Assembly (NCBI GenBank): GCA_020831585.1 | Contig: JAFIGE010000002.1 | Location: forward strand, 1 to 64,000 | Reading direction: 5' to 3' | Source: Opitutales bacterium | GTDB lineage: Bacteria > Verrucomicrobiota > Verrucomicrobiia > Opitutales > Oceanipulchritudinaceae | DNA: 64,000 bases | In this document: piece after piece, positions 1 through 64,000 of the stretch | How positions within the stretch are numbered: the first letter of the stretch is position 1 | How the letters are laid out: the number at the start of each line of letters is the position of its first letter | Translations under genes and position numbers: made by a program | The notes under the pieces: model-generated | Databases searched by the model: none | What the model was told of the DNA's origin: nothing | The model's input: only the letters and a program-made list of their open reading frames with translations

Positions 1-1
1 G

Positions 2-613
2 GACGTCTCGGTCTTTATGCGGGAGGTGAAGACGCGCTTTACTTTGTGGTATAACGGGGAGCGCGGCACGGTGGGGACTTTCTGGGCGGAGCGTTTCCGC
101 AGTGTCATCGTGGAGGCCGATACGGAGGCACAACGGATGGTGGCGTCGTATATCGATTTGAACCCGGTGCGGGCGGGTCTGGTGGAAGACGCGGGCGACT
201 ATGGTTTCAGTGGTTTTGGGGAGGCGTGCGCAGGTGGCTCGGCGGCGCGGCGGGGAGTTGCCCGGATCGAGGGCAAGAGTGCCTGGACGACCCAATGGCA
301 TGAGCGTTACCGTGCGCGGTTGTGCAGCCGGATGGGGCCGGGAGTGCGCCCTCGCCGGGGAGACGTCCAGAGGCCTGCCGGAGAAGCAAAGGGTGAAGAT
401 AAAGAAGGTGGCGCTGTGTCCCCCAACCCCCGGCTTCTCTCGAAAATCCGCGCTTTTAGCGAGGGCTGGGTGGTCGGGTCGGTTGGGTGGGTGGAGAGCT
501 TCTGTGGGGTCAATGGTTGGCTGGGCTTTCGGAGGGGAAGGAAAGCCAAACCGGTTGTTGAGGACGGTGGGGCCGATTTCACGGGGGTCGCGACCGCCGT
601 GAAAGGACACTGA
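2..613 (+). CDS. REP-associated tyrosine transposase (RAYT), 5' end outside window
   Basis: This is the C-terminal part of a Y1/HUH transposase of the RAYT (TnpA_REP) family; the reading frame is open from base 2. RAYTs are single-strand DNA transposases linked to palindromic REP sequences. The visible part contains the conserved block AYIDLNPVRAG-like (here SYIDLNPVRAG), whose Tyr aligns with the catalytic Tyr of the E. coli protein. The HUH half lies upstream of the window. The protein is closely related to the complete copy at 46640-47638 and ends in the same way, with a GVATAVK-type tail encoded by a 26-nt hairpin (578-603). It is probably intact, but this cannot be shown without the left flank. 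Confidence 0.85.
   Translation, partial: DVSVFMREVKTRFTLWYNGERGTVGTFWAERFRSVIVEADTEAQRMVASYIDLNPVRAGLVEDAGDYGFSGFGEACAGGSAARRGVARIEGKSAWTTQWHERYRARLCSRMGPGVRPRRGDVQRPAGEAKGEDKEGGAVSPNPRLLSKIRAFSEGWVVGSVGWVESFCGVNGWLGFRRGRKAKPVVEDGGADFTGVATAVKGH
578..603 (+). repeat. 26-nt terminal hairpin of RAYT element
   Basis: The 26-nt inverted repeat begins TTC and ends GAA, with a GTCGCGAC core. Pairing base i with base 27-i gives 12 of 13 pairs, with a single mismatch at pair 8. It lies inside the last codons of the transposase gene. Copies with different stem sequence but the same length and core occur at 20254, 47603, 57763, 57962 and 58161. Confidence 0.75.
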
Positions 614-742
614 GACGGCCCGTAGCCATAGAAATCCGTCGAATTGCCCCGCGCTCCGCGCATTGCGCTTTGCCCCTGTCCCGCCTGCAAAAGCTAAACG
701 AAGGTTTGCGATTCTGCGCAAAGAGCGGTCGATTCGGAAGGT

Positions 743-1960
743 ATGCGAACGAATGAAGAGATCGGCGTTTTGGTGGAGGGTGTTTTGCCGGAGGTGGAAG
801 CTTTCAGGCGAGATTTGCATGCGCACCCGGAGTTGGGCTTTGAAGAAAGGCGCACGGCGGCACGCGTATTGGCGGAACTAGGGAAGTTGTCGGCCTTTGA
901 GGTGCAATCGGAAGTGGGCGGAACGACGGGTGTCGTCGCGACAATCGGAAAGAATCTTCCCGGCCCTTGTTTGGCTTTGCGTGCGGACATGGATGCGCTG
1001 CCACTCACAGAGTTGGGAATGGTTCCCCACGCTTCCAAGACTCCGGGCAAGATGCACGCGTGCGGTCACGACGGCCACACCGCGATCCTCGTGGGTGTGG
1101 CGCGTGTTTTGCAGGAAATTCGCGGCGAACTGGAGGGTCCGGTGAAGGTGATTTTTCAGCCCGCTGAGGAGGGCGGTGGAGGCGGGCGGGTTTTGCGGGA
1201 TGCGGGCGTTCTTAGAGAACCCATCGTCGATGCGGTGTTTGGACTCCACAACATGCCGGTGCCGGAGTTGCCGGAGGGGACTCTTGGGTTTCGATCAGGG
1301 CCCCTTATGGCTGGTACGGCTTCCTTTTATGTGAAGCTGCGCGGACGGGGAGGGCATGCCGCAGCCCCTCATCAATGTATCGATCCGATCGTCGTGGGCA
1401 GCGAGGTTGTGCAGGGTTTGCAAACGATCGTTTCACGGTCGCATGATCCGGTGAAAGCGCTGGTTATTTCTGTGACACGGTTCAACTCGGGGACCGCGCA
1501 GAATATCATTCCGGAAGAAGCGGAGTTGAGCGGAACGATTCGGGCTCTTGAGCCGTCCGTTCTGGACTTTGCCCTAAAGGCGGTTGACAAGCGGGTGCAA
1601 GGGATTGCGTCGGCTCATGGAGTGGAAGCGGAGGTTCGTTTTGTTCGCGGCTATCCGCCTCTTCTAAATAATGAAACGGCGACAGGTTTGCTCCATCGGG
1701 TGGCTGCCGAAATCGGATGGACAGAGCGGGTGCGCGAGGTGAGCCCGGTCATGGGCGGGGAGGACTTTGCTTATTACCTTGAAGATGTTCCGGGGGCCTT
1801 CTGGTTTCTCGGTGCGCATCCGGGCGGCTCCGAACCGGTTCCCTTTTGCCACAACCCTGCTTTTGATTTCAATGACCGGATTCTGTTTCCAGGAATCACC
1901 TTTCATGTGGAACTTGCGCGCCGTTTTGCGCGGCTCTGGCCGCAAGTGGCCGTTGGCTGA
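743..1960 (+). CDS. M20 family amidohydrolase (N-acyl amino acid / hippurate hydrolase type)
   Basis: This 405-aa cytoplasmic metallohydrolase belongs to the M20D amidohydrolase family (hippuricase, N-acetyl-amino acid deacetylase, IAA-amide hydrolases). It should cleave an acyl group from an amino acid. Expected metal ligands are visible: ACGHDGH at 106-112 (Cys107, His109), the QPAEEGGGG block with Glu142/Glu143, GLHNMP, and a C-terminal CHNPAFDFND. Length matches the family. The ATG is preceded by GGAAGG. The gene stands alone, about 90 bp ahead of the decarboxylase gene. The substrate cannot be read from the sequence. Confidence 0.9.
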   Translation: MRTNEEIGVLVEGVLPEVEAFRRDLHAHPELGFEERRTAARVLAELGKLSAFEVQSEVGGTTGVVATIGKNLPGPCLALRADMDALPLTELGMVPHASKTPGKMHACGHDGHTAILVGVARVLQEIRGELEGPVKVIFQPAEEGGGGGRVLRDAGVLREPIVDAVFGLHNMPVPELPEGTLGFRSGPLMAGTASFYVKLRGRGGHAAAPHQCIDPIVVGSEVVQGLQTIVSRSHDPVKALVISVTRFNSGTAQNIIPEEAELSGTIRALEPSVLDFALKAVDKRVQGIASAHGVEAEVRFVRGYPPLLNNETATGLLHRVAAEIGWTERVREVSPVMGGEDFAYYLEDVPGAFWFLGAHPGGSEPVPFCHNPAFDFNDRILFPGITFHVELARRFARLWPQVAVG

Positions 1961-2053
1961 GTTCCCGTTTAAATCTTTGGCCGGAAGGTCTGATTTTGAG
2001 ATGGTGGTTCGTTTTGCATTGAAACGAGTCTCGGGAGGGTCAGCGATGGGGGC

Positions 2054-2950
2054 ATGTCAGAGGCAATTCGGTATTTTCATCGGGAACGGGGTGTGTTGGA
2101 GTCGGAGCCGGTTTATGGTGAGCGTTGGCTTCGCTGGGCTTATGAGAATCCTTTGGGTCGCTTAACGGTGGCGGCTGTTGCGAAACGGGCGTGGTTTTCG
2201 CGCTGGTATGGGCGGCGCATGTCAACTGCGGCTTCGCGCCGCCGAATTGCTCCCTTTGTGGAGACTTATGGAGTCGACCCAAGGGAGTTTGCCGGGCCGG
2301 TTTCCGCCTTCAGATCCTTCAATGATTTCTTTGTGCGCAAGCTGCGCCCGGAGGCGCGGCCGATTGTGGCCGACGAGGGTGCGTTGGCTTTCCCCGCTGA
2401 TGGGCGGCATCTGGGATTTGCGGATGTCGACGAGGCTCCCGGTATCTATGCAAAGGGCCAGCGGTTTTCCGTGCGGGATCTTTTTGCCGGGAGCGTGGAG
2501 TCCGTTCCGAAGCGCGCAGCGGTGGTGATCTCGCGTCTTTGCCCTCTTGACTACCACCGCTTTCATTTCGCCGATGCGGGGCGGGCGGGGCATCCGTCTT
2601 CGATTCCCGGGGATCTCTTTAGTGTGAGCCCCATTGCCCTGCGCCGTTCCCTGAACTACCTTTTTGCGAACAAGCGGGTCGTGACGGAGATTCAACATGC
2701 TTCCGGCCGAACCTTCTGGCAGGTGGAGGTGGGGGCGACCAATGTGGGGGGAATCGTGCAGACCTATGAAGGAAACTCGCCGGTGGAAAGGGGAACCGAA
2801 AAAGGTTTTTTCCACTTTGGGGGTTCCTGCGTGATTACGGTTTTTCCAGCGGATGCGGTGGAATTGGCCGATGACCTTTGCCACCACTCGGCCGCGCAAA
2901 CAGAACTTTTCGCCAAGATGGGCGCGAGGATGGGGCGTTGGCGGGGCTAG
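2054..2950 (+). CDS. psd: Phosphatidylserine decarboxylase (type II-like)
   Basis: This 298-aa inner-membrane-associated pyruvoyl enzyme converts phosphatidylserine to phosphatidylethanolamine. The self-processing site is FGGSC (Ser258 would become the pyruvoyl group). The expected triad partners are Asp116 in FPADGR and His168 in LDYHRFH. The N-terminal residues 1-100 match the longer clostridial/chlamydial-type enzymes rather than the short archaeal type. The C-terminus has Cys after the GGS where Thr or Ser is more usual. Its stop overlaps by 4 bp the stop of the convergent gene at 2947-3363. No phosphatidylserine synthase gene is in the window. Confidence 0.92.
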   Translation: MSEAIRYFHRERGVLESEPVYGERWLRWAYENPLGRLTVAAVAKRAWFSRWYGRRMSTAASRRRIAPFVETYGVDPREFAGPVSAFRSFNDFFVRKLRPEARPIVADEGALAFPADGRHLGFADVDEAPGIYAKGQRFSVRDLFAGSVESVPKRAAVVISRLCPLDYHRFHFADAGRAGHPSSIPGDLFSVSPIALRRSLNYLFANKRVVTEIQHASGRTFWQVEVGATNVGGIVQTYEGNSPVERGTEKGFFHFGGSCVITVFPADAVELADDLCHHSAAQTELFAKMGARMGRWRG

Positions 2951-3363
2951 GGTTGCTCCCGATAACCGGGCCCATACACCTCGCGAACGAGGCGCAGAAG
3001 GCGATTGCCGGAGATGCGCACATGCAGGATCCCGCGCCGCGTCGAAGATGAGACGTATTTATGCTGGTAAAAGTCGATATCGTATTTGATGTCGGAGACA
3101 CGGGATTTCCTTCCAATGGTTTCCACCAGCTTGCGCTCTTCATAAAAGAAGTCGGGGCGCAGGAAATGCATCATCCAGTAGATGAGGCGCGCCCGAAGAA
3201 AGAGCCCCCTCCGAAGCGCGCGAGTCTGGTAGCGGCACGGATCACAGGCAAAGTATTCGCAGAAACGGTCTTGGAAGGTGGGATCTCCCGTTTCCGAAGG
3301 ACTGTCTGGAGGAGCATAATGATCGCCGGTGGTCACCGGACGGGTATGTTCGGGCACACTCAT
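2947..3363 (-). CDS. Hypothetical protein, 138 aa
   Basis: I do not recognise the family. The ATG at 3363 is chosen because an AGGAG lies 13 nt upstream and the residues before it look non-coding. The protein is soluble and basic, with two Cys in FACDPCRYQTRAL (a possible CxxC-like pair spaced by two residues), then an aromatic stretch around YWMMHFLRPDFFYEERKLV and a C-terminal half rich in Arg, Tyr and Val. No signal peptide is evident. It is convergent with psd, sharing 4 bp at the stops. It is probably real because it has balanced codon use and a ribosome site, but its function is unknown. Confidence 0.6.
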   Translation of the reverse strand: MSVPEHTRPVTTGDHYAPPDSPSETGDPTFQDRFCEYFACDPCRYQTRALRRGLFLRARLIYWMMHFLRPDFFYEERKLVETIGRKSRVSDIKYDIDFYQHKYVSSSTRRGILHVRISGNRLLRLVREVYGPGYREQP

Positions 3364-3674
3364 CACGTGAAAAAAGCTCCTGTTAGAACCACGGCATTTC
3401 GATGAAGGCAAGCCTTAGGATCTGTTTAACTTTTATTTTTACGCTTTATGTCGATATTTGTGTTTTTGGGCGTCGGCATCGTCTTTCTGGGGTTTTCGCT
3501 GGTTCCTTCTTGCTTGTAGGGAAGGTGTTAGCGCAAGATCACTCCTTGTCTGCAAACCTCCCCAACTATGAAATTGCATCTTCTCTCCGACACCCCCGCC
3601 GGCATCCGCGCCTCGATGCCGCCCGCTTATGTCATTCCTTCGTCCGATCATAAAGAGCCCCGGTTTTTCTGCGT
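3364..3674. other. Intergenic region, divergent start of 2947-3363 gene and NDP-sugar dehydratase gene
   Basis: This gap of about 310 bp separates two divergently read genes and should hold both promoters. It has an AT-rich part (about 3418-3470) with no convincing -35/-10 pair that I can defend, and a short ORF at 3568-3678 described separately. Longer ORFs on either strand here have atypical composition and are not accepted. Confidence 0.4.
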
Positions 3675-3678
3675 ATGA
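3568..3678 (+). CDS. Possible 36-aa small protein coupled to the next gene
   Basis: The ORF starts at ATG 3568 and reads MKLHLLSDTPAGIRASM..., ending with a TGA that overlaps the ATG of the following gene (ATGA). The overlap would allow translational coupling. There is no strong Shine-Dalgarno site for either start. It could equally be a chance ORF or the remains of an alternative upstream start. There is no homology that I can recognise. Confidence 0.25.
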   Translation: MKLHLLSDTPAGIRASMPPAYVIPSSDHKEPRFFCV

Positions 3679-5552
3679 GTCGCTTTGTCTTTTCGTTTGG
3701 CCGCCGGAGCCGGTGGTTGCTTCTGGGTCTCATCTACGCGGCAATTCTTGTCGCGGCCGCGTGGTTTGCCTTTGAGGTTCGTTTTGATTTCAGGGTGGGG
3801 GAGCGATTTGGCTACGTGCGCAATATGGTGATAGTGCCGATGGTCTTGTGCCAGCTGATCGCGTTGATTGTCGCCCGCCAGTTTGGCACACTCCTCTCTT
3901 ACTTCAGTTTGCCCGATTTGCTGCGACTGGTGGTGGCCATGTCGATCACGGCGGTCCTTTTTTTCGTCTTCCCGCTGAAAGCGGTCGATACGGATGAGAT
4001 GATCATTCCCCGGGGGGTGATTTTAATCAACTTTGCTCTGGCCGTGGGAGGCTTGTCGGCTTTTCGGATTGGATTGCGGGTCTATCATGAGCGCTACCGC
4101 CGCTCCCGGACCGATCGCAGCCGGGGTCTCCTGCGCTTGGCTATCGTGGGAGCGGGCGATGTGGGTGCAACCCTGGCGAAGGAAATGTTAAGCGTGCCGG
4201 CTCACGGTTTCCGCCCGGTCCTTTTCTTTGATGACGATGTCAACAAGCACGGAAAGATCATTCACGGCGTTCCTGTGGCCGGCAAACCGGAGGACATCGA
4301 GCGTATTGCGGAAAAAGTATCGTTTTCCCATGCTGTGATTGCGATGCCCTCGGCGTCCTCGCGGCGGGTGAGTGAAGTCATCAACATCATGTCGCGTGCC
4401 GGGCGCAAGGTGGAGATTGTCCCATCTTTGCAAGAGCTGGCGGCGGGCCGGGTGAAGGTTTCGCGTATCCGTCCGGTGGATGTGCAGGACCTTTTGGGGC
4501 GGGAACCGGTGGATTTGGATGGCGAGCAAATCCGTAAGATGATCGCCAACCGGGTGGTGCTGGTGACGGGTGCCGGCGGAAGTATTGGGAGTGAGCTCTG
4601 CCGCCAGATCGTATCCCACAATCCCCGGCGTCTGCTCATGGCGGAGCAATCGGAGGGGGCGCTCTTTCTGATCGAGCAAGAGCTGCTGCGCACGGGGACC
4701 GCTACATCGGTGGTGACACCGCTCGTGGCGGATATTCTGGATCGGGGACGAATGGACGAGATTTTTGCGCGTTTCCGGCCTTCGTTGGTTTTTCATGCAG
4801 CGGCGCATAAGCACGTTTTCATGATGGAGCGCCAACCGGGCGAAGCGGTGAAAAACAACTCCATGGCCACGGCCTGTCTGGCTGATGTGGCCATCGCGCA
4901 CGGAGTGGAGCAGTTTGTCTTCATCTCTACGGACAAAGCGATCAATCCCACCAACGTGATGGGGGCGACGAAGCGGCTGGCGGAACTCAATCTGCTCGAG
5001 CGCCAGCATCGACCTGAAGTAAAGACACGTTTCAGTGCGGTACGCTTCGGTAATGTGCTCGGCTCCTCGGGAAGTGTGGTCCCCATCTTTCGTCAACAGA
5101 TTGCGGCAGGCGGCCCGGTAACGGTAACCCATCCGGAAGTGACGCGTTACTTCATGACGATCCCGGAGGCGGTTGGGTTGGTTTTGCAGGCCAGCACGCT
5201 GGGCAAAGGCGGAGAAATTTTCGTTTTGGATATGGGTGAGCCGGTCAAGATCATCGATCTCGCCCGGCAGATGATTTTGCTTTCCGGCCTTCGTCCGGAT
5301 GAGGATATCGAAATCCGCTACACCGGTCTGAAGCCTGGTGAAAAGCTTTACGAAGAGCTTCAGCACTTCACCGAGGCCTTGCAACCGACTTCCCACCCGC
5401 GAATCCGCAGCCTCGTTGCGCCGGCTGAGGGGGCTTGCCTACAAAAGGAGATCTATGCGGTCTTGCAGTCGAAGTTGAACAAGGCCTCGGCCAACGAAAT
5501 CAAGGAAATCCTCCAGAATCTCGTTCCGGAGTACAGCCCATTCCTCGATTGA
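3675..5552 (+). CDS. Membrane-anchored NDP-sugar dehydratase/epimerase (CapD/WbpM/FlaA1-type)
   Basis: This 625-aa polysaccharide biosynthesis protein has four N-terminal membrane segments (about residues 12-135). A first Rossmann domain (IVGAGDVGATL, about 157) follows, and then the catalytic extended-SDR domain with TGAGGSIGSE at about 297. The catalytic region carries FISTDKAINPTNVMGATK, the Ser/Met/Lys arrangement of the WbpM class instead of Tyr-Lys. The family makes UDP-4-keto-6-deoxy sugars for capsule, O-antigen or glycan, acting at the inner membrane face. Length fits. No glycosyltransferase cluster surrounds it, so the final sugar is unknown. Confidence 0.9.
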   Translation: MSRFVFSFGRRSRWLLLGLIYAAILVAAAWFAFEVRFDFRVGERFGYVRNMVIVPMVLCQLIALIVARQFGTLLSYFSLPDLLRLVVAMSITAVLFFVFPLKAVDTDEMIIPRGVILINFALAVGGLSAFRIGLRVYHERYRRSRTDRSRGLLRLAIVGAGDVGATLAKEMLSVPAHGFRPVLFFDDDVNKHGKIIHGVPVAGKPEDIERIAEKVSFSHAVIAMPSASSRRVSEVINIMSRAGRKVEIVPSLQELAAGRVKVSRIRPVDVQDLLGREPVDLDGEQIRKMIANRVVLVTGAGGSIGSELCRQIVSHNPRRLLMAEQSEGALFLIEQELLRTGTATSVVTPLVADILDRGRMDEIFARFRPSLVFHAAAHKHVFMMERQPGEAVKNNSMATACLADVAIAHGVEQFVFISTDKAINPTNVMGATKRLAELNLLERQHRPEVKTRFSAVRFGNVLGSSGSVVPIFRQQIAAGGPVTVTHPEVTRYFMTIPEAVGLVLQASTLGKGGEIFVLDMGEPVKIIDLARQMILLSGLRPDEDIEIRYTGLKPGEKLYEELQHFTEALQPTSHPRIRSLVAPAEGACLQKEIYAVLQSKLNKASANEIKEILQNLVPEYSPFLD

Positions 5553-5595
5553 GGGGGCGGGGATCGGGAAGTTGGGAGCCCACTCCCTCTTTGCC

Positions 5596-6525
5596 TCAGA
5601 CAACGCTGGGCCAGTGAAACCACACGACAAAGGAGTCGTCGAGGACCTTCAGTCCGATGTAGCGGCGGCTGACCGCGCTCTTCCAGTTTCCCAAACCGAA
5701 GGCAGAGGCCACGAAATCCGCGCAGATATTCAGGCCGTAGCCGCTGCTATCAGTTGATTCACGCGCGCTGAAGAGGCGTTCAAGTCCGTCGGGAAAGCGC
5801 TTCCGCAATTCGGCGGCGTGCGCGGCGGAAATCCGGTTTGCCAAGACCATGCGCAAAATGGGCGGCTTGGCTCCTTCATCGATGGGGAAAATGTGAAAGT
5901 AAACTTTTCCATCTTCGGCAAAGCGGCCGGCATTGTTCATGCAATTATAGACGATGCGATCGAGCGCGGAAAACTCCATACACCGCTCGGAGATAGAGCC
6001 CTCGTAGGCACATTCGTAGACCACTTCGAGAGTTTGCTCACTTGTTAGCCGATAGGCGGCATCTTTCCACTTTTCCGCCAGGAGACTGATGGAATGCCCG
6101 TGCTCGGCGCGATCGCGCTCGACGGTGACAGGATCTACTTGCGGCACACAGTTCCGGAACATTTTGAGGTGGTCCCGCACCAACCGGAATACCTGCATGG
6201 CAAACTGCCGACCCCAGGGATACACCCCGCAGCGAATGAGATCGAGCGTCACCAGAATCCCCGCCAGGCAACCTCCGCGGATGTCATGGATGGCCTTGGG
6301 CACCCGTTCATCCTTCGCCGACTTCAATGTTTCCGTGCCCAGTTGCTGCGCCCAGGTCGTGAGATCGGCGAGATGGAGCACCTCGACCTCCTGAAAATCC
6401 ACCGGCGGCACATCCTCGCCCCCACTCATCGGACGGAGCAGCTCAAATAGAGCGAATAGCCGGTCATACATTTCTTGCATCAGCACCCGGTCGCTTCGAT
6501 GGAAGAGATCGAGCGGTGTATTCAT
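5596..6525 (-). CDS. Orphan histidine-kinase-like protein, degenerate
   Basis: This 309-aa protein starts at the ATG at 6525; an upstream in-frame extension to 6681 is less coding-like. It shows a helix with HDIRGG (residues about 100-120) where kinases carry the phospho-acceptor H-box, then RIVYNCMNNAGR, which looks like an N-box (ATP/Mg). A GYGLNICADFVASAFG segment resembles the second glycine box. The DxGxG box is not visible. There is no sensor domain, membrane segment or receiver domain, and no response regulator next to it. It may be a pseudo-kinase, a phosphotransfer scaffold or a very divergent kinase. It is convergent with the NDP-sugar gene, 43 bp apart. Confidence 0.6.
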   Translation of the reverse strand: MNTPLDLFHRSDRVLMQEMYDRLFALFELLRPMSGGEDVPPVDFQEVEVLHLADLTTWAQQLGTETLKSAKDERVPKAIHDIRGGCLAGILVTLDLIRCGVYPWGRQFAMQVFRLVRDHLKMFRNCVPQVDPVTVERDRAEHGHSISLLAEKWKDAAYRLTSEQTLEVVYECAYEGSISERCMEFSALDRIVYNCMNNAGRFAEDGKVYFHIFPIDEGAKPPILRMVLANRISAAHAAELRKRFPDGLERLFSARESTDSSGYGLNICADFVASAFGLGNWKSAVSRRYIGLKVLDDSFVVWFHWPSVV

Positions 6526-6992
6526 GTGATCACCCGTGTATCGACGGGTTCGTTGAAGCGAAATGTCCAGCGGTGCCAAATCCAGCAAACCGCGCCCGGA
6601 CAAGGGAGAAGCCGAAGGGGTCATTAAAACTATCGTGATCGTTAAGAGAAAATCGCTCATGAGCCTCTTGGGAGGCATCATTGCGGAACCTGCTCCAAAT
6701 TACAAATCTTCCGCCGTTGCCCTTGTCAATGCTGAATGCAGGCCCCGGCGGGCTGGAGGCGTGGCAAAAAGTGTGGGGATTTTGCTGGAGTTGCGGCTTT
6801 AGCCGGTCCCGCTGCCCATCGTTCTCGCCACTCGCCGACACTGCATAAATGCGGGACCAACGTCTACAAGCCGCCGATGGAGCCCCCGCAATTTTTATCG
6901 CCCCCCTGGGGATACCGGAGGAAAACGAGGGCTTGAACTCCTTTCGCACCTTCGCCACTGTCGCCGGTTTTTCATCTTAAATCGAATTTTCT
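6526..6992. other. Intergenic region upstream of efp
   Basis: This is a divergent gap of about 470 bp. It holds ORFs on both strands (for example 6530-6958 minus), but their composition is unlike the neighbours and they match nothing I know. The promoters of efp and of the kinase-like gene must lie here. The efp ATG has no Shine-Dalgarno sequence: the 20 bases before it are AT-rich. I see no repeat or RNA gene. Confidence 0.4.
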
Positions 6993-7556
6993 ATGGCCAA
7001 GGTCAACACCATCAAGCGCAAGAATGTTATCCGCTACAACAACGATCCGTGTATCGTGAATGAGTGCGTCATCCGCACGCCTCCCAACCTCACTTCGTTT
7101 TGCCAGATGACCCTGCGCAACCTCGTTAACGGAAAGGTGGTGCACGTGCGCTGCCCCGTGAGCGAGAGTTTCGACGTGTTGCCCACGGAGCAGCGCAAGG
7201 TGGAATACAGCTACGAGAATCAGGGCATCTATGCCTTTATGGATAACGATACTTTCGAGCTGATTGAGCTGAACCGCGAGATTATCGAGGATGCCATTAA
7301 CTATCTCGTGCCCGGAAATGAGTACGAACTGTATTATGTGGACGGTTCGCCTCTGACGATCAATTTGTCGTCGGCCGTAGACATGAAGGTGGTGGAGGCT
7401 CCGGAGGCCATCCGGGGGGATACCTCGGGTAATGTGCAAAAGCCGGTGACCATGGAGACCGGGCTCACGGTGATGGTGCCGCTCTTCATTAAGGAGGGCG
7501 AACTCATTCGCATCAGCACGGATGACGGCAGCTACTTGGGTCGCTCCAAGGATTGA
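6993..7556 (+). CDS. efp: Elongation factor P, non-lysine tip
   Basis: This 187-aa protein has the three EF-P domains: a KOW-like N-domain, a central OB domain (FMDNDTFELIEL), and a C-terminal OB domain ending TGLTVMVPLFIKEGELIRI. It relieves ribosome stalling at polyproline by reaching into the P-site. The loop that normally reads PGKG, with a modified Lys34, reads TPPNLTS here (residues 29-35), so Asn32 occupies the place of the lysine. A lysyl- or rhamnosyl-modified tip as in E. coli or Pseudomonas is therefore not possible at that residue. No epmA, epmB or earP gene is nearby. It is a monocistronic gene with an AT-rich leader and no Shine-Dalgarno site. Confidence 0.93.
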   Translation: MAKVNTIKRKNVIRYNNDPCIVNECVIRTPPNLTSFCQMTLRNLVNGKVVHVRCPVSESFDVLPTEQRKVEYSYENQGIYAFMDNDTFELIELNREIIEDAINYLVPGNEYELYYVDGSPLTINLSSAVDMKVVEAPEAIRGDTSGNVQKPVTMETGLTVMVPLFIKEGELIRISTDDGSYLGRSKD

Positions 7557-7586
7557 GCCAGCGGGATCGCCTGATCGCGTGGCTCA
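7554..7586. terminator. Hairpin between convergent efp and tonB-type gene
   Basis: A perfect 7-bp inverted repeat, TGAGCCA...TGGCTCA, brackets the 27-bp gap. Each arm contains the stop codon of one of the two convergent genes. There is no clear T-run on either side, so its role as a bidirectional terminator is inferred from position only. Confidence 0.35.
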
Positions 7587-8696
7587 GTAAATGAAGGTGA
7601 TGCGGAAGGCGGCTTCGTCTCCCATGCGCAGGATCATATCCGGGGTCCAGCGAAAGAAGGGGGCTTCACTGGTGATGGCATCGAGCGAAATGGTTTCGGC
7701 AAGTCGACCCGCGTCCGAATGGGTGACGGTGGCTTCGCGCACCTGGCCTTCACGGGTAATTTGAAACTCCACGGTTACGCGGGCACCGCTGAAGGCAACG
7801 GACCGGGTGCCGAAAAGGATATTGCGCCAGCGGCGCTCAATGATCTCGGCCACGCGCCGCCAATACTCACCGAATTCAGAATATTCCGCATCAAAGGCGA
7901 TGCGCCCAATTCGGTTGGCTCCCGTGACAGAGTCGCGCAGGGGGCCGTAGGAGGTGTCGCGCTCGACCCGCACGCGCGGACGGGGGACGGAACGGTCGTC
8001 CGCACTTTGCTGGGCGGGGGTTTGAATACGGTCGCGGCCCTGACCGTCGAAGGGGCTTTCTTGGTCCTGGAGAGCTTGGGCGACAGAATCGGGCAGTTCC
8101 TCGGGAGCGGTTTGGCGGGCCTCTCCCCGTTCGTCGACCATGAGGGTGCCTTCCGGATCGTCGGCGGCCTCGCCTTCGGGGGCGTCGAGGGGATCGGCCG
8201 ATCCCCTTTCGCGCGGAGCGGCTTCGCGCTGGACCATGGCGCTTTCGCCCGTCTCCTGGCCGCCGCCGAAAGAGGGGGTGGGGCTGCGATCCTGAAACGG
8301 GTTGCCTTGAACAATTCGCGTGGAATCCGCCTCATCGCCCCGAACAAGGGGTGAGTTGTCGGGACTGAGGGGGGCCATTTCTTCCTGGGCGGCCTGTTGA
8401 TCGCGGTCGGAAATGTTGACGGTTTCTTCAGGCTGGAGTTGCTCCCGGTCGGGAGCGGCGCGGACGTAACGCTCTTCACGCTCTTCTTCCCATCCGGTGA
8501 CGAGGAGAAGTTCCAGGGGCGGGTTTTGCCGGGCGGCTTCGGCTGAGGGAAAAAGCGCGAAGTGCGGAATGGCGTAGAAGACGCCAAGGTGGGCGAGAAG
8601 GGTAAAGACAACACCCGCGACCACGGCATCGCGGTCTTTCCGCGTGCGCCGCGGGAGAAATTCCGCGAACGGGGCGTTGTTGGTTGTCTTGGACAT
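7584..8696 (-). CDS. TonB-family periplasm-spanning protein
   Basis: This 370-aa protein starts at the ATG at 8696 (MSKTTNNAP). It has a short cytoplasmic N-terminus, one membrane anchor (about residues 25-45, AVVAGVVFTLLAHLGVFYA), and a long acidic, Gln/Pro/Asp-rich periplasmic spacer (about 70-250). The C-terminal domain resembles TonB (VTVEFQITREGQVREATVTH, then WTPDMILRMGDEAAFRITFIY). Such proteins pass proton-motive energy to outer-membrane transporters. No exbB or exbD is in the window. It lies last in a minus-strand group after the tolC-type gene and maf. It could instead be a TolA- or energy-transducer-like linker. Confidence 0.7.
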   Translation of the reverse strand: MSKTTNNAPFAEFLPRRTRKDRDAVVAGVVFTLLAHLGVFYAIPHFALFPSAEAARQNPPLELLLVTGWEEEREERYVRAAPDREQLQPEETVNISDRDQQAAQEEMAPLSPDNSPLVRGDEADSTRIVQGNPFQDRSPTPSFGGGQETGESAMVQREAAPRERGSADPLDAPEGEAADDPEGTLMVDERGEARQTAPEELPDSVAQALQDQESPFDGQGRDRIQTPAQQSADDRSVPRPRVRVERDTSYGPLRDSVTGANRIGRIAFDAEYSEFGEYWRRVAEIIERRWRNILFGTRSVAFSGARVTVEFQITREGQVREATVTHSDAGRLAETISLDAITSEAPFFRWTPDMILRMGDEAAFRITFIY

Positions 8697-8761
8697 GTGG
8701 TCTGGAATGGGCGCTTGGAAGGTGACCTTTAGACAGGGGAGAGGCGGGTGGCCGTTCGAAA

Positions 8762-9397
8762 TCAGTCTCTCTGCCCGCATTCTCCTTTGGGCTCCGTTTG
8801 CAGGCGCTCGCGGAGAATCGGGTCGAGGCGCTCGATGGGCAGGCCCATGACATTGCTGAAGAGGCCGTCGTATTGCGCGATGATGCGTTCGCCGTGTTCC
8901 TGGGCACCGTAAGCACCGGCTTTGTCGAGGGTGTGGACAAGGTCCAGGTATTCGCTGATGGCTTCTTCGGTGAGGGGGCGAAAAGTGACGGCGGTTGTTT
9001 CGACAAAGACATGGTCGGCCCGACCGCGCGGACCCACGAGAGCGACCCCGGTGTGGACCACATGGGTGCGCCCGCTGAGGATGCGGAGGAAGCTGCGCGC
9101 TTCATTGAGGTCGGCGGGTTTGTGGAAGACCCGTTTGTCGAGTGCCACAATGGTATCCGCGCCGATGACGAGGCAGTGGGGGTGAAAACGGGCGATTGCG
9201 GCGGCCTTGACCGATGCATTGTGGCGGACAATCGACGTCGGATCCGCGTCAACGGCCTCCCACTCCTCCGCGTCTGAAGGAATACAGGCAAAAGACCAGC
9301 CCGCGTTGCGCAGCAGGTCGTGTCGACGGGGCGATTGGGAAGCGAGGATGAGAGAGATGGCTCCCTTGATCGGGGCCGTTGCCGCCGATGGTGTCAT
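8762..9397 (-). CDS. maf: Maf-like nucleoside triphosphate pyrophosphatase
   Basis: This 211-aa protein hydrolyses non-canonical or surplus NTPs (dTTP/UTP type in YhdE-like members) to the monophosphate. Family motifs are present: LASQSPRRHDLL near the N-terminus, VIGADTIV in the middle, and DKAGAYGAQEHG followed by FSNVMGLPIERL at the C-terminus. Its ATG overlaps the TGA of the upstream tolC-type gene by 4 bp (ATGA), so the two are probably co-translated. Confidence 0.9.
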   Translation of the reverse strand: MTPSAATAPIKGAISLILASQSPRRHDLLRNAGWSFACIPSDAEEWEAVDADPTSIVRHNASVKAAAIARFHPHCLVIGADTIVALDKRVFHKPADLNEARSFLRILSGRTHVVHTGVALVGPRGRADHVFVETTAVTFRPLTEEAISEYLDLVHTLDKAGAYGAQEHGERIIAQYDGLFSNVMGLPIERLDPILRERLQTEPKGECGQRD

Positions 9398-10722
9398 TCG
9401 TCGAGGAGCCGCGTCACGTCGCCGGTGGTGCGGGCAAACTCCAGGCGGGCGAGGCTGTATTGAAAGATGGCCTCCACGAGGGTATCGTTGGCTTGGGCAA
9501 GATTGGCTTGCGCGGTGACGACATCGCGATTGTCCGCCACCCCTTCACGAAAACGGGTGAGGGCAAGATCCAGTTCCCGTTCGCTCAGTTCGACTTGTTT
9601 TCGGGCGATTTCAATTTGGCGTGCCCGGGAGTTCAAGTTGTGGCTGGCAAAGCGCAGATCCGCGTCCACCTCCTTTTCAAAATCTTCCACGATGAGGGAT
9701 TGCTGGCGCACGGCGGACATGGCTTGAAGGCGGTTGGCCTGGATGCGGAATCCGTCGAAAAGGGGAAAGCTGAGGGCGGCTTGGACCCGCCATTGCTCAC
9801 GCATGGAGCCGGTAATGGAGGAAGATGCGTAGCCCCAATCCGCTCCAATCTCGAGGCTCGGCAGGCGCTCCCATCCGGCTGCCCGGCGGGCGTATTCGTT
9901 GCGTTCAAGGGTGAGGCGCTCGCGGCGGTATTCGGGCCGGTCGCGCAAGACGGTTTCGAGGCGCGCGTGTTCGAGGAGGGCGGCGAAACGCCGGTCGGCG
10001 TAGAGGTAGAGGGTTTCGGAAATCCGCAAGTCGGTGCCGAGCGGGAGATTGAGGATACGCTTGATGCGCAGTGCGGAGTCGACGACCCGTGTTTCCTGTT
10101 GAAGTTTGGCGATTTCATTCTGCGCCAGTTGCACCTCCGCCCTCGTCACATCGATTGGGGTGGCCACTCCCGCTTCGAGCTGGTTTTCAGCAATCTCGAG
10201 GAGTGTGCGGTCACGCTCAATGTTGGCCTCCAACACTTCCAAGCGGGCGATGTTGCGCAAGTGGTTGAAGTAGGTCAGGGCGATTCCCTGCAGAATATCC
10301 TGGATGGTCGCGGCGAGGTCATATTCGGCGATCTCCACATCAAACAGCGCCACCCGGTAGTCGGCGATCCGGTTGATGTCCAGAGCGGAGAGGCGGGCGC
10401 GAAGGAGCGCATCAAACCGGTTATTGAAGCTCCGCTCGGGCACATTCGGCAGGTCCGCTGCGAAGTTGCCCACGTTGGGGGCCATTGCGCGCGATTGCGC
10501 GACGGAGCCGTCGACCGTGGGGAGGAGTCCGGCGCGGCTGCGCCTGGCTTGTTGCCGGCGCGCTTCCACGCTTTCCTGCCCGATAAGGATGGCGAAGTTG
10601 GCGTCACCCGCCCGCTGCAATGCCTCGCGCAAATCGAGATCGATTGCGGGTTGCGCGGACAGTTGGGGAGTCAGCCAACATCCTCCCAGGAACGCGGCCA
10701 CAATAAAGATTCGGAATATCAT
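9394..10722 (-). CDS. TolC-family outer membrane efflux protein
   Basis: The 442-aa precursor starts at the ATG at 10722, followed by a signal peptide (MIFRIFIVAAFLGGCWL...LSAQ); a TTG 21 nt upstream is the alternative. The body has two OEP repeats of long Ala/Arg/Glu-rich helices with the typical RAEVQLAQNEIAKLQ and ALTRFREGVADNRDVVTAQANLAQAN blocks (the latter near the C-terminus). It should form the trimeric outer-membrane duct of a tripartite pump or type I exporter. No inner-membrane pump or adaptor gene is adjacent. It is first in the minus-strand group with maf and the TonB-type gene. Confidence 0.88.
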   Translation of the reverse strand: MIFRIFIVAAFLGGCWLTPQLSAQPAIDLDLREALQRAGDANFAILIGQESVEARRQQARRSRAGLLPTVDGSVAQSRAMAPNVGNFAADLPNVPERSFNNRFDALLRARLSALDINRIADYRVALFDVEIAEYDLAATIQDILQGIALTYFNHLRNIARLEVLEANIERDRTLLEIAENQLEAGVATPIDVTRAEVQLAQNEIAKLQQETRVVDSALRIKRILNLPLGTDLRISETLYLYADRRFAALLEHARLETVLRDRPEYRRERLTLERNEYARRAAGWERLPSLEIGADWGYASSSITGSMREQWRVQAALSFPLFDGFRIQANRLQAMSAVRQQSLIVEDFEKEVDADLRFASHNLNSRARQIEIARKQVELSERELDLALTRFREGVADNRDVVTAQANLAQANDTLVEAIFQYSLARLEFARTTGDVTRLLDE

Positions 10723-10816
10723 GCAGGCGTGAAGAGACAGCAACCCTCGTCAAAGCTCAAGCTGGAAGCCCGCTTTGTATTTGACAGTTGGGCGCTTGCG
10801 GGGGAACTGAAAGGCA

Positions 10817-12055
10817 ATGGATTATTTTTGGGCGGCCGCGCGGGAAGCTTACGTGCAACAAGGAACTCTTCTTGCGTTGGGTGTTTTTGTTCTGCTCATC
10901 CTGGGCGAGCGCTGGTGGCCGCGCCGGTGGCGCGCCTGGGGCGAGGCTGATTGGAGGCGCCACACGGTGTTTCCGGCGGCCCTGGCCTTTTATACGGGCG
11001 GCCTCTTCATCCTTTCGTTGGGGTTTGAGCAGCCTTTCTTTCTGCTGGGGCGGGTGGCTTTGCTTTTGCTTGTGTGGATGATTATTCCCCGAATCTGTGC
11101 TTTTTTGCGCGAGGCCTATTGGATTCGCGCGGGCGAATTAGCGCTCTTTCTACTTTCGGCGGTCATTCTTCTGCCCGAGTTGCGCATGGGATTTGCGTTT
11201 CTCGATACGATTCGCGTGGAGGCGGGCGACTTTCGTATTTCGGTGGCGGGCATTCTGCAAGGGGTGGTGATCCTGGTTTTCGCGCTCTATGTGGGCTTGG
11301 GCCTGGCCCGTCTGTTAGAGGAGCAATTGGAGCAGGTGAATGGGTTGAGCCCCTCCTTACGGGTCCTTATTGGAAAGGTCGCCCGCATCCTCTTGCTTGT
11401 CATTGCCGGTGTCATGGCGGTGGATGCTGTGGGGATTGATGTCACGGTCCTCAAGTTTCTTGGGGGCGGGCTGGGGTTGGGGCTGGGTTTTGGTCTGCAA
11501 AAGGTGGTCTCCAATCTGATAAGCGGCTTTATTCTCCTTGCCGACCGCTCAATCAAGCCGGGTGATGTGATTGAGGTGGAGGGGAGCTATGGGTGGATCA
11601 ACAATCTCAGAGCCCGCTTCGTTTCCGTGATCACGCGCGATGGCAAAGAGCACCTTATCCCCAATGAAGACCTCATTACCCAGCGGGTGATCAATTGGTC
11701 GTTTTCCAACAGCAATGTGCGCGTACACCTTGATTTTGGCGTGTCTTACAAGTCCGATGTGCATCAAGTGAGGAAGGTGGTTTTGGCCTGTGTGGCCGAG
11801 GAGGCGCGGATTCTGAAGTCTCCCGCGCCGGTATGCTTCATCACTTCTTTCGGTGACAGTTCGGTGGACTTTCAATTGCGGTTTTGGCTGTGCGATCCGC
11901 AAAACGGGCTCACCAACATTCGCAGCGCGGTCTACTTCCGCATTTGGGATGCATTCAAGGCCAACGGCATCGAGATTCCGTTTCCGCAACGGGATGTGCA
12001 CCTGCGTTTGCCGGATGGGCTTCCGCGTGGTGGGCAAGACCCGCAGAGCGACTGA
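10817..12055 (+). CDS. Small-conductance mechanosensitive channel (MscS family)
   Basis: This 412-aa inner-membrane channel opens on hypo-osmotic stress. Several membrane segments occupy about residues 12-215. The pore-lining helix and beta domain then read LGGGLGLGLGFGLQKVVSNLISGFILLADRSIKPGDVIEVEG, with the Gly/Ala-rich TM3 typical of MscS. A C-terminal alpha/beta vestibule ends in PFPQRDVHLRLP. It has more N-terminal helices than E. coli MscS, resembling MscK/YbdG-like medium-size members. Confidence 0.9.
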   Translation: MDYFWAAAREAYVQQGTLLALGVFVLLILGERWWPRRWRAWGEADWRRHTVFPAALAFYTGGLFILSLGFEQPFFLLGRVALLLLVWMIIPRICAFLREAYWIRAGELALFLLSAVILLPELRMGFAFLDTIRVEAGDFRISVAGILQGVVILVFALYVGLGLARLLEEQLEQVNGLSPSLRVLIGKVARILLLVIAGVMAVDAVGIDVTVLKFLGGGLGLGLGFGLQKVVSNLISGFILLADRSIKPGDVIEVEGSYGWINNLRARFVSVITRDGKEHLIPNEDLITQRVINWSFSNSNVRVHLDFGVSYKSDVHQVRKVVLACVAEEARILKSPAPVCFITSFGDSSVDFQLRFWLCDPQNGLTNIRSAVYFRIWDAFKANGIEIPFPQRDVHLRLPDGLPRGGQDPQSD

Positions 12056-12117
12056 GGGGGCCGGCTGGTTCGGTCAAAGGATTGAGTCAGTTGGGCCGGA
12101 TCAGGGCAGGATGGAGG

Positions 12118-12891
12118 CTAAAGCTGAAACTCGGAACCGAGGTAAACCTTTCGCGCGTTTTCGTCTTTCACGAGGAAATCGCCGGTGCCTTCGGTAAGGA
12201 CTTTGCCTTCGTGGATGAGGTAGGCGCGGTCGCAAATACGGAGGGTTTCGCGCACGTTGTGGTCGGTAATGAGCACGCCGATAGCGCGGGCCTTGAGCGA
12301 CAATACCATTTTCTGTACTTCCGCGATATTGAGCGGATCGACCCCGCTGAAGGGCTCATCCATGAGCAGAAAGCGGGGATTGGTGACAAGGGCGCGGGAG
12401 ATTTCGAGGCGGCGGCGCTCGCCTCCGCTGAGCGTGTAGGCTTTTTGCTTGGCGAGGTGGGTGAGGCTCAGCTCTTCGAGGTGCTCGCGCACGATTTCGT
12501 TGCGGCGAGCTTTGCTCACGGGGAGGATCTCGGCGATCGCGCGGATGTTGTCTTCCACCGTGAGTTTGCGGAAAATGGAGGTTTCCTGCGGCAGGTAGCC
12601 GATCCCGCGCCGGGCTCGCTTATACATGGGCGCGTGGGTGATGTCGGTCTGGTTAAGGCGTACAGTGCCCTCGGTTGCCGCCACGAGGCCAACAATCATG
12701 TAGAAGGTGGTGGTCTTGCCTGCTCCGTTGGGGCCGAGGAGGCCAACGATTTCACCGGCGTCGATGTGGAGGTTGACCCCATTGACCACAGTCCGCTTAC
12801 CGAAGGTCTTCACGAGGCCTTCCGTTCGGATGCGGGGAGGGTTGCCTGCGGCGGGTGGGGGCGGGGCGGCGGGTTCGGTGGAGGCGCTCAT
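12118..12891 (-). CDS. lptB: LPS export ABC transporter ATP-binding protein LptB
   Basis: This 257-aa cytoplasmic ATPase energises extraction of lipopolysaccharide from the inner membrane with LptFG. The Walker A is GPNGAGKTT, the Q-loop lies around GYLPQETSIFRKLT, the signature is LSGGERRRLEISRAL, the Walker B is FLLMDEPFSGVDP, and the switch His is in ITDHNV. The GYLPQE and the FSGVDPL sequence are characteristic of LptB. The first 15 or so residues (Pro/Ala-rich) are an extension relative to E. coli. Its ATG overlaps the stop of the lptA-like gene by 4 bp. Confidence 0.93.
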   Translation of the reverse strand: MSASTEPAAPPPPAAGNPPRIRTEGLVKTFGKRTVVNGVNLHIDAGEIVGLLGPNGAGKTTTFYMIVGLVAATEGTVRLNQTDITHAPMYKRARRGIGYLPQETSIFRKLTVEDNIRAIAEILPVSKARRNEIVREHLEELSLTHLAKQKAYTLSGGERRRLEISRALVTNPRFLLMDEPFSGVDPLNIAEVQKMVLSLKARAIGVLITDHNVRETLRICDRAYLIHEGKVLTEGTGDFLVKDENARKVYLGSEFQL

Positions 12892-13565
12892 GGTGTCTCC
12901 TCTTCGTTGTCATTTCCGGTCGGCGGCGGGACTGTGGGGTCGATCTCTTCCACAGCGGGTGCTTCGGCTGAGATGCGGCGTCCGTCCCGCGCGCGGGTGC
13001 GGTCGACGTCAATCGTGTCTTCGGCCTGGCTGAAACCGAGATCGGGCAGTTCGCCGAGGCGCACAACCGAACGGCTGGGCCGGTCCGGGGGGGCGTTGGG
13101 ATCAGGGATCGATTGGAACCGCCGTTGATCGCGGAAGAGGACGAACTGGTAGCCTTCGATTTCCACATCGCCATCCACGATGCGCGGATTTTCCGAGAGG
13201 GTCACGGTGCCCGCCACGGGGTTGACCTCGGCGCGCCCGGCATAGGCGGTGCGTCCTTCCTGGCGGATGCGCACGTTGCCCACGGCGAGGATGGATTCGA
13301 TGGCCCCGATTTCTCCGATGGCCTCGGTCGCGGCGGCGGGAGCGGAGCGGAAGGCGATGACGGTGAGCTCGTCGCAGGAGATCTCCAGATTCGTCCCGCG
13401 CACTTCCACATCTGTGCGAAAATGGAAGAAGTTGCGTGCGTCCGTGCCCTGAAGTTCGAGAGTTTCGCTTGTGATGGTGGTGCGTTCGGGCGTTTGGCCT
13501 GCGGACGGAACGCCCAGTAGGGGAATCGCTGCGAGAAGGGCGAGGAGTTGGCGGGTGCGGTTCAT
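12888..13565 (-). CDS. lptA: LptA/OstA-like periplasmic LPS-bridge protein
   Basis: This 225-aa protein starts at the ATG at 13565 and begins with a signal peptide (MNRTRQLLALLAAIPLLGVPSAGQ). The OstA-type repeat region follows: TTITSETLELQGTDARNFFHF, LEISCDELTVIA, AVGNVRIRQEGRTAYAGRAEVNP, GTVTLSENPRIVDGDVEIEGYQF. These form the beta-jellyroll that links LptC to LptD. After about residue 165 it has a Pro/Asp/Glu-rich tail of about 60 residues that E. coli LptA lacks. It sits between lptC-like and lptB, with 4-bp overlaps on both sides. The symbol rests on context plus repeats. Confidence 0.8.
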   Translation of the reverse strand: MNRTRQLLALLAAIPLLGVPSAGQTPERTTITSETLELQGTDARNFFHFRTDVEVRGTNLEISCDELTVIAFRSAPAAATEAIGEIGAIESILAVGNVRIRQEGRTAYAGRAEVNPVAGTVTLSENPRIVDGDVEIEGYQFVLFRDQRRFQSIPDPNAPPDRPSRSVVRLGELPDLGFSQAEDTIDVDRTRARDGRRISAEAPAVEEIDPTVPPPTGNDNEEETP

Positions 13566-13996
13566 CGGAGAATATCGATGGCTTCGTCGAAAGTAACGCG
13601 GGCCGAGCGGCGGACGCTGATGGCACGGTGGGTGCCATCCCACGTCCAGTCTTCACCGGTTAGACTGAAGTTTGGGCCGGTGACAAAGAGGGAAGAGTCC
13701 CCCTCGGCGCGGCCTTCTTCAAGATGAATGCGCGCGCGGGGGCTGCGGATGCGGTTTTCCACTCGAACGTGCTCGTCACCGGAGAAAATTGTCAGGTCAA
13801 GACCGATAATGATGCTCTCCCGGGGGCTTTTATAGATGCCCTCCAAGCCGCGCAGCTCCCAGGAAAGAAAGCCGTTTTCTTCATTGAACATGGGAATGAG
13901 GAAGTGCCGCAGCGGCTGATCGGGGCGAATTTGTGCGCTGAGGATGGAGGGCAGCGCGACGCACGCCACCAGCAGGCCGGTGCGGATCAGGCCCAT
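13562..13996 (-). CDS. lptC: LptC-like LPS export protein
   Basis: This 144-aa protein starts at the ATG at 13996 (MGLIRTGLLVACVALPSILSAQ), an N-terminal anchor or signal. The remainder has short beta-strand repeats with RHFLIPMFNEENGFLSWELRG, IIIGLDLTIF, VRVENRIRSPRARIHLEEGRAEG and SLTGEDWTWDG. This pattern, just upstream of lptA and lptB, fits LptC (bitopic jellyroll partner of LptFG), although sequence similarity is low. Its start overlaps the end of elbB by 10 bp and its stop overlaps the lptA-like start by 4 bp. Confidence 0.65.
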   Translation of the reverse strand: MGLIRTGLLVACVALPSILSAQIRPDQPLRHFLIPMFNEENGFLSWELRGLEGIYKSPRESIIIGLDLTIFSGDEHVRVENRIRSPRARIHLEEGRAEGDSSLFVTGPNFSLTGEDWTWDGTHRAISVRRSARVTFDEAIDILR

Positions 13997-14643
13997 TCGA
14001 GAAGCGTATCCACCAATTTGTCGATACCGGTGCCGACCTCGGCAATGTTGCGGCCCAGCATGTAGGCCGGGGTGGAGATGATCTTGCGCGCCGGGTCTTC
14101 GTGAGTCTCGGTCACGGCGCAATTCACATGGCGGGCACCTGTCTTGTTGATGCCGGCTGCCGTGTCGGCGTCGTTCCCGATCGTCACCTCAATGCCATTC
14201 TCGCCGAGCACGCGGGCTCCGAGAGCGGGGGCGATACAGACAAGCCCGATGGGTTTACGCGCCGCGAACATCTCCTTGAGGAGCCGTTCCACCTCCGGGT
14301 GAACGGTGGCGTTGGGGCCATCGAAGGCAAAGGTGCAGAGGTTCTTGGCCGCTCCGAAGCCACCGGGGAATACGACCGCGTCGAGATCGTTTGCCGTAAC
14401 CGTGGCAATATCCTCGATCTCCCCGCGGGCGATGCGGGCCGACTCCACGAGCACGTTGCGCTTCTCCGGCATTTCCTTGCCTGTCAGGTGGTTGATGACG
14501 TGGTGCTGATCCACGTTTGGCGCCATGCAGACAACCCGCGCCCCGCGCTTCTCGAGCGACAGCAGGGTGAGAACGGATTCATGGATTTCCGCGCCGTCAA
14601 AGACGCCGCAGCCGGACAATACAACTCCAATTTTTTTGGCCAT
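13987..14643 (-). CDS. elbB: ElbB-like glyoxalase (DJ-1/PfpI superfamily)
   Basis: This 218-aa protein matches the isoprenoid biosynthesis glyoxalase ElbB family: KKIGVVLSGCGVFDGAEIHESV at the start, MAPNVDQHHVINHLTG, VFPGGFGAAKNLC, then PIGLVCIAPAL with the nucleophile-elbow Cys. A role in detoxifying glyoxals is proposed for the family. The ATG has a clear AAGGAGA about 9 nt upstream. It heads a minus-strand run, elbB-lptC-lptA-lptB, all overlapping. Confidence 0.9.
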   Translation of the reverse strand: MAKKIGVVLSGCGVFDGAEIHESVLTLLSLEKRGARVVCMAPNVDQHHVINHLTGKEMPEKRNVLVESARIARGEIEDIATVTANDLDAVVFPGGFGAAKNLCTFAFDGPNATVHPEVERLLKEMFAARKPIGLVCIAPALGARVLGENGIEVTIGNDADTAAGINKTGARHVNCAVTETHEDPARKIISTPAYMLGRNIAEVGTGIDKLVDTLLEWA

Positions 14644-14696
14644 AAGGGGAATCTCCTTTCTTGAGAAGGTTCACATTTAAGTTCAGATGCCCTGCG

Positions 14697-15641
14697 TCAA
14701 CATCTGTTCAAAACGGTTTGGATGGCTTTGTGCTTTCTTTTGCTCAGAAAGCTTAGGAGACCGTCGGTTTGGATAAGTTTCCCGACCCATTCGACGCTGC
14801 CCGGCACGCTGGTCTGCTTTGGGTAGGCGGCAGCGGCTTCCTCCACGCGGTCGGGCGCTTGGGGCGCTTTGGCGGCGTCTGTCCTTGTTCTGTGAAGACG
14901 GGCGAGGATTCGCTCAACATAGGCAACATATTCGGCGAAAACATCGCCCGGGGGGATTTCCTGATGACCTTTGCCCTGCCGTCGTCGATTGAGCCATTGG
15001 TAGCCTAAGCGGGCGGGGCTTTGGCCAATTGCGGCCTCGCCGAGGCCGCAGTAACGGTAGCTTTGGGGTGTTTCAGCCAACCCCGCACGCACGGCGTTCA
15101 GGTCGATGTATGCGGCGACCGCTTTTACAGCCGGAGAGCCGGGCTCCAGCAGCACGCTACGATACCGCTCCGCCCAAAAAGTTCCGACGGTTTTGTAGTT
15201 TGCATTATACCAGAAAGTAAATCGGGTCTTCAGCTCCCGCATAAAAACCGGGATATGGCCCATCCGGGCTTTGAGCTGGCGTCTCAGTGTTTCGGCCCGT
15301 TCGCCGTCTTCTTCCAGGGATTTCTTCAGAGCGTCGGCATCGACGCCCAGAGAAGGCGAGCGCTTCCCGCCATAGAGAGCCCGAAAACGCCGCAAGAGTT
15401 CTAGGTCCGTCACCTCCTCTCGCGCAGGTTTCGAATCCACATGAATCAGGATGTGGAAGTGGTTCTTTAAGAAGCAGAACGTGATTACATCCAGCCCTGC
15501 GAATTCCGCCTGCGTGCGCAATATTCGCCGCATCTCTGCCATGCCCGCCTCATCAAGCAAAAAGCGCTTCTGCACCACACGCGACATCACATGCACCGCA
15601 ACCTCGTCATTCGAAAAGGGTCTCTTTGTGTATTTGCCCAT
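14697..15641 (-). CDS. REP-associated tyrosine transposase, second lineage
   Basis: This 314-aa HUH/Y1 transposase has its HUH motif in FLKNHFHILIHV and its catalytic Tyr in VAAYIDLNAVRAG. The rest follows the RAYT layout: VFMRELKTRFTFWYN, GTFWAERYRSVLLE, and a C-terminal SVEWVGKL...KRKHKAIQ region. Sequence differs clearly from the 46640 copy, and it lacks the 3' hairpin with GTCGCGAC core. It lies in the same orientation between glgE (96 bp upstream) and elbB (53 bp downstream), as if inserted in a co-directional run. No frameshift is seen. Confidence 0.88.
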   Translation of the reverse strand: MGKYTKRPFSNDEVAVHVMSRVVQKRFLLDEAGMAEMRRILRTQAEFAGLDVITFCFLKNHFHILIHVDSKPAREEVTDLELLRRFRALYGGKRSPSLGVDADALKKSLEEDGERAETLRRQLKARMGHIPVFMRELKTRFTFWYNANYKTVGTFWAERYRSVLLEPGSPAVKAVAAYIDLNAVRAGLAETPQSYRYCGLGEAAIGQSPARLGYQWLNRRRQGKGHQEIPPGDVFAEYVAYVERILARLHRTRTDAAKAPQAPDRVEEAAAAYPKQTSVPGSVEWVGKLIQTDGLLSFLSKRKHKAIQTVLNRC

Positions 15642-15737
15642 GCTTCCTTCCTCGCATTTATAGGGCTCGCAGTCGATTTAAAAATTTCAGAAATAATTTT
15701 TTCTCCTTTCGAAGCTCCGGACACAACTGATTTGCCT

Positions 15738-17708
15738 TCAAAGGACGATGCGGAAGATGTGGGCGGGGGAGCGGCGGGGGTCGAGGCGGACAAAGTTCTT
15801 TTTGCCTTTCCAGCGGTAGACGGTGCGGCGGGAGTCGAGGAGATCCTCGACGCCAAACTCCCGGTCGCTGCCGAGGCCCATTTGCTCAAGGGGTAGGGTG
15901 ATGTGTCCCATTTGCGCCCAGTTCCAGTCCATGCTCACCACGACGAGGATCTGGTTGGTGCGGTCGGGGGTTTGTTTCAGGTAGGCGATGAAGTAGGGGT
16001 TGTCGGTTTCACAGAAAGTGAGGTTACGGGTGCGCTGGAGGGCCGGGTTTTCCCTGCGGGCAAGGTTCACGAGGGTGATTTCTTCGCGGATGTTGCCCGG
16101 AGCCGTCCAGTTCCACCGCTTCAATTCATACTTTTCGTTGTTGGTGTATTCTTCCTTGCCAGGGAAAGGGATGTGGTCGCGGATTTCGTAAGCGGGGCCA
16201 TAAATACCCACATTGGACGAAAGGGTGGCAGCGAGGACGTAGCGCCCAATGAACGTTGCGCGATTGCCGGTCTGGAGATCCTCGTGGAGAATGTCGGGCG
16301 TGTTTGGCCAGAAGTTCGGCCAGAAATAATCCGCGACTTCCGTTTGCGTGAGTTCTTCGAGATACTCCCGCATGACACGGGCGTCGTTGCGCCAAGTAAA
16401 GTAAGTGTAACCCTGGGTAAATCCGGCACGCCCCAGCCAATACTTGCGCTTCGGGCGGGTGAAAGCCTCGGCGAGAAAGATGGCCTCGGGGTGCACTTTC
16501 TTGATTTCCTGGATGCACCACTCCCAAAAAATGAAGGATTTTGTGTGCGGATTATCGACGCGGAAGATCTTGACGCCCTTTTCGATCCAAAAATCGAAGA
16601 CGGACTTCAACTCGGCCCAAAGGTTCTCCCAGTCCGTTGTCTCAAAGTCGAAGGGGAGAATGTCCTGGTATTTCTTCGGAGGGTTTTCGGCGTATTGCAC
16701 GGTCCCGTCGGGCCGCCAGCGAAACCATTGCGGGTTTTCCCGCACGTAAGGGTGATCGGGGGCGCACTGGAAGGCGATATCGAGGGCCAACTCCATGCCA
16801 TGGCTTTTCACGGCCTCAACAAAACGACCGAAGCTTTCAAAGTCGCCCAGTTCCGGGTGGATGGCTTTGTGACCGCCATTTTCTCCGCCGATGGCCCATG
16901 GGCTGCCGACGTCGTCCGAATCCGGGGTGAGGCTGTTGTTTTTACCTTTGCGAAAAGGCACGCCGATCGGGTGAATGGGCGGGAAATAAACGATATCGAA
17001 GCCCATCGCGGCGATCTCGGGGAGACGCTTGGCCGCATCGTCAAAGGTGCCGTGGCGGTGGCCGTCGTCGGCGCAAGAGCGGGGGAAATACTCATACCAC
17101 GCCCCGCAGATAGCCAGCTCGCGCTCGACAGAGAGGGTCCGGACAGGTTCGATGACGGTTTCGAGGTCGTAGGCTGGATATCGGTCGACAAGACCGGCCA
17201 CCTCATCGCTCCGCGCAAACTCCACCCGCTGGCGGAAGTCCCGGTCGTTATCGGCGAGGAAATCGCGCCAGCCCTTGAGTTTGGCGGCATCCTCTCCGGC
17301 CGCCCTATCCACTGCCTCTCCGATGAGGTCCGCGCCGATCCGCAGATCGACGTCGACCTGTTCGCCAGCATTGACCTTTTTGATAAAGCCCGCCCGCCAG
17401 CTCCCGAAATGATCGATGACTCCGCTGACAGCGATCTCGTAGAGCCCGATTTCGGCGGGATTCCATTCGAGGGTGTACTCGTCGTTTGGTTCGGCGTGCA
17501 TCGCGACCTGTGTCCACGCTTCCGTTCCCGCCTTGCGGAAGCGAAAAAACGCGCGAACGAGATCGTGGCCGTCGGCGAAGACATGCGCCCGCCAATGGAT
17601 CGGCTCCCCGAGCGGCCTTTTGAGAACGGCACGCGGGCGCGGAATTGAGGGAATCAGGAGATCGACGAGGACGCGGCGGCGTCCGGCGTAGGCGCGAAGG
17701 GAATTCAT
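15738..17708 (-). CDS. glgE: Alpha-1,4-glucan:maltose-1-phosphate maltosyltransferase GlgE
   Basis: This 656-aa GH13_3 enzyme adds maltosyl units from maltose 1-phosphate to an alpha-1,4-glucan. Landmarks are an N-terminal beta domain (HVFADGHDLVRAFFRFRK) and a catalytic barrel with YFPPIHPIGVPFRKGKNN. The nucleophile block is IFRVDNPHTK (about Asp384), with the acid/base in FLAEAFTRP (about Glu413). A C-terminal beta domain ends the protein. Length matches characterised GlgE. Its ATG overlaps the stop of glgM by 4 bp, so the enzyme that makes maltose 1-phosphate and the one that uses it are translationally coupled. Confidence 0.95.
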   Translation of the reverse strand: MNSLRAYAGRRRVLVDLLIPSIPRPRAVLKRPLGEPIHWRAHVFADGHDLVRAFFRFRKAGTEAWTQVAMHAEPNDEYTLEWNPAEIGLYEIAVSGVIDHFGSWRAGFIKKVNAGEQVDVDLRIGADLIGEAVDRAAGEDAAKLKGWRDFLADNDRDFRQRVEFARSDEVAGLVDRYPAYDLETVIEPVRTLSVERELAICGAWYEYFPRSCADDGHRHGTFDDAAKRLPEIAAMGFDIVYFPPIHPIGVPFRKGKNNSLTPDSDDVGSPWAIGGENGGHKAIHPELGDFESFGRFVEAVKSHGMELALDIAFQCAPDHPYVRENPQWFRWRPDGTVQYAENPPKKYQDILPFDFETTDWENLWAELKSVFDFWIEKGVKIFRVDNPHTKSFIFWEWCIQEIKKVHPEAIFLAEAFTRPKRKYWLGRAGFTQGYTYFTWRNDARVMREYLEELTQTEVADYFWPNFWPNTPDILHEDLQTGNRATFIGRYVLAATLSSNVGIYGPAYEIRDHIPFPGKEEYTNNEKYELKRWNWTAPGNIREEITLVNLARRENPALQRTRNLTFCETDNPYFIAYLKQTPDRTNQILVVVSMDWNWAQMGHITLPLEQMGLGSDREFGVEDLLDSRRTVYRWKGKKNFVRLDPRRSPAHIFRIVL

Positions 17709-18910
17709 CGGAAAAGGAGGGAGTCGTAAAGATCGGCTGTTTGCTTGGCGATGGAGTTCCAGCCGAAAAGGGCCTCCGCTCTCTCCCGGCCACCTTTGCC
17801 AAATGTCTCGCGGCGATCCGGATCTTTCATCAGCCGATTTATCGAAAAAGCGAGATCCCTTGCAAAATCCTCCGGCGAAAGAGGCGAGTAGGGTGGTTCG
17901 CGATGCTGCGCGACGGGGACGAGGTAGCCCGTCTGGTCGTGAAGGACAACTTCAGGGATTCCGCCCACAGCAGATCCGACCACGGGGCATTCGCAGGCCA
18001 TGGCTTCAAGATTGATGATACCGAAAGGCTCGTAAATGGAAGGGCAACAAAAGACCCCGGCTCCGGAATAGAGCTGAATAAGAGTCTTGCGATCAACCAT
18101 CTCCGCGACCCAGTGGATTCCCTCGCGGCGGGCAGACTCAGCTTCCACGGCCGCCTTCATCTCCGCTGCGATTTCCGGGGTGTCGGGAGCGCCGGCGCAC
18201 AGCACTATTTGGAAGCCTGGGTCCATGTGGCGAATCGCCTCAACCAGGTGGATGATACCCTTTTGGCGGGTGATGCGTCCGACGAAGAGAACATACGGTT
18301 GGCTCGGATCGATGCCAAAGCGGGCAAGGGCCGGGGAGGGGTCGACTTTTCGATATTCCTCCGTATCCACGCCGTTGTAGATGATGTGGACCTTCTTGGG
18401 ATCCACGTTAAAGTGTTCCAAAATGTCGTGGCGAGTGCCCTCGGACACGGCGATGACGGCATCGGCCATTTCGAGGGCCGTTCGCTCTACCCAGCAGGAA
18501 AAGTCGTAGCCCCCGCCCAGTTGTTCGCGCTTCCACGGACGCAGGGGTTCGAGGCTGTGCACAGTGATCACGAGGGGAATTCCGTAATTTAACTTCGCGA
18601 AAATGCCGCCCAGATGCGTGTACCAGGTGTGGCAGTGGACCACATCCGCATCAATCGACTGCATGTTGAACTGGTTGCAGCGGTGAATCGCGCCGAAGAT
18701 GGACTGGAGCGCGCGCGGAGCTGTCTGTTCGGTGGTCGGAGCGGGAAATCCGGTGACGGAGAAACCCTGCTCGCGGATTTTTTGATCACCGAAACAGCGC
18801 ACATCCACCTCGATCAAGTTACGCAACTGGCGGCTGAGGTAGTCCACATGGACCCCTGCACCCCCGTAGGTGTGGGGCGGGTATTCGTTGGAGAGAAGGA
18901 GAACTTTCAT
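17705..18910 (-). CDS. glgM: GT4 glycosyltransferase GlgM-type (maltose-1-phosphate synthase / glycogen synthase)
   Basis: This 401-aa protein starts at the ATG at 18910 (MKVLLLSNEYPPHTYGGAGVHVDYL). The N-terminal Rossmann domain carries the GGAG donor loop, and the C-terminal domain carries VLFVGRITRQKGI and the PSIYEPFGIINLEAMACECPVVGS block that binds nucleotide-sugar. It resembles the actinobacterial glgA/GlgM subgroup, which joins ADP-glucose to glucose 1-phosphate to give maltose 1-phosphate. Placement directly before glgE, with a 4-bp overlap, supports that role over a classical glycogen synthase. Confidence 0.88.
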   Translation of the reverse strand: MKVLLLSNEYPPHTYGGAGVHVDYLSRQLRNLIEVDVRCFGDQKIREQGFSVTGFPAPTTEQTAPRALQSIFGAIHRCNQFNMQSIDADVVHCHTWYTHLGGIFAKLNYGIPLVITVHSLEPLRPWKREQLGGGYDFSCWVERTALEMADAVIAVSEGTRHDILEHFNVDPKKVHIIYNGVDTEEYRKVDPSPALARFGIDPSQPYVLFVGRITRQKGIIHLVEAIRHMDPGFQIVLCAGAPDTPEIAAEMKAAVEAESARREGIHWVAEMVDRKTLIQLYSGAGVFCCPSIYEPFGIINLEAMACECPVVGSAVGGIPEVVLHDQTGYLVPVAQHREPPYSPLSPEDFARDLAFSINRLMKDPDRRETFGKGGRERAEALFGWNSIAKQTADLYDSLLFR

Positions 18911-19073
18911 TGGATGGGAAGAGACGCCGAATAGTGAGTAAACGGGCAGCACCGGATTTGATTAGCCGGACTCGACAAAAGCGTTTGTCTTTGGAAGAAC
19001 CGGATATCGGGCTGCGCGGAAAAGGACGAAGTTGGGTCCATGGCGGGCATTCCGGTTTTCGAGAAGCGGGGAA

Positions 19074-20144
19074 TCAAACCGATGCGGAGGCCGCCGGAGG
19101 GGGCGCTGCGGGGGCTTCGAACTCGAGCCGGATCGAGAAAATCTTTACGAGGATCAGGAGCGTGACGACCGTCAGCCCCAGAACGACCCAGCCGGTGAAG
19201 TCGTGCACATTGCCCATATTCATGCCGAGGATGAAAAAATCGCCATCGAGCGCTGTCGGGCCCTTTCCGTAGGCCCAGGCTGTGAGAAAGAGGCTCCGCA
19301 GAATGTTGTTGAAGAAGGCAAAGAACATGGCGAGAGCAACGAGGAGGGACTTCTTCCAGAGGCTCTCAAAAAATGCCGCGCCGATGAAGGAGCCTGCGAA
19401 GAGACAGGCCGTGAGGGAACGAATTCCCGAGCAAGCGTCCTCCACGCCAACCTCGCCATTCGGAAGAACGAGGATGCTGCCCTGTTGGATGATGGCGTAG
19501 CCGAGAAAATCAAAGGTAAAAAAAACCACCACGGCCACCTGGTTCATGAGAAAGGTGCTCACAGCGGTGTAGAAAAACCAAGGCATCGGTACCGCGAGCA
19601 TCCAAATGAGCGCGGGAAAGAGAAAACAGCCTGCCACGACGAAGCGTTGATGGAGGGAAATGTCTTCGCTCTGCGAATTTTTGTCTGCAAAAAGAAAGAC
19701 GGAGGCGAGGACGAGCCCGGCGAAGGAGTAGGCAAAGGCCGTCGAACTAATCAAGTTACGCCCTTCCATGGCGCGGTAGAGTGCCCCGTAGAAGAAAATG
19801 AAGAGGCAACCTGCAATCGCGAGGCCCGCTGCCAATTTAGAGAGAGGGCCCAAGATCCCGCCAAAGCGCGTCAGCAACGAAGGGGGATTTTCCAGTTTCT
19901 TCTCCGTTGCTTCGAGAGCCGACTTGGAGGCACCTTCAAGGGGTTTCCCTGCAAGCACGCGGTAGATCCGTGGCCACCGGTCATAGACGATAAAGGCCAC
20001 AAAGAAAGGCACAATCATTCCGAAGAGATACTCATCGTTCGACTGCCACCAGTGGTAGAGATCGTAGATGAGAAAGGCCACCATAGCGGCGAGGACGGCT
20101 CCGAGCCAGCGAATATGTTGGGGTAATTCAAGAAAGGCCTTCAT
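19074..20144 (-). CDS. Exosortase/archaeosortase family protein
   Basis: This 356-aa polytopic membrane protein has about eight hydrophobic segments. Family catalytic residues are visible: Cys238 in VEDACSGIRSL, Arg283 in NNILRSLFL, and His314 in NVHDFTGW. Exosortases cleave C-terminal PEP-CTERM-type tails during export, usually together with exopolysaccharide production. A soluble loop of about 45 residues (60-105) after the second segment is unusual. No complete PEP-CTERM substrate is in the window, only the remnant tail at 27535-27681. The ATG is at 20144. Confidence 0.9.
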   Translation of the reverse strand: MKAFLELPQHIRWLGAVLAAMVAFLIYDLYHWWQSNDEYLFGMIVPFFVAFIVYDRWPRIYRVLAGKPLEGASKSALEATEKKLENPPSLLTRFGGILGPLSKLAAGLAIAGCLFIFFYGALYRAMEGRNLISSTAFAYSFAGLVLASVFLFADKNSQSEDISLHQRFVVAGCFLFPALIWMLAVPMPWFFYTAVSTFLMNQVAVVVFFTFDFLGYAIIQQGSILVLPNGEVGVEDACSGIRSLTACLFAGSFIGAAFFESLWKKSLLVALAMFFAFFNNILRSLFLTAWAYGKGPTALDGDFFILGMNMGNVHDFTGWVVLGLTVVTLLILVKIFSIRLEFEAPAAPPPAASASV

Positions 20145-20243
20145 TTGTCTGGGCAGGAATATGGTGGGGTGGGCGAGGGCGATTCAAGAGAAAAGGAACC
20201 CGCGAAATGTCGGTGGGAGTGATCGCAAAGGTTGTGACATTTT

Positions 20244-20751
20244 TCAGTTGCGTTTCGCCACGGTCGCGACGGTCCCGAAGTCGGCACCACCACCGTCTTC
20301 CGCAAGCGGTTTGGGCTTTCTCCTTCGTTGCAGCGCCGACCGCGGTCCCCTGGTCTCTCCGAAGAGGCGGCATTCCCGGCCCCACCCCGGCTGCACAACC
20401 GCACCCGGTAGCGCTCGTGCCATTTCGTCGCCCAAGTCAGCCCGCCCTCGATCCGGGCGATTCCCCGCCGCGCGGCCGAGCCACCCGCGCAGGCTTCACC
20501 AAAACCGCTGAAACCATAGGTGCCCGCATCCTCTACCAAGCCCGCCCGCACCGGGTTCAAATTGATCTACGCCGCCACCATCCTCTGCGCCTCCGTATCT
20601 GCCTCCACCGCCCCACCTGATCCGCGTCGTCCAAAATTCCGGTCTCCTTCGGAGCGTGTCGCACGAAGATATGAAAGTGACTAGCCATAAAGTAATACGT
20701 CAGCACCTCCATCCCTGCGAACGCCGCCTGCGAGCGTATAATATGGCGCAC
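20244..20751 (-). pseudogene. RAYT pseudogene with internal deletions and a stop at the catalytic Tyr
   Basis: Reading the minus strand, RHIIRSQAAFAGMEV...ASHFHIFV keeps the HUH motif. After DDADQVGR the sequence jumps about 270 bp, compared with the 46640 copy, into VEADTEAQRM in another frame. The codon for the catalytic Tyr is now TAG (20567-20569), followed by INLNPVRAGLVEDAG. A second deletion removes most of the C-terminal domain. It ends with the element's 26-nt hairpin and a TGA. The first ~35 codons are missing too. Similarity to the 46640 copy continues about 30 bp past the stop (a shared CCTTTGCGATCAC). Confidence 0.88.
20254..20279 (-). repeat. 26-nt terminal hairpin of RAYT element (degenerate)
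   Basis: It has the same length, TTC/GAA ends and GTCGCGAC core as the others, with three mismatches in 13 pairs. This fits a dead copy no longer under constraint. Confidence 0.65.
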
Positions 20752-20847
20752 CTCGAGAAATTGACGCCCTGTTCTAAATTGATGATTGCCTTTTCACAGC
20801 CCTCGCAGCCCGTGTAGAGGTATCAGCCACAATCCCATTTCGATCCC

Positions 20848-23361
20848 ATGACTCTAAATTCCCTAGATGGCATCTGGTCCCTGCGCGACGAAGCAGGAGA
20901 GTTTACGCTGGAGGCAGCGGTTCCCGGATGTGTGCACACGGCTCTCCTAAAGCAGGGTATGCTGCGCGATCCCTGGTTTCGCGACAGAGAAAAGGACCTG
21001 CAGTGGGTCTGCGCACGCGGTTGGATCTACCAAAGATCCTTCGATTGGAATCCGGGGAAATCAGTCGAAGACCCGGAGCTTGTCCTGGAAGGTTTGGATA
21101 CACTCTGCGAGGTTCGCCTGAACGGGCAGCACCTGCTCTCGACCGACAACATGTTCCGCACCTGGTCGGTGAAAATCGCAAATTCGCTGAAGACGGGCGA
21201 AAACACGTTGGAACTGCGCTTCGCCTCCGTCCTGCCCTTTCTGCGGGAGGCGCGGGAGCGCAGACCCTTGCCCGCATGGAACGAGTTCCGTGAGGAGTTC
21301 CGCGGCCGCGGGCACTTGCGAAAGATGGCTTGCGGCTTCGGCTGGGACTGGGGGTTTATGGCTCCGGGGATTGGTCCATGGAAATCGGTACGCATTGTCT
21401 CCGGCCCGCGTTGGTCACGGGTAACAGTGGACCAGCAACATGGCCCGGAAGGGGTGCGCCTGCGCTGTTCCGGCGAGTGGATCAACGGTGCGGACCACCG
21501 CGTACGCTACCGGCTGACTGCGCCCAATGGCCGGGAGACGGTGGTCGACGCGGCGGGCGGAATTGCCCACATCCTCATCGAAGATCCCGCGCTGTGGTGG
21601 CCTGTCGGGATGGGCACCCAGCCGCTCTACCATCTCCGGGCCGAGTTGGTGGATGGAGCCGGCCTGGTCGTCGACACCTGTATGCGCCGCGTCGGTCTGC
21701 GCACGATCCGCCTTGATCAAGCACCCGACGCCTTTGGTGAAAGCTTCCGTTTCATCGTCAATGGACGCCCCGTCTTTGCCAAGGGGGCCAATTGGGTGCC
21801 CGCCGATTTGTGGCCCCACCGCGTCGATCCGGCCACTTACGAAGGGCTCCTCGACGACGCTGCCGCCGCCCACATGAATATGATCCGCGTGTGGGGCGGA
21901 GGCATCTACGAAACGGACACGTTTTATGATCTCTGCGACGAGAAGGGCCTGCTTGTCTGGCAGGATTTTATGTTTGCCTGTGGCACGTATCCCGGCGGCG
22001 ATCCGGTGTTTGTCGACAATGTCGAAGCGGAGGCGCGCGAGCAAGTCCGCCGGTTGCGCGACCATGCCTGCCTCGCTCTCTGGTGCGGCAATAATGAAAT
22101 CGAGCAGGGCTTCATTAACTGGAAAACCGATGCCTGGACGGATACAACAATGCCCCTGACCGAGTATGCGAAAATCTTCGACGAGTGCTTGCCACAAGTC
22201 GTGCGCGAGGAGGATGGAACCACGCCCTACATTCCCTCCAGCGGCCACACACCGGGACAGAACCGCTCAGATGCCCACGATCCTACCTGCGGTGACGCCC
22301 ATTCCTGGAGTGTGTGGTTCGGTGGCGAACCGATTGAGGCGCAGCGCAAATGGACCTACCGATTCATGTCGGAGTTTGGTTTTCAGAGCTTTCCCGAACC
22401 ATCCACCGTGGAGGCCTTCACCGAGCTCGCAGACCGCGCCTTCGGCAGCTGGGTGCTCGACTTCCATCAGCGTTCCCCCGACGGCAACCGCAAGATCTTC
22501 CAATACCTCCTCGATTGGTTTCGTCCACCGGGAAAGTTCGACGAACTGCTCTGGATGACCCAACTCATTCAAGGCCTCTGCGTGCAGGTGGCGGTGGAAC
22601 ACGGGCGGCGCATCCAGGGGCGCATGGACGGTGTGTTGTATTGGCAACTCAATGACGTGTGGCCCGGCGCGACCTGGTCATCCCTTGATGTCCGCCGCAA
22701 ATGGAAAGCTCTGCACTATCTCGCCCGGCGCTTTTTTGCCCCCGTGATGGTCTCGCTTCTTGACGATCCGGCCAGCGGGCGTGTCGAAGTCCACGTGTCC
22801 AATCACCGGTCAACCGACTTTTCCGGTCGCGTGCGCTGGGAAATCACCGATATGCGCGGCGAGGTCTTGGATGCCGGGGTGATCGCCACCGCCGTGGCGA
22901 CGCAGGCCAACCGGATGGTGGCTGCCGTGGAAACGCGAACCTGGCGCGGAAGCGGGGGTTGCGATGTCCTCCCCCTTGAGTCCGTCCACCGCTCCCACAT
23001 CCCGCTCGATGGGGACCGGGAGATCCTCGTATGGGCCGTGTGTGAAGAAAACGGAGAAGAGGTATCCCGAAATCTGGCCACCTTCGCCCGTCCCAAACAC
23101 TGGTCCCTCCTTCGACCGGAGATCACCGTTGCGGCGGAAGAAATCAGCCCCGGCGAAGTCCGCCTTCATCTGCGGAGTAACGTTTGCGCGCCCTGGACAC
23201 GGCTTGAATGGCCCGGCGAAGAAGCCCGTTGGAGCGATAATTTCCTGCACCTCGGCCCCCGGCACCCAGCGACCGTTATCGTGAAAGGCCGCGACCTCAC
23301 CCCAACCCGTGCGCGCGCCGAAGTGCGTTGCATCTCACTCTATGAGGCCATGGGCGGATGA
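20848..23361 (+). CDS. Beta-mannosidase (GH2)
   Basis: This 837-aa glycoside hydrolase family 2 enzyme has a jelly-roll N-domain (WSLRDEAGEFTLEAAVPGCVHTALL), an Ig-like domain, then the TIM barrel. The acid/base Glu417 is in WCGNNEIEQG and the nucleophile Glu509 in SEFGFQSFP. The VPGCVHTAL start and KANWVPADLWPHRV block are typical of beta-mannosidase rather than beta-galactosidase. It releases mannose from the non-reducing end of beta-mannosides. No signal peptide is apparent, so it probably acts in the cytoplasm. Its last 27 bp overlap the convergent exonuclease gene. There are no transporter or regulator genes beside it. Confidence 0.92.
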   Translation: MTLNSLDGIWSLRDEAGEFTLEAAVPGCVHTALLKQGMLRDPWFRDREKDLQWVCARGWIYQRSFDWNPGKSVEDPELVLEGLDTLCEVRLNGQHLLSTDNMFRTWSVKIANSLKTGENTLELRFASVLPFLREARERRPLPAWNEFREEFRGRGHLRKMACGFGWDWGFMAPGIGPWKSVRIVSGPRWSRVTVDQQHGPEGVRLRCSGEWINGADHRVRYRLTAPNGRETVVDAAGGIAHILIEDPALWWPVGMGTQPLYHLRAELVDGAGLVVDTCMRRVGLRTIRLDQAPDAFGESFRFIVNGRPVFAKGANWVPADLWPHRVDPATYEGLLDDAAAAHMNMIRVWGGGIYETDTFYDLCDEKGLLVWQDFMFACGTYPGGDPVFVDNVEAEAREQVRRLRDHACLALWCGNNEIEQGFINWKTDAWTDTTMPLTEYAKIFDECLPQVVREEDGTTPYIPSSGHTPGQNRSDAHDPTCGDAHSWSVWFGGEPIEAQRKWTYRFMSEFGFQSFPEPSTVEAFTELADRAFGSWVLDFHQRSPDGNRKIFQYLLDWFRPPGKFDELLWMTQLIQGLCVQVAVEHGRRIQGRMDGVLYWQLNDVWPGATWSSLDVRRKWKALHYLARRFFAPVMVSLLDDPASGRVEVHVSNHRSTDFSGRVRWEITDMRGEVLDAGVIATAVATQANRMVAAVETRTWRGSGGCDVLPLESVHRSHIPLDGDREILVWAVCEENGEEVSRNLATFARPKHWSLLRPEITVAAEEISPGEVRLHLRSNVCAPWTRLEWPGEEARWSDNFLHLGPRHPATVIVKGRDLTPTRARAEVRCISLYEAMGG

Positions 23362-24222
23362 CGCCAAGCGGACCTTGCCCTGCTCCGCCGATCGCTGCAT
23401 CTCCATTTCTTCGAGCAGGCCGATGGCACGGGCAGAATCCACCTCCGGGCGGTTCGAAAGATCAACTGAATGCGACACGTCAAGGCGCGTCATCTCCAAG
23501 TTACGCTGTAACGTCCCCCGTGCGGCATGGATAATCCCCTGAAACCGCTTCGGTAGAATCTCCCCGCTGTGATCCAGAATGCCCTGAAGCGAAGTATACT
23601 GCACCAGCCATTTCGCCGCCGTCTTTAAACCGACTCCGGGAATACCCGGAATGTTGTCAGCGGTATCTCCGACCAGCGCGAGCAGATCCGGAATCTGCGC
23701 CGGGGTTACACCGAATTTGACCACCACCCCGTCCTCATCCAGCTCCCTCCATCCCAGCTTGGGATTGGCTGTCGGCGGCGGCAACCATTGAGTCACACCC
23801 GGCCGGAGGAGCTGCGCCAGATCTTTGTCCGCACTGATGATACTAACCCGATCACCCGCTTTTGCGATTTGATTGGCCGCCGAGCCAATCAAATCGTCCG
23901 CCTCCACTCCGTCGACCTCCAGCCCACCGTAGCCCATCGCACGCGTCCATTCCTTGATCAAGGGAATTTGCTGCGCGAGCGGCTCCGGCGTGTCGGTGCG
24001 GTTCGCTTTATAATCCGCATGCAAAGCGGTCTGGCGGGAAGCGCCCCCGAGATCAAAGAAGACCACCAGGCGGTCAGGCTTCAGATGATCTTCAATCCAC
24101 CAAAGCGTACGCACCCATCCGTGCAACGCCCCGGTGGGAAAACCATCCCCTCGCGTAAGATCCGGCATCCCGTAGTATGCCCGGAAAGCCATGTTGTAAC
24201 CATCCACCAAAGCGTAATGCAT
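23335..24222 (-). CDS. 5'-3' exonuclease (PolI N-domain/FEN-like)
   Basis: This 295-aa stand-alone flap/5' nuclease has the acidic metal-binding residues in LVDGYNMAFRAYYG, VVFFDLGG, VDGVEADDLIGS and IISADKDLAQL. The helix-hairpin-helix LVGDTADNIPGIPGVGLKTA binds duplex DNA. It resembles the N-terminal domain of DNA polymerase I; here no polymerase domain is attached. It probably removes RNA primers or flaps. The 3' end overlaps the GH2 gene in convergent orientation by 27 bp. Confidence 0.9.
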   Translation of the reverse strand: MHYALVDGYNMAFRAYYGMPDLTRGDGFPTGALHGWVRTLWWIEDHLKPDRLVVFFDLGGASRQTALHADYKANRTDTPEPLAQQIPLIKEWTRAMGYGGLEVDGVEADDLIGSAANQIAKAGDRVSIISADKDLAQLLRPGVTQWLPPPTANPKLGWRELDEDGVVVKFGVTPAQIPDLLALVGDTADNIPGIPGVGLKTAAKWLVQYTSLQGILDHSGEILPKRFQGIIHAARGTLQRNLEMTRLDVSHSVDLSNRPEVDSARAIGLLEEMEMQRSAEQGKVRLASSAHGLIE

Positions 24223-24414
24223 CCACCCGTTCTAGAACACCCCGCACACAGCCGTCCAGCTCCGGTTGCTTCGGCATCCCGGTTTCCCTGGTCGGAGACC
24301 ATCGAAAACCCACCCTTTCTCCCTTCCGAATCCGGACCAGGGAGCTTGCTGTGAAAAAAACAAAAAATCCCTTGACCCCTCCCTGAAATTCACCACCGTC
24401 CACAACTTCAATTG

Positions 24415-24492
<78 letters not shown>

Positions 24493-24496
24493 GTTT

Positions 24497-24535
24497 AAGC
24501 CCCGGAGTCCCTGCGACCTCGGGGCTTTTTCTTTT
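24497..24535 (+). terminator. Rho-independent terminator after tRNA-fMet
   Basis: The stem AAGCCCCGGAG pairs with CTCGGGGCTT (one bulged base), followed by a T-rich tail (CTTTTTCTTTT). It starts 4 nt after the tRNA CCA end. Confidence 0.85.
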
Positions 24536-24844
24536 CCTGGATTTCCTCCGAGCCTGCCCAGTCTATGTTTTGGGGACCGCCCCCCCCCGAGCGTCCGCTC
24601 CCTTTCTGCTGCCGGAGGGGATTTCATTGCCTGACCGTCCTCTCTTGAACCCGTTGCGGCCTTCTCCGGTTTGGGGCCATGGAAAAGAGCATCTTCAATG
24701 ATCGCGAGACCGGTGTTCCGCGCGGCGGGGACGGAGTCGCGCGGGAAACTTCCGGAACACCCGCCCCACCGCACTCGGTAGCCAGCTTTTGGTTGCCATT
24801 CCGATAGGGTAGCGCCGTCATGGTGTTCTTTTGCCAATCCGCTT
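24536..24844. other. Intergenic region upstream of ffh
   Basis: These 309 bp hold no ORF I trust. There is a run of eight C around 24580. I looked for the conserved small SRP RNA core (GGTCAGG/CCGGAAGGAAGCAGC) because ffh follows, and did not find it. The ffh promoter is presumably here. Confidence 0.4.
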
Positions 24845-26218
24845 ATGTTAGAAAACCTCACCGATCGTCTCGGCTCCGCTTTGCGCAATCTGCGCGGTAT
24901 GGGCCGCATCTCCGAAGAAAACATCGCCGAGAGCCTGCAAGAGGTGCGCAAGGCCCTCCTTGGTGCGGACGTGCAATTCCGCGTGGCACGCGACTTTATC
25001 GAGCGAGTCAAAGAGAAAAGCCTGGGTCAGGATGTCATCAAATCCGTCACCCCCGGCCAGCAGATCGTCAAAATTATTCACGATGAGTTGGCTGCCCTCC
25101 TCGGCGAGGGCACAACCCAGTTCACCGACAAAAAACCCCTTCGTGTGCTCATGCTGGGATTGCAGGGCTCAGGTAAGACAACCTTCACCGCCAAGCTCGC
25201 CAAGCACCTTGCCAAGAAAGGTTACCGCCCCGCCGTCATTGCCTGTGACGTCTACCGCCCCGCCGCCATTGACCAACTCGAAACCCTCGCCCGGCAGGTC
25301 GGTGTCGACTTTTATGGCGAACGCGACTCCAAGGACGTTCCGGCCATTGGTCGCCGGGGGTGGGAGTGGGCCAAAGCGCAGGGCTGCGATGCCATTCTCT
25401 TCGATACCGCCGGCCGACTTCAGATAGACTCCCCCCTGATCGATGAAGTCAAACGCCTGCGGGATGCGGTGCTGCCGGATGAAGTGTTGCTCGTGGGAGA
25501 TGCGGCTCTCGGTCAGGAGGCGGTCAATGTCGCCAAAACCTTCCATGAGGCCGTGCCCCTCACCGGCATCGTTCTCACCAAGATCGACGGCGATACGCGG
25601 GGCGGGGCGGCCCTCTCCATGAAAGCCGTCACCCATGTGCCCATCAAATTCCTCGGCACCGGCGAAAAGGTGGAGGATCTCGAGGTCTTTCACCCCGACC
25701 GTCTGGCCAGCCGCATTCTTGGAATGGGTGACGTGGTCTCCCTCGTGGAAAAGGCTCAGGAGACCATCGATGAGGACGAGGCGCTGCGCATGGCCGACAA
25801 AATGCAGCGCGCAGATTTCAACTTTGAAGACTTTCTCACGCAGATGCGGGCTATGCGCAAAATGGGTTCCTTGGGATCAATTATGAAGATGATTCCCGGC
25901 ATGGGAAAAATGCAAGTGGGGGAGAAAGAAGAGAAGCGCCTGAAGCACTCGGAAGCCCTCATACAGTCCATGACCCCAAAAGAGCGCCGCAACCCGAATA
26001 TTCTCAATGGCAGCCGTCGCGCCCGCATCGCCCGCGGCGCAGGCCTGGAAATCAAGGAACTCAACGCGCTCATCAAACAATTCGCCCAAATGAAAAACAT
26101 GATGCGCATGATGAAGGGAGCCAAAGGGAAGAAAATGATGAAGCAGATGCAAAAAAAGGGCGGCCTCCCCGGAGGCGGCGACTTCCCCGGCGGTCTCCCC
26201 GGTGGCCTCGGGCTCTGA
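24845..26218 (+). CDS. ffh: Signal recognition particle GTPase Ffh
   Basis: This 457-aa SRP54-type protein targets nascent membrane proteins to the translocon with 4.5S RNA and FtsY. The N-domain comes first; the G-domain has [40 protein letters not shown] and [14 protein letters not shown]. The M-domain has [12 protein letters not shown] (RNA-binding helix-turn-helix) and a methionine-rich tail with Gly/Pro repeats ([12 protein letters not shown]). Length is normal. The gene is monocistronic and follows the tRNA-fMet terminator. Confidence 0.97.
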
Positions 26219-26330
26219 GTGGCCAAACCGCCGCGCTTGAAAGCAATGTAAATAGACAAACACTGAGTAAAAATGAATACCGGTTAGATTTTTATTGCAC
26301 TTGGAGGGGTTTCCGAATGAAGTGGGCAGG

Positions 26331-27329
26331 ATGAAGTATTTGATACCACCAAAAAGTCGAAGAATGCGTCGGGCGGGTGTGGGCAGGGGCTCGGATGCGG
26401 TATATCATGTGGTGAGCCGGGTGTGCGGGCGGGAGTTCCTGCTCACCGATGTGGAGAAGGAGGCGTTCCGGGGCTTGCTGGGGCGGGTGGCGGGGTTTTG
26501 TGGAGTGGAGGTGATCACGTTTGCTTTGCTCGACAATCACTTTCATTTGCTCATTGAAGTGCCGGGGAGGGTGGGGGATTTGAGTGATGGGGAGCTTTTG
26601 CAGCGGGCGAGCCTGCTCTACGGGAAGGAGCGGCGAGGCCAGCCGCTTTCGATGGCACGTATTCAGGCGGCGCTCAGTGCAGGCGGCGAGGTGCGGGAAG
26701 CCATGCGAAAGTTGCTGATGGGGCGGATGGCGTCGCTGGCCATGTTCATGAAGATTCTCAAGCAGCGGTATTCAATTCGATTCAACCGCCGGTATGACCG
26801 GGTGGGTACGTTGTGGGAAGGGCGTTTCCGGAGTGTGCTGGTGGAGAATTCCCGCGCAGCCCTGAGAGCAGTGGGAGCCTACATCGACCTCAACCCGGTG
26901 CGTGCAGGGCGCGTGAGCGATCCCAAAGACTACCGCTTCAGTGGATACGGCGAGGCGATTGGATCGGGAGAGGCAAATGGCTATCCCCTTTGGCCGCGCA
27001 TTGCGAAGTATAGGGATGAAGCACAGGAGAGGATAGCGGCCCACTATCGGGAGTATTTGTATGTTGCGGGATCAGACCCGCGAAAGGGCCGCTCTTTCGA
27101 CGCCGATGAGGTGGAGGCCGTGCGTCGCCGGAAGGGCGATTTGACCGGGCTGCAATCGCTGATCTGCCGTCTTCGCTACATGACCGAGGGGGCTGTCATC
27201 GGAACCAAAGGATTTGTGGCTGAATGGATGCGTGAGCGACAAGCCCATTCCGGGACGCGAAAAAGAAGCCAGCCCACCCTCGTGCATGGCTTGGACAATG
27301 ACCTTTATGCGGGCAGCCCCCGGGTGTGA
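26331..27329 (+). CDS. REP-associated tyrosine transposase, third lineage
   Basis: The 332-aa product starts at ATG 26331 with a short AGG just upstream. The HUH motif is in LLDNHFHLLIEV, the catalytic Tyr in VGAYIDLNPVRAG, and the central helix in KILKQRYSIRFNRRYDRVGTLWEGRFRSVLVE. It differs from both the 14697 and 46640 lineages and lacks their hairpin end. It lies about 110 bp after ffh. Immediately downstream is the severed tail of a PEP-CTERM protein gene (27535-27681), so this element may have inserted into, or rearranged, that gene. The frame is intact. Confidence 0.88.
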   Translation: MKYLIPPKSRRMRRAGVGRGSDAVYHVVSRVCGREFLLTDVEKEAFRGLLGRVAGFCGVEVITFALLDNHFHLLIEVPGRVGDLSDGELLQRASLLYGKERRGQPLSMARIQAALSAGGEVREAMRKLLMGRMASLAMFMKILKQRYSIRFNRRYDRVGTLWEGRFRSVLVENSRAALRAVGAYIDLNPVRAGRVSDPKDYRFSGYGEAIGSGEANGYPLWPRIAKYRDEAQERIAAHYREYLYVAGSDPRKGRSFDADEVEAVRRRKGDLTGLQSLICRLRYMTEGAVIGTKGFVAEWMRERQAHSGTRKRSQPTLVHGLDNDLYAGSPRV

Positions 27330-27534
27330 GGGTTTGGGACGATTCCGGTTGGTGGAATGGGTTTTGAACACACGCTGCGCACGAGGACACGGATCGGACT
27401 GCCTATGGCCGAAGCGGTTCTGCCCGGACCTTCAGCTTGAATACAGGATCTTCGGCACGTTGCGCAATTGTATTACCAAGAACAGGTCTTGGGTCATGTG
27501 GGGGTTTTCTTCGATGTGAGCAAGGGGTTTCTGA

Positions 27535-27681
27535 TTTTCCAGATTCCCCAAGCGTTGTTTTACCCCAACGCGCTTCTTTTCCGAGTTCACGGTCATCCCC
27601 GAGCCTTCGACCTACGCGGCTTTCTTCGGATTGTTCGCCCTCGGGCTGGTCCTCCACTTCCGCCGTCGCAACGCGCAGTAG
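27535..27681 (+). pseudogene. Severed C-terminus of a PEP-CTERM sorted protein
   Basis: The frame ending at the TAG at 27679-27681 reads VIPEPSTYAAFFGLFALG, then a hydrophobic stretch and the basic end FRRRNAQ. This is the complete tripartite PEP-CTERM signal (PEP box, membrane helix, Arg cluster). Upstream the frame closes at TGA 27532-27534, after only about 18 further residues, and no start or export signal is found. The rest of the secreted protein is therefore missing. A strong terminator follows in the normal position for a gene end. Confidence 0.8.
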
Positions 27682-27728
27682 TTCACCCGGCTAATCCCTC
27701 CCACTCTCCGGAGGTATCCCCTGACAAC

Positions 27729-27759
27729 AAGACCGGTCGGCTCGTCCGACCGGTCTTTT
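27729..27759 (+). terminator. Rho-independent terminator
   Basis: A perfect 12-bp stem (AAGACCGGTCGG / CCGACCGGTCTT) with a 5-nt loop is followed by TTTT. It probably served the lost PEP-CTERM gene. It lies 125 bp beyond the stop of the minus-strand gene that ends at 27884 and has an A-run on that side, so it may work in both directions. Confidence 0.85.
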
Positions 27760-27883
27760 CGTAATCAGGCTTGTCTGCGCACGCGCTGCCCTGCGCGGAG
27801 ACGGGCTGAGACGGGCAAGGGCGCATTCACATCGGCGTTTGAGGACTGCTCTTTCGGGCGGGTCCAAACGTTGAAATGTCGGC

Positions 27884-30046
27884 TCAAAAGGCGTAGCGGG
27901 CACCGACTTTGGCGCTGACTTCGGTGCGGGTGAAGGACCAGGAGTCGTCGCTGGTGTCGATTCCCTGATTGAGGACAAGGAAAATGTCGGAGCCGCTGGC
28001 GTAGGTCCACCGCAGGCGCGAGTTGAAGCCAATAGACTCGGATATGTTGTCGTATTGGGCCAGGTTGCTCCAGATGAGGGTGGGGGAGAATTGCACGTTG
28101 CCTCCGAACTTGATCAGGTTGACGCGGGTCTGGGCATAGCCAAGGCGGACGCGGTTCCATTCGCCCCCGGCTTCAAAGTTAAACATAGAGGAGGGCCGCC
28201 AAACAACGGACGGCGCATAGGTCTCGGTGTGCCCGCCGTAGTATTGCTTGCGGCGCAGGGTGAGGCTGCCGGAGAGGGGGCGGGTACGCGCCGTCGCGAG
28301 GGTGCTTTCGAAGAGGAATCCCGCGAATTCGCCGGGAAGGACCTGTGTGTTTTGCCCGACGCGGAAGGGGGCGAAGAGGCGTTCCTCCTCCCGGCGCACG
28401 CGCAGGAGGATGGAGTCGCCGGAGTGGGCTTCGATCACAACTTCGGGGCCAAAGCCAAGGAACTCGCGCTGGGAACGGGCCAGGTTGCGCCGTGTGGTCA
28501 CAAGGAGGCGCGGCTGCACCCGCCGCAGCTTTTCAGGACGAAAGATCCGGTCGACGCGGATGTTGCCTTGCCAAATGCCGGTCTGCCGAACAAAGCCGAG
28601 GGCCGGGAAGTAGTCTGCCTCGATTTGCTCCCAAAAGGAGTAGGCGGTCCAATCGCGGCTCCAGTATTCCCATTCGTAGCCAAAGGCGCGGCCATTGCGG
28701 TCGCGGTCGCTTGTTTCGGAGTGCTGAACCCAGAGAAAGCCCTCGAAGACACCATCGTTGGGTAAGGTGCTGGTGCGGTATTTGAAATCGAGGCCGGCGA
28801 GTTGATTGCTTTCCCCGGCGCGGGGATCGCCGTGGGTGCCGATGAAGCCGAAGCTGCTCTCTTCCAGTATGTTCACCTCCACGCGGGCGACCGCCAGATT
28901 TTCGCGCTCGAAGGCACGGTCGGCTTTCGTCACGACGTTGAGGAGACCGTAGTTCACGGGGCCGGCGCGCCCGGTAAGCTTGAGCCCGCCGAGCAGATCA
29001 ATGGGTTGGCCGTCGGGAGCAATCCCGATGCGGCGGGAGAAGTAGGGCAGGGGGCTGCGGTTGATGCCGCCGAAGGCAAAGATGTTGGAATCCTCCAAAA
29101 AGAACGGCCGCTTTTCCGGAAAGAAGACGGGGAAGCGAGTGAGATTCACTTGGCGCTCATCCACCTCGGCATCGGCAAAATCGGTATTCACGGTGAGCAC
29201 GAGCGTGGTGGCGGAGTTTATTTTGTAGAAAAGATCGAAGCCCGGCTTGAAGCGGGTGGTGGCGCTTTGACCACGGTTACGGGTAGTCGTGAGGGAAGCA
29301 TAGGGCTTGAATTCGATGCCGATGCCGGAGCGTTGTGCCTCAATGCCGGTGAGCCGCCCGGTCCCCGCGAGATTAGAGATGGGCTGCACGCGGTTGTGAT
29401 TCGTCCAGCGGCTGCGCTCGTTGGCCCGCGCGAGGAACCGCTCTATGTTGAAGCCCCATTCACCGACGCCTTCGGGGAAGGAAATGCCGCGCAGGGGGAG
29501 GGCGATCTCGACCGTCCAGCCGTGGTTGTCGATGAGAGCTACGGCTTCCCAGGGGGTGTCCCAGTCCGGCTGCGCCAGTTGCCCATATTCGATAAGGGAG
29601 TCGCGCCGCGCACCGAGGGCATTGACCTCGAAACGATAGCCGTTGCGGCGGCCCGAAAACGTGTCGAGGACGATGGCGATGTGATCATCATCCTCCAGGG
29701 GGGCGTCATGGCGTTGTTGCGTGGCGACGATGCGGGCGGGCTCGCTGTCGAAGGCGCGAATGGCGAAGTAAAGGGTGTCGCCGAAAAACCCCACATATAC
29801 TTCAGTGACCTCTGTCGGGGGTGAGCCGGGAGCGGGGTCGGCCTGCAGAAAGCCGGTGAGCGGCCGGACGCCTTCCCAAGCGGCGTCGTCCAGACGCCCG
29901 TCGAGGACCGGTGCCTCGGAGAGGCGTGCGGCTTGCCAGAACGGAGCCGCTTGCGTGAAAGCGCCTGTGCCCGCGAGCGCGAAGAGCAAAATGAAGAAAG
30001 TGCCTGCACGCGGGCGCAGGGAGAATAGACAAGCAGAAGTGGACAT
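27884..30046 (-). CDS. Outer-membrane protein with CBM9-like domain (DUF5916 type)
   Basis: The 720-aa precursor starts at the ATG at 30046, with signal peptide MSTSACLFSLRPRAGTFFILLFALAG. The next ~190 residues resemble the CBM9-like domain seen before DUF5916: APVLDGRLDDAAWEGVRPLTGFLQADPAPG, VYVGFFGDTLYFAIRAFDSEP and RFEVNALGARRDSLIEY. A long beta-rich region follows with the conserved FPVFFPEKRPFFLEDSNIF and ends VSAKVGARYAF, with a terminal Phe as in outer-membrane barrels. Function of the family is not established; sugar or oligomer sensing is only a guess. The frame is open further upstream, but that part has no coding features. Confidence 0.8.
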   Translation of the reverse strand: MSTSACLFSLRPRAGTFFILLFALAGTGAFTQAAPFWQAARLSEAPVLDGRLDDAAWEGVRPLTGFLQADPAPGSPPTEVTEVYVGFFGDTLYFAIRAFDSEPARIVATQQRHDAPLEDDDHIAIVLDTFSGRRNGYRFEVNALGARRDSLIEYGQLAQPDWDTPWEAVALIDNHGWTVEIALPLRGISFPEGVGEWGFNIERFLARANERSRWTNHNRVQPISNLAGTGRLTGIEAQRSGIGIEFKPYASLTTTRNRGQSATTRFKPGFDLFYKINSATTLVLTVNTDFADAEVDERQVNLTRFPVFFPEKRPFFLEDSNIFAFGGINRSPLPYFSRRIGIAPDGQPIDLLGGLKLTGRAGPVNYGLLNVVTKADRAFERENLAVARVEVNILEESSFGFIGTHGDPRAGESNQLAGLDFKYRTSTLPNDGVFEGFLWVQHSETSDRDRNGRAFGYEWEYWSRDWTAYSFWEQIEADYFPALGFVRQTGIWQGNIRVDRIFRPEKLRRVQPRLLVTTRRNLARSQREFLGFGPEVVIEAHSGDSILLRVRREEERLFAPFRVGQNTQVLPGEFAGFLFESTLATARTRPLSGSLTLRRKQYYGGHTETYAPSVVWRPSSMFNFEAGGEWNRVRLGYAQTRVNLIKFGGNVQFSPTLIWSNLAQYDNISESIGFNSRLRWTYASGSDIFLVLNQGIDTSDDSWSFTRTEVSAKVGARYAF

Positions 30047-30355
30047 CTTGGAACAGTCGTCCGCCCGCGCGTTTGCCGGATAGAGCATTGGCGAGCAGGA
30101 AAACTGCATTTTTACCAGCAACTGCCGTGCCGCCCCGGAACCGCCCAATGCAGGGCTCCAGGGGATACGCCGAGTTCCACACTTTTGTGAGGCCCCCCGG
30201 CGCGGGGGTAATGGGTGTTTCCCTGATCGTTGATCAACCTGGGTAAATTTAGGTGTCCCCGCGCCCCTGCTTCCCATTGCATTCGTGGAAGAAATGTTCT
30301 GCATGGATCGAGACACTTCGAGCGATGTCACAAATTTATCTCAACCAAGCTCCTG
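30047..30355. other. Divergent promoter region
   Basis: This 309-bp gap separates the outer-membrane gene (minus) from the exchanger-like gene (plus). I see no RNA gene, repeat or convincing ORF. Confidence 0.35.
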
Positions 30356-31339
30356 ATGCCTGATTTGCTGCTTCATCCCCTCATCAACGCCGCCGGTTTT
30401 GTACTCTGCTCGCTTCTTCTGCTCTGGCGCCTGGAGGCGCTCATTGCCCGCGGATGGGAAGGCACCTTTCTCGGGAGCCTCATTATGCCTTATTGCTCTG
30501 GATTGGGCAACTTGATCTTTGTTGCGATTGTACTCAAAAGCGGCGCGCCCTCGGGTGAGATTTTTGTCAATGCCACGGTCAATAACATCACCAACCTCAC
30601 CCTTTTGCTCGGTCTTCCGGCGGTCTTCGGTTGGCTCTCCCTGCGCCCGCAGGGAGAAACCGGAAAGCGCCGTTACCGCGGAAGCCAAAAAGAGCAGCGG
30701 CTGTTTTCCGTAACCCGTTTGGAATTGCTCTTCAGCCTCAGCGCCGCCGCCTTTTTCACCGCCATGGTGTGGGTACTCGGACGCGACGGTCGGCTGGATT
30801 TCACCGATGGACTCGTCCTCATCGCGCTCTTTCTCTTTTGGCAGAGCTTTCACTGCTATGAAGCCTTTAAGACCAACCTGCGGCAAAACCGAGCAGGCAA
30901 TCCCCTTATCATTGCCGACGCGTTTCTCCTGCTCCTCGCCGCCGCCGGGATGGTCTTCACCATCGACCATTTGGTTGACGCCCTCCTTGGAATGGAGGAA
31001 GGCTGGTTTCGGGCTGACCGGCTCGGCTGGATCACGGGAATCCTCATGATCTTGCCCAACGCTATGCTCGCTCTTTATTACGGAATGCGCCGCCGTCCGG
31101 ACATCGTCCTCGCGTCGCAGATTGGCGACGGTCACATCTGTATCCCCCTATGCCTCGGGGTCTACGCGATCTTCAACCCCGTCCTTCTCCCAACGGATTT
31201 TTCCCTGACGCTGGGTCTGCTTGGAGGCGTGATCGCCATGATTGCCTTACTCCTCATAGCCGCCGGGCGTATCCCGAAGTGGTGCGGGGGCCTCCTCATT
31301 GGGGTTTTTGGCGTGTTCGCCTGGATCGGCCTTCTCTAG
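30356..31339 (+). CDS. Cation exchanger-like membrane protein (CaCA superfamily)
   Basis: The 327-aa protein starts at ATG 30356 (MPDLLLHPLINAAGFVL) and has about ten membrane segments. Two regions resemble the alpha repeats of Na+/Ca2+ exchangers: SLIMPYCSGLGNLIFVAIVL with VNATVNNITNLTLLLGL in the first half, and ILMILPNAMLALYYG with VLASQIGDGHICIPLCLGV in the second. The classical GNxxGSNIFN is altered, and an acidic residue in the first repeat is not obvious. The transported ion is therefore uncertain. There is a basic linker around residue 105 (GKRRYRGSQKEQR). Confidence 0.7.
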   Translation: MPDLLLHPLINAAGFVLCSLLLLWRLEALIARGWEGTFLGSLIMPYCSGLGNLIFVAIVLKSGAPSGEIFVNATVNNITNLTLLLGLPAVFGWLSLRPQGETGKRRYRGSQKEQRLFSVTRLELLFSLSAAAFFTAMVWVLGRDGRLDFTDGLVLIALFLFWQSFHCYEAFKTNLRQNRAGNPLIIADAFLLLLAAAGMVFTIDHLVDALLGMEEGWFRADRLGWITGILMILPNAMLALYYGMRRRPDIVLASQIGDGHICIPLCLGVYAIFNPVLLPTDFSLTLGLLGGVIAMIALLLIAAGRIPKWCGGLLIGVFGVFAWIGLL

Positions 31340-31343
31340 GTCT

Positions 31344-31766
31344 TCAATCCCCCTCAAGCGGATCCGCCCGGAATTTCTCTGCCAACAAAAGAAAGGGCTC
31401 CTGCGCCGCCGTCCACATGGGGTCTTTGGTGATTTGGTTCATCGAATACGTCCCGTTGTTGCAAATCAACAGCCGGTCTATGCCTGCGACAATAAAGGCA
31501 TCGACCTGAGCCCCGTCCGCATCGCGCACAAATTCAAAGTGTCCGGGATTGTCCAGGCACTCGCCCATCATGGCGCGAATCTTCACTGAATCTTCCGCAA
31601 ACTCCGTCGCAAACCGGTCTTCCCGGCCACCGGAATAATGTAAAACCTCAAACGAGTCCGGACGCACTGCGATGATCGCCCATTCGTCGAAAAGAGGCCG
31701 CTTGAAGGCCTTCTCCATTCGCGCAAACCCTCGTTTGGCCACCTCAACTGCAATGTTCAATTTCAT
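31344..31766 (-). CDS. Hypothetical protein, 140 aa
   Basis: This small soluble acidic protein starts MKLNIAVEVAKRGFARMEKAF and contains PLFDEWAIIAVRPDSFEVLHYSG and the later stretch DAFIVAGIDRLLICNNGTYSMNQI. The alternating hydrophobic strands and the FDEWAI block resemble a compact alpha/beta fold such as a roadblock-like protein, but that is a guess. No signal peptide or metal motif. It ends 4 bp from the convergent exchanger gene. I do not recognise a named family. Composition supports a real gene. Confidence 0.65.
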   Translation of the reverse strand: MKLNIAVEVAKRGFARMEKAFKRPLFDEWAIIAVRPDSFEVLHYSGGREDRFATEFAEDSVKIRAMMGECLDNPGHFEFVRDADGAQVDAFIVAGIDRLLICNNGTYSMNQITKDPMWTAAQEPFLLLAEKFRADPLEGD

Positions 31767-32575
31767 GGACAGATTTTTCCGTAAGGTAAAAGTTGTAAAT
31801 CGCTGGGGTTCGATAGCTTAGGGGCGTTTTTCGCCGTCCGATCCAATGAGCCGGAGGCACCCGCGATGATTGCCTGAGTAAGTGTTTGGGTGGGGTGCCG
31901 ATGTCAATGGTGATTCGGCAGACGCGATGAAATTCAGGCGTCGTCGCGAAGTTTGTTGCCGTTCACTGATGCCGGATGCCGGTGAGGGTGCGGGTTCAGG
32001 GCATGGGTAACAGTCTCGTCATTCGAAATTTCTTCGCTCCGCTGCGCGGACCAGGGAAGAGGCGGATTATCGAGGAAAGATCTTACCGACCTTGAGCCTG
32101 ATTCTACTGCTGAGGCCCCGTCCCTGCGCAGTTGATCTGTCAATTACGGGCGGCGTAGAATGGACAGGAAATCACAGCATTCGAATCAATAGCCAATGGC
32201 GTCTGTGTTTTCGCGGGGAGGACGGGGATGCCTATGAAGTCGAGATCACCGATTGGCAACAACCCCGAATTCCGGCTTCGTTTGCAGACAGGTTGCGACT
32301 TGCGGCGCGCCGAGTTGGAAGTCGCCGCAAAAATCCGTGCCCGTGTGCAGCCCCTTGAAGTGGCCTGACGCATCGGCTTCGGAATTGACCGGGGCGGTGA
32401 CGTCATGATTTGGCAGAAAGAGGGCGCTGACCGGCTCTACGTCTCTGTTGCGCAAAGCGCCCCCTTCCGCCGATTGTCCCGCACGCTGCGCAGGGGTTGG
32501 CCTTCAAGAGGCACCATCTAAAGGGTACTCATCAAAAGGTGCCCCCGACGGTGTTTTCCATTTTAAACGCCTGAC
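31767..32575. other. Decayed region with toxin remnant
   Basis: This stretch of about 800 bp has short broken frames on both strands and no intact gene. The only recognisable piece is the HigB-like segment at 32167-32256. A Glu/Ala-rich frame follows at about 32280-32368, ending EVA*, which I cannot assign. No complete antitoxin gene is visible. Confidence 0.5.
32167..32256 (+). pseudogene. HigB-type toxin remnant (RelE/ParE superfamily)
   Basis: The translated segment GNHSIRINSQWRLCF, then RGEDGDAYEVEITD, matches the conserved C-terminal half of HigB-1 mRNA interferases, which typically read SIRINDQWRICF...GDAYxVEIxDYH. The N-terminal half upstream is not recognisable, the usual YH end is replaced by WQ, and the frame runs on without a stop for about 30 residues. 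This is the debris of a toxin-antitoxin locus rather than a working toxin. Confidence 0.65.
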
Positions 32576-33556
32576 TCAGCCAGGTTGGACCCAGGCGCGG
32601 AGGGAGGTGAGGAGGAAGGCTTCAATGGCCGCTTCCTCCTTGAGGTTCACATGAAGGAGGCCATTGACGCGCTCCAGTTGGGCGAGCGCCTGCGTGAGCA
32701 TGGCAACAGGGTAGGGACCTGCCCTCGCCGCCTCGCGGGCGAATTCGGCGGTGGCGGCTTCAATTGCTGTGAAGAGCTGATTGCGCACGCCCCGGCGGAA
32801 ACCGACCTCGTAGGCGTCGACCTCGTCGGGTTCGAGGTTTTCGTCGAGGGTCTTCTTCTCCTCCTTCCAACGTTCGGCGGAGATGCGCGCGAGGATGTTT
32901 TGGAAGCGGGCGCAGAGACCGTAGGCGTCGAGTATGAGGCCGGCCCGCACTTCCGCGTTGAGATGACCGGCGCGGATGCGGCCGAGCCAGCCCTGGTAAC
33001 GCTGAATCCAATCGAGCCACTCAGGGTCTTCGATCATGGGGCCGGGACTGCCGATGCGGAAATGAAAGCAGCGGCTGTGAATCGTCGGCAGGAGGTCGTG
33101 CGGGCGCACCGTTGTGAGAAGAATTGTTGTGTCGGCGGGGGGCTCTTCCAAGGTCTTGAGGAAGGCGTTTGCGGAGTTGGCGTTGAAGCGGTCAGCCTCG
33201 AAAATCAGGGCCACCTTGCGCTCTCCCTGATTGGGCGTCTGCTGAATGTTGCGCAAAAGCAGGCGCATTGTGTTGGGATCGCTCGAATTGTCCCCAATGA
33301 CGATCAGCCGGGCTTTCTTGGAGGGGCGCAGGGTGAAGAGATCGGGGTGCTGGAAGGGTTCGTGGAAAGGTGCGTTGAGCATGGCCGCGGCGAGTGCGTA
33401 AGCCACCGCTTCGATCGCTTCGCGCGAATCCCCGTGGATGAGGAGGGCGTGGGAAAGCCGACCGCTCCGCAAACCTTCGGCCAAGGCCATGGCCGAACGA
33501 AACTCCCGCAGGGCCGCAGGAACGGCCGCCAAAAATGCCGCACCCGCATCCGGCAT
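32576..33556 (-). CDS. holB: DNA polymerase III delta' subunit
   Basis: This 326-aa clamp-loader subunit has its ATG at 33556 overlapping the tmk stop (TGATG). The AAA+ layout is visible: SHALLIHGD, VALIFEADRFNANSANAFLKTLEEPPADTTILLTT (Walker B/sensor region) and the SRC motif in TIHSRCFHF. The P-loop is degenerate (GDSREAIEAV, without GK[ST]), and the Zn-binding cysteines of the gamma-type module are absent. It should therefore be a non-ATPase stator, as delta' is in E. coli. The operon tmk-holB is a common bacterial pairing and supports the call. Confidence 0.88.
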   Translation of the reverse strand: MPDAGAAFLAAVPAALREFRSAMALAEGLRSGRLSHALLIHGDSREAIEAVAYALAAAMLNAPFHEPFQHPDLFTLRPSKKARLIVIGDNSSDPNTMRLLLRNIQQTPNQGERKVALIFEADRFNANSANAFLKTLEEPPADTTILLTTVRPHDLLPTIHSRCFHFRIGSPGPMIEDPEWLDWIQRYQGWLGRIRAGHLNAEVRAGLILDAYGLCARFQNILARISAERWKEEKKTLDENLEPDEVDAYEVGFRRGVRNQLFTAIEAATAEFAREAARAGPYPVAMLTQALAQLERVNGLLHVNLKEEAAIEAFLLTSLRAWVQPG

Positions 33557-34206
33557 CAGATCACGCGCTTGCGCAATTCGCGCCAAATGGCTTCTTCAAC
33601 CTCGTCGGGCGAGCGCGTGCCGTCGACAACGATGAAGCGCTCGCTGAGCGTTTTTGCGAGGACGAGATAGCCGTCGCGCACCTTGCGGTAAAACTCGATG
33701 TTTTCCTCCTGCATGCGGTCGGGGAGGTCGGTGGCGCGGTGGCGGATACGCTCGAAGCCGAGTTCCGCCGGGATGTCGATGACCACCGTAACATCGGGCA
33801 CGGTATCCCCCACGGCGAAGGTGTTGATGGTCTGCACGGGCCCCTGCTGGAGACGGCGGGCAACGCCCTGATAGACTGTGGTCGAATCCATGAAGCGGTC
33901 GCAGAGGACGATTTTGCCCTCAGCGAGGGCGGGATCAATCACCTCGCGCACGAGTTGGGCGCGGCTAGCGGCAAAAAGGAGCAGCTCTGACTCGGGGGTC
34001 ATCTTCGCGCTGCCGGCGGCGTGCATGAGGATGTGGCGGATTTGCTCGCCAATACCCGTGCCGCCGGGTTCCCTCGTGACGATTACGTCGTAATTGGCCG
34101 CCTCAAAGCGGGCCGCGAGGCGGGTGGCCTGAGTGGATTTTCCACTCCCCTCCGAACCTTCGAAACTGATGAGAAAACCGCGTGTATCGTCTGATGATCT
34201 GGGCAT
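33556..34206 (-). CDS. tmk: Thymidylate kinase
   Basis: This 216-aa enzyme phosphorylates dTMP to dTDP. The P-loop is FEGSEGSGKSTQ, the DR motif is in CDRFMDSTTVYQGVAR, and TREPGGTGIGEQIR is the thymidine-site block. The C-terminal lid is at RATDLPDRMQEENIEFYRKVRDGY. Ser-Gly within the P-loop and a lid poor in Arg fit type II-like enzymes. It is upstream of holB with a 1-nt stop/start overlap (TGATG). Confidence 0.96.
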   Translation of the reverse strand: MPRSSDDTRGFLISFEGSEGSGKSTQATRLAARFEAANYDVIVTREPGGTGIGEQIRHILMHAAGSAKMTPESELLLFAASRAQLVREVIDPALAEGKIVLCDRFMDSTTVYQGVARRLQQGPVQTINTFAVGDTVPDVTVVIDIPAELGFERIRHRATDLPDRMQEENIEFYRKVRDGYLVLAKTLSERFIVVDGTRSPDEVEEAIWRELRKRVI

Positions 34207-34308
34207 GATGGTATGAGGTCACTGTGACCGGCGCGGGTGCCGAGGGCAAGCCCGCGTTGGGGGTTCTTTGGTTCTTCGCGGCGGGCGGTTGGCAGCGCCC
34301 GGGTGGCC

Positions 34309-35433
34309 TTAATCGGTCCAGTTTTGAATAAAGGCCGTCGTTTGGTTGAGTGAGGGCGAACGGGCGGTGCGCACATACTGTCCGCTCGTCGCCACGGCCA
34401 CCGTGAGGCAGGCGGGCGGCGTGAGGCCAAGAATCTGCGCGGTGGCAAATCCGGCGTTGAAGTGGTCGCCCGCTCCGGTGGAAATCTTTGGTTTTTCGCA
34501 GAACGGACCGGTGGCATACCAGGCGTCGTCACGCGTGGCGCAAGCGGCTCCGGAGCGAGGGTGGATGACGACACAGGTCATGTCGAGATCCGCGCGGATG
34601 CGGCTGCTCATCGTTTTGAGGGTCTGCGGATCTTCGTCGTCCGGGACGGTGTGGCCGAGGATGCGGCTGACCTGCTTCGCTTCGGCGAGATTGAGGCCCA
34701 GGGTTGCGCTCCCGAAGGAGCGGTAGCGCGACATGATGCTGAGAACGCCGCGGATATCCCCATCGGAACGCTTCGCCGGATCGGCTAGATCGAAAAAGAA
34801 ATAACGCCCGCTCTCCTTGGGCCCCAGGTTGGGGAGGATTTTGGCAAGGATGGCGGAAAGGATATCGCTCATGTGCGGGAGCATGGTCCAGTTGACCAGA
34901 CCGATGAGGTCCGCGCGGGAAATGGCATCGATAAAAGCGCCTTCACCCATGACGTCGACAATGCGGGCGTAGGTAAGTTCATCGAGGCTGGCCATGGAGC
35001 CGAGCATGATCTTGCCATCGTCGAATTCCACCGCGTGCGTGATGCCGGGATCGCAAAGGCTGACCGCCGAGGTTGTCTTCGCAAAATCGTTGAAGACGGA
35101 ATGCACCGGCTGGCCGAGCGCGCCCACGTATTTCACGCCCACGCCGGTGGCGGCGACAGCGTTGGCCATGATAGGGCCGTTTCCGCCGAGTTTCTCCATT
35201 TCCGTGAACAGCTCGATGTTCGCGCTCTTACCGGCGGCGGCGTTGATGCGATTGCCGAACTCGGTGATCTCCCGCATGGGAGTGAAGTTGTCGCCGAAGC
35301 CCGCACGCGTGGCCACGGCCTTTACGATCTTGTCGACAAATCCGTCAAAGCCAAGGAGAGCGTGGCGGCTTGAAGCCGAACCGGCATGTTTGGAAAGCTC
35401 GTTGAGCGTCTGCGTGCGAAATTCTTTAGACAT
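34309..35433 (-). CDS. PfkB-family carbohydrate kinase
   Basis: This 374-aa protein starts at the ATG at 35433, with an excellent GGAGGG 6 nt upstream. Ribokinase-fold motifs are GFDGFVDKIV at the N-terminus, KLGGNGPIMANAVAATG, and the anion-hole/catalytic STGAGDHFNAGF near the C-terminus, whose Asp is the base. The substrate (a sugar or nucleoside) cannot be inferred. It is co-directional with tmk and holB, 102 bp upstream, so it may be read together with them. Confidence 0.87.
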   Translation of the reverse strand: MSKEFRTQTLNELSKHAGSASSRHALLGFDGFVDKIVKAVATRAGFGDNFTPMREITEFGNRINAAAGKSANIELFTEMEKLGGNGPIMANAVAATGVGVKYVGALGQPVHSVFNDFAKTTSAVSLCDPGITHAVEFDDGKIMLGSMASLDELTYARIVDVMGEGAFIDAISRADLIGLVNWTMLPHMSDILSAILAKILPNLGPKESGRYFFFDLADPAKRSDGDIRGVLSIMSRYRSFGSATLGLNLAEAKQVSRILGHTVPDDEDPQTLKTMSSRIRADLDMTCVVIHPRSGAACATRDDAWYATGPFCEKPKISTGAGDHFNAGFATAQILGLTPPACLTVAVATSGQYVRTARSPSLNQTTAFIQNWTD

Positions 35434-35997
35434 GGTAGGCCCTCCGTTTTCTCCCCGTGCTCCCATCTGTCGAGAACATTCCTCTTCGGAGGGTGCCGGA
35501 GAGTGGGTATCCGTGTCGTCACATCACTAAAGTTATCATCCGGCGCGGCGAGTTGGTAGCAAGAGGCTGGGGATCGAGGCGAAGACGTTTCTGCAAACCG
35601 ACTTTGACACCATGCAGGTGGATTTTCTCCAAAGCATCAGCTTGGCCCCGTGGCTTTTTTTTAGATGTTCAGAATATTAAACTAGCGTATTTGAGGATGT
35701 TATCGAGATTGTTGGATGAGTAGGCATTTTTGTCGGCGGTTAAGGTGTGCGTGATTGGTTTGCAGCCACCTCATTTCGAAGGTGTTTCAGAAGAGACGGT
35801 CGGCTTGAAAGCAAGGCGACTTGGACGACCCAATGGCACGAGTGTACTGGGCACGTTTGCGCTGCCGGATGCGCCTGCGGGCGTGCAGCCTCTCCAGATG
35901 AACCGGAAGCCTTCCGGGGAGGCGAAGGGCGAAGACAGGCAATCGACCGTTGTGGTAAAAGGATCGGGACTTTGAGGACACCCCGGCTGGAAGGCCC
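35434..35997. other. Intergenic region with a RAYT remnant
   Basis: The part 35434-35660 shows no gene; it includes the leader of the PfkB gene. The part 35663-35975 is an internally deleted RAYT copy, described separately. The cysH stop follows 20 bp later. Confidence 0.5.
35663..35975 (+). pseudogene. RAYT remnant with two internal deletions
   Basis: The remnant begins with the family's left-end motif (AGATGTTCAGAATATT), and the ATG follows at 35717. It reads MSRHFCRRLRCA*, stop, LVCSHLISKVFQKRR, matching the first ~30 codons of the 46640 copy. It then jumps to the C-terminal part (TWTTQWHE, closest to the copy at the window start), skips the HUH and Tyr regions entirely, and ends with a half-preserved right end (TCGACCGTTGTGGTAAAAGG, about 35943-35962). 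Both catalytic motifs are lost, so it cannot move by itself. Confidence 0.82.
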
Positions 35998-36726
35998 TTA
36001 GATTTGCCAGTCGCCTTGACCGGACATTTCGTGCAAACCGCATTCACGCTTCACGCCGTTAAATCGGGTGGCTTCGGCGTCACCGGCTTCGGCGAGGGTG
36101 CGCGTGCTGTGACGGTCACCAATGCTGACATAACCTTTGTGCCAGAGTGGATGAAAAGGCAGGTCCCGTTCCTTCATGTAATGATAGACCTGTCGCTCCG
36201 ACCAATCGATGATCGGGTGAATCTTGAAGGTGCGGTTTTGCTTCTCCACCACGCGGAGGCTTTGCCGACTGGAAGCTTGGCCTCGCCGCAGTCCACTCAG
36301 CCAGGCCCGCGCACCCAACTCAGTCAGCGCGCGGTTCATTGGCTCCACTTTGTTGATGCGGCCATATTTCTCCAGCCCTTCGCGGCCTTGTGTCCACAAT
36401 TCTCCGTAAAGCGCCTCCTGATGCGCGGCCGACATGCGCGGAACATATGTGAACAGCCGCATCTGCGGAAAGCGCTCCTTCAGCTCATCGGCGAAGCGGT
36501 AGGTTTCCGGAAATAAATACCCGGTGTCGACAAACACCACCGGCGTCTCGGGAGCCACCCCCAGAACAAGATCGAGCATGAGGGCCGACTGCGCGCCGAA
36601 ACTGGTCGACAGAATGATCTCCCCCGCATGCCTTTCCACCGCCCAGGCAATGCGATCGCGCACGTCCTTCGCGGACAACATCGCATTGATTTCCAACAAA
36701 TCTTCCGTCTGTGTTTCGGTTTGCAT
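35998..36726 (-). CDS. cysH: Phosphoadenylyl-sulfate reductase
   Basis: This 242-aa cytoplasmic enzyme reduces PAPS to sulfite with thioredoxin. The motifs are [12 protein letters not shown] (PP-loop), [18 protein letters not shown], and the catalytic ECGLH near the C-terminus. The CC...CxxC cluster cysteines of APS reductases are absent, so it is the PAPS type. It is divergent, 83 bp from cobA, whose siroheme product serves sulfite reductase, so the two likely share a control region. PAPS synthesis and sulfite reductase genes are not in the window. Confidence 0.93.
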
Positions 36727-36809
36727 CGTCTTCCGGTTTTATTTTTAGGTAAGTGAGGTAAGATACTGGAGATTAAAACTGTGGAAGCAAACCGAAAAAT
36801 CCCGAAAAC

Positions 36810-37580
36810 ATGAAATCTGCTGCACCAGGCAAAGTCTACTTGGTGGGGGCTGGTCCGGGCGATCCGGAATTGCTCACCTTGAAGGCGAAGCGTTTGCTCG
36901 AAACGTGCGATCACGTGGTCTATGATTACCTCGTGAGCGAGAGCCTCCTCGACTGGACGCGTCCCGACTGCCAAAAACACTGCGTGGGCAAGCGGGCGGG
37001 CTTCCATTCGGTGCCGCAGGAGGAAATTGAGCGTATGCTCGTGCGCCTTTCGAGCGACGGAAAGACGGTCGTGCGACTCAAGGGGGGCGATCCGTTTATT
37101 TTCGGACGGGGTGGGGAGGAGGCGCTCACCTTGAAGCGGGCAGGGGTTGCTTTCGAGGTGGTTCCGGCGGTGACGGCGGCTCTTGGTTGTGCCGCTTACA
37201 TCGGTATTCCTCTCACGCACCGGGCTCTCAGTGCCTCGGTGACCTTTTTGAGTGGCCACGAAATGCCGGAAACAGGGGGCCAGACGGCCTCGGTGAACTG
37301 GCGCGCCCATGCGGCGACGGGGGCCACTCTGGTGCTCTACATGGCCATGGGGCAGTTGACCGAAATCTGTGCGGAGCTGATCGCCGGAGGCCGTCCCGAA
37401 ACGACCCCTGTCGCCGTTGTGCAATGGGGCACGACACCCCGGCAGAGGGCCGTGCATGGCACCCTCACCAACATCGGCGAGCGCGTGCGCGCGGCTGATT
37501 TAGGGCCCCCCTCGGTGGTCATTATCGGCGACGTGGCGCGCTTCGGGGACACCCTGAGCTGGTTTGATCCGGTGATTTGA
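36810..37580 (+). CDS. cobA: Uroporphyrinogen-III C-methyltransferase (SUMT)
   Basis: This 256-aa enzyme methylates uroporphyrinogen III twice to precorrin-2, using SAM. The motifs are VYLVGAGPGDPELLTLKAKRLL, VVRLKGGDPFIFGRGGEE (the SAM loop), GIPLTHRALSASVTFLSGH and a TLVLYMAM-type strand. It is a stand-alone SUMT without the CysG dehydrogenase/chelatase domain. The chelatase gene follows 34 bp later, and cysH is divergent. This places it in siroheme synthesis for assimilatory sulfite reduction, though cobalamin use is possible. Confidence 0.95.
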   Translation: MKSAAPGKVYLVGAGPGDPELLTLKAKRLLETCDHVVYDYLVSESLLDWTRPDCQKHCVGKRAGFHSVPQEEIERMLVRLSSDGKTVVRLKGGDPFIFGRGGEEALTLKRAGVAFEVVPAVTAALGCAAYIGIPLTHRALSASVTFLSGHEMPETGGQTASVNWRAHAATGATLVLYMAMGQLTEICAELIAGGRPETTPVAVVQWGTTPRQRAVHGTLTNIGERVRAADLGPPSVVIIGDVARFGDTLSWFDPVI

Positions 37581-37614
37581 CCATCCCCGCATTCCCGAGC
37601 AAACTGAATTCCTC

Positions 37615-38448
37615 ATGCGCACGCTTCTTGTCGATAACGGCTCCCTCCGCCCCGACGCCGTCCTCAATCTCCGGGCGGTGGCGGCGCGGCTCAGCGAGCG
37701 GGTGGGGGAGCGGGTTGATCCTGTTTCGCTCCTTCATTCGAGCAAGATCGATTCGGCGCTGCTCGGGGGTGAACCGGCCCAAACCTGGGAACGCTACACC
37801 AAAGCCTGCCTCGCGGAGGGAGAACGCGCCTTCACGCTGCTTCCCTTCTTCTTCGGACCGACCGGGGCCATCCAGAGCTACATGCCCGAGCGCCTGGCTT
37901 CTCTGCGCAAGCGCTTCGGGAACTTTTCCCTCGCCCGCGCCCCTTTCCTCTTCGATGAAGCGGTCTCCACCGATGCACTGGCGCGCATGGTCGCGGAGAA
38001 TGTTCGACGGACTCTCCGGGAGAAGGGGCTCACCCGCGCTCCCGTGGTTCTTGTAGACCACGGCTCGCCCCTACCTGCGGTTACCTATGTGCGCAACTTC
38101 GTGGCCGGCCAACTCAGCCTGCTCCTCAGTGATTGCATGGAGCGCATCGCGGCGGCTTCCATGGAGCGACGGGAGGGCGACTTGTTCGCCTTCAACGATC
38201 CGCTCCTCGGGCACCAGCTCAGCCAACCCGGCTACAACCGCGGCGACGTCATTATCGCCATGCTTTTCCTTTCCCCCGGCCGTCACGCCGGGCCCGACGG
38301 CGACGTGGCGGAAATCTGTGCCGCCGCCGAGGCTCGTCATCCCGGGCTCCGCTGCCACATGACCGATCTCGTGGGCACCCAACCCGGGATCATCGATCTA
38401 CTCGCCACCCGCTGGACCACCGCGCAGACGGACCCTGTATATTTGTGA
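37615..38448 (+). CDS. CbiX/SirB-type chelatase with two fused half-domains
   Basis: This 277-aa protein has two CbiX-like halves. The first begins LLVDNGSLRP (residues 5-13) with ITLLPFFFGP-like FTLLPFFFGPTG. The second begins VVLVDHGSPLP (His149) with IIAMLFLSPGRHAGPDGDV. The usual HGS metal-site motif is kept in the second half, but in the first half the His is Asn8. It would insert Fe2+ (siroheme) or Co2+ into sirohydrochlorin. Its place behind cobA and beside cysH favours siroheme. A precorrin-2 dehydrogenase gene is not seen in the window. Confidence 0.78.
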   Translation: MRTLLVDNGSLRPDAVLNLRAVAARLSERVGERVDPVSLLHSSKIDSALLGGEPAQTWERYTKACLAEGERAFTLLPFFFGPTGAIQSYMPERLASLRKRFGNFSLARAPFLFDEAVSTDALARMVAENVRRTLREKGLTRAPVVLVDHGSPLPAVTYVRNFVAGQLSLLLSDCMERIAAASMERREGDLFAFNDPLLGHQLSQPGYNRGDVIIAMLFLSPGRHAGPDGDVAEICAAAEARHPGLRCHMTDLVGTQPGIIDLLATRWTTAQTDPVYL

Positions 38449-38532
38449 ATGCGTATACTCAATTGCTCGACCTCCTAATACGTCAAAAAAATAAACCTGG
38501 TTGCATGTGCGGTCGCCTGGCGCATAGCGCAT

Positions 38533-38559
38533 AAAAAAAGCCCGGCACGAGGCCGGGCT
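38533..38559 (-). terminator. Rho-independent terminator of hpf
   Basis: Read on the minus strand, AGCCCGGC pairs with GCCGGGCT (8 bp, 4-nt loop) and is followed by seven T. It is 34 bp beyond the hpf stop. Confidence 0.85.
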
Positions 38560-38592
38560 GAAGGTGAAATCCTTGCGGAAGAGAGAGGGTGA

Positions 38593-38973
38593 TCAGGCAA
38601 TTTTTGCTTTAGGGATGTCGGCAGGGATATCGACATCGTGGGGCGTCTTCCGCTTGATGCGGAAGAGCCGGGACCGCCGCCGGAGCATGCGGTCGAGTTT
38701 GTCCATCACGAGGTCAATCGACTTGTATAGGTCTTCGCTGGCCACTTGGACGATGAGCGGCTTACCGCGAATTTCGATGTGCCCTTTGGCGGAAAATTCC
38801 TCGGTCTTGGTGACATTCTGGGTGTAGCCGAGTTCAAAACGTATGCGGATGATATGTTCCTCATGATCAAAAAGTTTTGCGGATTTGTCCCTCACGATAT
38901 TCTTGAGAGCTTCCGTGAGTTCGAGGTTGTGACCGGAGATGATGATATCATTCGTACGACTGTGCATGGTCAT
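38593..38973 (-). CDS. hpf: Short-form ribosome hibernation promoting factor
   Basis: This 126-aa protein starts at the ATG at 38973 (MTMHSRTNDIIISGHNLELTEALKNIV), with AGAAG 5 nt upstream. The sigma-54 modulation/S30EA domain is recognisable: a strand-helix start, KLFDHEEHIIRIRFELGYTQ, AKGHIEIRGKPLIVQVASEDLYKSIDLVMDKLDRMLRR. It binds the 30S decoding region and inactivates ribosomes in stationary phase. The dimerising long-form C-terminal domain is absent; instead there is a short basic tail (KRKTPHDVDIPADIPKAKIA). Confidence 0.9.
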   Translation of the reverse strand: MTMHSRTNDIIISGHNLELTEALKNIVRDKSAKLFDHEEHIIRIRFELGYTQNVTKTEEFSAKGHIEIRGKPLIVQVASEDLYKSIDLVMDKLDRMLRRRSRLFRIKRKTPHDVDIPADIPKAKIA

Positions 38974-39115
38974 GTGTCTTCTATGTTTGTTGTTTACGTA
39001 AAGCGGACCGGAATGGCCCGTTTTGAAAGAGAAACGAAAAGGCGGAAAAAAATTCCGAAAATTGAAATTGATTGGAGGAGTTGCGGACAGCGGGGGATTG
39101 AGAAACGCTGGGGGA

Positions 39116-39937
39116 ATGGTGCGGTGGCCTTCAATTTGGAATCGATATGCGGCTGCGGTGGTGACCGGCGGCTCATCTGGAATAGGAAACTCCTTCATCA
39201 ATCTTCTTAATAGCTTGGGGAAGGATCAGATGATTTGCAACCTTTCTCGGCGGGAACCCGACGGTTTCGCCGGGAGCCCGCTCCGCGTGCACGTTTCCGT
39301 CGATTTTGCGGCCCGCGGGGCGGTGGCTCCGGCAGCCCGGGCCGTAGTGGAAGCCTTGGAACCGGTGCGCCCCGGGCCGGTCTTGATCATCCACAACGCG
39401 GGTTTCGGCGACTACGGGGCCTTTCCGGCCTCCGGATGGGAGACCCAGCGGCGCTTGCTCGATGTGAATGTGGTGTCCGTCCTCGAATTGACGGCCCACT
39501 GGAAGCCGCTTCTCGAAAAGCGGGGTGGGGCGGTCATTTTGGTGGCGTCGACGGCAGCCTGGCAGCCGACGCCTTGGTTGGCGACTTACGGAGCGAGCAA
39601 GACGTTTCTTTTGAATTGGGGCCTGGCATTGCGGGAGGAATGGCGCGAAGCGGGACTGGGTGTGACGGTTCTTTGCCCGGGACCAACGGAGACGGCCTTT
39701 TTTACCGTTGCGGGCATGGATCAAAAACCCTCCGGAGTCGGCATGCACTCTGCTGATCTCGTGGCGCAGCGCGGCTTGGAAGGATGGGCACGAGGGCGGG
39801 CGGTCGTCGTTCCCGGGGCGCTTAACCAAGTTATGGCGGCTATCTCCTGCCGCCTGCCCCGATCTTGCCAGGGGCGAATTGCGGGAATAATATTGAAGCG
39901 TTTTCGCAAACCACCGTCTAATCGAAAAAGTTCCTAA
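39116..39937 (+). CDS. Short-chain dehydrogenase/reductase (SDR)
   Basis: This 273-aa classical SDR starts at ATG 39116, where upstream residues become low-complexity Lys/Arg. The motifs are VVTGGSSGIGNSF (cofactor loop), IIHNAGFGDYG (NNAG-like) and VASTAAWQPTPWLATYGASK (Ser and Tyr-x3-Lys), then CPGPTETAF. It resembles the YqjQ/DltE-like subgroup that reduces keto or acyl substrates; substrate unknown. It ends 3 bp before the S55-type peptidase gene, so the two may share a transcript. Confidence 0.85.
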   Translation: MVRWPSIWNRYAAAVVTGGSSGIGNSFINLLNSLGKDQMICNLSRREPDGFAGSPLRVHVSVDFAARGAVAPAARAVVEALEPVRPGPVLIIHNAGFGDYGAFPASGWETQRRLLDVNVVSVLELTAHWKPLLEKRGGAVILVASTAAWQPTPWLATYGASKTFLLNWGLALREEWREAGLGVTVLCPGPTETAFFTVAGMDQKPSGVGMHSADLVAQRGLEGWARGRAVVVPGALNQVMAAISCRLPRSCQGRIAGIILKRFRKPPSNRKSS

Positions 39938-39939
39938 CT

Positions 39940-41727
39940 ATGGTCATTTTCATTTTGCATTTTTGCCGGAGGTTGTCGCGCGTTTTGTGTGGGGCGGCTT
40001 TGTCGTTGTGGGTCTTTGGAGGGGAGGGTGCCCTGAGGGCGGAGGTCCCCGAGATTTTTCCAATTGCGGAGATAAAAGAGGGCATGAAGGGAACGTGGCG
40101 AACGGTCGTTCGGGGCACGGAGATTGAGGAGTTCGAACTAAAAATTCTGGGGGTCATGCCGAATGGGCTGGGGCCCGGTCGCGACTCTATTCTTGCTTAC
40201 GCGCTGGACGACCGCAACCGGCTCTCCGGGCCGGTTGCTGGCATGAGCGGCAGTCCGGTCTTCATTGATGGGCGGCTTGTGGGGGCGTATGCTTACGGTT
40301 ATGCGTGGTCGAAGCAACAGGCGATCATCGGTGTCACCCCGATCGAGCAGATGCTCGAGTTGCTGGACTTTCCGCTGGAGCCACCGCCCTTACTGGAAGG
40401 GCAGGCGACCCCGTGGGCCGCCTTCGGCGAGCGCTCTGTGGCGATGCCGGCGGCGATGGAAGGCCCCATGCTCCGCCCCTTGCCCGCTCCGCTGGCACTG
40501 AGCGGTTTTTCGAATGAAACCATCCGCGCGTTTGCGGATGATTGGTCGGCTTTGGGGTTTGATATTGTGCAGGGGGCCAGCGGTGGAAGCGTGGATGCCG
40601 TGAAAAGCGACTTCGCGCCGGGCTCGGCAGTGGCGGCCGTATTGATGTCGGGCGATTTCTCGGCGGCTTCCACGGGAACGGTCACGTGGACCGACGGGGA
40701 GCGCGTCATCGGGTTTGGCCATCCCTTCCGCCAATGGGGTGCGGTAGCTGTGCCCATGGCGGCGGCAGAGATCGTCGCCGTCATGCAGAGCGCGCAGCTT
40801 TCTTTCAAGCTATCGCGGGTGGGTCCGGTGGTCGGGAGTATTTTCCAGGACCGGCTTCCCGGCATTGCCGGGCGCGTGGGTCCGGTTCCGGATATGGTGC
40901 CCGTGACCATTTCGACATCCGGCGCAAGCCCTGACGCCCGTTTCGAGGGCCGTGCTTTTGACCACCCCGCCACGCTGCCAATGATGGTGGCGATGGCGAC
41001 TTTTCAGGCGGCCACGCGTTCAATGGAGGCAGGCGTGGAGCAAACAGTCCGCTTGTCCGGGAGCATTCGTTTCGCCGGGCAGGAACCGATTCTCGTGGAC
41101 GATGTGGGAACCGGCAGTTTGGCCGTCCTGGGGCTGGCCTTTACGCTGCGGGACCAGCTTTCCCGCGTGATGAACCATCCGGCACAGACTCTTCGCCTGG
41201 AGTCCGTCGATCTCCATATCGAATCTTTTGATGCGCGGGCCCAGACCCGCCTTATCGAGGTGCGCCTGCTGCAGGAGCGCGTGACCCGGCGCGGTGGTGA
41301 AGTGAGTTTCGCCGTCGTCACGGAACGTTTTCGAGGTGACCGCCATACAGAAACGGTCACCCTGCCGCTGCCCGATGAGGTGCGTCCGGGGGATCGCCTC
41401 ACACTCCTCGTGACCGATGCCGCCCGCGCCGATGCCGCCGTGGGCGACGCGCAGGGACGGGCCGATTCACCGGTGGCGGTGCTGGCTCAGTGGCGTAACC
41501 GCCGCGCTGCCGACGCCATGTATGTTTTGCTTATTCGCTCGAGCGAAGGAGTGACGGTGGGTGATGTTTCCTTGCGCGATGTGCCGCCCTCGGTTCTGGC
41601 CAGTCTCACGAGCGACACCCGTTTCGCCGCGCGCGACATGCTGCGCGAACGCGTGATTTCCGAACAAGCCCGGCCCACCGTGGGTCCGTTCAGCGGAAAC
41701 TTCCGTCTCACCTTTCGAATTGATTAA
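39940..41727 (+). CDS. Secreted SpoIVB/S55-type serine peptidase-like protein
   Basis: The 595-aa precursor has an N-terminal signal (VLCGAALSLWVFGGEGALRA). At 100-120 it has VAGMSGSPVFIDGRLVGAY, the S55 catalytic-Ser block (Ser103/Ser105), and at 132-141 VTPIEQMLEL. The His block appears much later, at 256-263 (VIGFGHPF, His261). In B. subtilis SpoIVB the order is His first and Ser near the C-terminus, so this protein looks circularly permuted. The C-terminal 300 residues form a beta-rich region of unknown role. The stop directly abuts the next ATG. Confidence 0.75.
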   Translation: MVIFILHFCRRLSRVLCGAALSLWVFGGEGALRAEVPEIFPIAEIKEGMKGTWRTVVRGTEIEEFELKILGVMPNGLGPGRDSILAYALDDRNRLSGPVAGMSGSPVFIDGRLVGAYAYGYAWSKQQAIIGVTPIEQMLELLDFPLEPPPLLEGQATPWAAFGERSVAMPAAMEGPMLRPLPAPLALSGFSNETIRAFADDWSALGFDIVQGASGGSVDAVKSDFAPGSAVAAVLMSGDFSAASTGTVTWTDGERVIGFGHPFRQWGAVAVPMAAAEIVAVMQSAQLSFKLSRVGPVVGSIFQDRLPGIAGRVGPVPDMVPVTISTSGASPDARFEGRAFDHPATLPMMVAMATFQAATRSMEAGVEQTVRLSGSIRFAGQEPILVDDVGTGSLAVLGLAFTLRDQLSRVMNHPAQTLRLESVDLHIESFDARAQTRLIEVRLLQERVTRRGGEVSFAVVTERFRGDRHTETVTLPLPDEVRPGDRLTLLVTDAARADAAVGDAQGRADSPVAVLAQWRNRRAADAMYVLLIRSSEGVTVGDVSLRDVPPSVLASLTSDTRFAARDMLRERVISEQARPTVGPFSGNFRLTFRID

Positions 41728-43962
41728 ATGATGATCCACCACCGCACCCTTCGTGCCCTTCCTCTGTTCCTTGCGTTTGTTCCGCTTCTTGCGGGGCAGA
41801 CCCGTCAATTTGTCGACGAAGGCTTTTCCAGCTTTCTCAGTGGAGAGCTTCAGGGTCTCTCGGTGAGCAATGAAGGCCAGCTCGAGACCGCGCCGGGCCT
41901 GTCGCTTCTGACGAAGGTCGACGATCCCATCATCTGGGCCGCGGTGCCGGGGGAGAATGGCAGCCTCATCCTCGGCACGGGCAATCGCGGCCGTGTGCTT
42001 CGCGTGGATGCCGATGGCACCGTGACGACTCTTTTCCAGCCCGATCAGGTGATGACCCGGGCCATCGCGCGTGACGACGCGGGCAACCTCTATGCAGGCA
42101 CCTCGCCCAACGGGGCGATCTACCGGCTCCCGGCCGACGGCGGTCTGCCCCAGGTGTTCTTCGATCCTGATCCCGGCTTCATCTGGGACATGCATGTGCG
42201 CGATGGTGCGCTCTGGGTGAGTACGGGCATGCCCGCCCGGCTCCTGCGCATTCCGCTGGATGAGCGCCCCCCCGCCGCCGAGGAGTGGTTTTCCGCCCGC
42301 GCCGATCACTTCACGGTGATCTATCCGGATGAGGACGGAACTTGGTGGGTTGGCTCCAGCACGCAGGGTATCCTCTACCATGTGCGCGAAAAGGGGGAAG
42401 GCTTTGCCGCTTTCAACTCCAGTGACCGCGAGATTGTGGCCATCACACGCCCCCACGGGGGCAACCTCGTCTTCGCCACCTTCTCGGGTGAGGCCGCAGG
42501 CGGTGGAGGCGGCGGCTCTGGAGGGAGTGGCGGCAGCGGCAGCTCCGGAAGCCGCAGTGAGAGTGGGGGCGGCGAAGAGAGCGGGATGCTCTCCCCGGTG
42601 GTGGTGACCGCCGACGGGGGCGGCAGCGGTAACCAAAGCGCCCGCTCACGGGGCCGGAGTCTCCTTCTGGAGCTGGACGCCAACGGCTTTGTGCGCCCCC
42701 TCTGGCAGTCCCGCGAGGCGGGCATCACAGCCCTCCGCAATTACGGGGGCGACGGGCGTTTCTGGCTGATCGGCATGAACACGGGCGGCCGTCTTTTCGG
42801 ATTCGCCGACAGCGCCAACTGGTCGCTCATCGAGCAACTTCCCCGCGGTGGTGAAATCTCCGCGCTCGTGCCCTTCGCCGACGATCCCCTGAAAACGTGG
42901 GTGACCACCAGCAACCCGGCAGGCGTCCATATCCTCGGCGGTGAACCTTCCGAGGAGGGTGTTTTCACCTCCACCGTACGCGATGCTGGGCAGATCGCCC
43001 GCTGGGGTCGTCTTGAAACAATTGGGAGCGGCGATCCACTCATGCAGGTGGAGACCCGCTCCGGCAACACCCGCGAGCCCGACGCCACTTGGTCGGACTT
43101 TGAGCCCATCGATTGGGCTGTGGGCGAACCCGTCTCCGGCGGTGCCGTCGTGAGCCCCCCCTCCCGTTTTCTCCAGTATCGCCTGACTTTTGACCCGGCT
43201 TCCGACGGCTTCATTTCGCGGGTGCGGGGCTTTTTTCAAATGCCCAATGCGGCTCCGCTCATCGCCGACCTCGCCGTCCTCCGGGGTGGCTTCGACTTTC
43301 AGGTGCAGACGGCGAACGGGCCGGTATACGATTTTGACACGGCGTTTACTCCCGCCGGGCGGGAGCGCCTCTCCGGTTCACAGCGGGAGCGCCAGCAACT
43401 CCGTCGCTCCGCCGACGACTCGCATGTCACGGTGGTCTGGCGGGCGGCCGATCCCAATGATGACCCCCTTGAATTTGCCGTCTTTCTGCAGCGGGTAGGG
43501 GAGGATCGCTGGGTGAAGCTGGCGGACGGCCTCACTCAGCCCCTCTTCAACTGGAACACGCGCGGTCTTCCCGACGGCGTTTACCGTTTTCGTGTCACAG
43601 CGAGTGATGGTTTGGTCAATGCGGAGGCGCTGACCGCTTCGCGCATCTCCGCCAACTATCTGGTCGACAATACGCCGCCGGTCATTCGCCTCGTGTCGGA
43701 GCGCGTCCAATCCGACGGGGTGGAGCTGGTCTTTGAGGCGGAGGATGCCCTGAGCGTGCTTGCCTCCGCGCGCTATTCCCTCGATGGCGGCCCTTCAGTG
43801 AGTTTGCGCCCGGAAGGCGGACTCTTCGACAGCCGCCAGCACCGCTTTGTCATCCGTATCCGCGATCTCGCTACCGGCCAGCGGAGCCTTGTCTTCGAAG
43901 CTGTGGACGAGGCGGGTCAGGCCTCAGTGCTGACCCATACCTTTCAAGTCACGCGGAGCTGA
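41728..43962 (+). CDS. Secreted beta-propeller-like protein with Gly/Ser linker
   Basis: This 744-aa precursor (signal MMIHHRTLRALPLFLAFVPLLAGQ) starts with no gap after the S55 gene, so it is probably co-translated. Residues 60-400 contain repeated blade-like strands (GSLILGTGNRGRVLRVDADG, GNLYAGTSPNGAIYRLPADG, TWWVGSSTQGILYHV, FWLIGMNTGGRLFGFAD). They are interrupted at about 253-300 by a Gly/Ser-rich linker. A FN3/Ig-like region at 560-745 contains PNDDPLEFAVFLQRV and VDNTPPVIRLVSERVQSDG. It could be a substrate, partner or regulator of the peptidase. I know no named family. Confidence 0.75.
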   Translation: MMIHHRTLRALPLFLAFVPLLAGQTRQFVDEGFSSFLSGELQGLSVSNEGQLETAPGLSLLTKVDDPIIWAAVPGENGSLILGTGNRGRVLRVDADGTVTTLFQPDQVMTRAIARDDAGNLYAGTSPNGAIYRLPADGGLPQVFFDPDPGFIWDMHVRDGALWVSTGMPARLLRIPLDERPPAAEEWFSARADHFTVIYPDEDGTWWVGSSTQGILYHVREKGEGFAAFNSSDREIVAITRPHGGNLVFATFSGEAAGGGGGGSGGSGGSGSSGSRSESGGGEESGMLSPVVVTADGGGSGNQSARSRGRSLLLELDANGFVRPLWQSREAGITALRNYGGDGRFWLIGMNTGGRLFGFADSANWSLIEQLPRGGEISALVPFADDPLKTWVTTSNPAGVHILGGEPSEEGVFTSTVRDAGQIARWGRLETIGSGDPLMQVETRSGNTREPDATWSDFEPIDWAVGEPVSGGAVVSPPSRFLQYRLTFDPASDGFISRVRGFFQMPNAAPLIADLAVLRGGFDFQVQTANGPVYDFDTAFTPAGRERLSGSQRERQQLRRSADDSHVTVVWRAADPNDDPLEFAVFLQRVGEDRWVKLADGLTQPLFNWNTRGLPDGVYRFRVTASDGLVNAEALTASRISANYLVDNTPPVIRLVSERVQSDGVELVFEAEDALSVLASARYSLDGGPSVSLRPEGGLFDSRQHRFVIRIRDLATGQRSLVFEAVDEAGQASVLTHTFQVTRS

Positions 43963-43995
43963 TGGGGGATCGGCGGGATCGGTTTTGATGTTCGT

Positions 43996-44550
43996 TCACG
44001 AGGCTGCTGGCAGCCCGCCTTCGGCTTGGAGGAGGGCGACCTTGCGCTCCAGCCCCCACCGGTATCCACCGGGCGCACCGCCCACTCGCGTAACGCGGTG
44101 GCAGGGCACGAGCAGGGCCACCCGATTACGCGCGCAGGCCGACGCCACGCCCCGAACCGCCCGCGGGTGGCCGATGGCTTGGGCGACGGCCGTGTAGGTG
44201 GATGGCTTGCCCGGTGGGATGGTGCGGAGGTGCGCCCAGACCCGCTTTTGAAAGGGAGTACCGGCGAGATCGAGCGGAATCGCGGTCTGTTTCTTTGCCG
44301 CAAGGTCCTGCCAAGCGGCGCTCAGCCAGCGATGGATGCGATTTGCCGCCTCACCGTGAGCCGGTGCGCAGTGGTCTGCGGGAAACTCGCGGGCGAGCAC
44401 TTCCTCCGGTTTGGAGAGGTCGTCTCTGAATTGCAGCAAGCAGATGCCCCGATCCGTCGCGGCGACGAGGATCTTCCCCCATGGGGAAGCATCGACCAAC
44501 CAATGGATGGGAGATGATTTCGGTCGAGGCGACGCTGTCGATTCACTCAT
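43996..44550 (-). CDS. ogt: Methylated-DNA-protein-cysteine methyltransferase
   Basis: This 184-aa suicide DNA-repair protein transfers methyl from O6-methylguanine to its own Cys. The active site is VPCHRVTRVGGAPGGYRWGLERK. The winged-helix DNA-binding part is GTPFQKRVWAHLRTIPPGKPSTYTAVAQAIGHPRAVRGVASACARN. Met at 44550 is chosen because the upstream extension to 44688 looks like a shadow of the region before the SLC13 gene. There is no AraC-type regulatory domain, so it is the Ogt class and not a full Ada. Confidence 0.93.
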   Translation of the reverse strand: MSESTASPRPKSSPIHWLVDASPWGKILVAATDRGICLLQFRDDLSKPEEVLAREFPADHCAPAHGEAANRIHRWLSAAWQDLAAKKQTAIPLDLAGTPFQKRVWAHLRTIPPGKPSTYTAVAQAIGHPRAVRGVASACARNRVALLVPCHRVTRVGGAPGGYRWGLERKVALLQAEGGLPAAS

Positions 44551-44711
44551 AACCGCAGTTTCCACGGCTGGCACATGACGGCAAAATTTAATTTCAAAAA
44601 AATCCGGTTTTACCTTTGGCGAAACTCGGCCCCCTGGGATCGCAGCCCGGCAAAGAATCGCCCGAGAAGATTGCTCGCTTCGCGGCACGTTTTGCGCTTC
44701 ATACCCTCGCG

Positions 44712-46535
44712 ATGCATTGGGAAATCTTTTTTGTTCTCACTTTGCTTATTTGTGCGGTCGCGAGTTTCATCTGGGAGAAGGTGACGCCGGATGTGACGGC
44801 ATTGACTGTCTTTGCCGTTATTCTGGCGGCGGGTTTTCTCTTTGAGACCGAGCGTTTGCCGGGCATGGAGCAGACGCTGGGGGTCTTTTCCAATCATGCC
44901 CCGTTGACGGTCGCGGGGATGTTTGTGCTGAGCGCGGGCCTTTCCAAAACGGGAGCGATTGAGCTGATTACGAGTTTGTTGCGCCGGCTCACGCGGCTGC
45001 CCTTTCCCTTGTTTTTGTTTCTCATGATTCTGGGGGTGGCCACGGTATCGGCGTTTATCAATAATACGCCCGTGGTGGTGGTCCTGCTGCCGGTGATGCT
45101 GGCGCTTGCCCGCGAGATGAATGTGCCGGCTTCAAAACTGCTCATCCCCCTCTCCTTTGCCTCTATTTTCGGGGGCACTTGCACGCTGATCGGCACATCG
45201 ACGAACCTGATTGGCAGCGGCATTCTGGTCTCGTTCGGATATGAACCCATCGGCATGTATGAAATCAGTCGGATCGGGGTGCCCATTCTCTTCGTCGGGG
45301 CAATTTACCTCGTGCTCTTTTCGGGGAAGTTGATTCCAGTCAGAGAGACCTTGAGCTCGATTTTGACTGAGAATGAGCGTCGCGAGTTTATCACTGAAGC
45401 GTATGTGCGGGCAGACTCCCCCTTGACGGGGAAAACCATTGATGAGTCGGGGACCTTGAAAGCACGCCATATCCGGGTGCTGGAAATTGTCCGCAATGGG
45501 GTGGGGTTGCTGGGCAATCCGCGGACGATTCCTCTGCAGGTGGGGGACCGGCTGGTGCTTTCCTGCCGACCTTCGGGAGTCGTGGAAGCCCATGCGGTGG
45601 AGGGAATCGACCTGCTTGGCGAGAAGGAGATTGGCCTGGAGCAGATCGCGGCTGATGAGGGAGCCATTGTGGAGGGCATGGTGGCTCCGGGCTCCGCGAT
45701 TCTCGGTAAGACGATTCAGGAAATCGGCTTTCGGCAGCGTTTTCGCATGGTCATTGTGGCGGTCCACCGCAAGGGGCGGAATTTGCGCAACGAGATCAAC
45801 ACGTTGCGGCTCGCGGAAGGCGATACGCTGCTCATGATGGGATCGAACAAAGCGATCGAACAGCTCCGGACGAAGGATGATATTCTTCTCTTGGACAAGC
45901 CCCGCACGCCGGCCCAAAACATGCGGCGGAAAATGCCCATTGCGGTCGCCATTGCCCTTGGCCTGATCGCGGCGGCATCCCTCGAGTTGATGCCGATTGT
46001 GGGCGTGACCACCATTGCCGTGGCGCTGTTGATCCTCACCGGCTGTCTCAAAGCGAAAGAGGCGTATGCATCTGTTGATTGGAGTATCCTCATCATCATT
46101 TACGGGATGCTGGCCTTGGGGCGGGCGATGGAGGTGAGCGGGGCCAGCCTCTTCATTGCGGGGGGGGCGACCGGGTTTATTCAACAGGTGGCTCCCGTCG
46201 CCTGGCAGCCGATCCTTGTTTTGGCGATCGTCTACTTCATCACTTCCCTTTTCACGGAGTTTCTCTCAAATAATGCAGCGGTGGCGCTGATGGTCCCCAT
46301 TGCCATTGGTTTAGCCGTTGCTATGGGGATGGATCCTCGTCCTCTGGTCATCGGCATCTGTATCGCCGCTTCGGCGAGCTTCGCCACCCCCATCGGCTAC
46401 CAAACCAACACCTACGTTTACAGCGTGGGCGGATACCGCTTTGGAGACTTTGCGCGCATTGGAATTCCCCTCAACCTGCTCTACTTTGTGGTGAGCGTCT
46501 TGCTCATCCCGCGTATCTGGCCGTTTTTCCCCTGA
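44712..46535 (+). CDS. SLC13-type permease with two RCK_C domains
   Basis: The 607-aa protein starts at ATG 44712 ([16 protein letters not shown]). The first transport half (to about 215) includes the hairpin [13 protein letters not shown] and [10 protein letters not shown]. Two TrkA-C/RCK_C regulatory domains occupy about 225-295 and 317-385. The second half includes [14 protein letters not shown] and [17 protein letters not shown]. This is the DASS/SLC13 layout used for Na+-coupled sulfate or dicarboxylate uptake. Sulfate is possible given cysH/cobA elsewhere in the window, but they are 7 kb away. The RAYT gene follows. Confidence 0.88.
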
Positions 46536-46583
46536 TTATGAGCGCCAATCCTTGGCCCTAATCTCCGAGCGCAAAGCTTTTTT

Positions 46584-46600
46584 AAATGTTCTGAACATTT
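46584..46600 (+). repeat. Left-end palindrome of RAYT element
   Basis: AAATGTTCTGAACATTT is a perfect 8-bp inverted repeat around one base, 39 bp before the ATG of the transposase gene. Diverged versions precede the ATG at similar distance in the remnants at 35663 (AGATGTTCAGAATATT) and in the miniature units (AATGTTCTGTACAATTT). It probably marks the left end or promoter/operator of the element. Confidence 0.6.
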
Positions 46601-46639
46601 GCGCATTGACAGAGGCCAGGCAGGTGTTTGAGTGGCCCA

Positions 46640-47638
46640 ATGAGCAGGAGGTTTTGCAGGCGGCTACGTTATCCAAGGTTGGCATGCCACCACCTTATTT
46701 CGCGGGTGGTGCAGAAAAGACGGTTGATGGATGAGGAGGCGATGGAGGCGATGCGCCATATTATGCGCTCGCAGGCGGCGTTTGCGGGGATGGAAGTGCT
46801 GACGTATTGCTTTATGGCGAATCACTTCCACATCTTCGTGCGGCTGGATCCGAAGGAGACGGAGGACTTGGACGACGTGGGGCTGGTGGGGCGGTTTCGT
46901 GCTTTGTATGGTGGGACGCGTTGCGCTTCGCTGGGGCTGGATGCGGATGATCTGGAGGTGTTTCTGGCGAAGAATAGTGACTCCGCAGAGGGCATCCGTC
47001 GACGCCTGAAGGCGCGGATGGGAGATGTATCGGTCTTTATGCGGGAGGTGAAGACGCGCTTTACTTTGTGGTATAATCAGGAGCGCGGGACGGTGGGCAC
47101 GTTCTGGGCGGAGCGTTTCCGCAGTGTGGTGGTGGAGGCGGATACGGAGGCGCAAAGAATGGTGGCGGCTTACATCGACTTGAACCCGGTGCGGGCGGGT
47201 CTGGTGGAGGACGCGGGCGACTATGGCTTCAGTGGTTTCGGGGAGGCTTGCGCGGGTGGCTCGGCCGCCCGGCGGGGAATCGCCCGGATCGAGGGCAAGG
47301 CCTCTTGGGCGACGAAATGGCAGGAGCGCTACCGTGCGCGGTTGTGCAGCCGGATGGGTCCGGGAATGGGGCCTCTTCGGAGAGACCAGAGGACCGCAGC
47401 AAACGGCGCAATAAAGGAGGAAGCGATGCCTGGAGCAGGTCTTGTTAAAGAATCCGGGCTGCTCTCAAAGATCCGCGCCTTCAGTGAGAGCTGGGTAGTG
47501 GGGACGGTTGCCTGGGTGGAAAGCTTCTGTGCGGTGAACGGCTGGCTGGGGTTTAAGAAGGGAAGAAAGGCCCAACCGGTTGCACCGGACGGCGGTGCTG
47601 AATTCGCGACGGTCGCGACCGTGGTGAAACGCCGGTGA
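46640..47638 (+). CDS. REP-associated tyrosine transposase, full-length type copy
   Basis: This 332-aa protein starts at ATG 46640 (MSRRFCRRLRYPRLACHHLISRVVQKRR); a TTG 12 nt upstream is less likely, because both remnants keep this ATG. The HUH motif is in CFMANHFHIFVR and the catalytic Tyr in VAAYIDLNPVRAGLVEDAG. The middle reads VFMREVKTRFTLWYN and GTFWAERFRSVVVE. A C-terminal domain (WVVGTVAWVESFCAVNGWLGFKKGRKAQPV) precedes the tail encoded by the 26-nt hairpin. It is intact and can serve as parent for the deleted and miniature copies in this window. Confidence 0.92.
   Translation: MSRRFCRRLRYPRLACHHLISRVVQKRRLMDEEAMEAMRHIMRSQAAFAGMEVLTYCFMANHFHIFVRLDPKETEDLDDVGLVGRFRALYGGTRCASLGLDADDLEVFLAKNSDSAEGIRRRLKARMGDVSVFMREVKTRFTLWYNQERGTVGTFWAERFRSVVVEADTEAQRMVAAYIDLNPVRAGLVEDAGDYGFSGFGEACAGGSAARRGIARIEGKASWATKWQERYRARLCSRMGPGMGPLRRDQRTAANGAIKEEAMPGAGLVKESGLLSKIRAFSESWVVGTVAWVESFCAVNGWLGFKKGRKAQPVAPDGGAEFATVATVVKRR
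46688..46711 (+). repeat. Internal 24-nt hairpin near the RAYT start
   Basis: CACCACC and GGTGGTG (7 bp) enclose a 10-nt loop within codons for HHLISRVV. In the miniature units the arms are CACCACT/AGTGGTG (57904-57927), and in the 35.7-kb remnant CACCT/AGGTG (35767-35784). The bases change but the pairing is kept. Confidence 0.55.
47603..47628 (+). repeat. 26-nt terminal hairpin of RAYT element
   Basis: The core is a perfect 14-bp palindrome (ACGGTCGCGACCGT). Outer pairs include one G-T wobble and one mismatch (pair 6). It overlaps the last ten codons of the transposase gene. Confidence 0.78.
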
Positions 47639-47733
47639 AATATGCGAAAACCTTTGCGATCACACTCATCCGGACAGCGCACTTCTTCCGATGTGACTTG
47701 CTAGGCGGAAGGGGCTGATTCTTCTTCGGCGGC

Positions 47734-48576
47734 ATGAGTGAACAGGATATGCAGAGGTTGATGGACCGTTCGGGCGTGGCGGCGTGGCGGTTGCGCTTGT
47801 CTGTATGGATTGAAGCCAGGGGCGTGCAGCGTTTCATCATCGCGATCATTCTGCTCAACTCCGCCATTTTGGGGATGGAGACGAGTGCCACGCTCATGGC
47901 CGAGTATGGCGTTTGGCTGAAAGCTTTGGACAAGGCGTGTCTGGCGATCTTCATCGTCGAGCTGGTTTTGAAGCTCCTCGCTTACCGGGGGCTGTTCTGG
48001 CGCAACGGGTGGAATATCTTCGACTTCTTTGTCGTCGCGGTGGCGCTGGTGCCGGGAGCGGGCGTGTGGGCGGTGTTGCGTTCGTTGCGGGTGCTGCGGG
48101 TGCTGCGTCTCCTCACGGTGGTGCCTCAATTGCGCAAGGTTGTGGCGGCGTTTCTGCACTCCATCCCCGGACTGGGCGGGGTGGTCCTGGTGATGATGAT
48201 TTTCTTTTACACGGCGGCGGTTCTGGCCACCAATCTCTTTGGCGAGACCCATCCGGAATGGTTTGGCACGATGGGCCGGTCTCTCTACTCGCTCTTCCAG
48301 ATCATGACCTTGGAGAGTTGGTCGATGGGCATCGTGCGACCGGTGATGGAGAGTCACCCGCACGCCTGGGTCTTCTTTGTGCCTTTCATCGTGATCGCCA
48401 CGTTCACAATTCTCAACCTGTTCATCGGGATCATCGTTTCCACGATGCAGGAGTTGGCCATCCCGGCCAAACCCCAGCTCTCGCCGGATGCCCAAGCGGT
48501 GGAGACGATTCTGGAGGATATGGAAAAGCAGATGGAAGCCTTGCGCGCCCGTCTCAGAGAAAACGGAGTTCCGTAA
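47734..48576 (+). CDS. Bacterial voltage-gated sodium channel (NaChBac/BacNav family)
   Basis: This 280-aa protein has six segments. S4 carries four arginines at every third position (R116, R119, R122, R125 in VLRSLRVLRVLRLL). The pore loop contains TLESWSM at 192-198, the Na+-selective filter identical to that of NavAb. S6 follows (FTILNLFIGIIVSTMQ) and then a C-terminal coiled coil (VETILEDMEKQMEALRARL) that would hold the tetramer together. Family members link Na+ entry to motility or pH. The last 23 bp overlap convergent galM. Confidence 0.93.
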   Translation: MSEQDMQRLMDRSGVAAWRLRLSVWIEARGVQRFIIAIILLNSAILGMETSATLMAEYGVWLKALDKACLAIFIVELVLKLLAYRGLFWRNGWNIFDFFVVAVALVPGAGVWAVLRSLRVLRVLRLLTVVPQLRKVVAAFLHSIPGLGGVVLVMMIFFYTAAVLATNLFGETHPEWFGTMGRSLYSLFQIMTLESWSMGIVRPVMESHPHAWVFFVPFIVIATFTILNLFIGIIVSTMQELAIPAKPQLSPDAQAVETILEDMEKQMEALRARLRENGVP

Positions 48577-49609
48577 AGGTCCTGAACACCTCGCCGGGGC
48601 GCACCGCGGTTGAGGGGAAAGCGGGATGGTTGGGGCTGTCGGGAAAGTGCTGTGTTTCCAGGCAAAAGCCTGCGTGCGGGCCGTAAGGTGCCTTTGTGCG
48701 GGGAGTTTGCGGAAGCGTGTTGCCGGTGTAGAATTGCACGCCGGGCTCGCTTGTGTAAATTTCCATACAACGCCCGGATTCGTTATCCCGCATGCGCGCC
48801 ACGGGCGCGGATGGATTGCGCTCTTCCGGGAAGGCGAGCGTGTGGTCAAAGCCATTTGCCTGCCGGATCTGTGGGTGGTCTGCATTCAGGCGGGGCGCGA
48901 TAGGAGAATCCGCACGAAAGTCAAAAGGCGTGCCGTCGACCGGCGGCAAGTTGCCCGTGGGGATTCCGGCGGCATCCACCTCGACGTATCGGTCCGCAAT
49001 GCACTGCATCGTGTGCCCGGCGAGTGAACCGGCTGCCTGCCCTGCGAGATTGAAGTAGGGGTGCGCGGTCAGGTTGAGCACGGTCGGGCGGTCGGTGGTC
49101 ACCTCAAACTCGTAGCGCAATCCCCCCTCCGGTGTGAGGCGAAAGGTCACATGCACCTCGCGTCCACCCGGGAAACCGTCTTCCCCGTGCGGGCACGAGG
49201 TGCGCAGACGCAGGCTGTGATCGTCGGCAAAGCCGCCCGTCCACCACTTTGTGTGAAAGCCGTTGGGACCGCCGTGCAACTGGTGAGGGGGGGCATTCAC
49301 GGCCACTTCGTAAGGCACGCCATCCAGAGAGAAACAACCCCTGCTGATACGGTTGCCAAACGGCCCGATGAGGGCTCCGAAATACACGTCGTTTTCCTCC
49401 ACGTAAAGGGTCGGCGTTTTTTGGCCGAGAAGGATATCGGCGGGTTCACCGTTTTGATCCGGAACCCACAGTTCATGCAGAATTCCTCCGTAATTGAGGA
49501 TGACGGCTTTGATGCCGCCCTCCGCCTCCAAGGTATAGGCGCGGAGGGTTTGCCCCCCGGGGAGCTCGGCGAGATGGGTTGTGGAAGTATGAATCGGGCG
49601 CGGTGTCAT
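48554..49609 (-). CDS. galM: Galactose mutarotase (aldose 1-epimerase)
   Basis: This 351-aa enzyme interconverts alpha and beta aldohexoses. The start is at the ATG at 49609. The motifs are GNRISRGCFSLDG, HQLHGGPNGFHTKWW (catalytic-site His), NLTAHPYFNLAG (His acid) and the C-terminal GFCLETQHFPDSPNHPAFPS with the catalytic Glu. No signal peptide is obvious, so it is cytoplasmic. It is isolated from other galactose genes. Confidence 0.93.
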   Translation of the reverse strand: MTPRPIHTSTTHLAELPGGQTLRAYTLEAEGGIKAVILNYGGILHELWVPDQNGEPADILLGQKTPTLYVEENDVYFGALIGPFGNRISRGCFSLDGVPYEVAVNAPPHQLHGGPNGFHTKWWTGGFADDHSLRLRTSCPHGEDGFPGGREVHVTFRLTPEGGLRYEFEVTTDRPTVLNLTAHPYFNLAGQAAGSLAGHTMQCIADRYVEVDAAGIPTGNLPPVDGTPFDFRADSPIAPRLNADHPQIRQANGFDHTLAFPEERNPSAPVARMRDNESGRCMEIYTSEPGVQFYTGNTLPQTPRTKAPYGPHAGFCLETQHFPDSPNHPAFPSTAVRPGEVFRTFTELRFL

Positions 49610-49711
49610 GGTATAGGCTTCGCAGCCTGCCACTTCTCCCGCTTAAGGAAATACGAAAATTCTCCGCGTTGATTTCCCGCTTCGAGTCGGGCAATCTCCC
49701 GTTCCAAAAAA

Positions 49712-50506
49712 ATGAAAGACACGCCCCCCCTCTATCCTCCCGCGCCCTCGGGCGAACCCCCTCCCGCGCCGAGTCGATGGACACGGTTTTTTCAGTCGGA
49801 AATCCCGATCACCGTCTACGCGGCTATCGCTCTCACGATGGTGGGCCTGTGGATCTTTCAGGAGTTCAACCCCGACGTGACCCTTGGCATGTTTACAGAA
49901 TTGGCGGGTGCGGCCTTCACTCTGTTCATCATCGACACGCTTCTCGTCCGCTCGAAAGCGAAGCGGTGGAAGATTGTCCGGGTCCATGTGGACTATCTCA
50001 TCGGGCGCAATATCAACCGTTTGCGGGACGGGTTAGGGAGCCGGGTCTTCGGCTTTCAACCCAAGTTTGAGGAAAGGCTCTCGGAAAAGGCCCAACATCA
50101 GGCCATCTCGGGGCAACGGGGTGCTTTTTTCAGCGAGCTGGAGGCACTGCCATTGGAGAGGCTCAGCCGGAAGCTGGTCGATCACACCCTTTTCACGGAA
50201 GACAGCTACGCATACTTCAATGAAAAGGCGGATGACCTTTGGGAGATTCTCAACATGAAATACTCCGAATACATGGAGCCGGAATTGGTCTCGATTCTTA
50301 TGCAATTGCACACCCACGTAAAGAATGTGTGCGGCCATATCCGCCAATACGCCAAGGCTGAACGCTACCCGGCGGATGCCCGCTACTACCGGCGAATCGG
50401 TCGAATGGGAGCCACCGCCAGTTTTCACAAAATCGTTCAACTGGTGAATCAGCTCAAGCAGCTCGGTTACTCCCAGGCCGCCACTCTCGCGGATACGCCC
50501 GAATAG
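49712..50506 (+). CDS. Hypothetical two-helix membrane protein
   Basis: The 264-aa protein has a Pro-rich cytoplasmic start (YPPAPSGEPPPAPS), two membrane helices (about residues 33-52 and 60-78), and a soluble alpha-helical domain of about 185 residues. The domain contains HVDYLIGRNINRLRDGLGSRVFGF, SEYMEPELVSILMQLHTHVKNVCGHIRQY and YRRIGRMGATASFHKIVQLVNQLKQLGY. No catalytic motif is visible. It is an unknown family of helical membrane proteins; it might act as a sensor or scaffold. Codon use supports a real gene. Confidence 0.65.
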   Translation: MKDTPPLYPPAPSGEPPPAPSRWTRFFQSEIPITVYAAIALTMVGLWIFQEFNPDVTLGMFTELAGAAFTLFIIDTLLVRSKAKRWKIVRVHVDYLIGRNINRLRDGLGSRVFGFQPKFEERLSEKAQHQAISGQRGAFFSELEALPLERLSRKLVDHTLFTEDSYAYFNEKADDLWEILNMKYSEYMEPELVSILMQLHTHVKNVCGHIRQYAKAERYPADARYYRRIGRMGATASFHKIVQLVNQLKQLGYSQAATLADTPE

Positions 50507-50635
50507 CCCTCTCACAGCGAGGCGGCGGGTGGCGCATTCCTCCAGATTTCGCGGAGCCACGGCCTTCAAGTATTTTTCCCGACGAGTCCCTTTCCGATTG
50601 ATTTCGAACATAAGGCCGCACAGGGTAGGGGGAGT

Positions 50636-51208
50636 ATGCGCAGATTTCTTTCCCGGATTACTCCGTTTTTATTCCTCACTCTGCTGATGACCATGGCGGC
50701 GTGTACCCGGCCGCAGCAGCCGGATCCTTCGATGACGGCGGTGGCTACGCGGCCGACGGGCGGTGCCTCCCTCGATTGGATTAGCCCGGAGGATGTGCGG
50801 CGCGCCAGTGAATTGGGTCTCATGACGCGGAACGGCGGCTTCGGAGGAGACGGCGAGGCAGCCGGAGAACGCATTGAGGGGCTGCTCCCTTCGGTATTTT
50901 TTGACTTCGATCAATACTTTGTTCGTTCCCAGGACCGCCCTGCGCTTCAGGAAGCGGTGGACTTTCTTCGTCGCAACCCGGCCGCCCGCGTCCTCCTTGA
51001 GGGCCACACGGACTGGCGCGGGACGACGGAATACAACATGGGCCTGGGAGATCGCCGGGCACGCAGCGTGCGGGACTACCTCATCCAAGTCGGTGTCTCG
51101 GAAGATCGCCTGGAGACGGTTTCTTTCGGGGATTTGAAGGCGACAGCAGGCGGCACAGATGAGCAGATGGCCTTTGATCGCCGGGTGGATCTCGTGGTTT
51201 TCCGTTGA
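50636..51208 (+). CDS. Pal-like OmpA-family lipoprotein
   Basis: The 190-aa precursor has a lipobox (MTMAAC, Cys23) after a hydrophobic leader, then a Pro/Gly-rich linker. The OmpA/Pal peptidoglycan-binding domain follows: VFFDFDQYFVRSQDRPALQEAVDFL, VLLEGHTDWRGTTEYNMGLGDRRARSVRDYLIQVGV. It should tether the outer membrane to peptidoglycan. The tolA, tolB, tolQ and tolR genes are not alongside it, so it may be a second Pal-type protein. Confidence 0.87.
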   Translation: MRRFLSRITPFLFLTLLMTMAACTRPQQPDPSMTAVATRPTGGASLDWISPEDVRRASELGLMTRNGGFGGDGEAAGERIEGLLPSVFFDFDQYFVRSQDRPALQEAVDFLRRNPAARVLLEGHTDWRGTTEYNMGLGDRRARSVRDYLIQVGVSEDRLETVSFGDLKATAGGTDEQMAFDRRVDLVVFR

Positions 51209-51215
51209 GGTCGGC

Positions 51216-51587
51216 ATGGCCCGAAACGTTCTTGGAACGGACTTGGTTGCTTGTAGCCTCCACCCGGTCACCGGTTTTTTCCGGACCGGCCTCTGCGACA
51301 CCTGCGCCGACGACAGGGGAATGCACACGATTTGCGCGCGTATGACGGATGCCTTCCTTCAGTTTTCCCGGGAGCGCGGTAACGATCTCATCACACCGAT
51401 GCCCGCCTATGCCTTTCCCGGTCTGAAATCCGGGGACTATTGGTGCCTTTGTCTGGGGCGCTGGTTGGAGGCTCTCGAAGCCGGTATGGCCCCGCAGGTG
51501 AAGTTGACCGCCACCCATGCCAGTGTGCTGGAGTTTGTTGATCTGGAGGTTTTGCAGGAGCACGCGGACGGTAGCGCCGTCTCCTGA
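51216..51587 (+). CDS. DUF2237 family protein
   Basis: This 123-aa small soluble protein starts at ATG 51216 with a GAGG site; the stop of the Pal-like gene is 8 bp upstream, so the two are probably an operon. It matches the DUF2237 pattern: ARNVLGTDLVACSLHPVTGFFRTGLCDTC, HTICARMTDAFLQFSRERGNDL, FPGLKSGDYWCLCLGRWLEAL and a final ATHASVLEFV. Several conserved Cys (C13, C27, C30, and CLC in DYWCLCLG) suggest redox or metal binding. Function is not known. Confidence 0.88.
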   Translation: MARNVLGTDLVACSLHPVTGFFRTGLCDTCADDRGMHTICARMTDAFLQFSRERGNDLITPMPAYAFPGLKSGDYWCLCLGRWLEALEAGMAPQVKLTATHASVLEFVDLEVLQEHADGSAVS

Positions 51588-51611
51588 GTTCGATTTTCCA
51601 GCTCAGCCGGT

Positions 51612-53324
51612 CTACTGGCAGAGCGGGACCCAAAAGGCCATGACCGTGCCTTTTTCGCTGGAACTGGTGACGGCAATGTCCCCGTTGTGGCTTTTCAGAA
51701 TGCGCTTGACGATGGCCAGCCCGAGTCCCGTGCCCTCAGCTTTTCCACTGAGAAAAGACTCGAAAATATTGTCGCGAATGTCTTCGGGAATGCCCGGTCC
51801 GGAGTCGCCGATTTCCACGATGGCCACCGGTTGTTGCTCATGGCGGGCCGTCTTCAGGCTGATGCGAATGGTGCCGCCCTTGGGCATGGCTTCGGTGGCA
51901 TTGATGATGAGATTGAGCAGTGCCTGTTGAATCTGTCCCTTGCTCACCTCCACCAAAAGGCGTTCCCGGGGGCGTCCCTGGTACTGGAGATGGATGCGGT
52001 TTTGCTGAAGCTTCATGCGCACCAGGAGAAGGGTGTCCTCCACAATTGTGCGGAGATCGTAGCGGGAGCGCATGTTTTCCTGGCTCTTTCCGAAGCTGAG
52101 AACACGGGAAACGATACCCTCCAGCTGATCCAGTTTTTCGCCGATGATTTCGACATCCTTCCTCCGCATGTCACCGGAGGGAAAGTCCAGTTGAAGGCTC
52201 TCAAAGAGCAGGCGGATGACAGTGAGGGGATTGCGGATTTCATGGGCAATCTCCGCCGAGAGGAGCCCGAGGGTTGTGAGGCGTTCATTGCGCCGGAGGT
52301 TCTCCTCCGTCTGAAAGATGCGGGCATACAAGCGGGCGTTTTGAATGGCCGCCGCCCCCAGGCTGGCAATGGTCTGAAAGATACGGCGCTCCTCGTTGTT
52401 GAAACGATGCGGATGGTCCGTGTAACAAATTAAAACCCCGATCACACTGTCTTCGTAGAGTACGGGGCAAGCCAGCATTGAAACCAAGTCCTCGCGCTTG
52501 ATCCATTCGAGGAAGTGGTTTTCCTCCGTGCGCCGCAAATCGAAGACCTCAATCATTTTCCGGCGGTGCACAACGGTGCCCACCGCACTCTCGGTCAGGG
52601 TGATCGTCTCGTCCGCCTCCGCCACGGTTTGCGTGCCACTGACCGCTTTGAGTGCCAAACACTCGGGTTGACCCTCGAGAAAGTAGAGGGCACACAAGCG
52701 GCACTCCATGATGTCGCGGGCCTCGCTCACAATGCTGCGGAGCAGATCGCCCAGTTCCCGTTTCTGGACGATGGACTGGCCGGTTTTGATGAGAGCTTCG
52801 AGCTGATCGGCCTTTTCCTTGAGTTTGTTGATCAGCCAAATCCGGTTTACCACCCGGCTGGCCTCGTTGGTCAGGAGGGTGAGAACCTTCAAATGATTTT
52901 CGTCGAAGGCATTCACCTGCTCGCTGTCCACATTCACCACGCCCACAACGGCCCCCCGCTCACCGATCATGGGTACGGCCATCTCCGCCCGGATCTCGGG
53001 CTTAACGGAGATGTAGCGGGGGTCCTTGGTGACATCGGGGACCACCAGGGGACGACCGTGCAGCGCCACCCAGCCGGTCACTCCCTGCCCCAGTCGCAGT
53101 TGCATTTCGCGGGAATTGTCGGGGAACCCTCGGACAACCTCAATCTCCAGGCGGCCAGTGTCCGGATTGATGATCTCAATGGCTGCGCTCTGTGTGGGCA
53201 GTATCCGGATGATTTCATCCATGATAATCTCCAAAGCTTCGCGCGGATCATCGGTATCGCTTACCAGGCTGCTGATGCGATAGAGTGCATCGACGACTAA
53301 GGGTTCGGTCGGGGCCGGAGTCAT
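51612..53324 (-). CDS. Cytoplasmic sensor histidine kinase, GAF-GAF-HisKA-HATPase
   Basis: This 570-aa protein has two GAF domains (about 15-165 and 185-345). HisKA has the phospho-His in SAEIAHEIRNPLTVIRLL, and HATPase_c has the N-box NLIINATEAMPKGG, IGDSGPGIPEDI and GTGLGLAIVKRIL. There is no membrane segment, so it senses a cytoplasmic signal through GAF. No receiver domain or response regulator is adjacent. It is divergent from lpxB, 145 bp away. Confidence 0.92.
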   Translation of the reverse strand: MTPAPTEPLVVDALYRISSLVSDTDDPREALEIIMDEIIRILPTQSAAIEIINPDTGRLEIEVVRGFPDNSREMQLRLGQGVTGWVALHGRPLVVPDVTKDPRYISVKPEIRAEMAVPMIGERGAVVGVVNVDSEQVNAFDENHLKVLTLLTNEASRVVNRIWLINKLKEKADQLEALIKTGQSIVQKRELGDLLRSIVSEARDIMECRLCALYFLEGQPECLALKAVSGTQTVAEADETITLTESAVGTVVHRRKMIEVFDLRRTEENHFLEWIKREDLVSMLACPVLYEDSVIGVLICYTDHPHRFNNEERRIFQTIASLGAAAIQNARLYARIFQTEENLRRNERLTTLGLLSAEIAHEIRNPLTVIRLLFESLQLDFPSGDMRRKDVEIIGEKLDQLEGIVSRVLSFGKSQENMRSRYDLRTIVEDTLLLVRMKLQQNRIHLQYQGRPRERLLVEVSKGQIQQALLNLIINATEAMPKGGTIRISLKTARHEQQPVAIVEIGDSGPGIPEDIRDNIFESFLSGKAEGTGLGLAIVKRILKSHNGDIAVTSSSEKGTVMAFWVPLCQ

Positions 53325-53350
53325 AGTCCAAAATCTTTATGTATGCCGGG

Positions 53351-53377
53351 TCGTCCCGCCAGCGAAAAGCGGGACGA
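53351..53377 (+). promoter_or_regulatory. Strong hairpin with T-tract in the lpxB leader
   Basis: TCGTCCCGC pairs perfectly with GCGGGACGA (9 bp, 9-nt loop) and is followed by TTTT. It lies between two divergent genes, 93 bp before the lpxB ATG, so it is not at the end of any plus-strand gene nearby. It could be an attenuator/leader terminator for lpxB. Confidence 0.45.
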
Positions 53378-53469
53378 TTTTCGTGGTCAAGAGGCCCCGC
53401 ACCACCCAGAAAAACAGGGAAAGGAATCCGGCCCTGCCCGCGTCGTGGACTTCCCGGAAAGATTTTTTT

Positions 53470-54648
53470 ATGGTCAAGCCTTCCCGAACCCCTTTGCCCC
53501 CGCCCGCTGCGGGTGGTGTCGATGTGCTCGTCCTTGCCGGAGAACATTCGGGCGATGAGCATGCGGCGGCGCTCGTTGCGGATTTGCGCAACCGGCAGCC
53601 GGGATTGCGCGTGGCCGCTATCGGAGGGGACCGCCTGGCCGCTGCGGGGGCGCAGCTATTGCACGACCTCACCGCGACTTCGGTTGTGGGCCTTGTCGAA
53701 GTGTTGCGCCATTATCCCTATTTCCGGTGGCTCTTTCGGGAGACTCTGGAGTGGATCGCCCAACACCGTCCGCGCGTAGTTGTTTTGGTGGACTATCCGG
53801 GGTTCAATTTGCGTCTGGCCATGGCGCTGAAGGCGCGGGGGCTTTCCCGCAAGGGTGGGGGGGGGGTTGCGGTCTACGGCTATATCTCGCCGCAAGTTTG
53901 GGCCTGGAAAGCCAAACGGCGGTTTCGGCTGGCCGAATGTCTTGATGAACTCGGGGTCATCTTTCCCTTCGAGGTGGATTGCTACGCGGATACAACTCTG
54001 GATACGCGTTTTGTGGGTCATCCCTTCATGCAGGGTGGATATGCGTCTCCCCTGATTTACGACGCCAAGGCCCCTCTTTTGCTTCTCCCGGGGAGCCGCT
54101 TGCAGCCGATTTCCCGCATTTTCCCCACACTGCTGGAGGCGGCGCGGGGAGCGGCGCGGGCCGGACATCTGGAAAGCGCCACCGTGATCTACCCGAGTGA
54201 GTCCGCCCGGGCGCTGCTGGAGAGTTTGATTTACCGGGTTTCGCCGGAGGGGTTGCCCCGGATTGAGTTTGTTCGCTCGGGCCGGGAAACGGCGGGGTCG
54301 GCGGTTCTCACCAGCTCGGGAACGATGTCTTTGTCATGTGCCTTGGCCGGACTGCCGGGAGCCATCGTTTATCGGGCGCATCCCTTGACTTATTGGATCG
54401 GGCGGCGACTGGTGAAGGTGCCCTTTCTCGGCATCGCCAACCTGATTCTCAATCGGGCGGTTTATCGGGAATACATTCAGGATGCGGCCACGCCCGCTGA
54501 ACTCGTTGCGGAAATAGCCGATTGCCAAAAGAATCCATTGAGACGGGCCGCCGCCGCGTCGGATGCCGATGCCCTCCGCACGGCTCTCTCCGCACCTCCC
54601 GACGAAAATGCCCCTCAACGGATACTGGCCTTGATGGAAGCAAGGTGA
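53470..54648 (+). CDS. lpxB: Lipid-A-disaccharide synthase
   Basis: This 392-aa GT19 enzyme joins UDP-2,3-diacylglucosamine and lipid X. The start is at ATG 53470, with GGAAAG 8 nt upstream. The motifs are DVLVLAGEHSGDEHAA at the N-terminus, VVLVDYPGFNLRLA, GYISPQVWAWKAKR, VGHPF, LLLPGSR and LTSSGTMSLSCALAGLPGAIVYRAHPLTYWIG. The length is close to the family norm. A run of ten G (53857-53866) encodes the Gly4 in KGGGGVAVYG. No other lipid A genes are next to it. Confidence 0.95.
   Translation: MVKPSRTPLPPPAAGGVDVLVLAGEHSGDEHAAALVADLRNRQPGLRVAAIGGDRLAAAGAQLLHDLTATSVVGLVEVLRHYPYFRWLFRETLEWIAQHRPRVVVLVDYPGFNLRLAMALKARGLSRKGGGGVAVYGYISPQVWAWKAKRRFRLAECLDELGVIFPFEVDCYADTTLDTRFVGHPFMQGGYASPLIYDAKAPLLLLPGSRLQPISRIFPTLLEAARGAARAGHLESATVIYPSESARALLESLIYRVSPEGLPRIEFVRSGRETAGSAVLTSSGTMSLSCALAGLPGAIVYRAHPLTYWIGRRLVKVPFLGIANLILNRAVYREYIQDAATPAELVAEIADCQKNPLRRAAAASDADALRTALSAPPDENAPQRILALMEAR
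53857..53866 (+). repeat. G10 homopolymer in lpxB coding sequence
   Basis: Ten consecutive G residues follow GGGT, in a segment coding for four Gly. The present length keeps the lpxB frame open. Mononucleotide tracts of this length are prone to slippage and act as switches in some bacteria. Confidence 0.6.
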
Positions 54649-54779
54649 ACATGGAATTCTCCGGCGGTGCCCCATAGGCCGCCCGAGACCATTCGGCCAT
54701 CTTTGGACTGGCCGTCTGTTTCACAGCGCCCGAGTGCTCCCGGAGGGGTCAACTTCACACCCTGCCGGTCCTTGGAGAG

Positions 54780-57557
54780 CTACGCGGAAAGCACACGGTG
54801 AATCATGCACAGAAGGCTGTTGGCTGTATACGGTTTTGGAATGAAGTGGTCCAAACCGGCAGCGAGGGCCTCCCCTTTGCGTTCCTCTTCGCTCACTCCG
54901 CTGGCGACGATTATAGGAATCTCCGGATTCAATCGCCGCACCACCCGGATCATCGAAAGGCCATCCATCACGGGCATCGTCAAGTCCGCCAGAACGACCT
55001 TAACATCGCTTTTGCGAGAGGCAAAGGCCGACACCCCGTCGGCACCATCACTTGCCAGCAAGACGCGGTATCCAAAGGCTTCGAGCGTTTGCTTCGTGAT
55101 TTGGCGCACCGATGCTTCATCATCCACGACAAGGACCCACTCCCCGTTGCCGCGAGGCAGTTTTGGAGTCTCCGCACACACGGCATCGGCGCTCCCTGAG
55201 GACGCGGGAAAGAATAGGCTGAAGGTCGTTCCTCTGCCGGAGGAACTCTCCACTTGAACAAACCCACCGTGCCCCTTGAGAATCGTGAGAACCGTTGCCA
55301 AACCAAGTCCGGTTCCCTTGCCGACCGCTTTCGTCGTGAAGAAGGGATCAAAGATTTTGTTGAGAATTTCAGGCGCGATGCCAGTCCCTGTATCCGAAAC
55401 ATCAATACGCACATAAGGGCCGGGGGAGGCGTCGAAGTTCATCGCTGCAAACTGTTCATCAATCTGGACGTTTTTGCCCGTCAGACGAATGAGGCCACCG
55501 GAGGGCATGGCGTCGCGCGCGTTTACGCATAGGTTCAAGACGACCTGGTGGATTTGAGTCGGATCTCCGTTTATGATGTGGAGGTTGGCAGGGAGATCGG
55601 TGCGGATTTCGATTTCAGGCGGGAAGGTGTCGCCGCAGATTTTCGCGACTTCACGCAATAGGTGGCGAACTTGCGTTTTCATGCGCGTGCCCTCCAAGCC
55701 CCGCGCAAATGACAAAACTTGCTTCACCATTTCCGCTCCGCGGCGGGCATTCATCCGCACATTTTCAATGAGTTCAAGAGCGGCCGGGTCGGTGAGGCGC
55801 ATGTTCAAAAGGTCCATCGACATCATGATGGGGGCGAGGAGGTTGTTCAGGTCATGGGCGATACCTCCGGCCAGTGTGCCCAGGCTTTCCATTCTTTGGG
55901 CACGCAGGAACTGTTGCTCCAGTAGTCTGCGTTCGGTCACATCCGTTGTGATGGAAAGGATGGCACACGGTTCACCTCTCTCGTCCCGAACAAGCGTCCA
56001 ACGGTCTTCCACCCGAAGGCTCTCGCCCTCGCGGTTCAGATGCTCCGATTCGCCCTTCCATTCGCCTTCAGTGAGAACGGTGGACATGGCTTCGCGAAAG
56101 GCAGCTTCATCGGCATGGATTTTCTGTTGAACGATTTCCCCCAGCACTTCATCGGCGGACCAGCCGTATAAGCGATGTGCGCTTTGATTCCAAAACAAGA
56201 TCCTGTTATCAAGATCGTAAACAACGATGGCATCGGTGGCTTTGTCGAGGAGAGCGGCTTGCTCGCGAAGACGCTGTTCCGCAGCTTTGTGAGCCCGCAG
56301 ATCAATATCCACGCAAAACAATTCTTTCGCGCCATCTTTCCCCGGCAAGATGACATGGCTGGAGTGGACCGCGACCGGTCTGTTTTCCCTGTCTCTGAGG
56401 ACCAGCTCACCCGGCGGGGGTGGTTCGCCGCCGCGACGCAGTTCGACAAGGGACGCCTCGACCGCCGAAAGGAGATTCTCCGGAATGATCAAGTCAAGCA
56501 GGTTGCGTCCCAGGGCTTCGTCGCTGGTGAAACCATAGAGTTTTTCAGACGCGGTGTTCCAGTAAGTGACCCGACCGTCGAGAGTGTATCCCTGCACGGC
56601 GACATTGGGTACCTCGTTGAGCAGCCGGTGAAAGCGGAGATAACTGTCCGCGAGTTCCTGCTCCCGGGAGGACTCCTCCAGGGCCAGTCCGATGAGGGGA
56701 GCGAGTTCCTGCACCGTTTGGCGCGCGTTTGCCAAGGAGGGCTGCCTCTCCCGGAAAAAAATGTTGATGAATGCCTCGACCCTCTTCTCCCCATTCCGAA
56801 GGGGAAAGCTCCAGGCACTGGCAACTTCTCCGCTTTTGTCCTCAAGCAACAGATGGCTCAGGGGCGATTGCGCAAGATTGGTCCATACGTGGCCCCGGGT
56901 CAGCGCGTCCAGTTCCGGTGTGGAAATTCTTGCCAATTCTTCCAGCAGATAGACCGATGGTTCATCCTCCGGAAGTATCAAGGAGGCCTGGACCGCGTTG
57001 GAGGCATCCCGAAACGTCTCCTCGATCATCCTCAACACACTTTGGAGACTCCCCCGAGACGCGATTTTCTCAAGAATCCGTCGTTCCGCCCGGTGTCGGT
57101 AGTCGGCGACTACCTGTGCGGAGATATGCTGTCGGTAGAGCGCCTCCGACTTGCGGTGGCGGCTTTCCGTCTGCTGTCGTCTGAATCCATACACAAGGGC
57201 CTTTCGCAAGCTCTCCCGCGAAAGGCATCCTTTCACCAGATAATCGAAGGCTCCTTTCTCCGCTGCCCGAACGGCCAACTCTTCATCCTCCTCGCCCGAG
57301 AGAACAAGGATGCCCACATGCGGAAACCCTTCAGCCAAGCGGGAGAGCGTTTCAAGCCCCCGGCTATCCGGAAGGTGAAGATCAAGCAGGACCAAATGAA
57401 AGGTTTCTTCCGAGAGAAGACGCTCCGCCGCTTCCAGGCGGTCGCAGTGTTTCCATCCCGCGTTCAGCCCTGGCATATCCGCGATGAACTCCCTCAACAT
57501 TTGGACATACGAAGCATCCTCCTCGACGACAATTAAATTAAAGACCTCATCCGACAT
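54780..57557 (-). CDS. Hybrid histidine kinase REC-(GAF-like)-PAS-PAS-HisKA-HATPase-REC
   Basis: The 925-aa protein starts at the ATG at 57557 (MSDEVFNLIVVEED), where the first receiver domain begins; the upstream open frame runs into the repeat array and is not counted. Order: REC1 (phospho-Asp in LVLLDLHLPDS), a region of about 200 residues that looks GAF-like, PAS1 (VAVQGYTLDGRVTYWN), PAS2 (AIVVYDLDNRILFWN). Next come HisKA (His in GGIAHDLNNLLAPIM), HATPase (NARDAMPSGG, GTGLGLATV) and REC2 (VLADLTMPVMDGLS). The GIAHDLNN form places it in the NtrB-like group. There is no membrane span. Confidence 0.9.
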   Translation of the reverse strand: MSDEVFNLIVVEEDASYVQMLREFIADMPGLNAGWKHCDRLEAAERLLSEETFHLVLLDLHLPDSRGLETLSRLAEGFPHVGILVLSGEEDEELAVRAAEKGAFDYLVKGCLSRESLRKALVYGFRRQQTESRHRKSEALYRQHISAQVVADYRHRAERRILEKIASRGSLQSVLRMIEETFRDASNAVQASLILPEDEPSVYLLEELARISTPELDALTRGHVWTNLAQSPLSHLLLEDKSGEVASAWSFPLRNGEKRVEAFINIFFRERQPSLANARQTVQELAPLIGLALEESSREQELADSYLRFHRLLNEVPNVAVQGYTLDGRVTYWNTASEKLYGFTSDEALGRNLLDLIIPENLLSAVEASLVELRRGGEPPPPGELVLRDRENRPVAVHSSHVILPGKDGAKELFCVDIDLRAHKAAEQRLREQAALLDKATDAIVVYDLDNRILFWNQSAHRLYGWSADEVLGEIVQQKIHADEAAFREAMSTVLTEGEWKGESEHLNREGESLRVEDRWTLVRDERGEPCAILSITTDVTERRLLEQQFLRAQRMESLGTLAGGIAHDLNNLLAPIMMSMDLLNMRLTDPAALELIENVRMNARRGAEMVKQVLSFARGLEGTRMKTQVRHLLREVAKICGDTFPPEIEIRTDLPANLHIINGDPTQIHQVVLNLCVNARDAMPSGGLIRLTGKNVQIDEQFAAMNFDASPGPYVRIDVSDTGTGIAPEILNKIFDPFFTTKAVGKGTGLGLATVLTILKGHGGFVQVESSSGRGTTFSLFFPASSGSADAVCAETPKLPRGNGEWVLVVDDEASVRQITKQTLEAFGYRVLLASDGADGVSAFASRKSDVKVVLADLTMPVMDGLSMIRVVRRLNPEIPIIVASGVSEEERKGEALAAGLDHFIPKPYTANSLLCMIHRVLSA

Positions 57558-57604
57558 TAAGAAACAGCCTAGATTCTTTATCCGAAAAGCAAATGAAAAA
57601 ATCT

Positions 57605-57797
57605 GCTGCAATGTTCTGTACAATTTCGTTGACATTAGTTTCGATGGTTTTTGGCTATATGAGTAGCAATATTTGTCGGCGGTTTCGTTATCCATGTTTG
57701 GCCTGCCACCATTATTTCGAGAGTGGTGTAGAGAAGACGGCTAATGGGGCGGCGGAGAGGATTTCGAGGAGGTCGCGACTGTCTCGAAACGACACGT
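57605..57797 (+). repeat. Miniature unit 1
   Basis: This most divergent unit keeps more of the transposase start (MSSNICRRFRYPCLACHHYF, ATG at 57659). Its hairpin is at 57763-57788. Confidence 0.75.
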
Positions 57798-57996
57798 GCT
57801 GCTTCAATGTTCTGTACAATTTGATTGACCTCAGTTGGGATGGTTTTTGGCTAGATGAGCAGGTTTTTTTTGACGGTGGTTGTGGTATTCATGTTTGGTC
57901 TGCCACCACTTTATTTCGAGAGTGGTGTAGAGAGGACGGCTGATGGGCCGGCGGAGAGGATTTCGAGGAGGTCGCGACTGTCTCGAAACGACACGT
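57798..57996 (+). repeat. Miniature unit 2
   Basis: This 199-bp unit has its ATG at 57855, the internal hairpin at 57904-57927 (CACCACT/AGTGGTG) and the right hairpin at 57962-57987. It differs from unit 3 at only a few positions. Confidence 0.8.
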
Positions 57997-58195
57997 GCTG
58001 CTTCAATGTTCTGTACAATTTGATTGACCTCAGTTGGGATGGTTTTTGGCTAGATGAGCAGGTTTTTTTTGACGGTGGTTGTGGTATTCATGTTTGGTCT
58101 GCCACCACTTTATTTCGAGAGTGGTGTAGAGAGGACGGCTGATGGGTCGGCGGAGCGGATTTCGAGGAGGTTGCGACTGTCTCGAAACGATACGG
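57997..58195 (+). repeat. Miniature unit 3
   Basis: This is a near-identical copy of unit 2, with ATG at 58054 and right hairpin at 58161-58186. Differences include GTTGCGAC for GTCGCGAC and GCGGATT for GAGGATT. Confidence 0.8.
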
Positions 58196-58356
58196 ATGCA
58201 GCCGTCCGGCATCGGTTGCCAGCAACGTTATTCGTTAACGCACCCTTTGGTATGGGCGTAACCTGAAAAGTTTGAGCATTCGGATCGCCCCGATGATCCT
58301 GGCTGTCGATTTCTTCTTTGCCTTCTGCGGGGCAAACCCTGCAATGCTTGGCCAAT

Positions 58357-59067
58357 ATGGCGGCGATTGATGATTTGTTGAAGACGATGGCGGCTCTGCG
58401 CGCGCCCGGCGGTTGCCCGTGGGACCGTGAACAGACTCACCGGAGTATCTGCGACTCACTTGTCGAGGAGATGGCCGAGCTGCTGGAGGCGATCGACAAC
58501 AGCGACTTCGACCACATGCGCGAGGAGCTGGGGGATGTGCTCCTCCACGTGGTTTTCCATGCGCAGATGGCTGCCGAGGCGGGGCGGTTTTCCTTCGAGG
58601 ATGTGGCCCGCGAAATCAACGAGAAGCTCGTTCGGCGGCACCCGCATGTGTTTGGCGACAAATCGCTCGCCGACACCGATGCGGTGCTCGTGCAATGGGA
58701 GGCCATCAAGGCGCAGGAGAAGCGCGACCGCTCCCAGCCGGAGCCGTTTCTGAAAAGCCTGCCGCCCCGCCTGCCCGCGCTCATCTTTGCCCGCGACCTC
58801 TACAAGCAGCTCCGGAAAAAGGAGGCTTTGCTTGAAGGGGGGATAAAGGCGGAGATGGTAGAAGAACGCGCGGCGGGCCTCACCGAGGAGCGTCTCGGCG
58901 AAGAGCTTTTTCTGTGGTCGGCGGCGGCCCGCGCGGCGGGTCTCGATCCGGAATCGGCCCTGCGCCGTCACGCGGACCGCGTGCGAAAGAAGGTCGAAGA
59001 TGCCCACGAGCCCCCTGAAATACTGCGAACTGAAGAGCGGTCCGGAAACCGTCCGCATACCCTATGA
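58357..59067 (+). CDS. mazG: Nucleoside triphosphate pyrophosphohydrolase MazG
   Basis: This 236-aa all-alpha NTP pyrophosphatase starts at ATG 58357. It has the N-terminal motif LRAPGGCPWDREQTHRS, the metal site EEMAELLEAID...EELGDVLLHVVFH and RRHPHVFGD. The C-terminal half is a second, less conserved MazG-like segment (EERLGEELFLWSAAARAAGLDPESALR). It removes aberrant or stress-related NTPs. Its end overlaps the next start by 68 bp, and it leads a four-gene overlapping run. Confidence 0.93.
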   Translation: MAAIDDLLKTMAALRAPGGCPWDREQTHRSICDSLVEEMAELLEAIDNSDFDHMREELGDVLLHVVFHAQMAAEAGRFSFEDVAREINEKLVRRHPHVFGDKSLADTDAVLVQWEAIKAQEKRDRSQPEPFLKSLPPRLPALIFARDLYKQLRKKEALLEGGIKAEMVEERAAGLTEERLGEELFLWSAAARAAGLDPESALRRHADRVRKKVEDAHEPPEILRTEERSGNRPHTL

Positions 59068-59737
59068 GGTGCATCGGCGGCGGGGGCTCCGCTATTTGCG
59101 GGTGGTCGTGAGCGACCCCACGCGGGTGTATCTGAAAGTTCCTTACCGGGTATCCGAGGCGACCGCGCTCGAATTTCTCCGTCAACAAGGGGCATGGGTC
59201 TTGCAGGCGATGGCGCGGCTGCCCGTGCCGGAGCCGCTGGTGGATTTTCTTGCCCGGCAGGGGTGGGTCTCCGGCGGGGGGCGATCATGGAAAGTGGTCC
59301 TTGGCGAGCGCGGGGGGCGGGCGGGCTTCATTCAGGAGGAGGCGAACGGGATTCTGCACATCCGCACAAATCCCGCGCTCCCCATCGAACGGCAGTTGCT
59401 GCGGGTGCTGCGGGAGTTTGCCGCTGCCGTCATTCCCCCCCGCGTGTTTGCCCTGGCGGAGCCTCACGGGTTGCGCCCGACAAAGATCACCGTGCGCGAC
59501 CAGCGGCGGCGCTGGGGGGCCTGCACCAACCGCTCAACCCTTTCGCTGAACTGGCGCCTGATCTTGCTTCCGCCGGCGTTGCATGATCACATTTTGTTCC
59601 ATGAACTCGCCCATTTGCGTCATCTCGACCATTCCGTCGCTTTCTGGAATTTTTTGCAGGAGCTGGACCCGCAGACGCGCAGGCATGACCGCGCCCTCAC
59701 GCGCATTTCCTCGGGCTTAATGGGGTTGGGCACGTGA
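59000..59737 (+). CDS. YgjP-like M48-type zinc metallopeptidase (DUF45)
   Basis: This 245-aa protein belongs to the YgjP/DUF45 family. A beta-rich N-terminal half (RIPYEVHRRRGLRYLRVVV) is followed by the diagnostic RDQRRRWGACTNRSTLSLNWRLILLPPALHDHILFHELAHLRHLDHS. This contains HELAH and a third ligand His a few residues on, and then FWNFLQELDP. ATG 59000 lies inside mazG (68-bp overlap), but the start fits the family's N-terminus. Its stop overlaps the 5-oxoprolinase GTG. Cellular substrate is unknown. Confidence 0.87.
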   Translation: MPTSPLKYCELKSGPETVRIPYEVHRRRGLRYLRVVVSDPTRVYLKVPYRVSEATALEFLRQQGAWVLQAMARLPVPEPLVDFLARQGWVSGGGRSWKVVLGERGGRAGFIQEEANGILHIRTNPALPIERQLLRVLREFAAAVIPPRVFALAEPHGLRPTKITVRDQRRRWGACTNRSTLSLNWRLILLPPALHDHILFHELAHLRHLDHSVAFWNFLQELDPQTRRHDRALTRISSGLMGLGT

Positions 59738-62700
59738 AGACGCCGTCCGCCCAGAACGCCGGAGCCCTCTGGCGCGTGGCCGCCGATACCGGGGGAACGT
59801 TTACCGATTGCATCGGGATCGATCCGCGCGGACGGGTGCATTGCGCCAAGGTCCTTTCCTCGGGCGGGCTGCGGGCACGGGTCGCGGCGGTGAACGGCGA
59901 AGGGTGGGTGACCGTGGAGGCGGGCTGGGCCATGCCCGACGGTTTTTTTGCGGGTGCGCGGGCCTCCGGCGACGACGGCGGAGCGTGGGCGGTAACCGAT
60001 AGCCGCGCCCATCCCGCAGCCGTGCGATTGGCAGCGGATGGAGAGGGCGAGGAAGAGTGCCCATGGCCCGGGACGGGGAGCCTTTTGCTCATCGACAGCG
60101 GCGAAGAGGCTCCGGTCCTTGGGTTCCGGCTCCTCTCGGGAACGCCTTTGCGGGAACCCCTGCCGCCCGCTGACTTTCGCCTCGGCACGACCAAGGGCAC
60201 AAACGCGCTCCTCGAAGGCAAGGGGGAGCCGGTCGCGCTCTTCGTCACGGAGGGCTTTGGCGATCTGCTCGAAATCGGTGACCAAACCCGGCCGGAACTG
60301 TTCTCGCTCATCATCGAGCGGGCGCGCTTGCACCCGAAGGCCATTTTCGAGGTGAGGGGCCGGGCTTCGCCCTGCGGAGAAATCATCGAGGCTCCCGATC
60401 GGGACGCGCTCCGGCACTTGGGTGAGGCCGCACGGGCGCAAGGTATCCGCATGGCCGTGGTGGCCCTCCTGCACAGCTACGCCGCGCCCGAAATCGAAGA
60501 GGCCGTCGCCGGAGTGCTCCGTTCGCTCGGTATCGAAAAAGTGGTGACATCGGCAGGCGTGAGCCCGCGTATCAAGTTTTTGGATCGCCTCGAAACGGCC
60601 GTCGTCGAGGGGACGCTCGCTCCCATTCTCGACCGTTATCTCGATGCCGTGGCGCGTGCCTTGGGGGAAACGGGTCGCCTGGGCGTGATGAACAGCGCGG
60701 GGGGGCTGCTTCCGCGCGAACGTTTTCAAGCGGTCGACAGCCTCCTCAGCGGGCCGGCGGGCGGTGTGGCGGGGGCAGCGGTGTGCGCCCGGCAGGTCGG
60801 TTGGGAGCGCATGATTACTTTCGACATGGGCGGAACGAGCACGGACGTGGCCCGGTGGGAGGGGCGTTTTTCCCTGCGCAATCGCCGGCAGGTGGGGCCG
60901 GCGCGCATCGTGGCACCTTCCTTGCGGATCGAGACCGTGGCGGCGGGCGGGGGTTCCCTTTGCGGCTTTGCGGATGGGCGCTTGATCGTGGGGCCGGGCA
61001 GCGCGGGGGCCGATCCCGGTCCGGCGGCTTACGGGCGGGGTGGTCCGCTCACCCTCACCGATGTGCATCTGCTCCTCGGGCGGCTCGATCCGGAGGCTTT
61101 TCAGATCCCCGTTAATCGCCGGGCCGCCGAACAGGCCTTCGCCGAAATCGAGGGCGTCGGCGGCATGGCCGAAGGGGAGATTTTGCAGGGGTTTTTGCAG
61201 ATCGCCAACGAGCGCATGGCCCAGGCCGTGCGCCAGATCAGCGTGCGCGAGGGTTACGATGTGCGCGATTACGGCCTTGTGGTTTACGGAGGAGCGGGCG
61301 GTTTGCACGCCTGCGGTGTGGCAGCGCTTCTCGGGATCGCGCGCATTCTCGTGCCGGCGAACGCCGGCTTGCTCAGTGCGCTCGGGATGCTCCATGCGGC
61401 GCGCGAGTCGCGCCAGACCCGCCAGATCCTCGCCCCTTGGGACGACTTTGCCGGTTCGGTGGGCACCACCTTTGCCGATCTCGAAGCGACGGCCCGCGAG
61501 GCCCTCCGGCGCGACGGCGTGGAGGAAGCGGTTCCGCTGGATACCCTCCGCACCCTGGAGATGCGCGCGGCCGGGCAGGAGCACGCCCTCGCCATCGAAG
61601 AAACGGATGATTGGACGGGGGCCTTTGCCCAAGCCTATGAGCAGGCCTTTGGGTTCTATCCGCCGGAGCTGCAAATCGAAGTGGTCGCCGCAAGCGTCAC
61701 GGTTTCCACCCGGCCATCGGCCCCTGAGGCGGAATCCGTGCCCTCCGCGCGCGGTCGGCCCGAGCCGCTCCGCACCCTGAAGGGGAAGGGCGGCGCGCGC
61801 ACACCCGTCTTCGAGCGCCATGCCTGCGCCCCCGGCGATGTCATCCGCGGTCCCGCCCTCATTGTGGACCTCTTTTCCGCCACCTTTGTCGAAGCCGGTT
61901 GGACGGCTAGGCTTGGCTCCGCGCACTCGCTTGTGCTCACCGCGGAGGTGAGGCGGGGAGATGGCGGCCCGGACGGGAACGAAGCGGGTGGGGGAGCGGA
62001 GGCGGAAACCGATCCCCTGCGCACGGAGTTGTTCCGCAACCGCTTTGCCTCCGTCGTGAGCGAGATGGGCGACCAGCTCCAGCGCACCGCCCTCTCCGTG
62101 AATATCCGCGAGCGGCTTGATTTCTCCTGCGCTCTCCTCGATGCCGAAGGTCGCCTGGTCGTGAATGCGCCGCACATCCCTGTTCACCTCGGGGCGCTCG
62201 GGGCCTGCGTGCGTTCGCTCATGCAAACTTTCAGACCCGCGCCGGGGGATGTCTGGCTGACCAACCACCCCGCGCACGGGGGCTCGCACCTGCCCGATGT
62301 GACGGTGGTGGCTCCGGTCTTCGCCGATGGTGGCTGCGTCGCCTTCCTCGCCAACCGCGCCCACCACGCCGAGATTGGCGGCCGTTCGCCGGGTTCCATG
62401 CCGCCGGATGCCCGGTGCCTCGCGGATGAGGGCGTGGTCCTTTCCCCCATGCGCGTCGTGCGGGAGGGCCAGGTCGATCTGGAGACGGTTGACCGCTGCC
62501 TGCGCGAGGCCGCCTGGCCGAGCCGCAACCCCCGGCACAACCGCATTGATTTGCAGGCGCAACTCGCCGCCCTGCGCCTCGGGGCGCGGCAGCTCGGGAC
62601 CCTTTTGAACGAGTATGGCTCCGCCGTGGTGACACGCTACTTCGACGTGCTGCGCGCCGGTGCGCAAAACCGCTTGCGCGATAAGCTCAACACCCTTCCG

Positions 62701-63597
62701 GTCCAGCACGGATGCGCCCGCGAAACTCTCGACGACGGCACGCCTCTTTGTGTCGCCTGGGAATGGGACGGCGAGGCCCTGCGGATCGACTTTACGGGCA
62801 CCGGCGGTGTGCATCCCGGCAATCTCAACGCGACCCCGGCCATCGTTTCGAGCGCCGTGCTCTACACCCTGCAATGCCTCGCGGGCGACGGCGGCCTCCT
62901 CAATGAAGGGTTGCTCGATCCCGTCGATCTGCGCATCCCGCCAAACTCCCTTTTGCAGCCGGACTTTTCGGGCGATCCCACCCGCCTGCCCGCTGTCGTC
63001 GGTGGCAACGTGGAGACCAGCCAGCGCCTCGTCGATACCCTCTTCAAGGCCTTCTCCCTCGCCGCCTGCTCGCAGGGCACAATGAATAACTTCCTCTTCG
63101 GGTCGGAAGATTTTGGATACTACGAAACGATTGGCGGCGGTTCCGGGGCCGGCGAGGGTTTTCACGGCGCTTCCGGCACACAGGTACACATGACGAATAC
63201 CGCCATCACGGATCCCGAAATCCTCGAAGCCCGCTTCCCTGTGCGCCTGCGGCGGTTTGCCCTGCGCCGGGGTTCCGGGGGCGCGGGCGCGTTTCGCGGG
63301 GGTGATGGGCTCGTGCGCGAGTTTGAGTTTCTTGCGCCCCTGAGCCTTTCCCTCCTCACCCAGCACCGCCGGGTGCCCCCTTACGGCGTGTCCGGCGGTC
63401 GGCCCGGCGCGACCGGGCGGCAGATCCGCATTGGAGCGGACGGTGCTGAAAGCGAGCTTCCCGGTATCACCGGCTTCCGCGTTTCCGCCGGGGAGCGGCT
63501 GCGCATCGAGACGCCCGGAGGGGGCGGGTGGGGGAGTCCGCCGAATCACACCGCACCCGCTTCAGATGAAAATGAGAAAGGAGGCTCACCCAAATGA
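59734..63597 (+). CDS. 5-oxoprolinase, full-length HyuA-HyuB fusion
   Basis: This 1287-aa ATP-dependent 5-oxoprolinase/hydantoinase-family protein starts with GTG 59734, overlapping the previous stop (GTGA). The HyuA half (about 10-690) has [54 protein letters not shown] and [17 protein letters not shown]. The HyuB half (about 740-1270) has [48 protein letters not shown], and a Gly-rich [10 protein letters not shown] near the end. Most bacteria encode the halves separately; fusion resembles the eukaryotic enzyme. The likely role is hydrolysis of pyroglutamate to glutamate. Confidence 0.92.
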
Positions 63598-64000
63598 GGG
63601 TTCGTTTGATGACCTTTAACATCGCCCATGGCCGCGGATTGGGGCTGTATCAGGGCTTCACTTCCAACCGCAAGCTGCGCTCGAATCTGCGCCGTATCGC
63701 CGATCTCATTACGGCGATGGAGGTCGATATTGTGGCCCTTCAGGAGGTCGATGAGGACTCCTCGTGGAATCACAAAATCAATCTGCTTGAGGAGATCGGG
63801 CAGTATTGCGCCCTCGATCATCTTGTCATGGGCGTGCACACGCGGCGCACCGGGCGCTTTCGGCTGAATTACGGCAATGCCTTGATCTCCCGTTTGCCCG
63901 TGAGTGCTCACCAGACCTATGCCTTCGGAACCCGCACAGTGGGCGAAAAAGGATTTCTCCTCGCCGACCTGGAAACGGAAGACGGGCGCATCCTCCCCAT
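63594..64000 (+). CDS. Endonuclease/exonuclease/phosphatase family protein, 3' end outside window
   Basis: The ATG at 63594 overlaps the 5-oxoprolinase stop (ATGA) and has a perfect AAAGGAGG 8 nt upstream. The visible 135 residues read LMTFNIAHGRGLG..., IADLITAMEVDIVALQEVDED, and NYGNALISRLPV, which are the first three conserved blocks of the EEP fold (Asn and Glu metal/phosphate sites). This family covers nucleases and phosphodiesterases; the C-terminal His/Asp motifs lie beyond the window, so the substrate is open. Confidence 0.88.
   Translation, partial: MRVRLMTFNIAHGRGLGLYQGFTSNRKLRSNLRRIADLITAMEVDIVALQEVDEDSSWNHKINLLEEIGQYCALDHLVMGVHTRRTGRFRLNYGNALISRLPVSAHQTYAFGTRTVGEKGFLLADLETEDGRILP

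Follow-up and report, generated by a model that had tools for sequence, protein, structure and literature searches.

Tandem array and parent element

The analysed window, a 64,000-nucleotide stretch of a contig from an Opitutales bacterium, carried divergent sensor-kinase and mazG genes separated by a tandem array derived from a RAYT-type transposon. Tandem Repeats Finder called this as the sole tandem array, at 57603–58194, with a period of 199, 3.0 copies, and 92% matches. The units (u1, 57605–57800; u2, 57801–57999; u3, 58000–58194) were direct repeats arranged head to tail, with identities of 98% between u2 and u3 and 87% between u1 and u2. This agrees with the preliminary description, which had placed three units at 57605–58195 and recognised u2 and u3 as nearly identical 199-bp repeats. 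The features of the array were as follows, where a slash marks a junction.

57605–57746, + strand: u1, left end and first ~30 codons of the RAYT (78% to 46640–46730, E 3e-15; junction at 152/1008)
57747–57796, + strand: u1, last ~17 codons of the RAYT and 3' hairpin (74–78% to RAYT 3' ends; z 6.7 over shuffles)
57791–57802, + strand: u1/u2 duplication junction GACACG/TGCTGC, read from the sequence, place approximate
57801–57945, + strand: u2, left end and first ~30 codons (z 29.6 over shuffles)
57946–57994, + strand: u2, RAYT 3' end and hairpin TTTCGAG..CTCGAAA (z 6.9)
58000–58144, + strand: u3, left end and first ~30 codons (98% to u2)
58145–58194, + strand: u3, RAYT 3' end and hairpin (77–79% to RAYT 3' ends)

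The 5' two-thirds of each unit corresponded to the start of the RAYT gene (46640–46730; 75–78% over ~91 bp, with E-values of 3e-15 to 2e-11 in the in-window comparison), and the 3' quarter corresponded to its end (47587–47631; 73–79% identity). When the unit parts were compared with ~29 full genomic RAYT copies, using dinucleotide shuffles as the null, the z values of the best local scores were 29.6 (5' part), 6.9 (3' part), and, with the non-coding left end taken by itself, 8.2. The resemblance to the transposase ends was thus far above chance, and the alignment confirmed the proposed structure, in which the left-end motif and first codons are joined to the last codons and 3' hairpin with the middle gone. 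The junction in the unit lay at element position ~152/1008, corresponding to a deletion of ~855 bp. The left and right parts were joined out of frame and an in-frame TAG lay within the 5' coding part of u2; the units were non-coding. The sequence GACACG/TGCTGC recurred at the u2/u3 border, TGCTGC was also present 5' of u1, and GATACG closed u3.

The window also contained a full-length element of the parent type and four other RAYT-related segments.

46579–47675, + strand: full-length parent-type RAYT, comprising the left end, the CDS 46640–47638 (332 aa), and the right end to about GATCACAC
1–617, + strand: 3' part of a RAYT copy, severed by the contig start
14697–15641, − strand: intact RAYT of a second subfamily (314 aa; 48–55% identity to the 46640–47638 copy)
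35656–35972, + strand: derivative, left end and codons 1–28 joined to codons 215–273, right end not recognised
20219–20751, − strand: derivative, codons 38–84, 165–258, and 308 to the end plus the right end, left end lost

The limits of the parent element (~1.09 kb) were defined by aligning ~29 full copies. Its left end consisted of TTTTTTAATGTTCTGAACATTT followed by a TTGACA box and the start codon ATGAGCAG..., and its right end contained GGTCGCGACC, with the tail ...GGTGACAACCTTTGTGATCACACC in most close copies. Since the outside sequence varied between copies, the mapped ends represent the ends of a repeated element. The left end of one full copy elsewhere in the genome (C148) bore, at its outer edge, a 20-bp tandem duplication, GGCCGTTTGTAATGTTCAGA. 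The parent protein contained a Y1_Tnp domain (Pfam PF01797, 37.9 bits against a cut-off of 23), the HUH motif (NHFH), and, as AAYIDLNPVRAGLV, the Y---NP(V/L)(R/K)xG motif at the catalytic tyrosine (motif definition: PMC2817692, PMC6006769). The score against NCBIfam REP_Tyr_transpos was 55.9 bits, below the cut-off of 80, and solved structures gave weak matches to IS200-type transposases. Judged from the Y1_Tnp, HUH, and AAYIDLNPVRAGLV motifs, the parent protein is RAYT-like. Several RAYTs at a distance similar to that of the 14697–15641 copy were found elsewhere in the genome. The segment at 35656–35972 had initially been regarded as a copy keeping its right end, and this assignment was dropped because its last segment aligns to codons 215–273.

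RAYT copy number and the deletion series

The parent transposase had at least 153 protein matches in its own genome, most of them 70–95% identical, and a minority (~36–55% identical) corresponded to other subfamilies. Many matches were cut by contig ends, the assembly consisting of 262 contigs. The left-end palindrome occurred at ~90 places and the left end followed by TTGAC at 94 places, compared with 0 for the reversed control in the former case and 0 for the control in the latter. RAYTs are generally described as domesticated, non-mobile, single-copy transposases, reported to be without the self-mobility of insertion sequences (Nunvar 2010, PMC2817692; Bertels & Rainey 2011, PMC3116915), whereas the parent gene, with its 153 protein matches and 94 left ends, was not single-copy. 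Searches of three genomes of a sibling genus (G002, G009, and G013) with a relative of the parent protein gave 84, 100, and 150 matches, and the genomes of the other relatives yielded 0–17 each.

The palindrome sites (~90) were of the same order as the element copies, and a clear REP population independent of them was not evident in the genome. The link to REP/BIME palindromes drawn in the preliminary description therefore fits poorly, the parent RAYT being high-copy and IS-like. Of the interior sites examined, only three lacked a RAYT body. At C85:10899, C201:5095, and C210:14058, a left-end-like motif (TGTTCWGAACA) and TTGAC were present with no recognisable RAYT body nearby. These sites either are worn left ends from a different subfamily or represent an operator-promoter motif of the host.

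Seventeen internal-deletion derivatives were catalogued in the genome, including the array and the two others in the window, at 35656–35972 and 20219–20751. Those outside the window had the following codon junctions.

C4: 19/196
C42: 52/286
C68: 39/181
C79: 84/301
C99: 31/169
C100: left end to codon 133
C101: 82/138
C105: 31/105
C114: 35/194 and 227/309
C150: 29/90 and 201/307
C211, 12.2–13.8 kb: 38/176
C211, 3844–4049 (solo): 31/323
C256, two separate derivatives: 47/204; 152/316

No pair among the 17 derivatives shared both breakpoints, and most kept both ends. The solo derivative C211:3844–4049 (~205 bp) had nearly the layout of an array unit, and its junction, GATGAGG/TCGCGACC, was independent of that of the array; no copies of it were found among the matches listed in a DNA search of the genome. 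The picture suggested by these sequences is one of repeated independent internal deletion. The deletion series from whole gene to mini-element that had been noted in the window was accordingly recovered, and it extended across the genome.

The left breakpoints were unevenly placed, with 9 of the 17 falling within element positions 146–179 (34 bp), where a rough estimate without a formal test would predict ~1 of 17 if breakpoints were spread over ~1 kb. The cluster sits just 3' of an internal hairpin (~108–139, GCCACCACC..GGTGGTGC). Junction microhomology was modestly higher than random (mean, 1.8 vs 0.8 bp; ≥4 bp in 16% vs 3%), an estimate that hinges on the boundaries chosen by the aligner and in which a few junctions, at the T-rich left edge, are spurious; such a modest excess is expected for illegitimate recombination. 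The sequence GGAGGCG provided 7 bp of microhomology at the C99 junction and 5 bp at the C105 junction. The hairpin and nearby GGAGGCG direct repeats could promote slippage; alternatively, the first ~150 bases could represent a minimal left end that derivatives had to keep for mobilisation. Synonymous variation over codons 13–36 (0.19–0.23) was below the mean (0.28) yet not under that of codons 49–72, so no special constraint on the internal hairpin at the DNA level was apparent from this measure, which counts slightly against the minimal-left-end reading. For the right-end hairpin, covariation exceeded that of slid versions, and the contrast with shuffles was weak (15 of 500 reached its score).

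Origin and status of the array

We consider it likely that a high-copy transposon of the RAYT type (IS200-like, Y1/HUH) gave rise to the array by internal deletion followed by duplication in place, and that the product is dead and non-coding. Homology shows that a full element of ~1.09 kb once lay in the intergenic region of the divergently oriented kinase and mazG genes. A single event of illegitimate recombination or replication slippage would then have excised ~855 bp (codons ~30 to ~316) and spared both ends. As the junction sequence and the divergence among units suggest, the ~199-bp remnant and a few flanking bases (TGCTGC...GAYACG) were probably duplicated in tandem at the site, once long ago (u1 now differs by 13%) and once recently (u2 and u3). 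The border GACACG/TGCTGC holds pieces of both outer flanks, as would be expected if a block had been duplicated in tandem together with a small amount of flanking DNA. No spread to other loci was seen, and the array would be one of many copies with independent internal losses. Two aspects of the series count against a dead decay product: the clustering of left breakpoints is more orderly than random decay predicts, and the retention of ends in most derivatives is what would be expected if they were needed for mobilisation, with the reservation that derivatives were traced via left ends, which favours copies that keep them.

In a MITE family, one deletion is expected at many loci. The array units kept both terminal regions of their parent and lacked the coding middle, as a MITE does, but several dispersed copies with one common deletion were not found. 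The genome search for the 199-bp unit, by which the preliminary description proposed to check its reading, and for which it had set a lack of dispersed copies as refuting, returned no dispersed copies: among the matches listed, the 152/1008 junction was confined to the three adjacent units, and the other matches to u2 ended at unit position ~146 or were 3' ends. Nor was the unit found among the matches listed in a DNA search of 36 related genomes with u2. Very diverged copies could escape such searches, and breaks in the assembly at RAYT copies may hide dispersed ones. The origin of the units from both ends of a RAYT, their tandem arrangement, and the deletion series thus stand; "MITE-like", if taken to mean a family that is mobile and dispersed, is not supported.

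These results make it unlikely that RAYTs mobilised or still mobilise the unit in trans as a genuine non-autonomous (MITE/REPIN-like) element, with the array formed by transposition or circle-junction insertion beside itself. Such an element would account for the retention of both ends and both hairpins, for left breakpoints gathered just after the internal hairpin, and for the solo derivative of similar layout at C211:3844–4049, and intact transposase copies are abundant. However, the same junction occurred at no second locus among the matches listed, the look-alike has a junction of its own, the outer-flank bases on both sides of the unit border fit local duplication better, and each of the three units has a degraded left-end palindrome.

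Recruitment of the array as a regulatory or structural DNA or RNA element between kinase and mazG appears very improbable. The array does take up most of the divergent intergenic region, its hairpins persist, and u2 and u3 are nearly identical, but a promoter/terminator scan and Rfam gave no match for it, its hairpins were not clearly stabler than those of shuffles, and nothing unit-like was found near mazG in 15 family-level relatives, where the kinase is not beside mazG. It is likewise very improbable that misassembly of this repeat-rich draft accounts for part of the copy number or of the tandem structure. The 262 contigs, many ending inside RAYT copies, would be compatible with an artefact, but u1 differs from u2 by 13%, u2 and u3 differ at several sites, and both flanks of the array are unique genes.

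Taken by itself, an array deleted and duplicated in place is unremarkable as a decay product. More surprising is the high-copy RAYT background, which is also the part likely to be of most interest to specialists. We regard it as quite unlikely that the RAYT here still acts like an insertion sequence with many copies and sheds derivatives reduced to the ends, with a favoured left boundary. If true, this would be a stage, postulated but not observed, in the emergence of non-autonomous REPIN-type elements, which are proposed to descend from the ends of an IS200-like ancestor; the array and the solo derivative in C211 would count among its first products. More than 100 RAYT copies with defined ends and graded deletions down to the ends alone offer natural material for studying what end sequences are enough for mobilisation and whether RAYT deletion derivatives ever turn mobile.

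Relation to known RAYT systems

The parent shares NHFH, AAYIDLNPVRAGLV, and Y1_Tnp with class 2 RAYTs (TnpA_REP). Within this class, subclass 2.3 was described as the sole group that lacks flanking REPs and reaches several copies in a genome, with a median length of 325 aa (Quentin et al. 2018, PMC6006769). The parent resembles it, by description, in length (332 vs 325 aa) and multi-copy state, but 'more than five copies' was reported for that subclass (PMC6006769) compared with at least 150 matches here, which have conserved element ends. The array units are similar to REPINs and BIMEs in being short and non-coding with two structured, RAYT-related ends. In contrast, a REPIN consists of two REPs in inverted orientation and is dispersed in many copies, whereas the units (~199 bp) join a left and a right end directly, contain coding remnants, and occur in one array; no inverted REP pair with a GTAG head was seen in them. 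Internal-deletion derivatives of IS200/IS605 elements, like MITEs, also keep both ends and lose the coding middle, and the array differs from them in that no dispersed multi-copy family shares its deletion. TIRtrons (TIRYTs; Di Nocera et al. 2013, PMC3733652) are likewise RAYT-like genes without flanking GTAG REPs, but they have long terminal inverted repeats, whereas the left (AATGTTCTGAACATTT) and right (GGTCGCGACC) ends of the present element are unlike each other.
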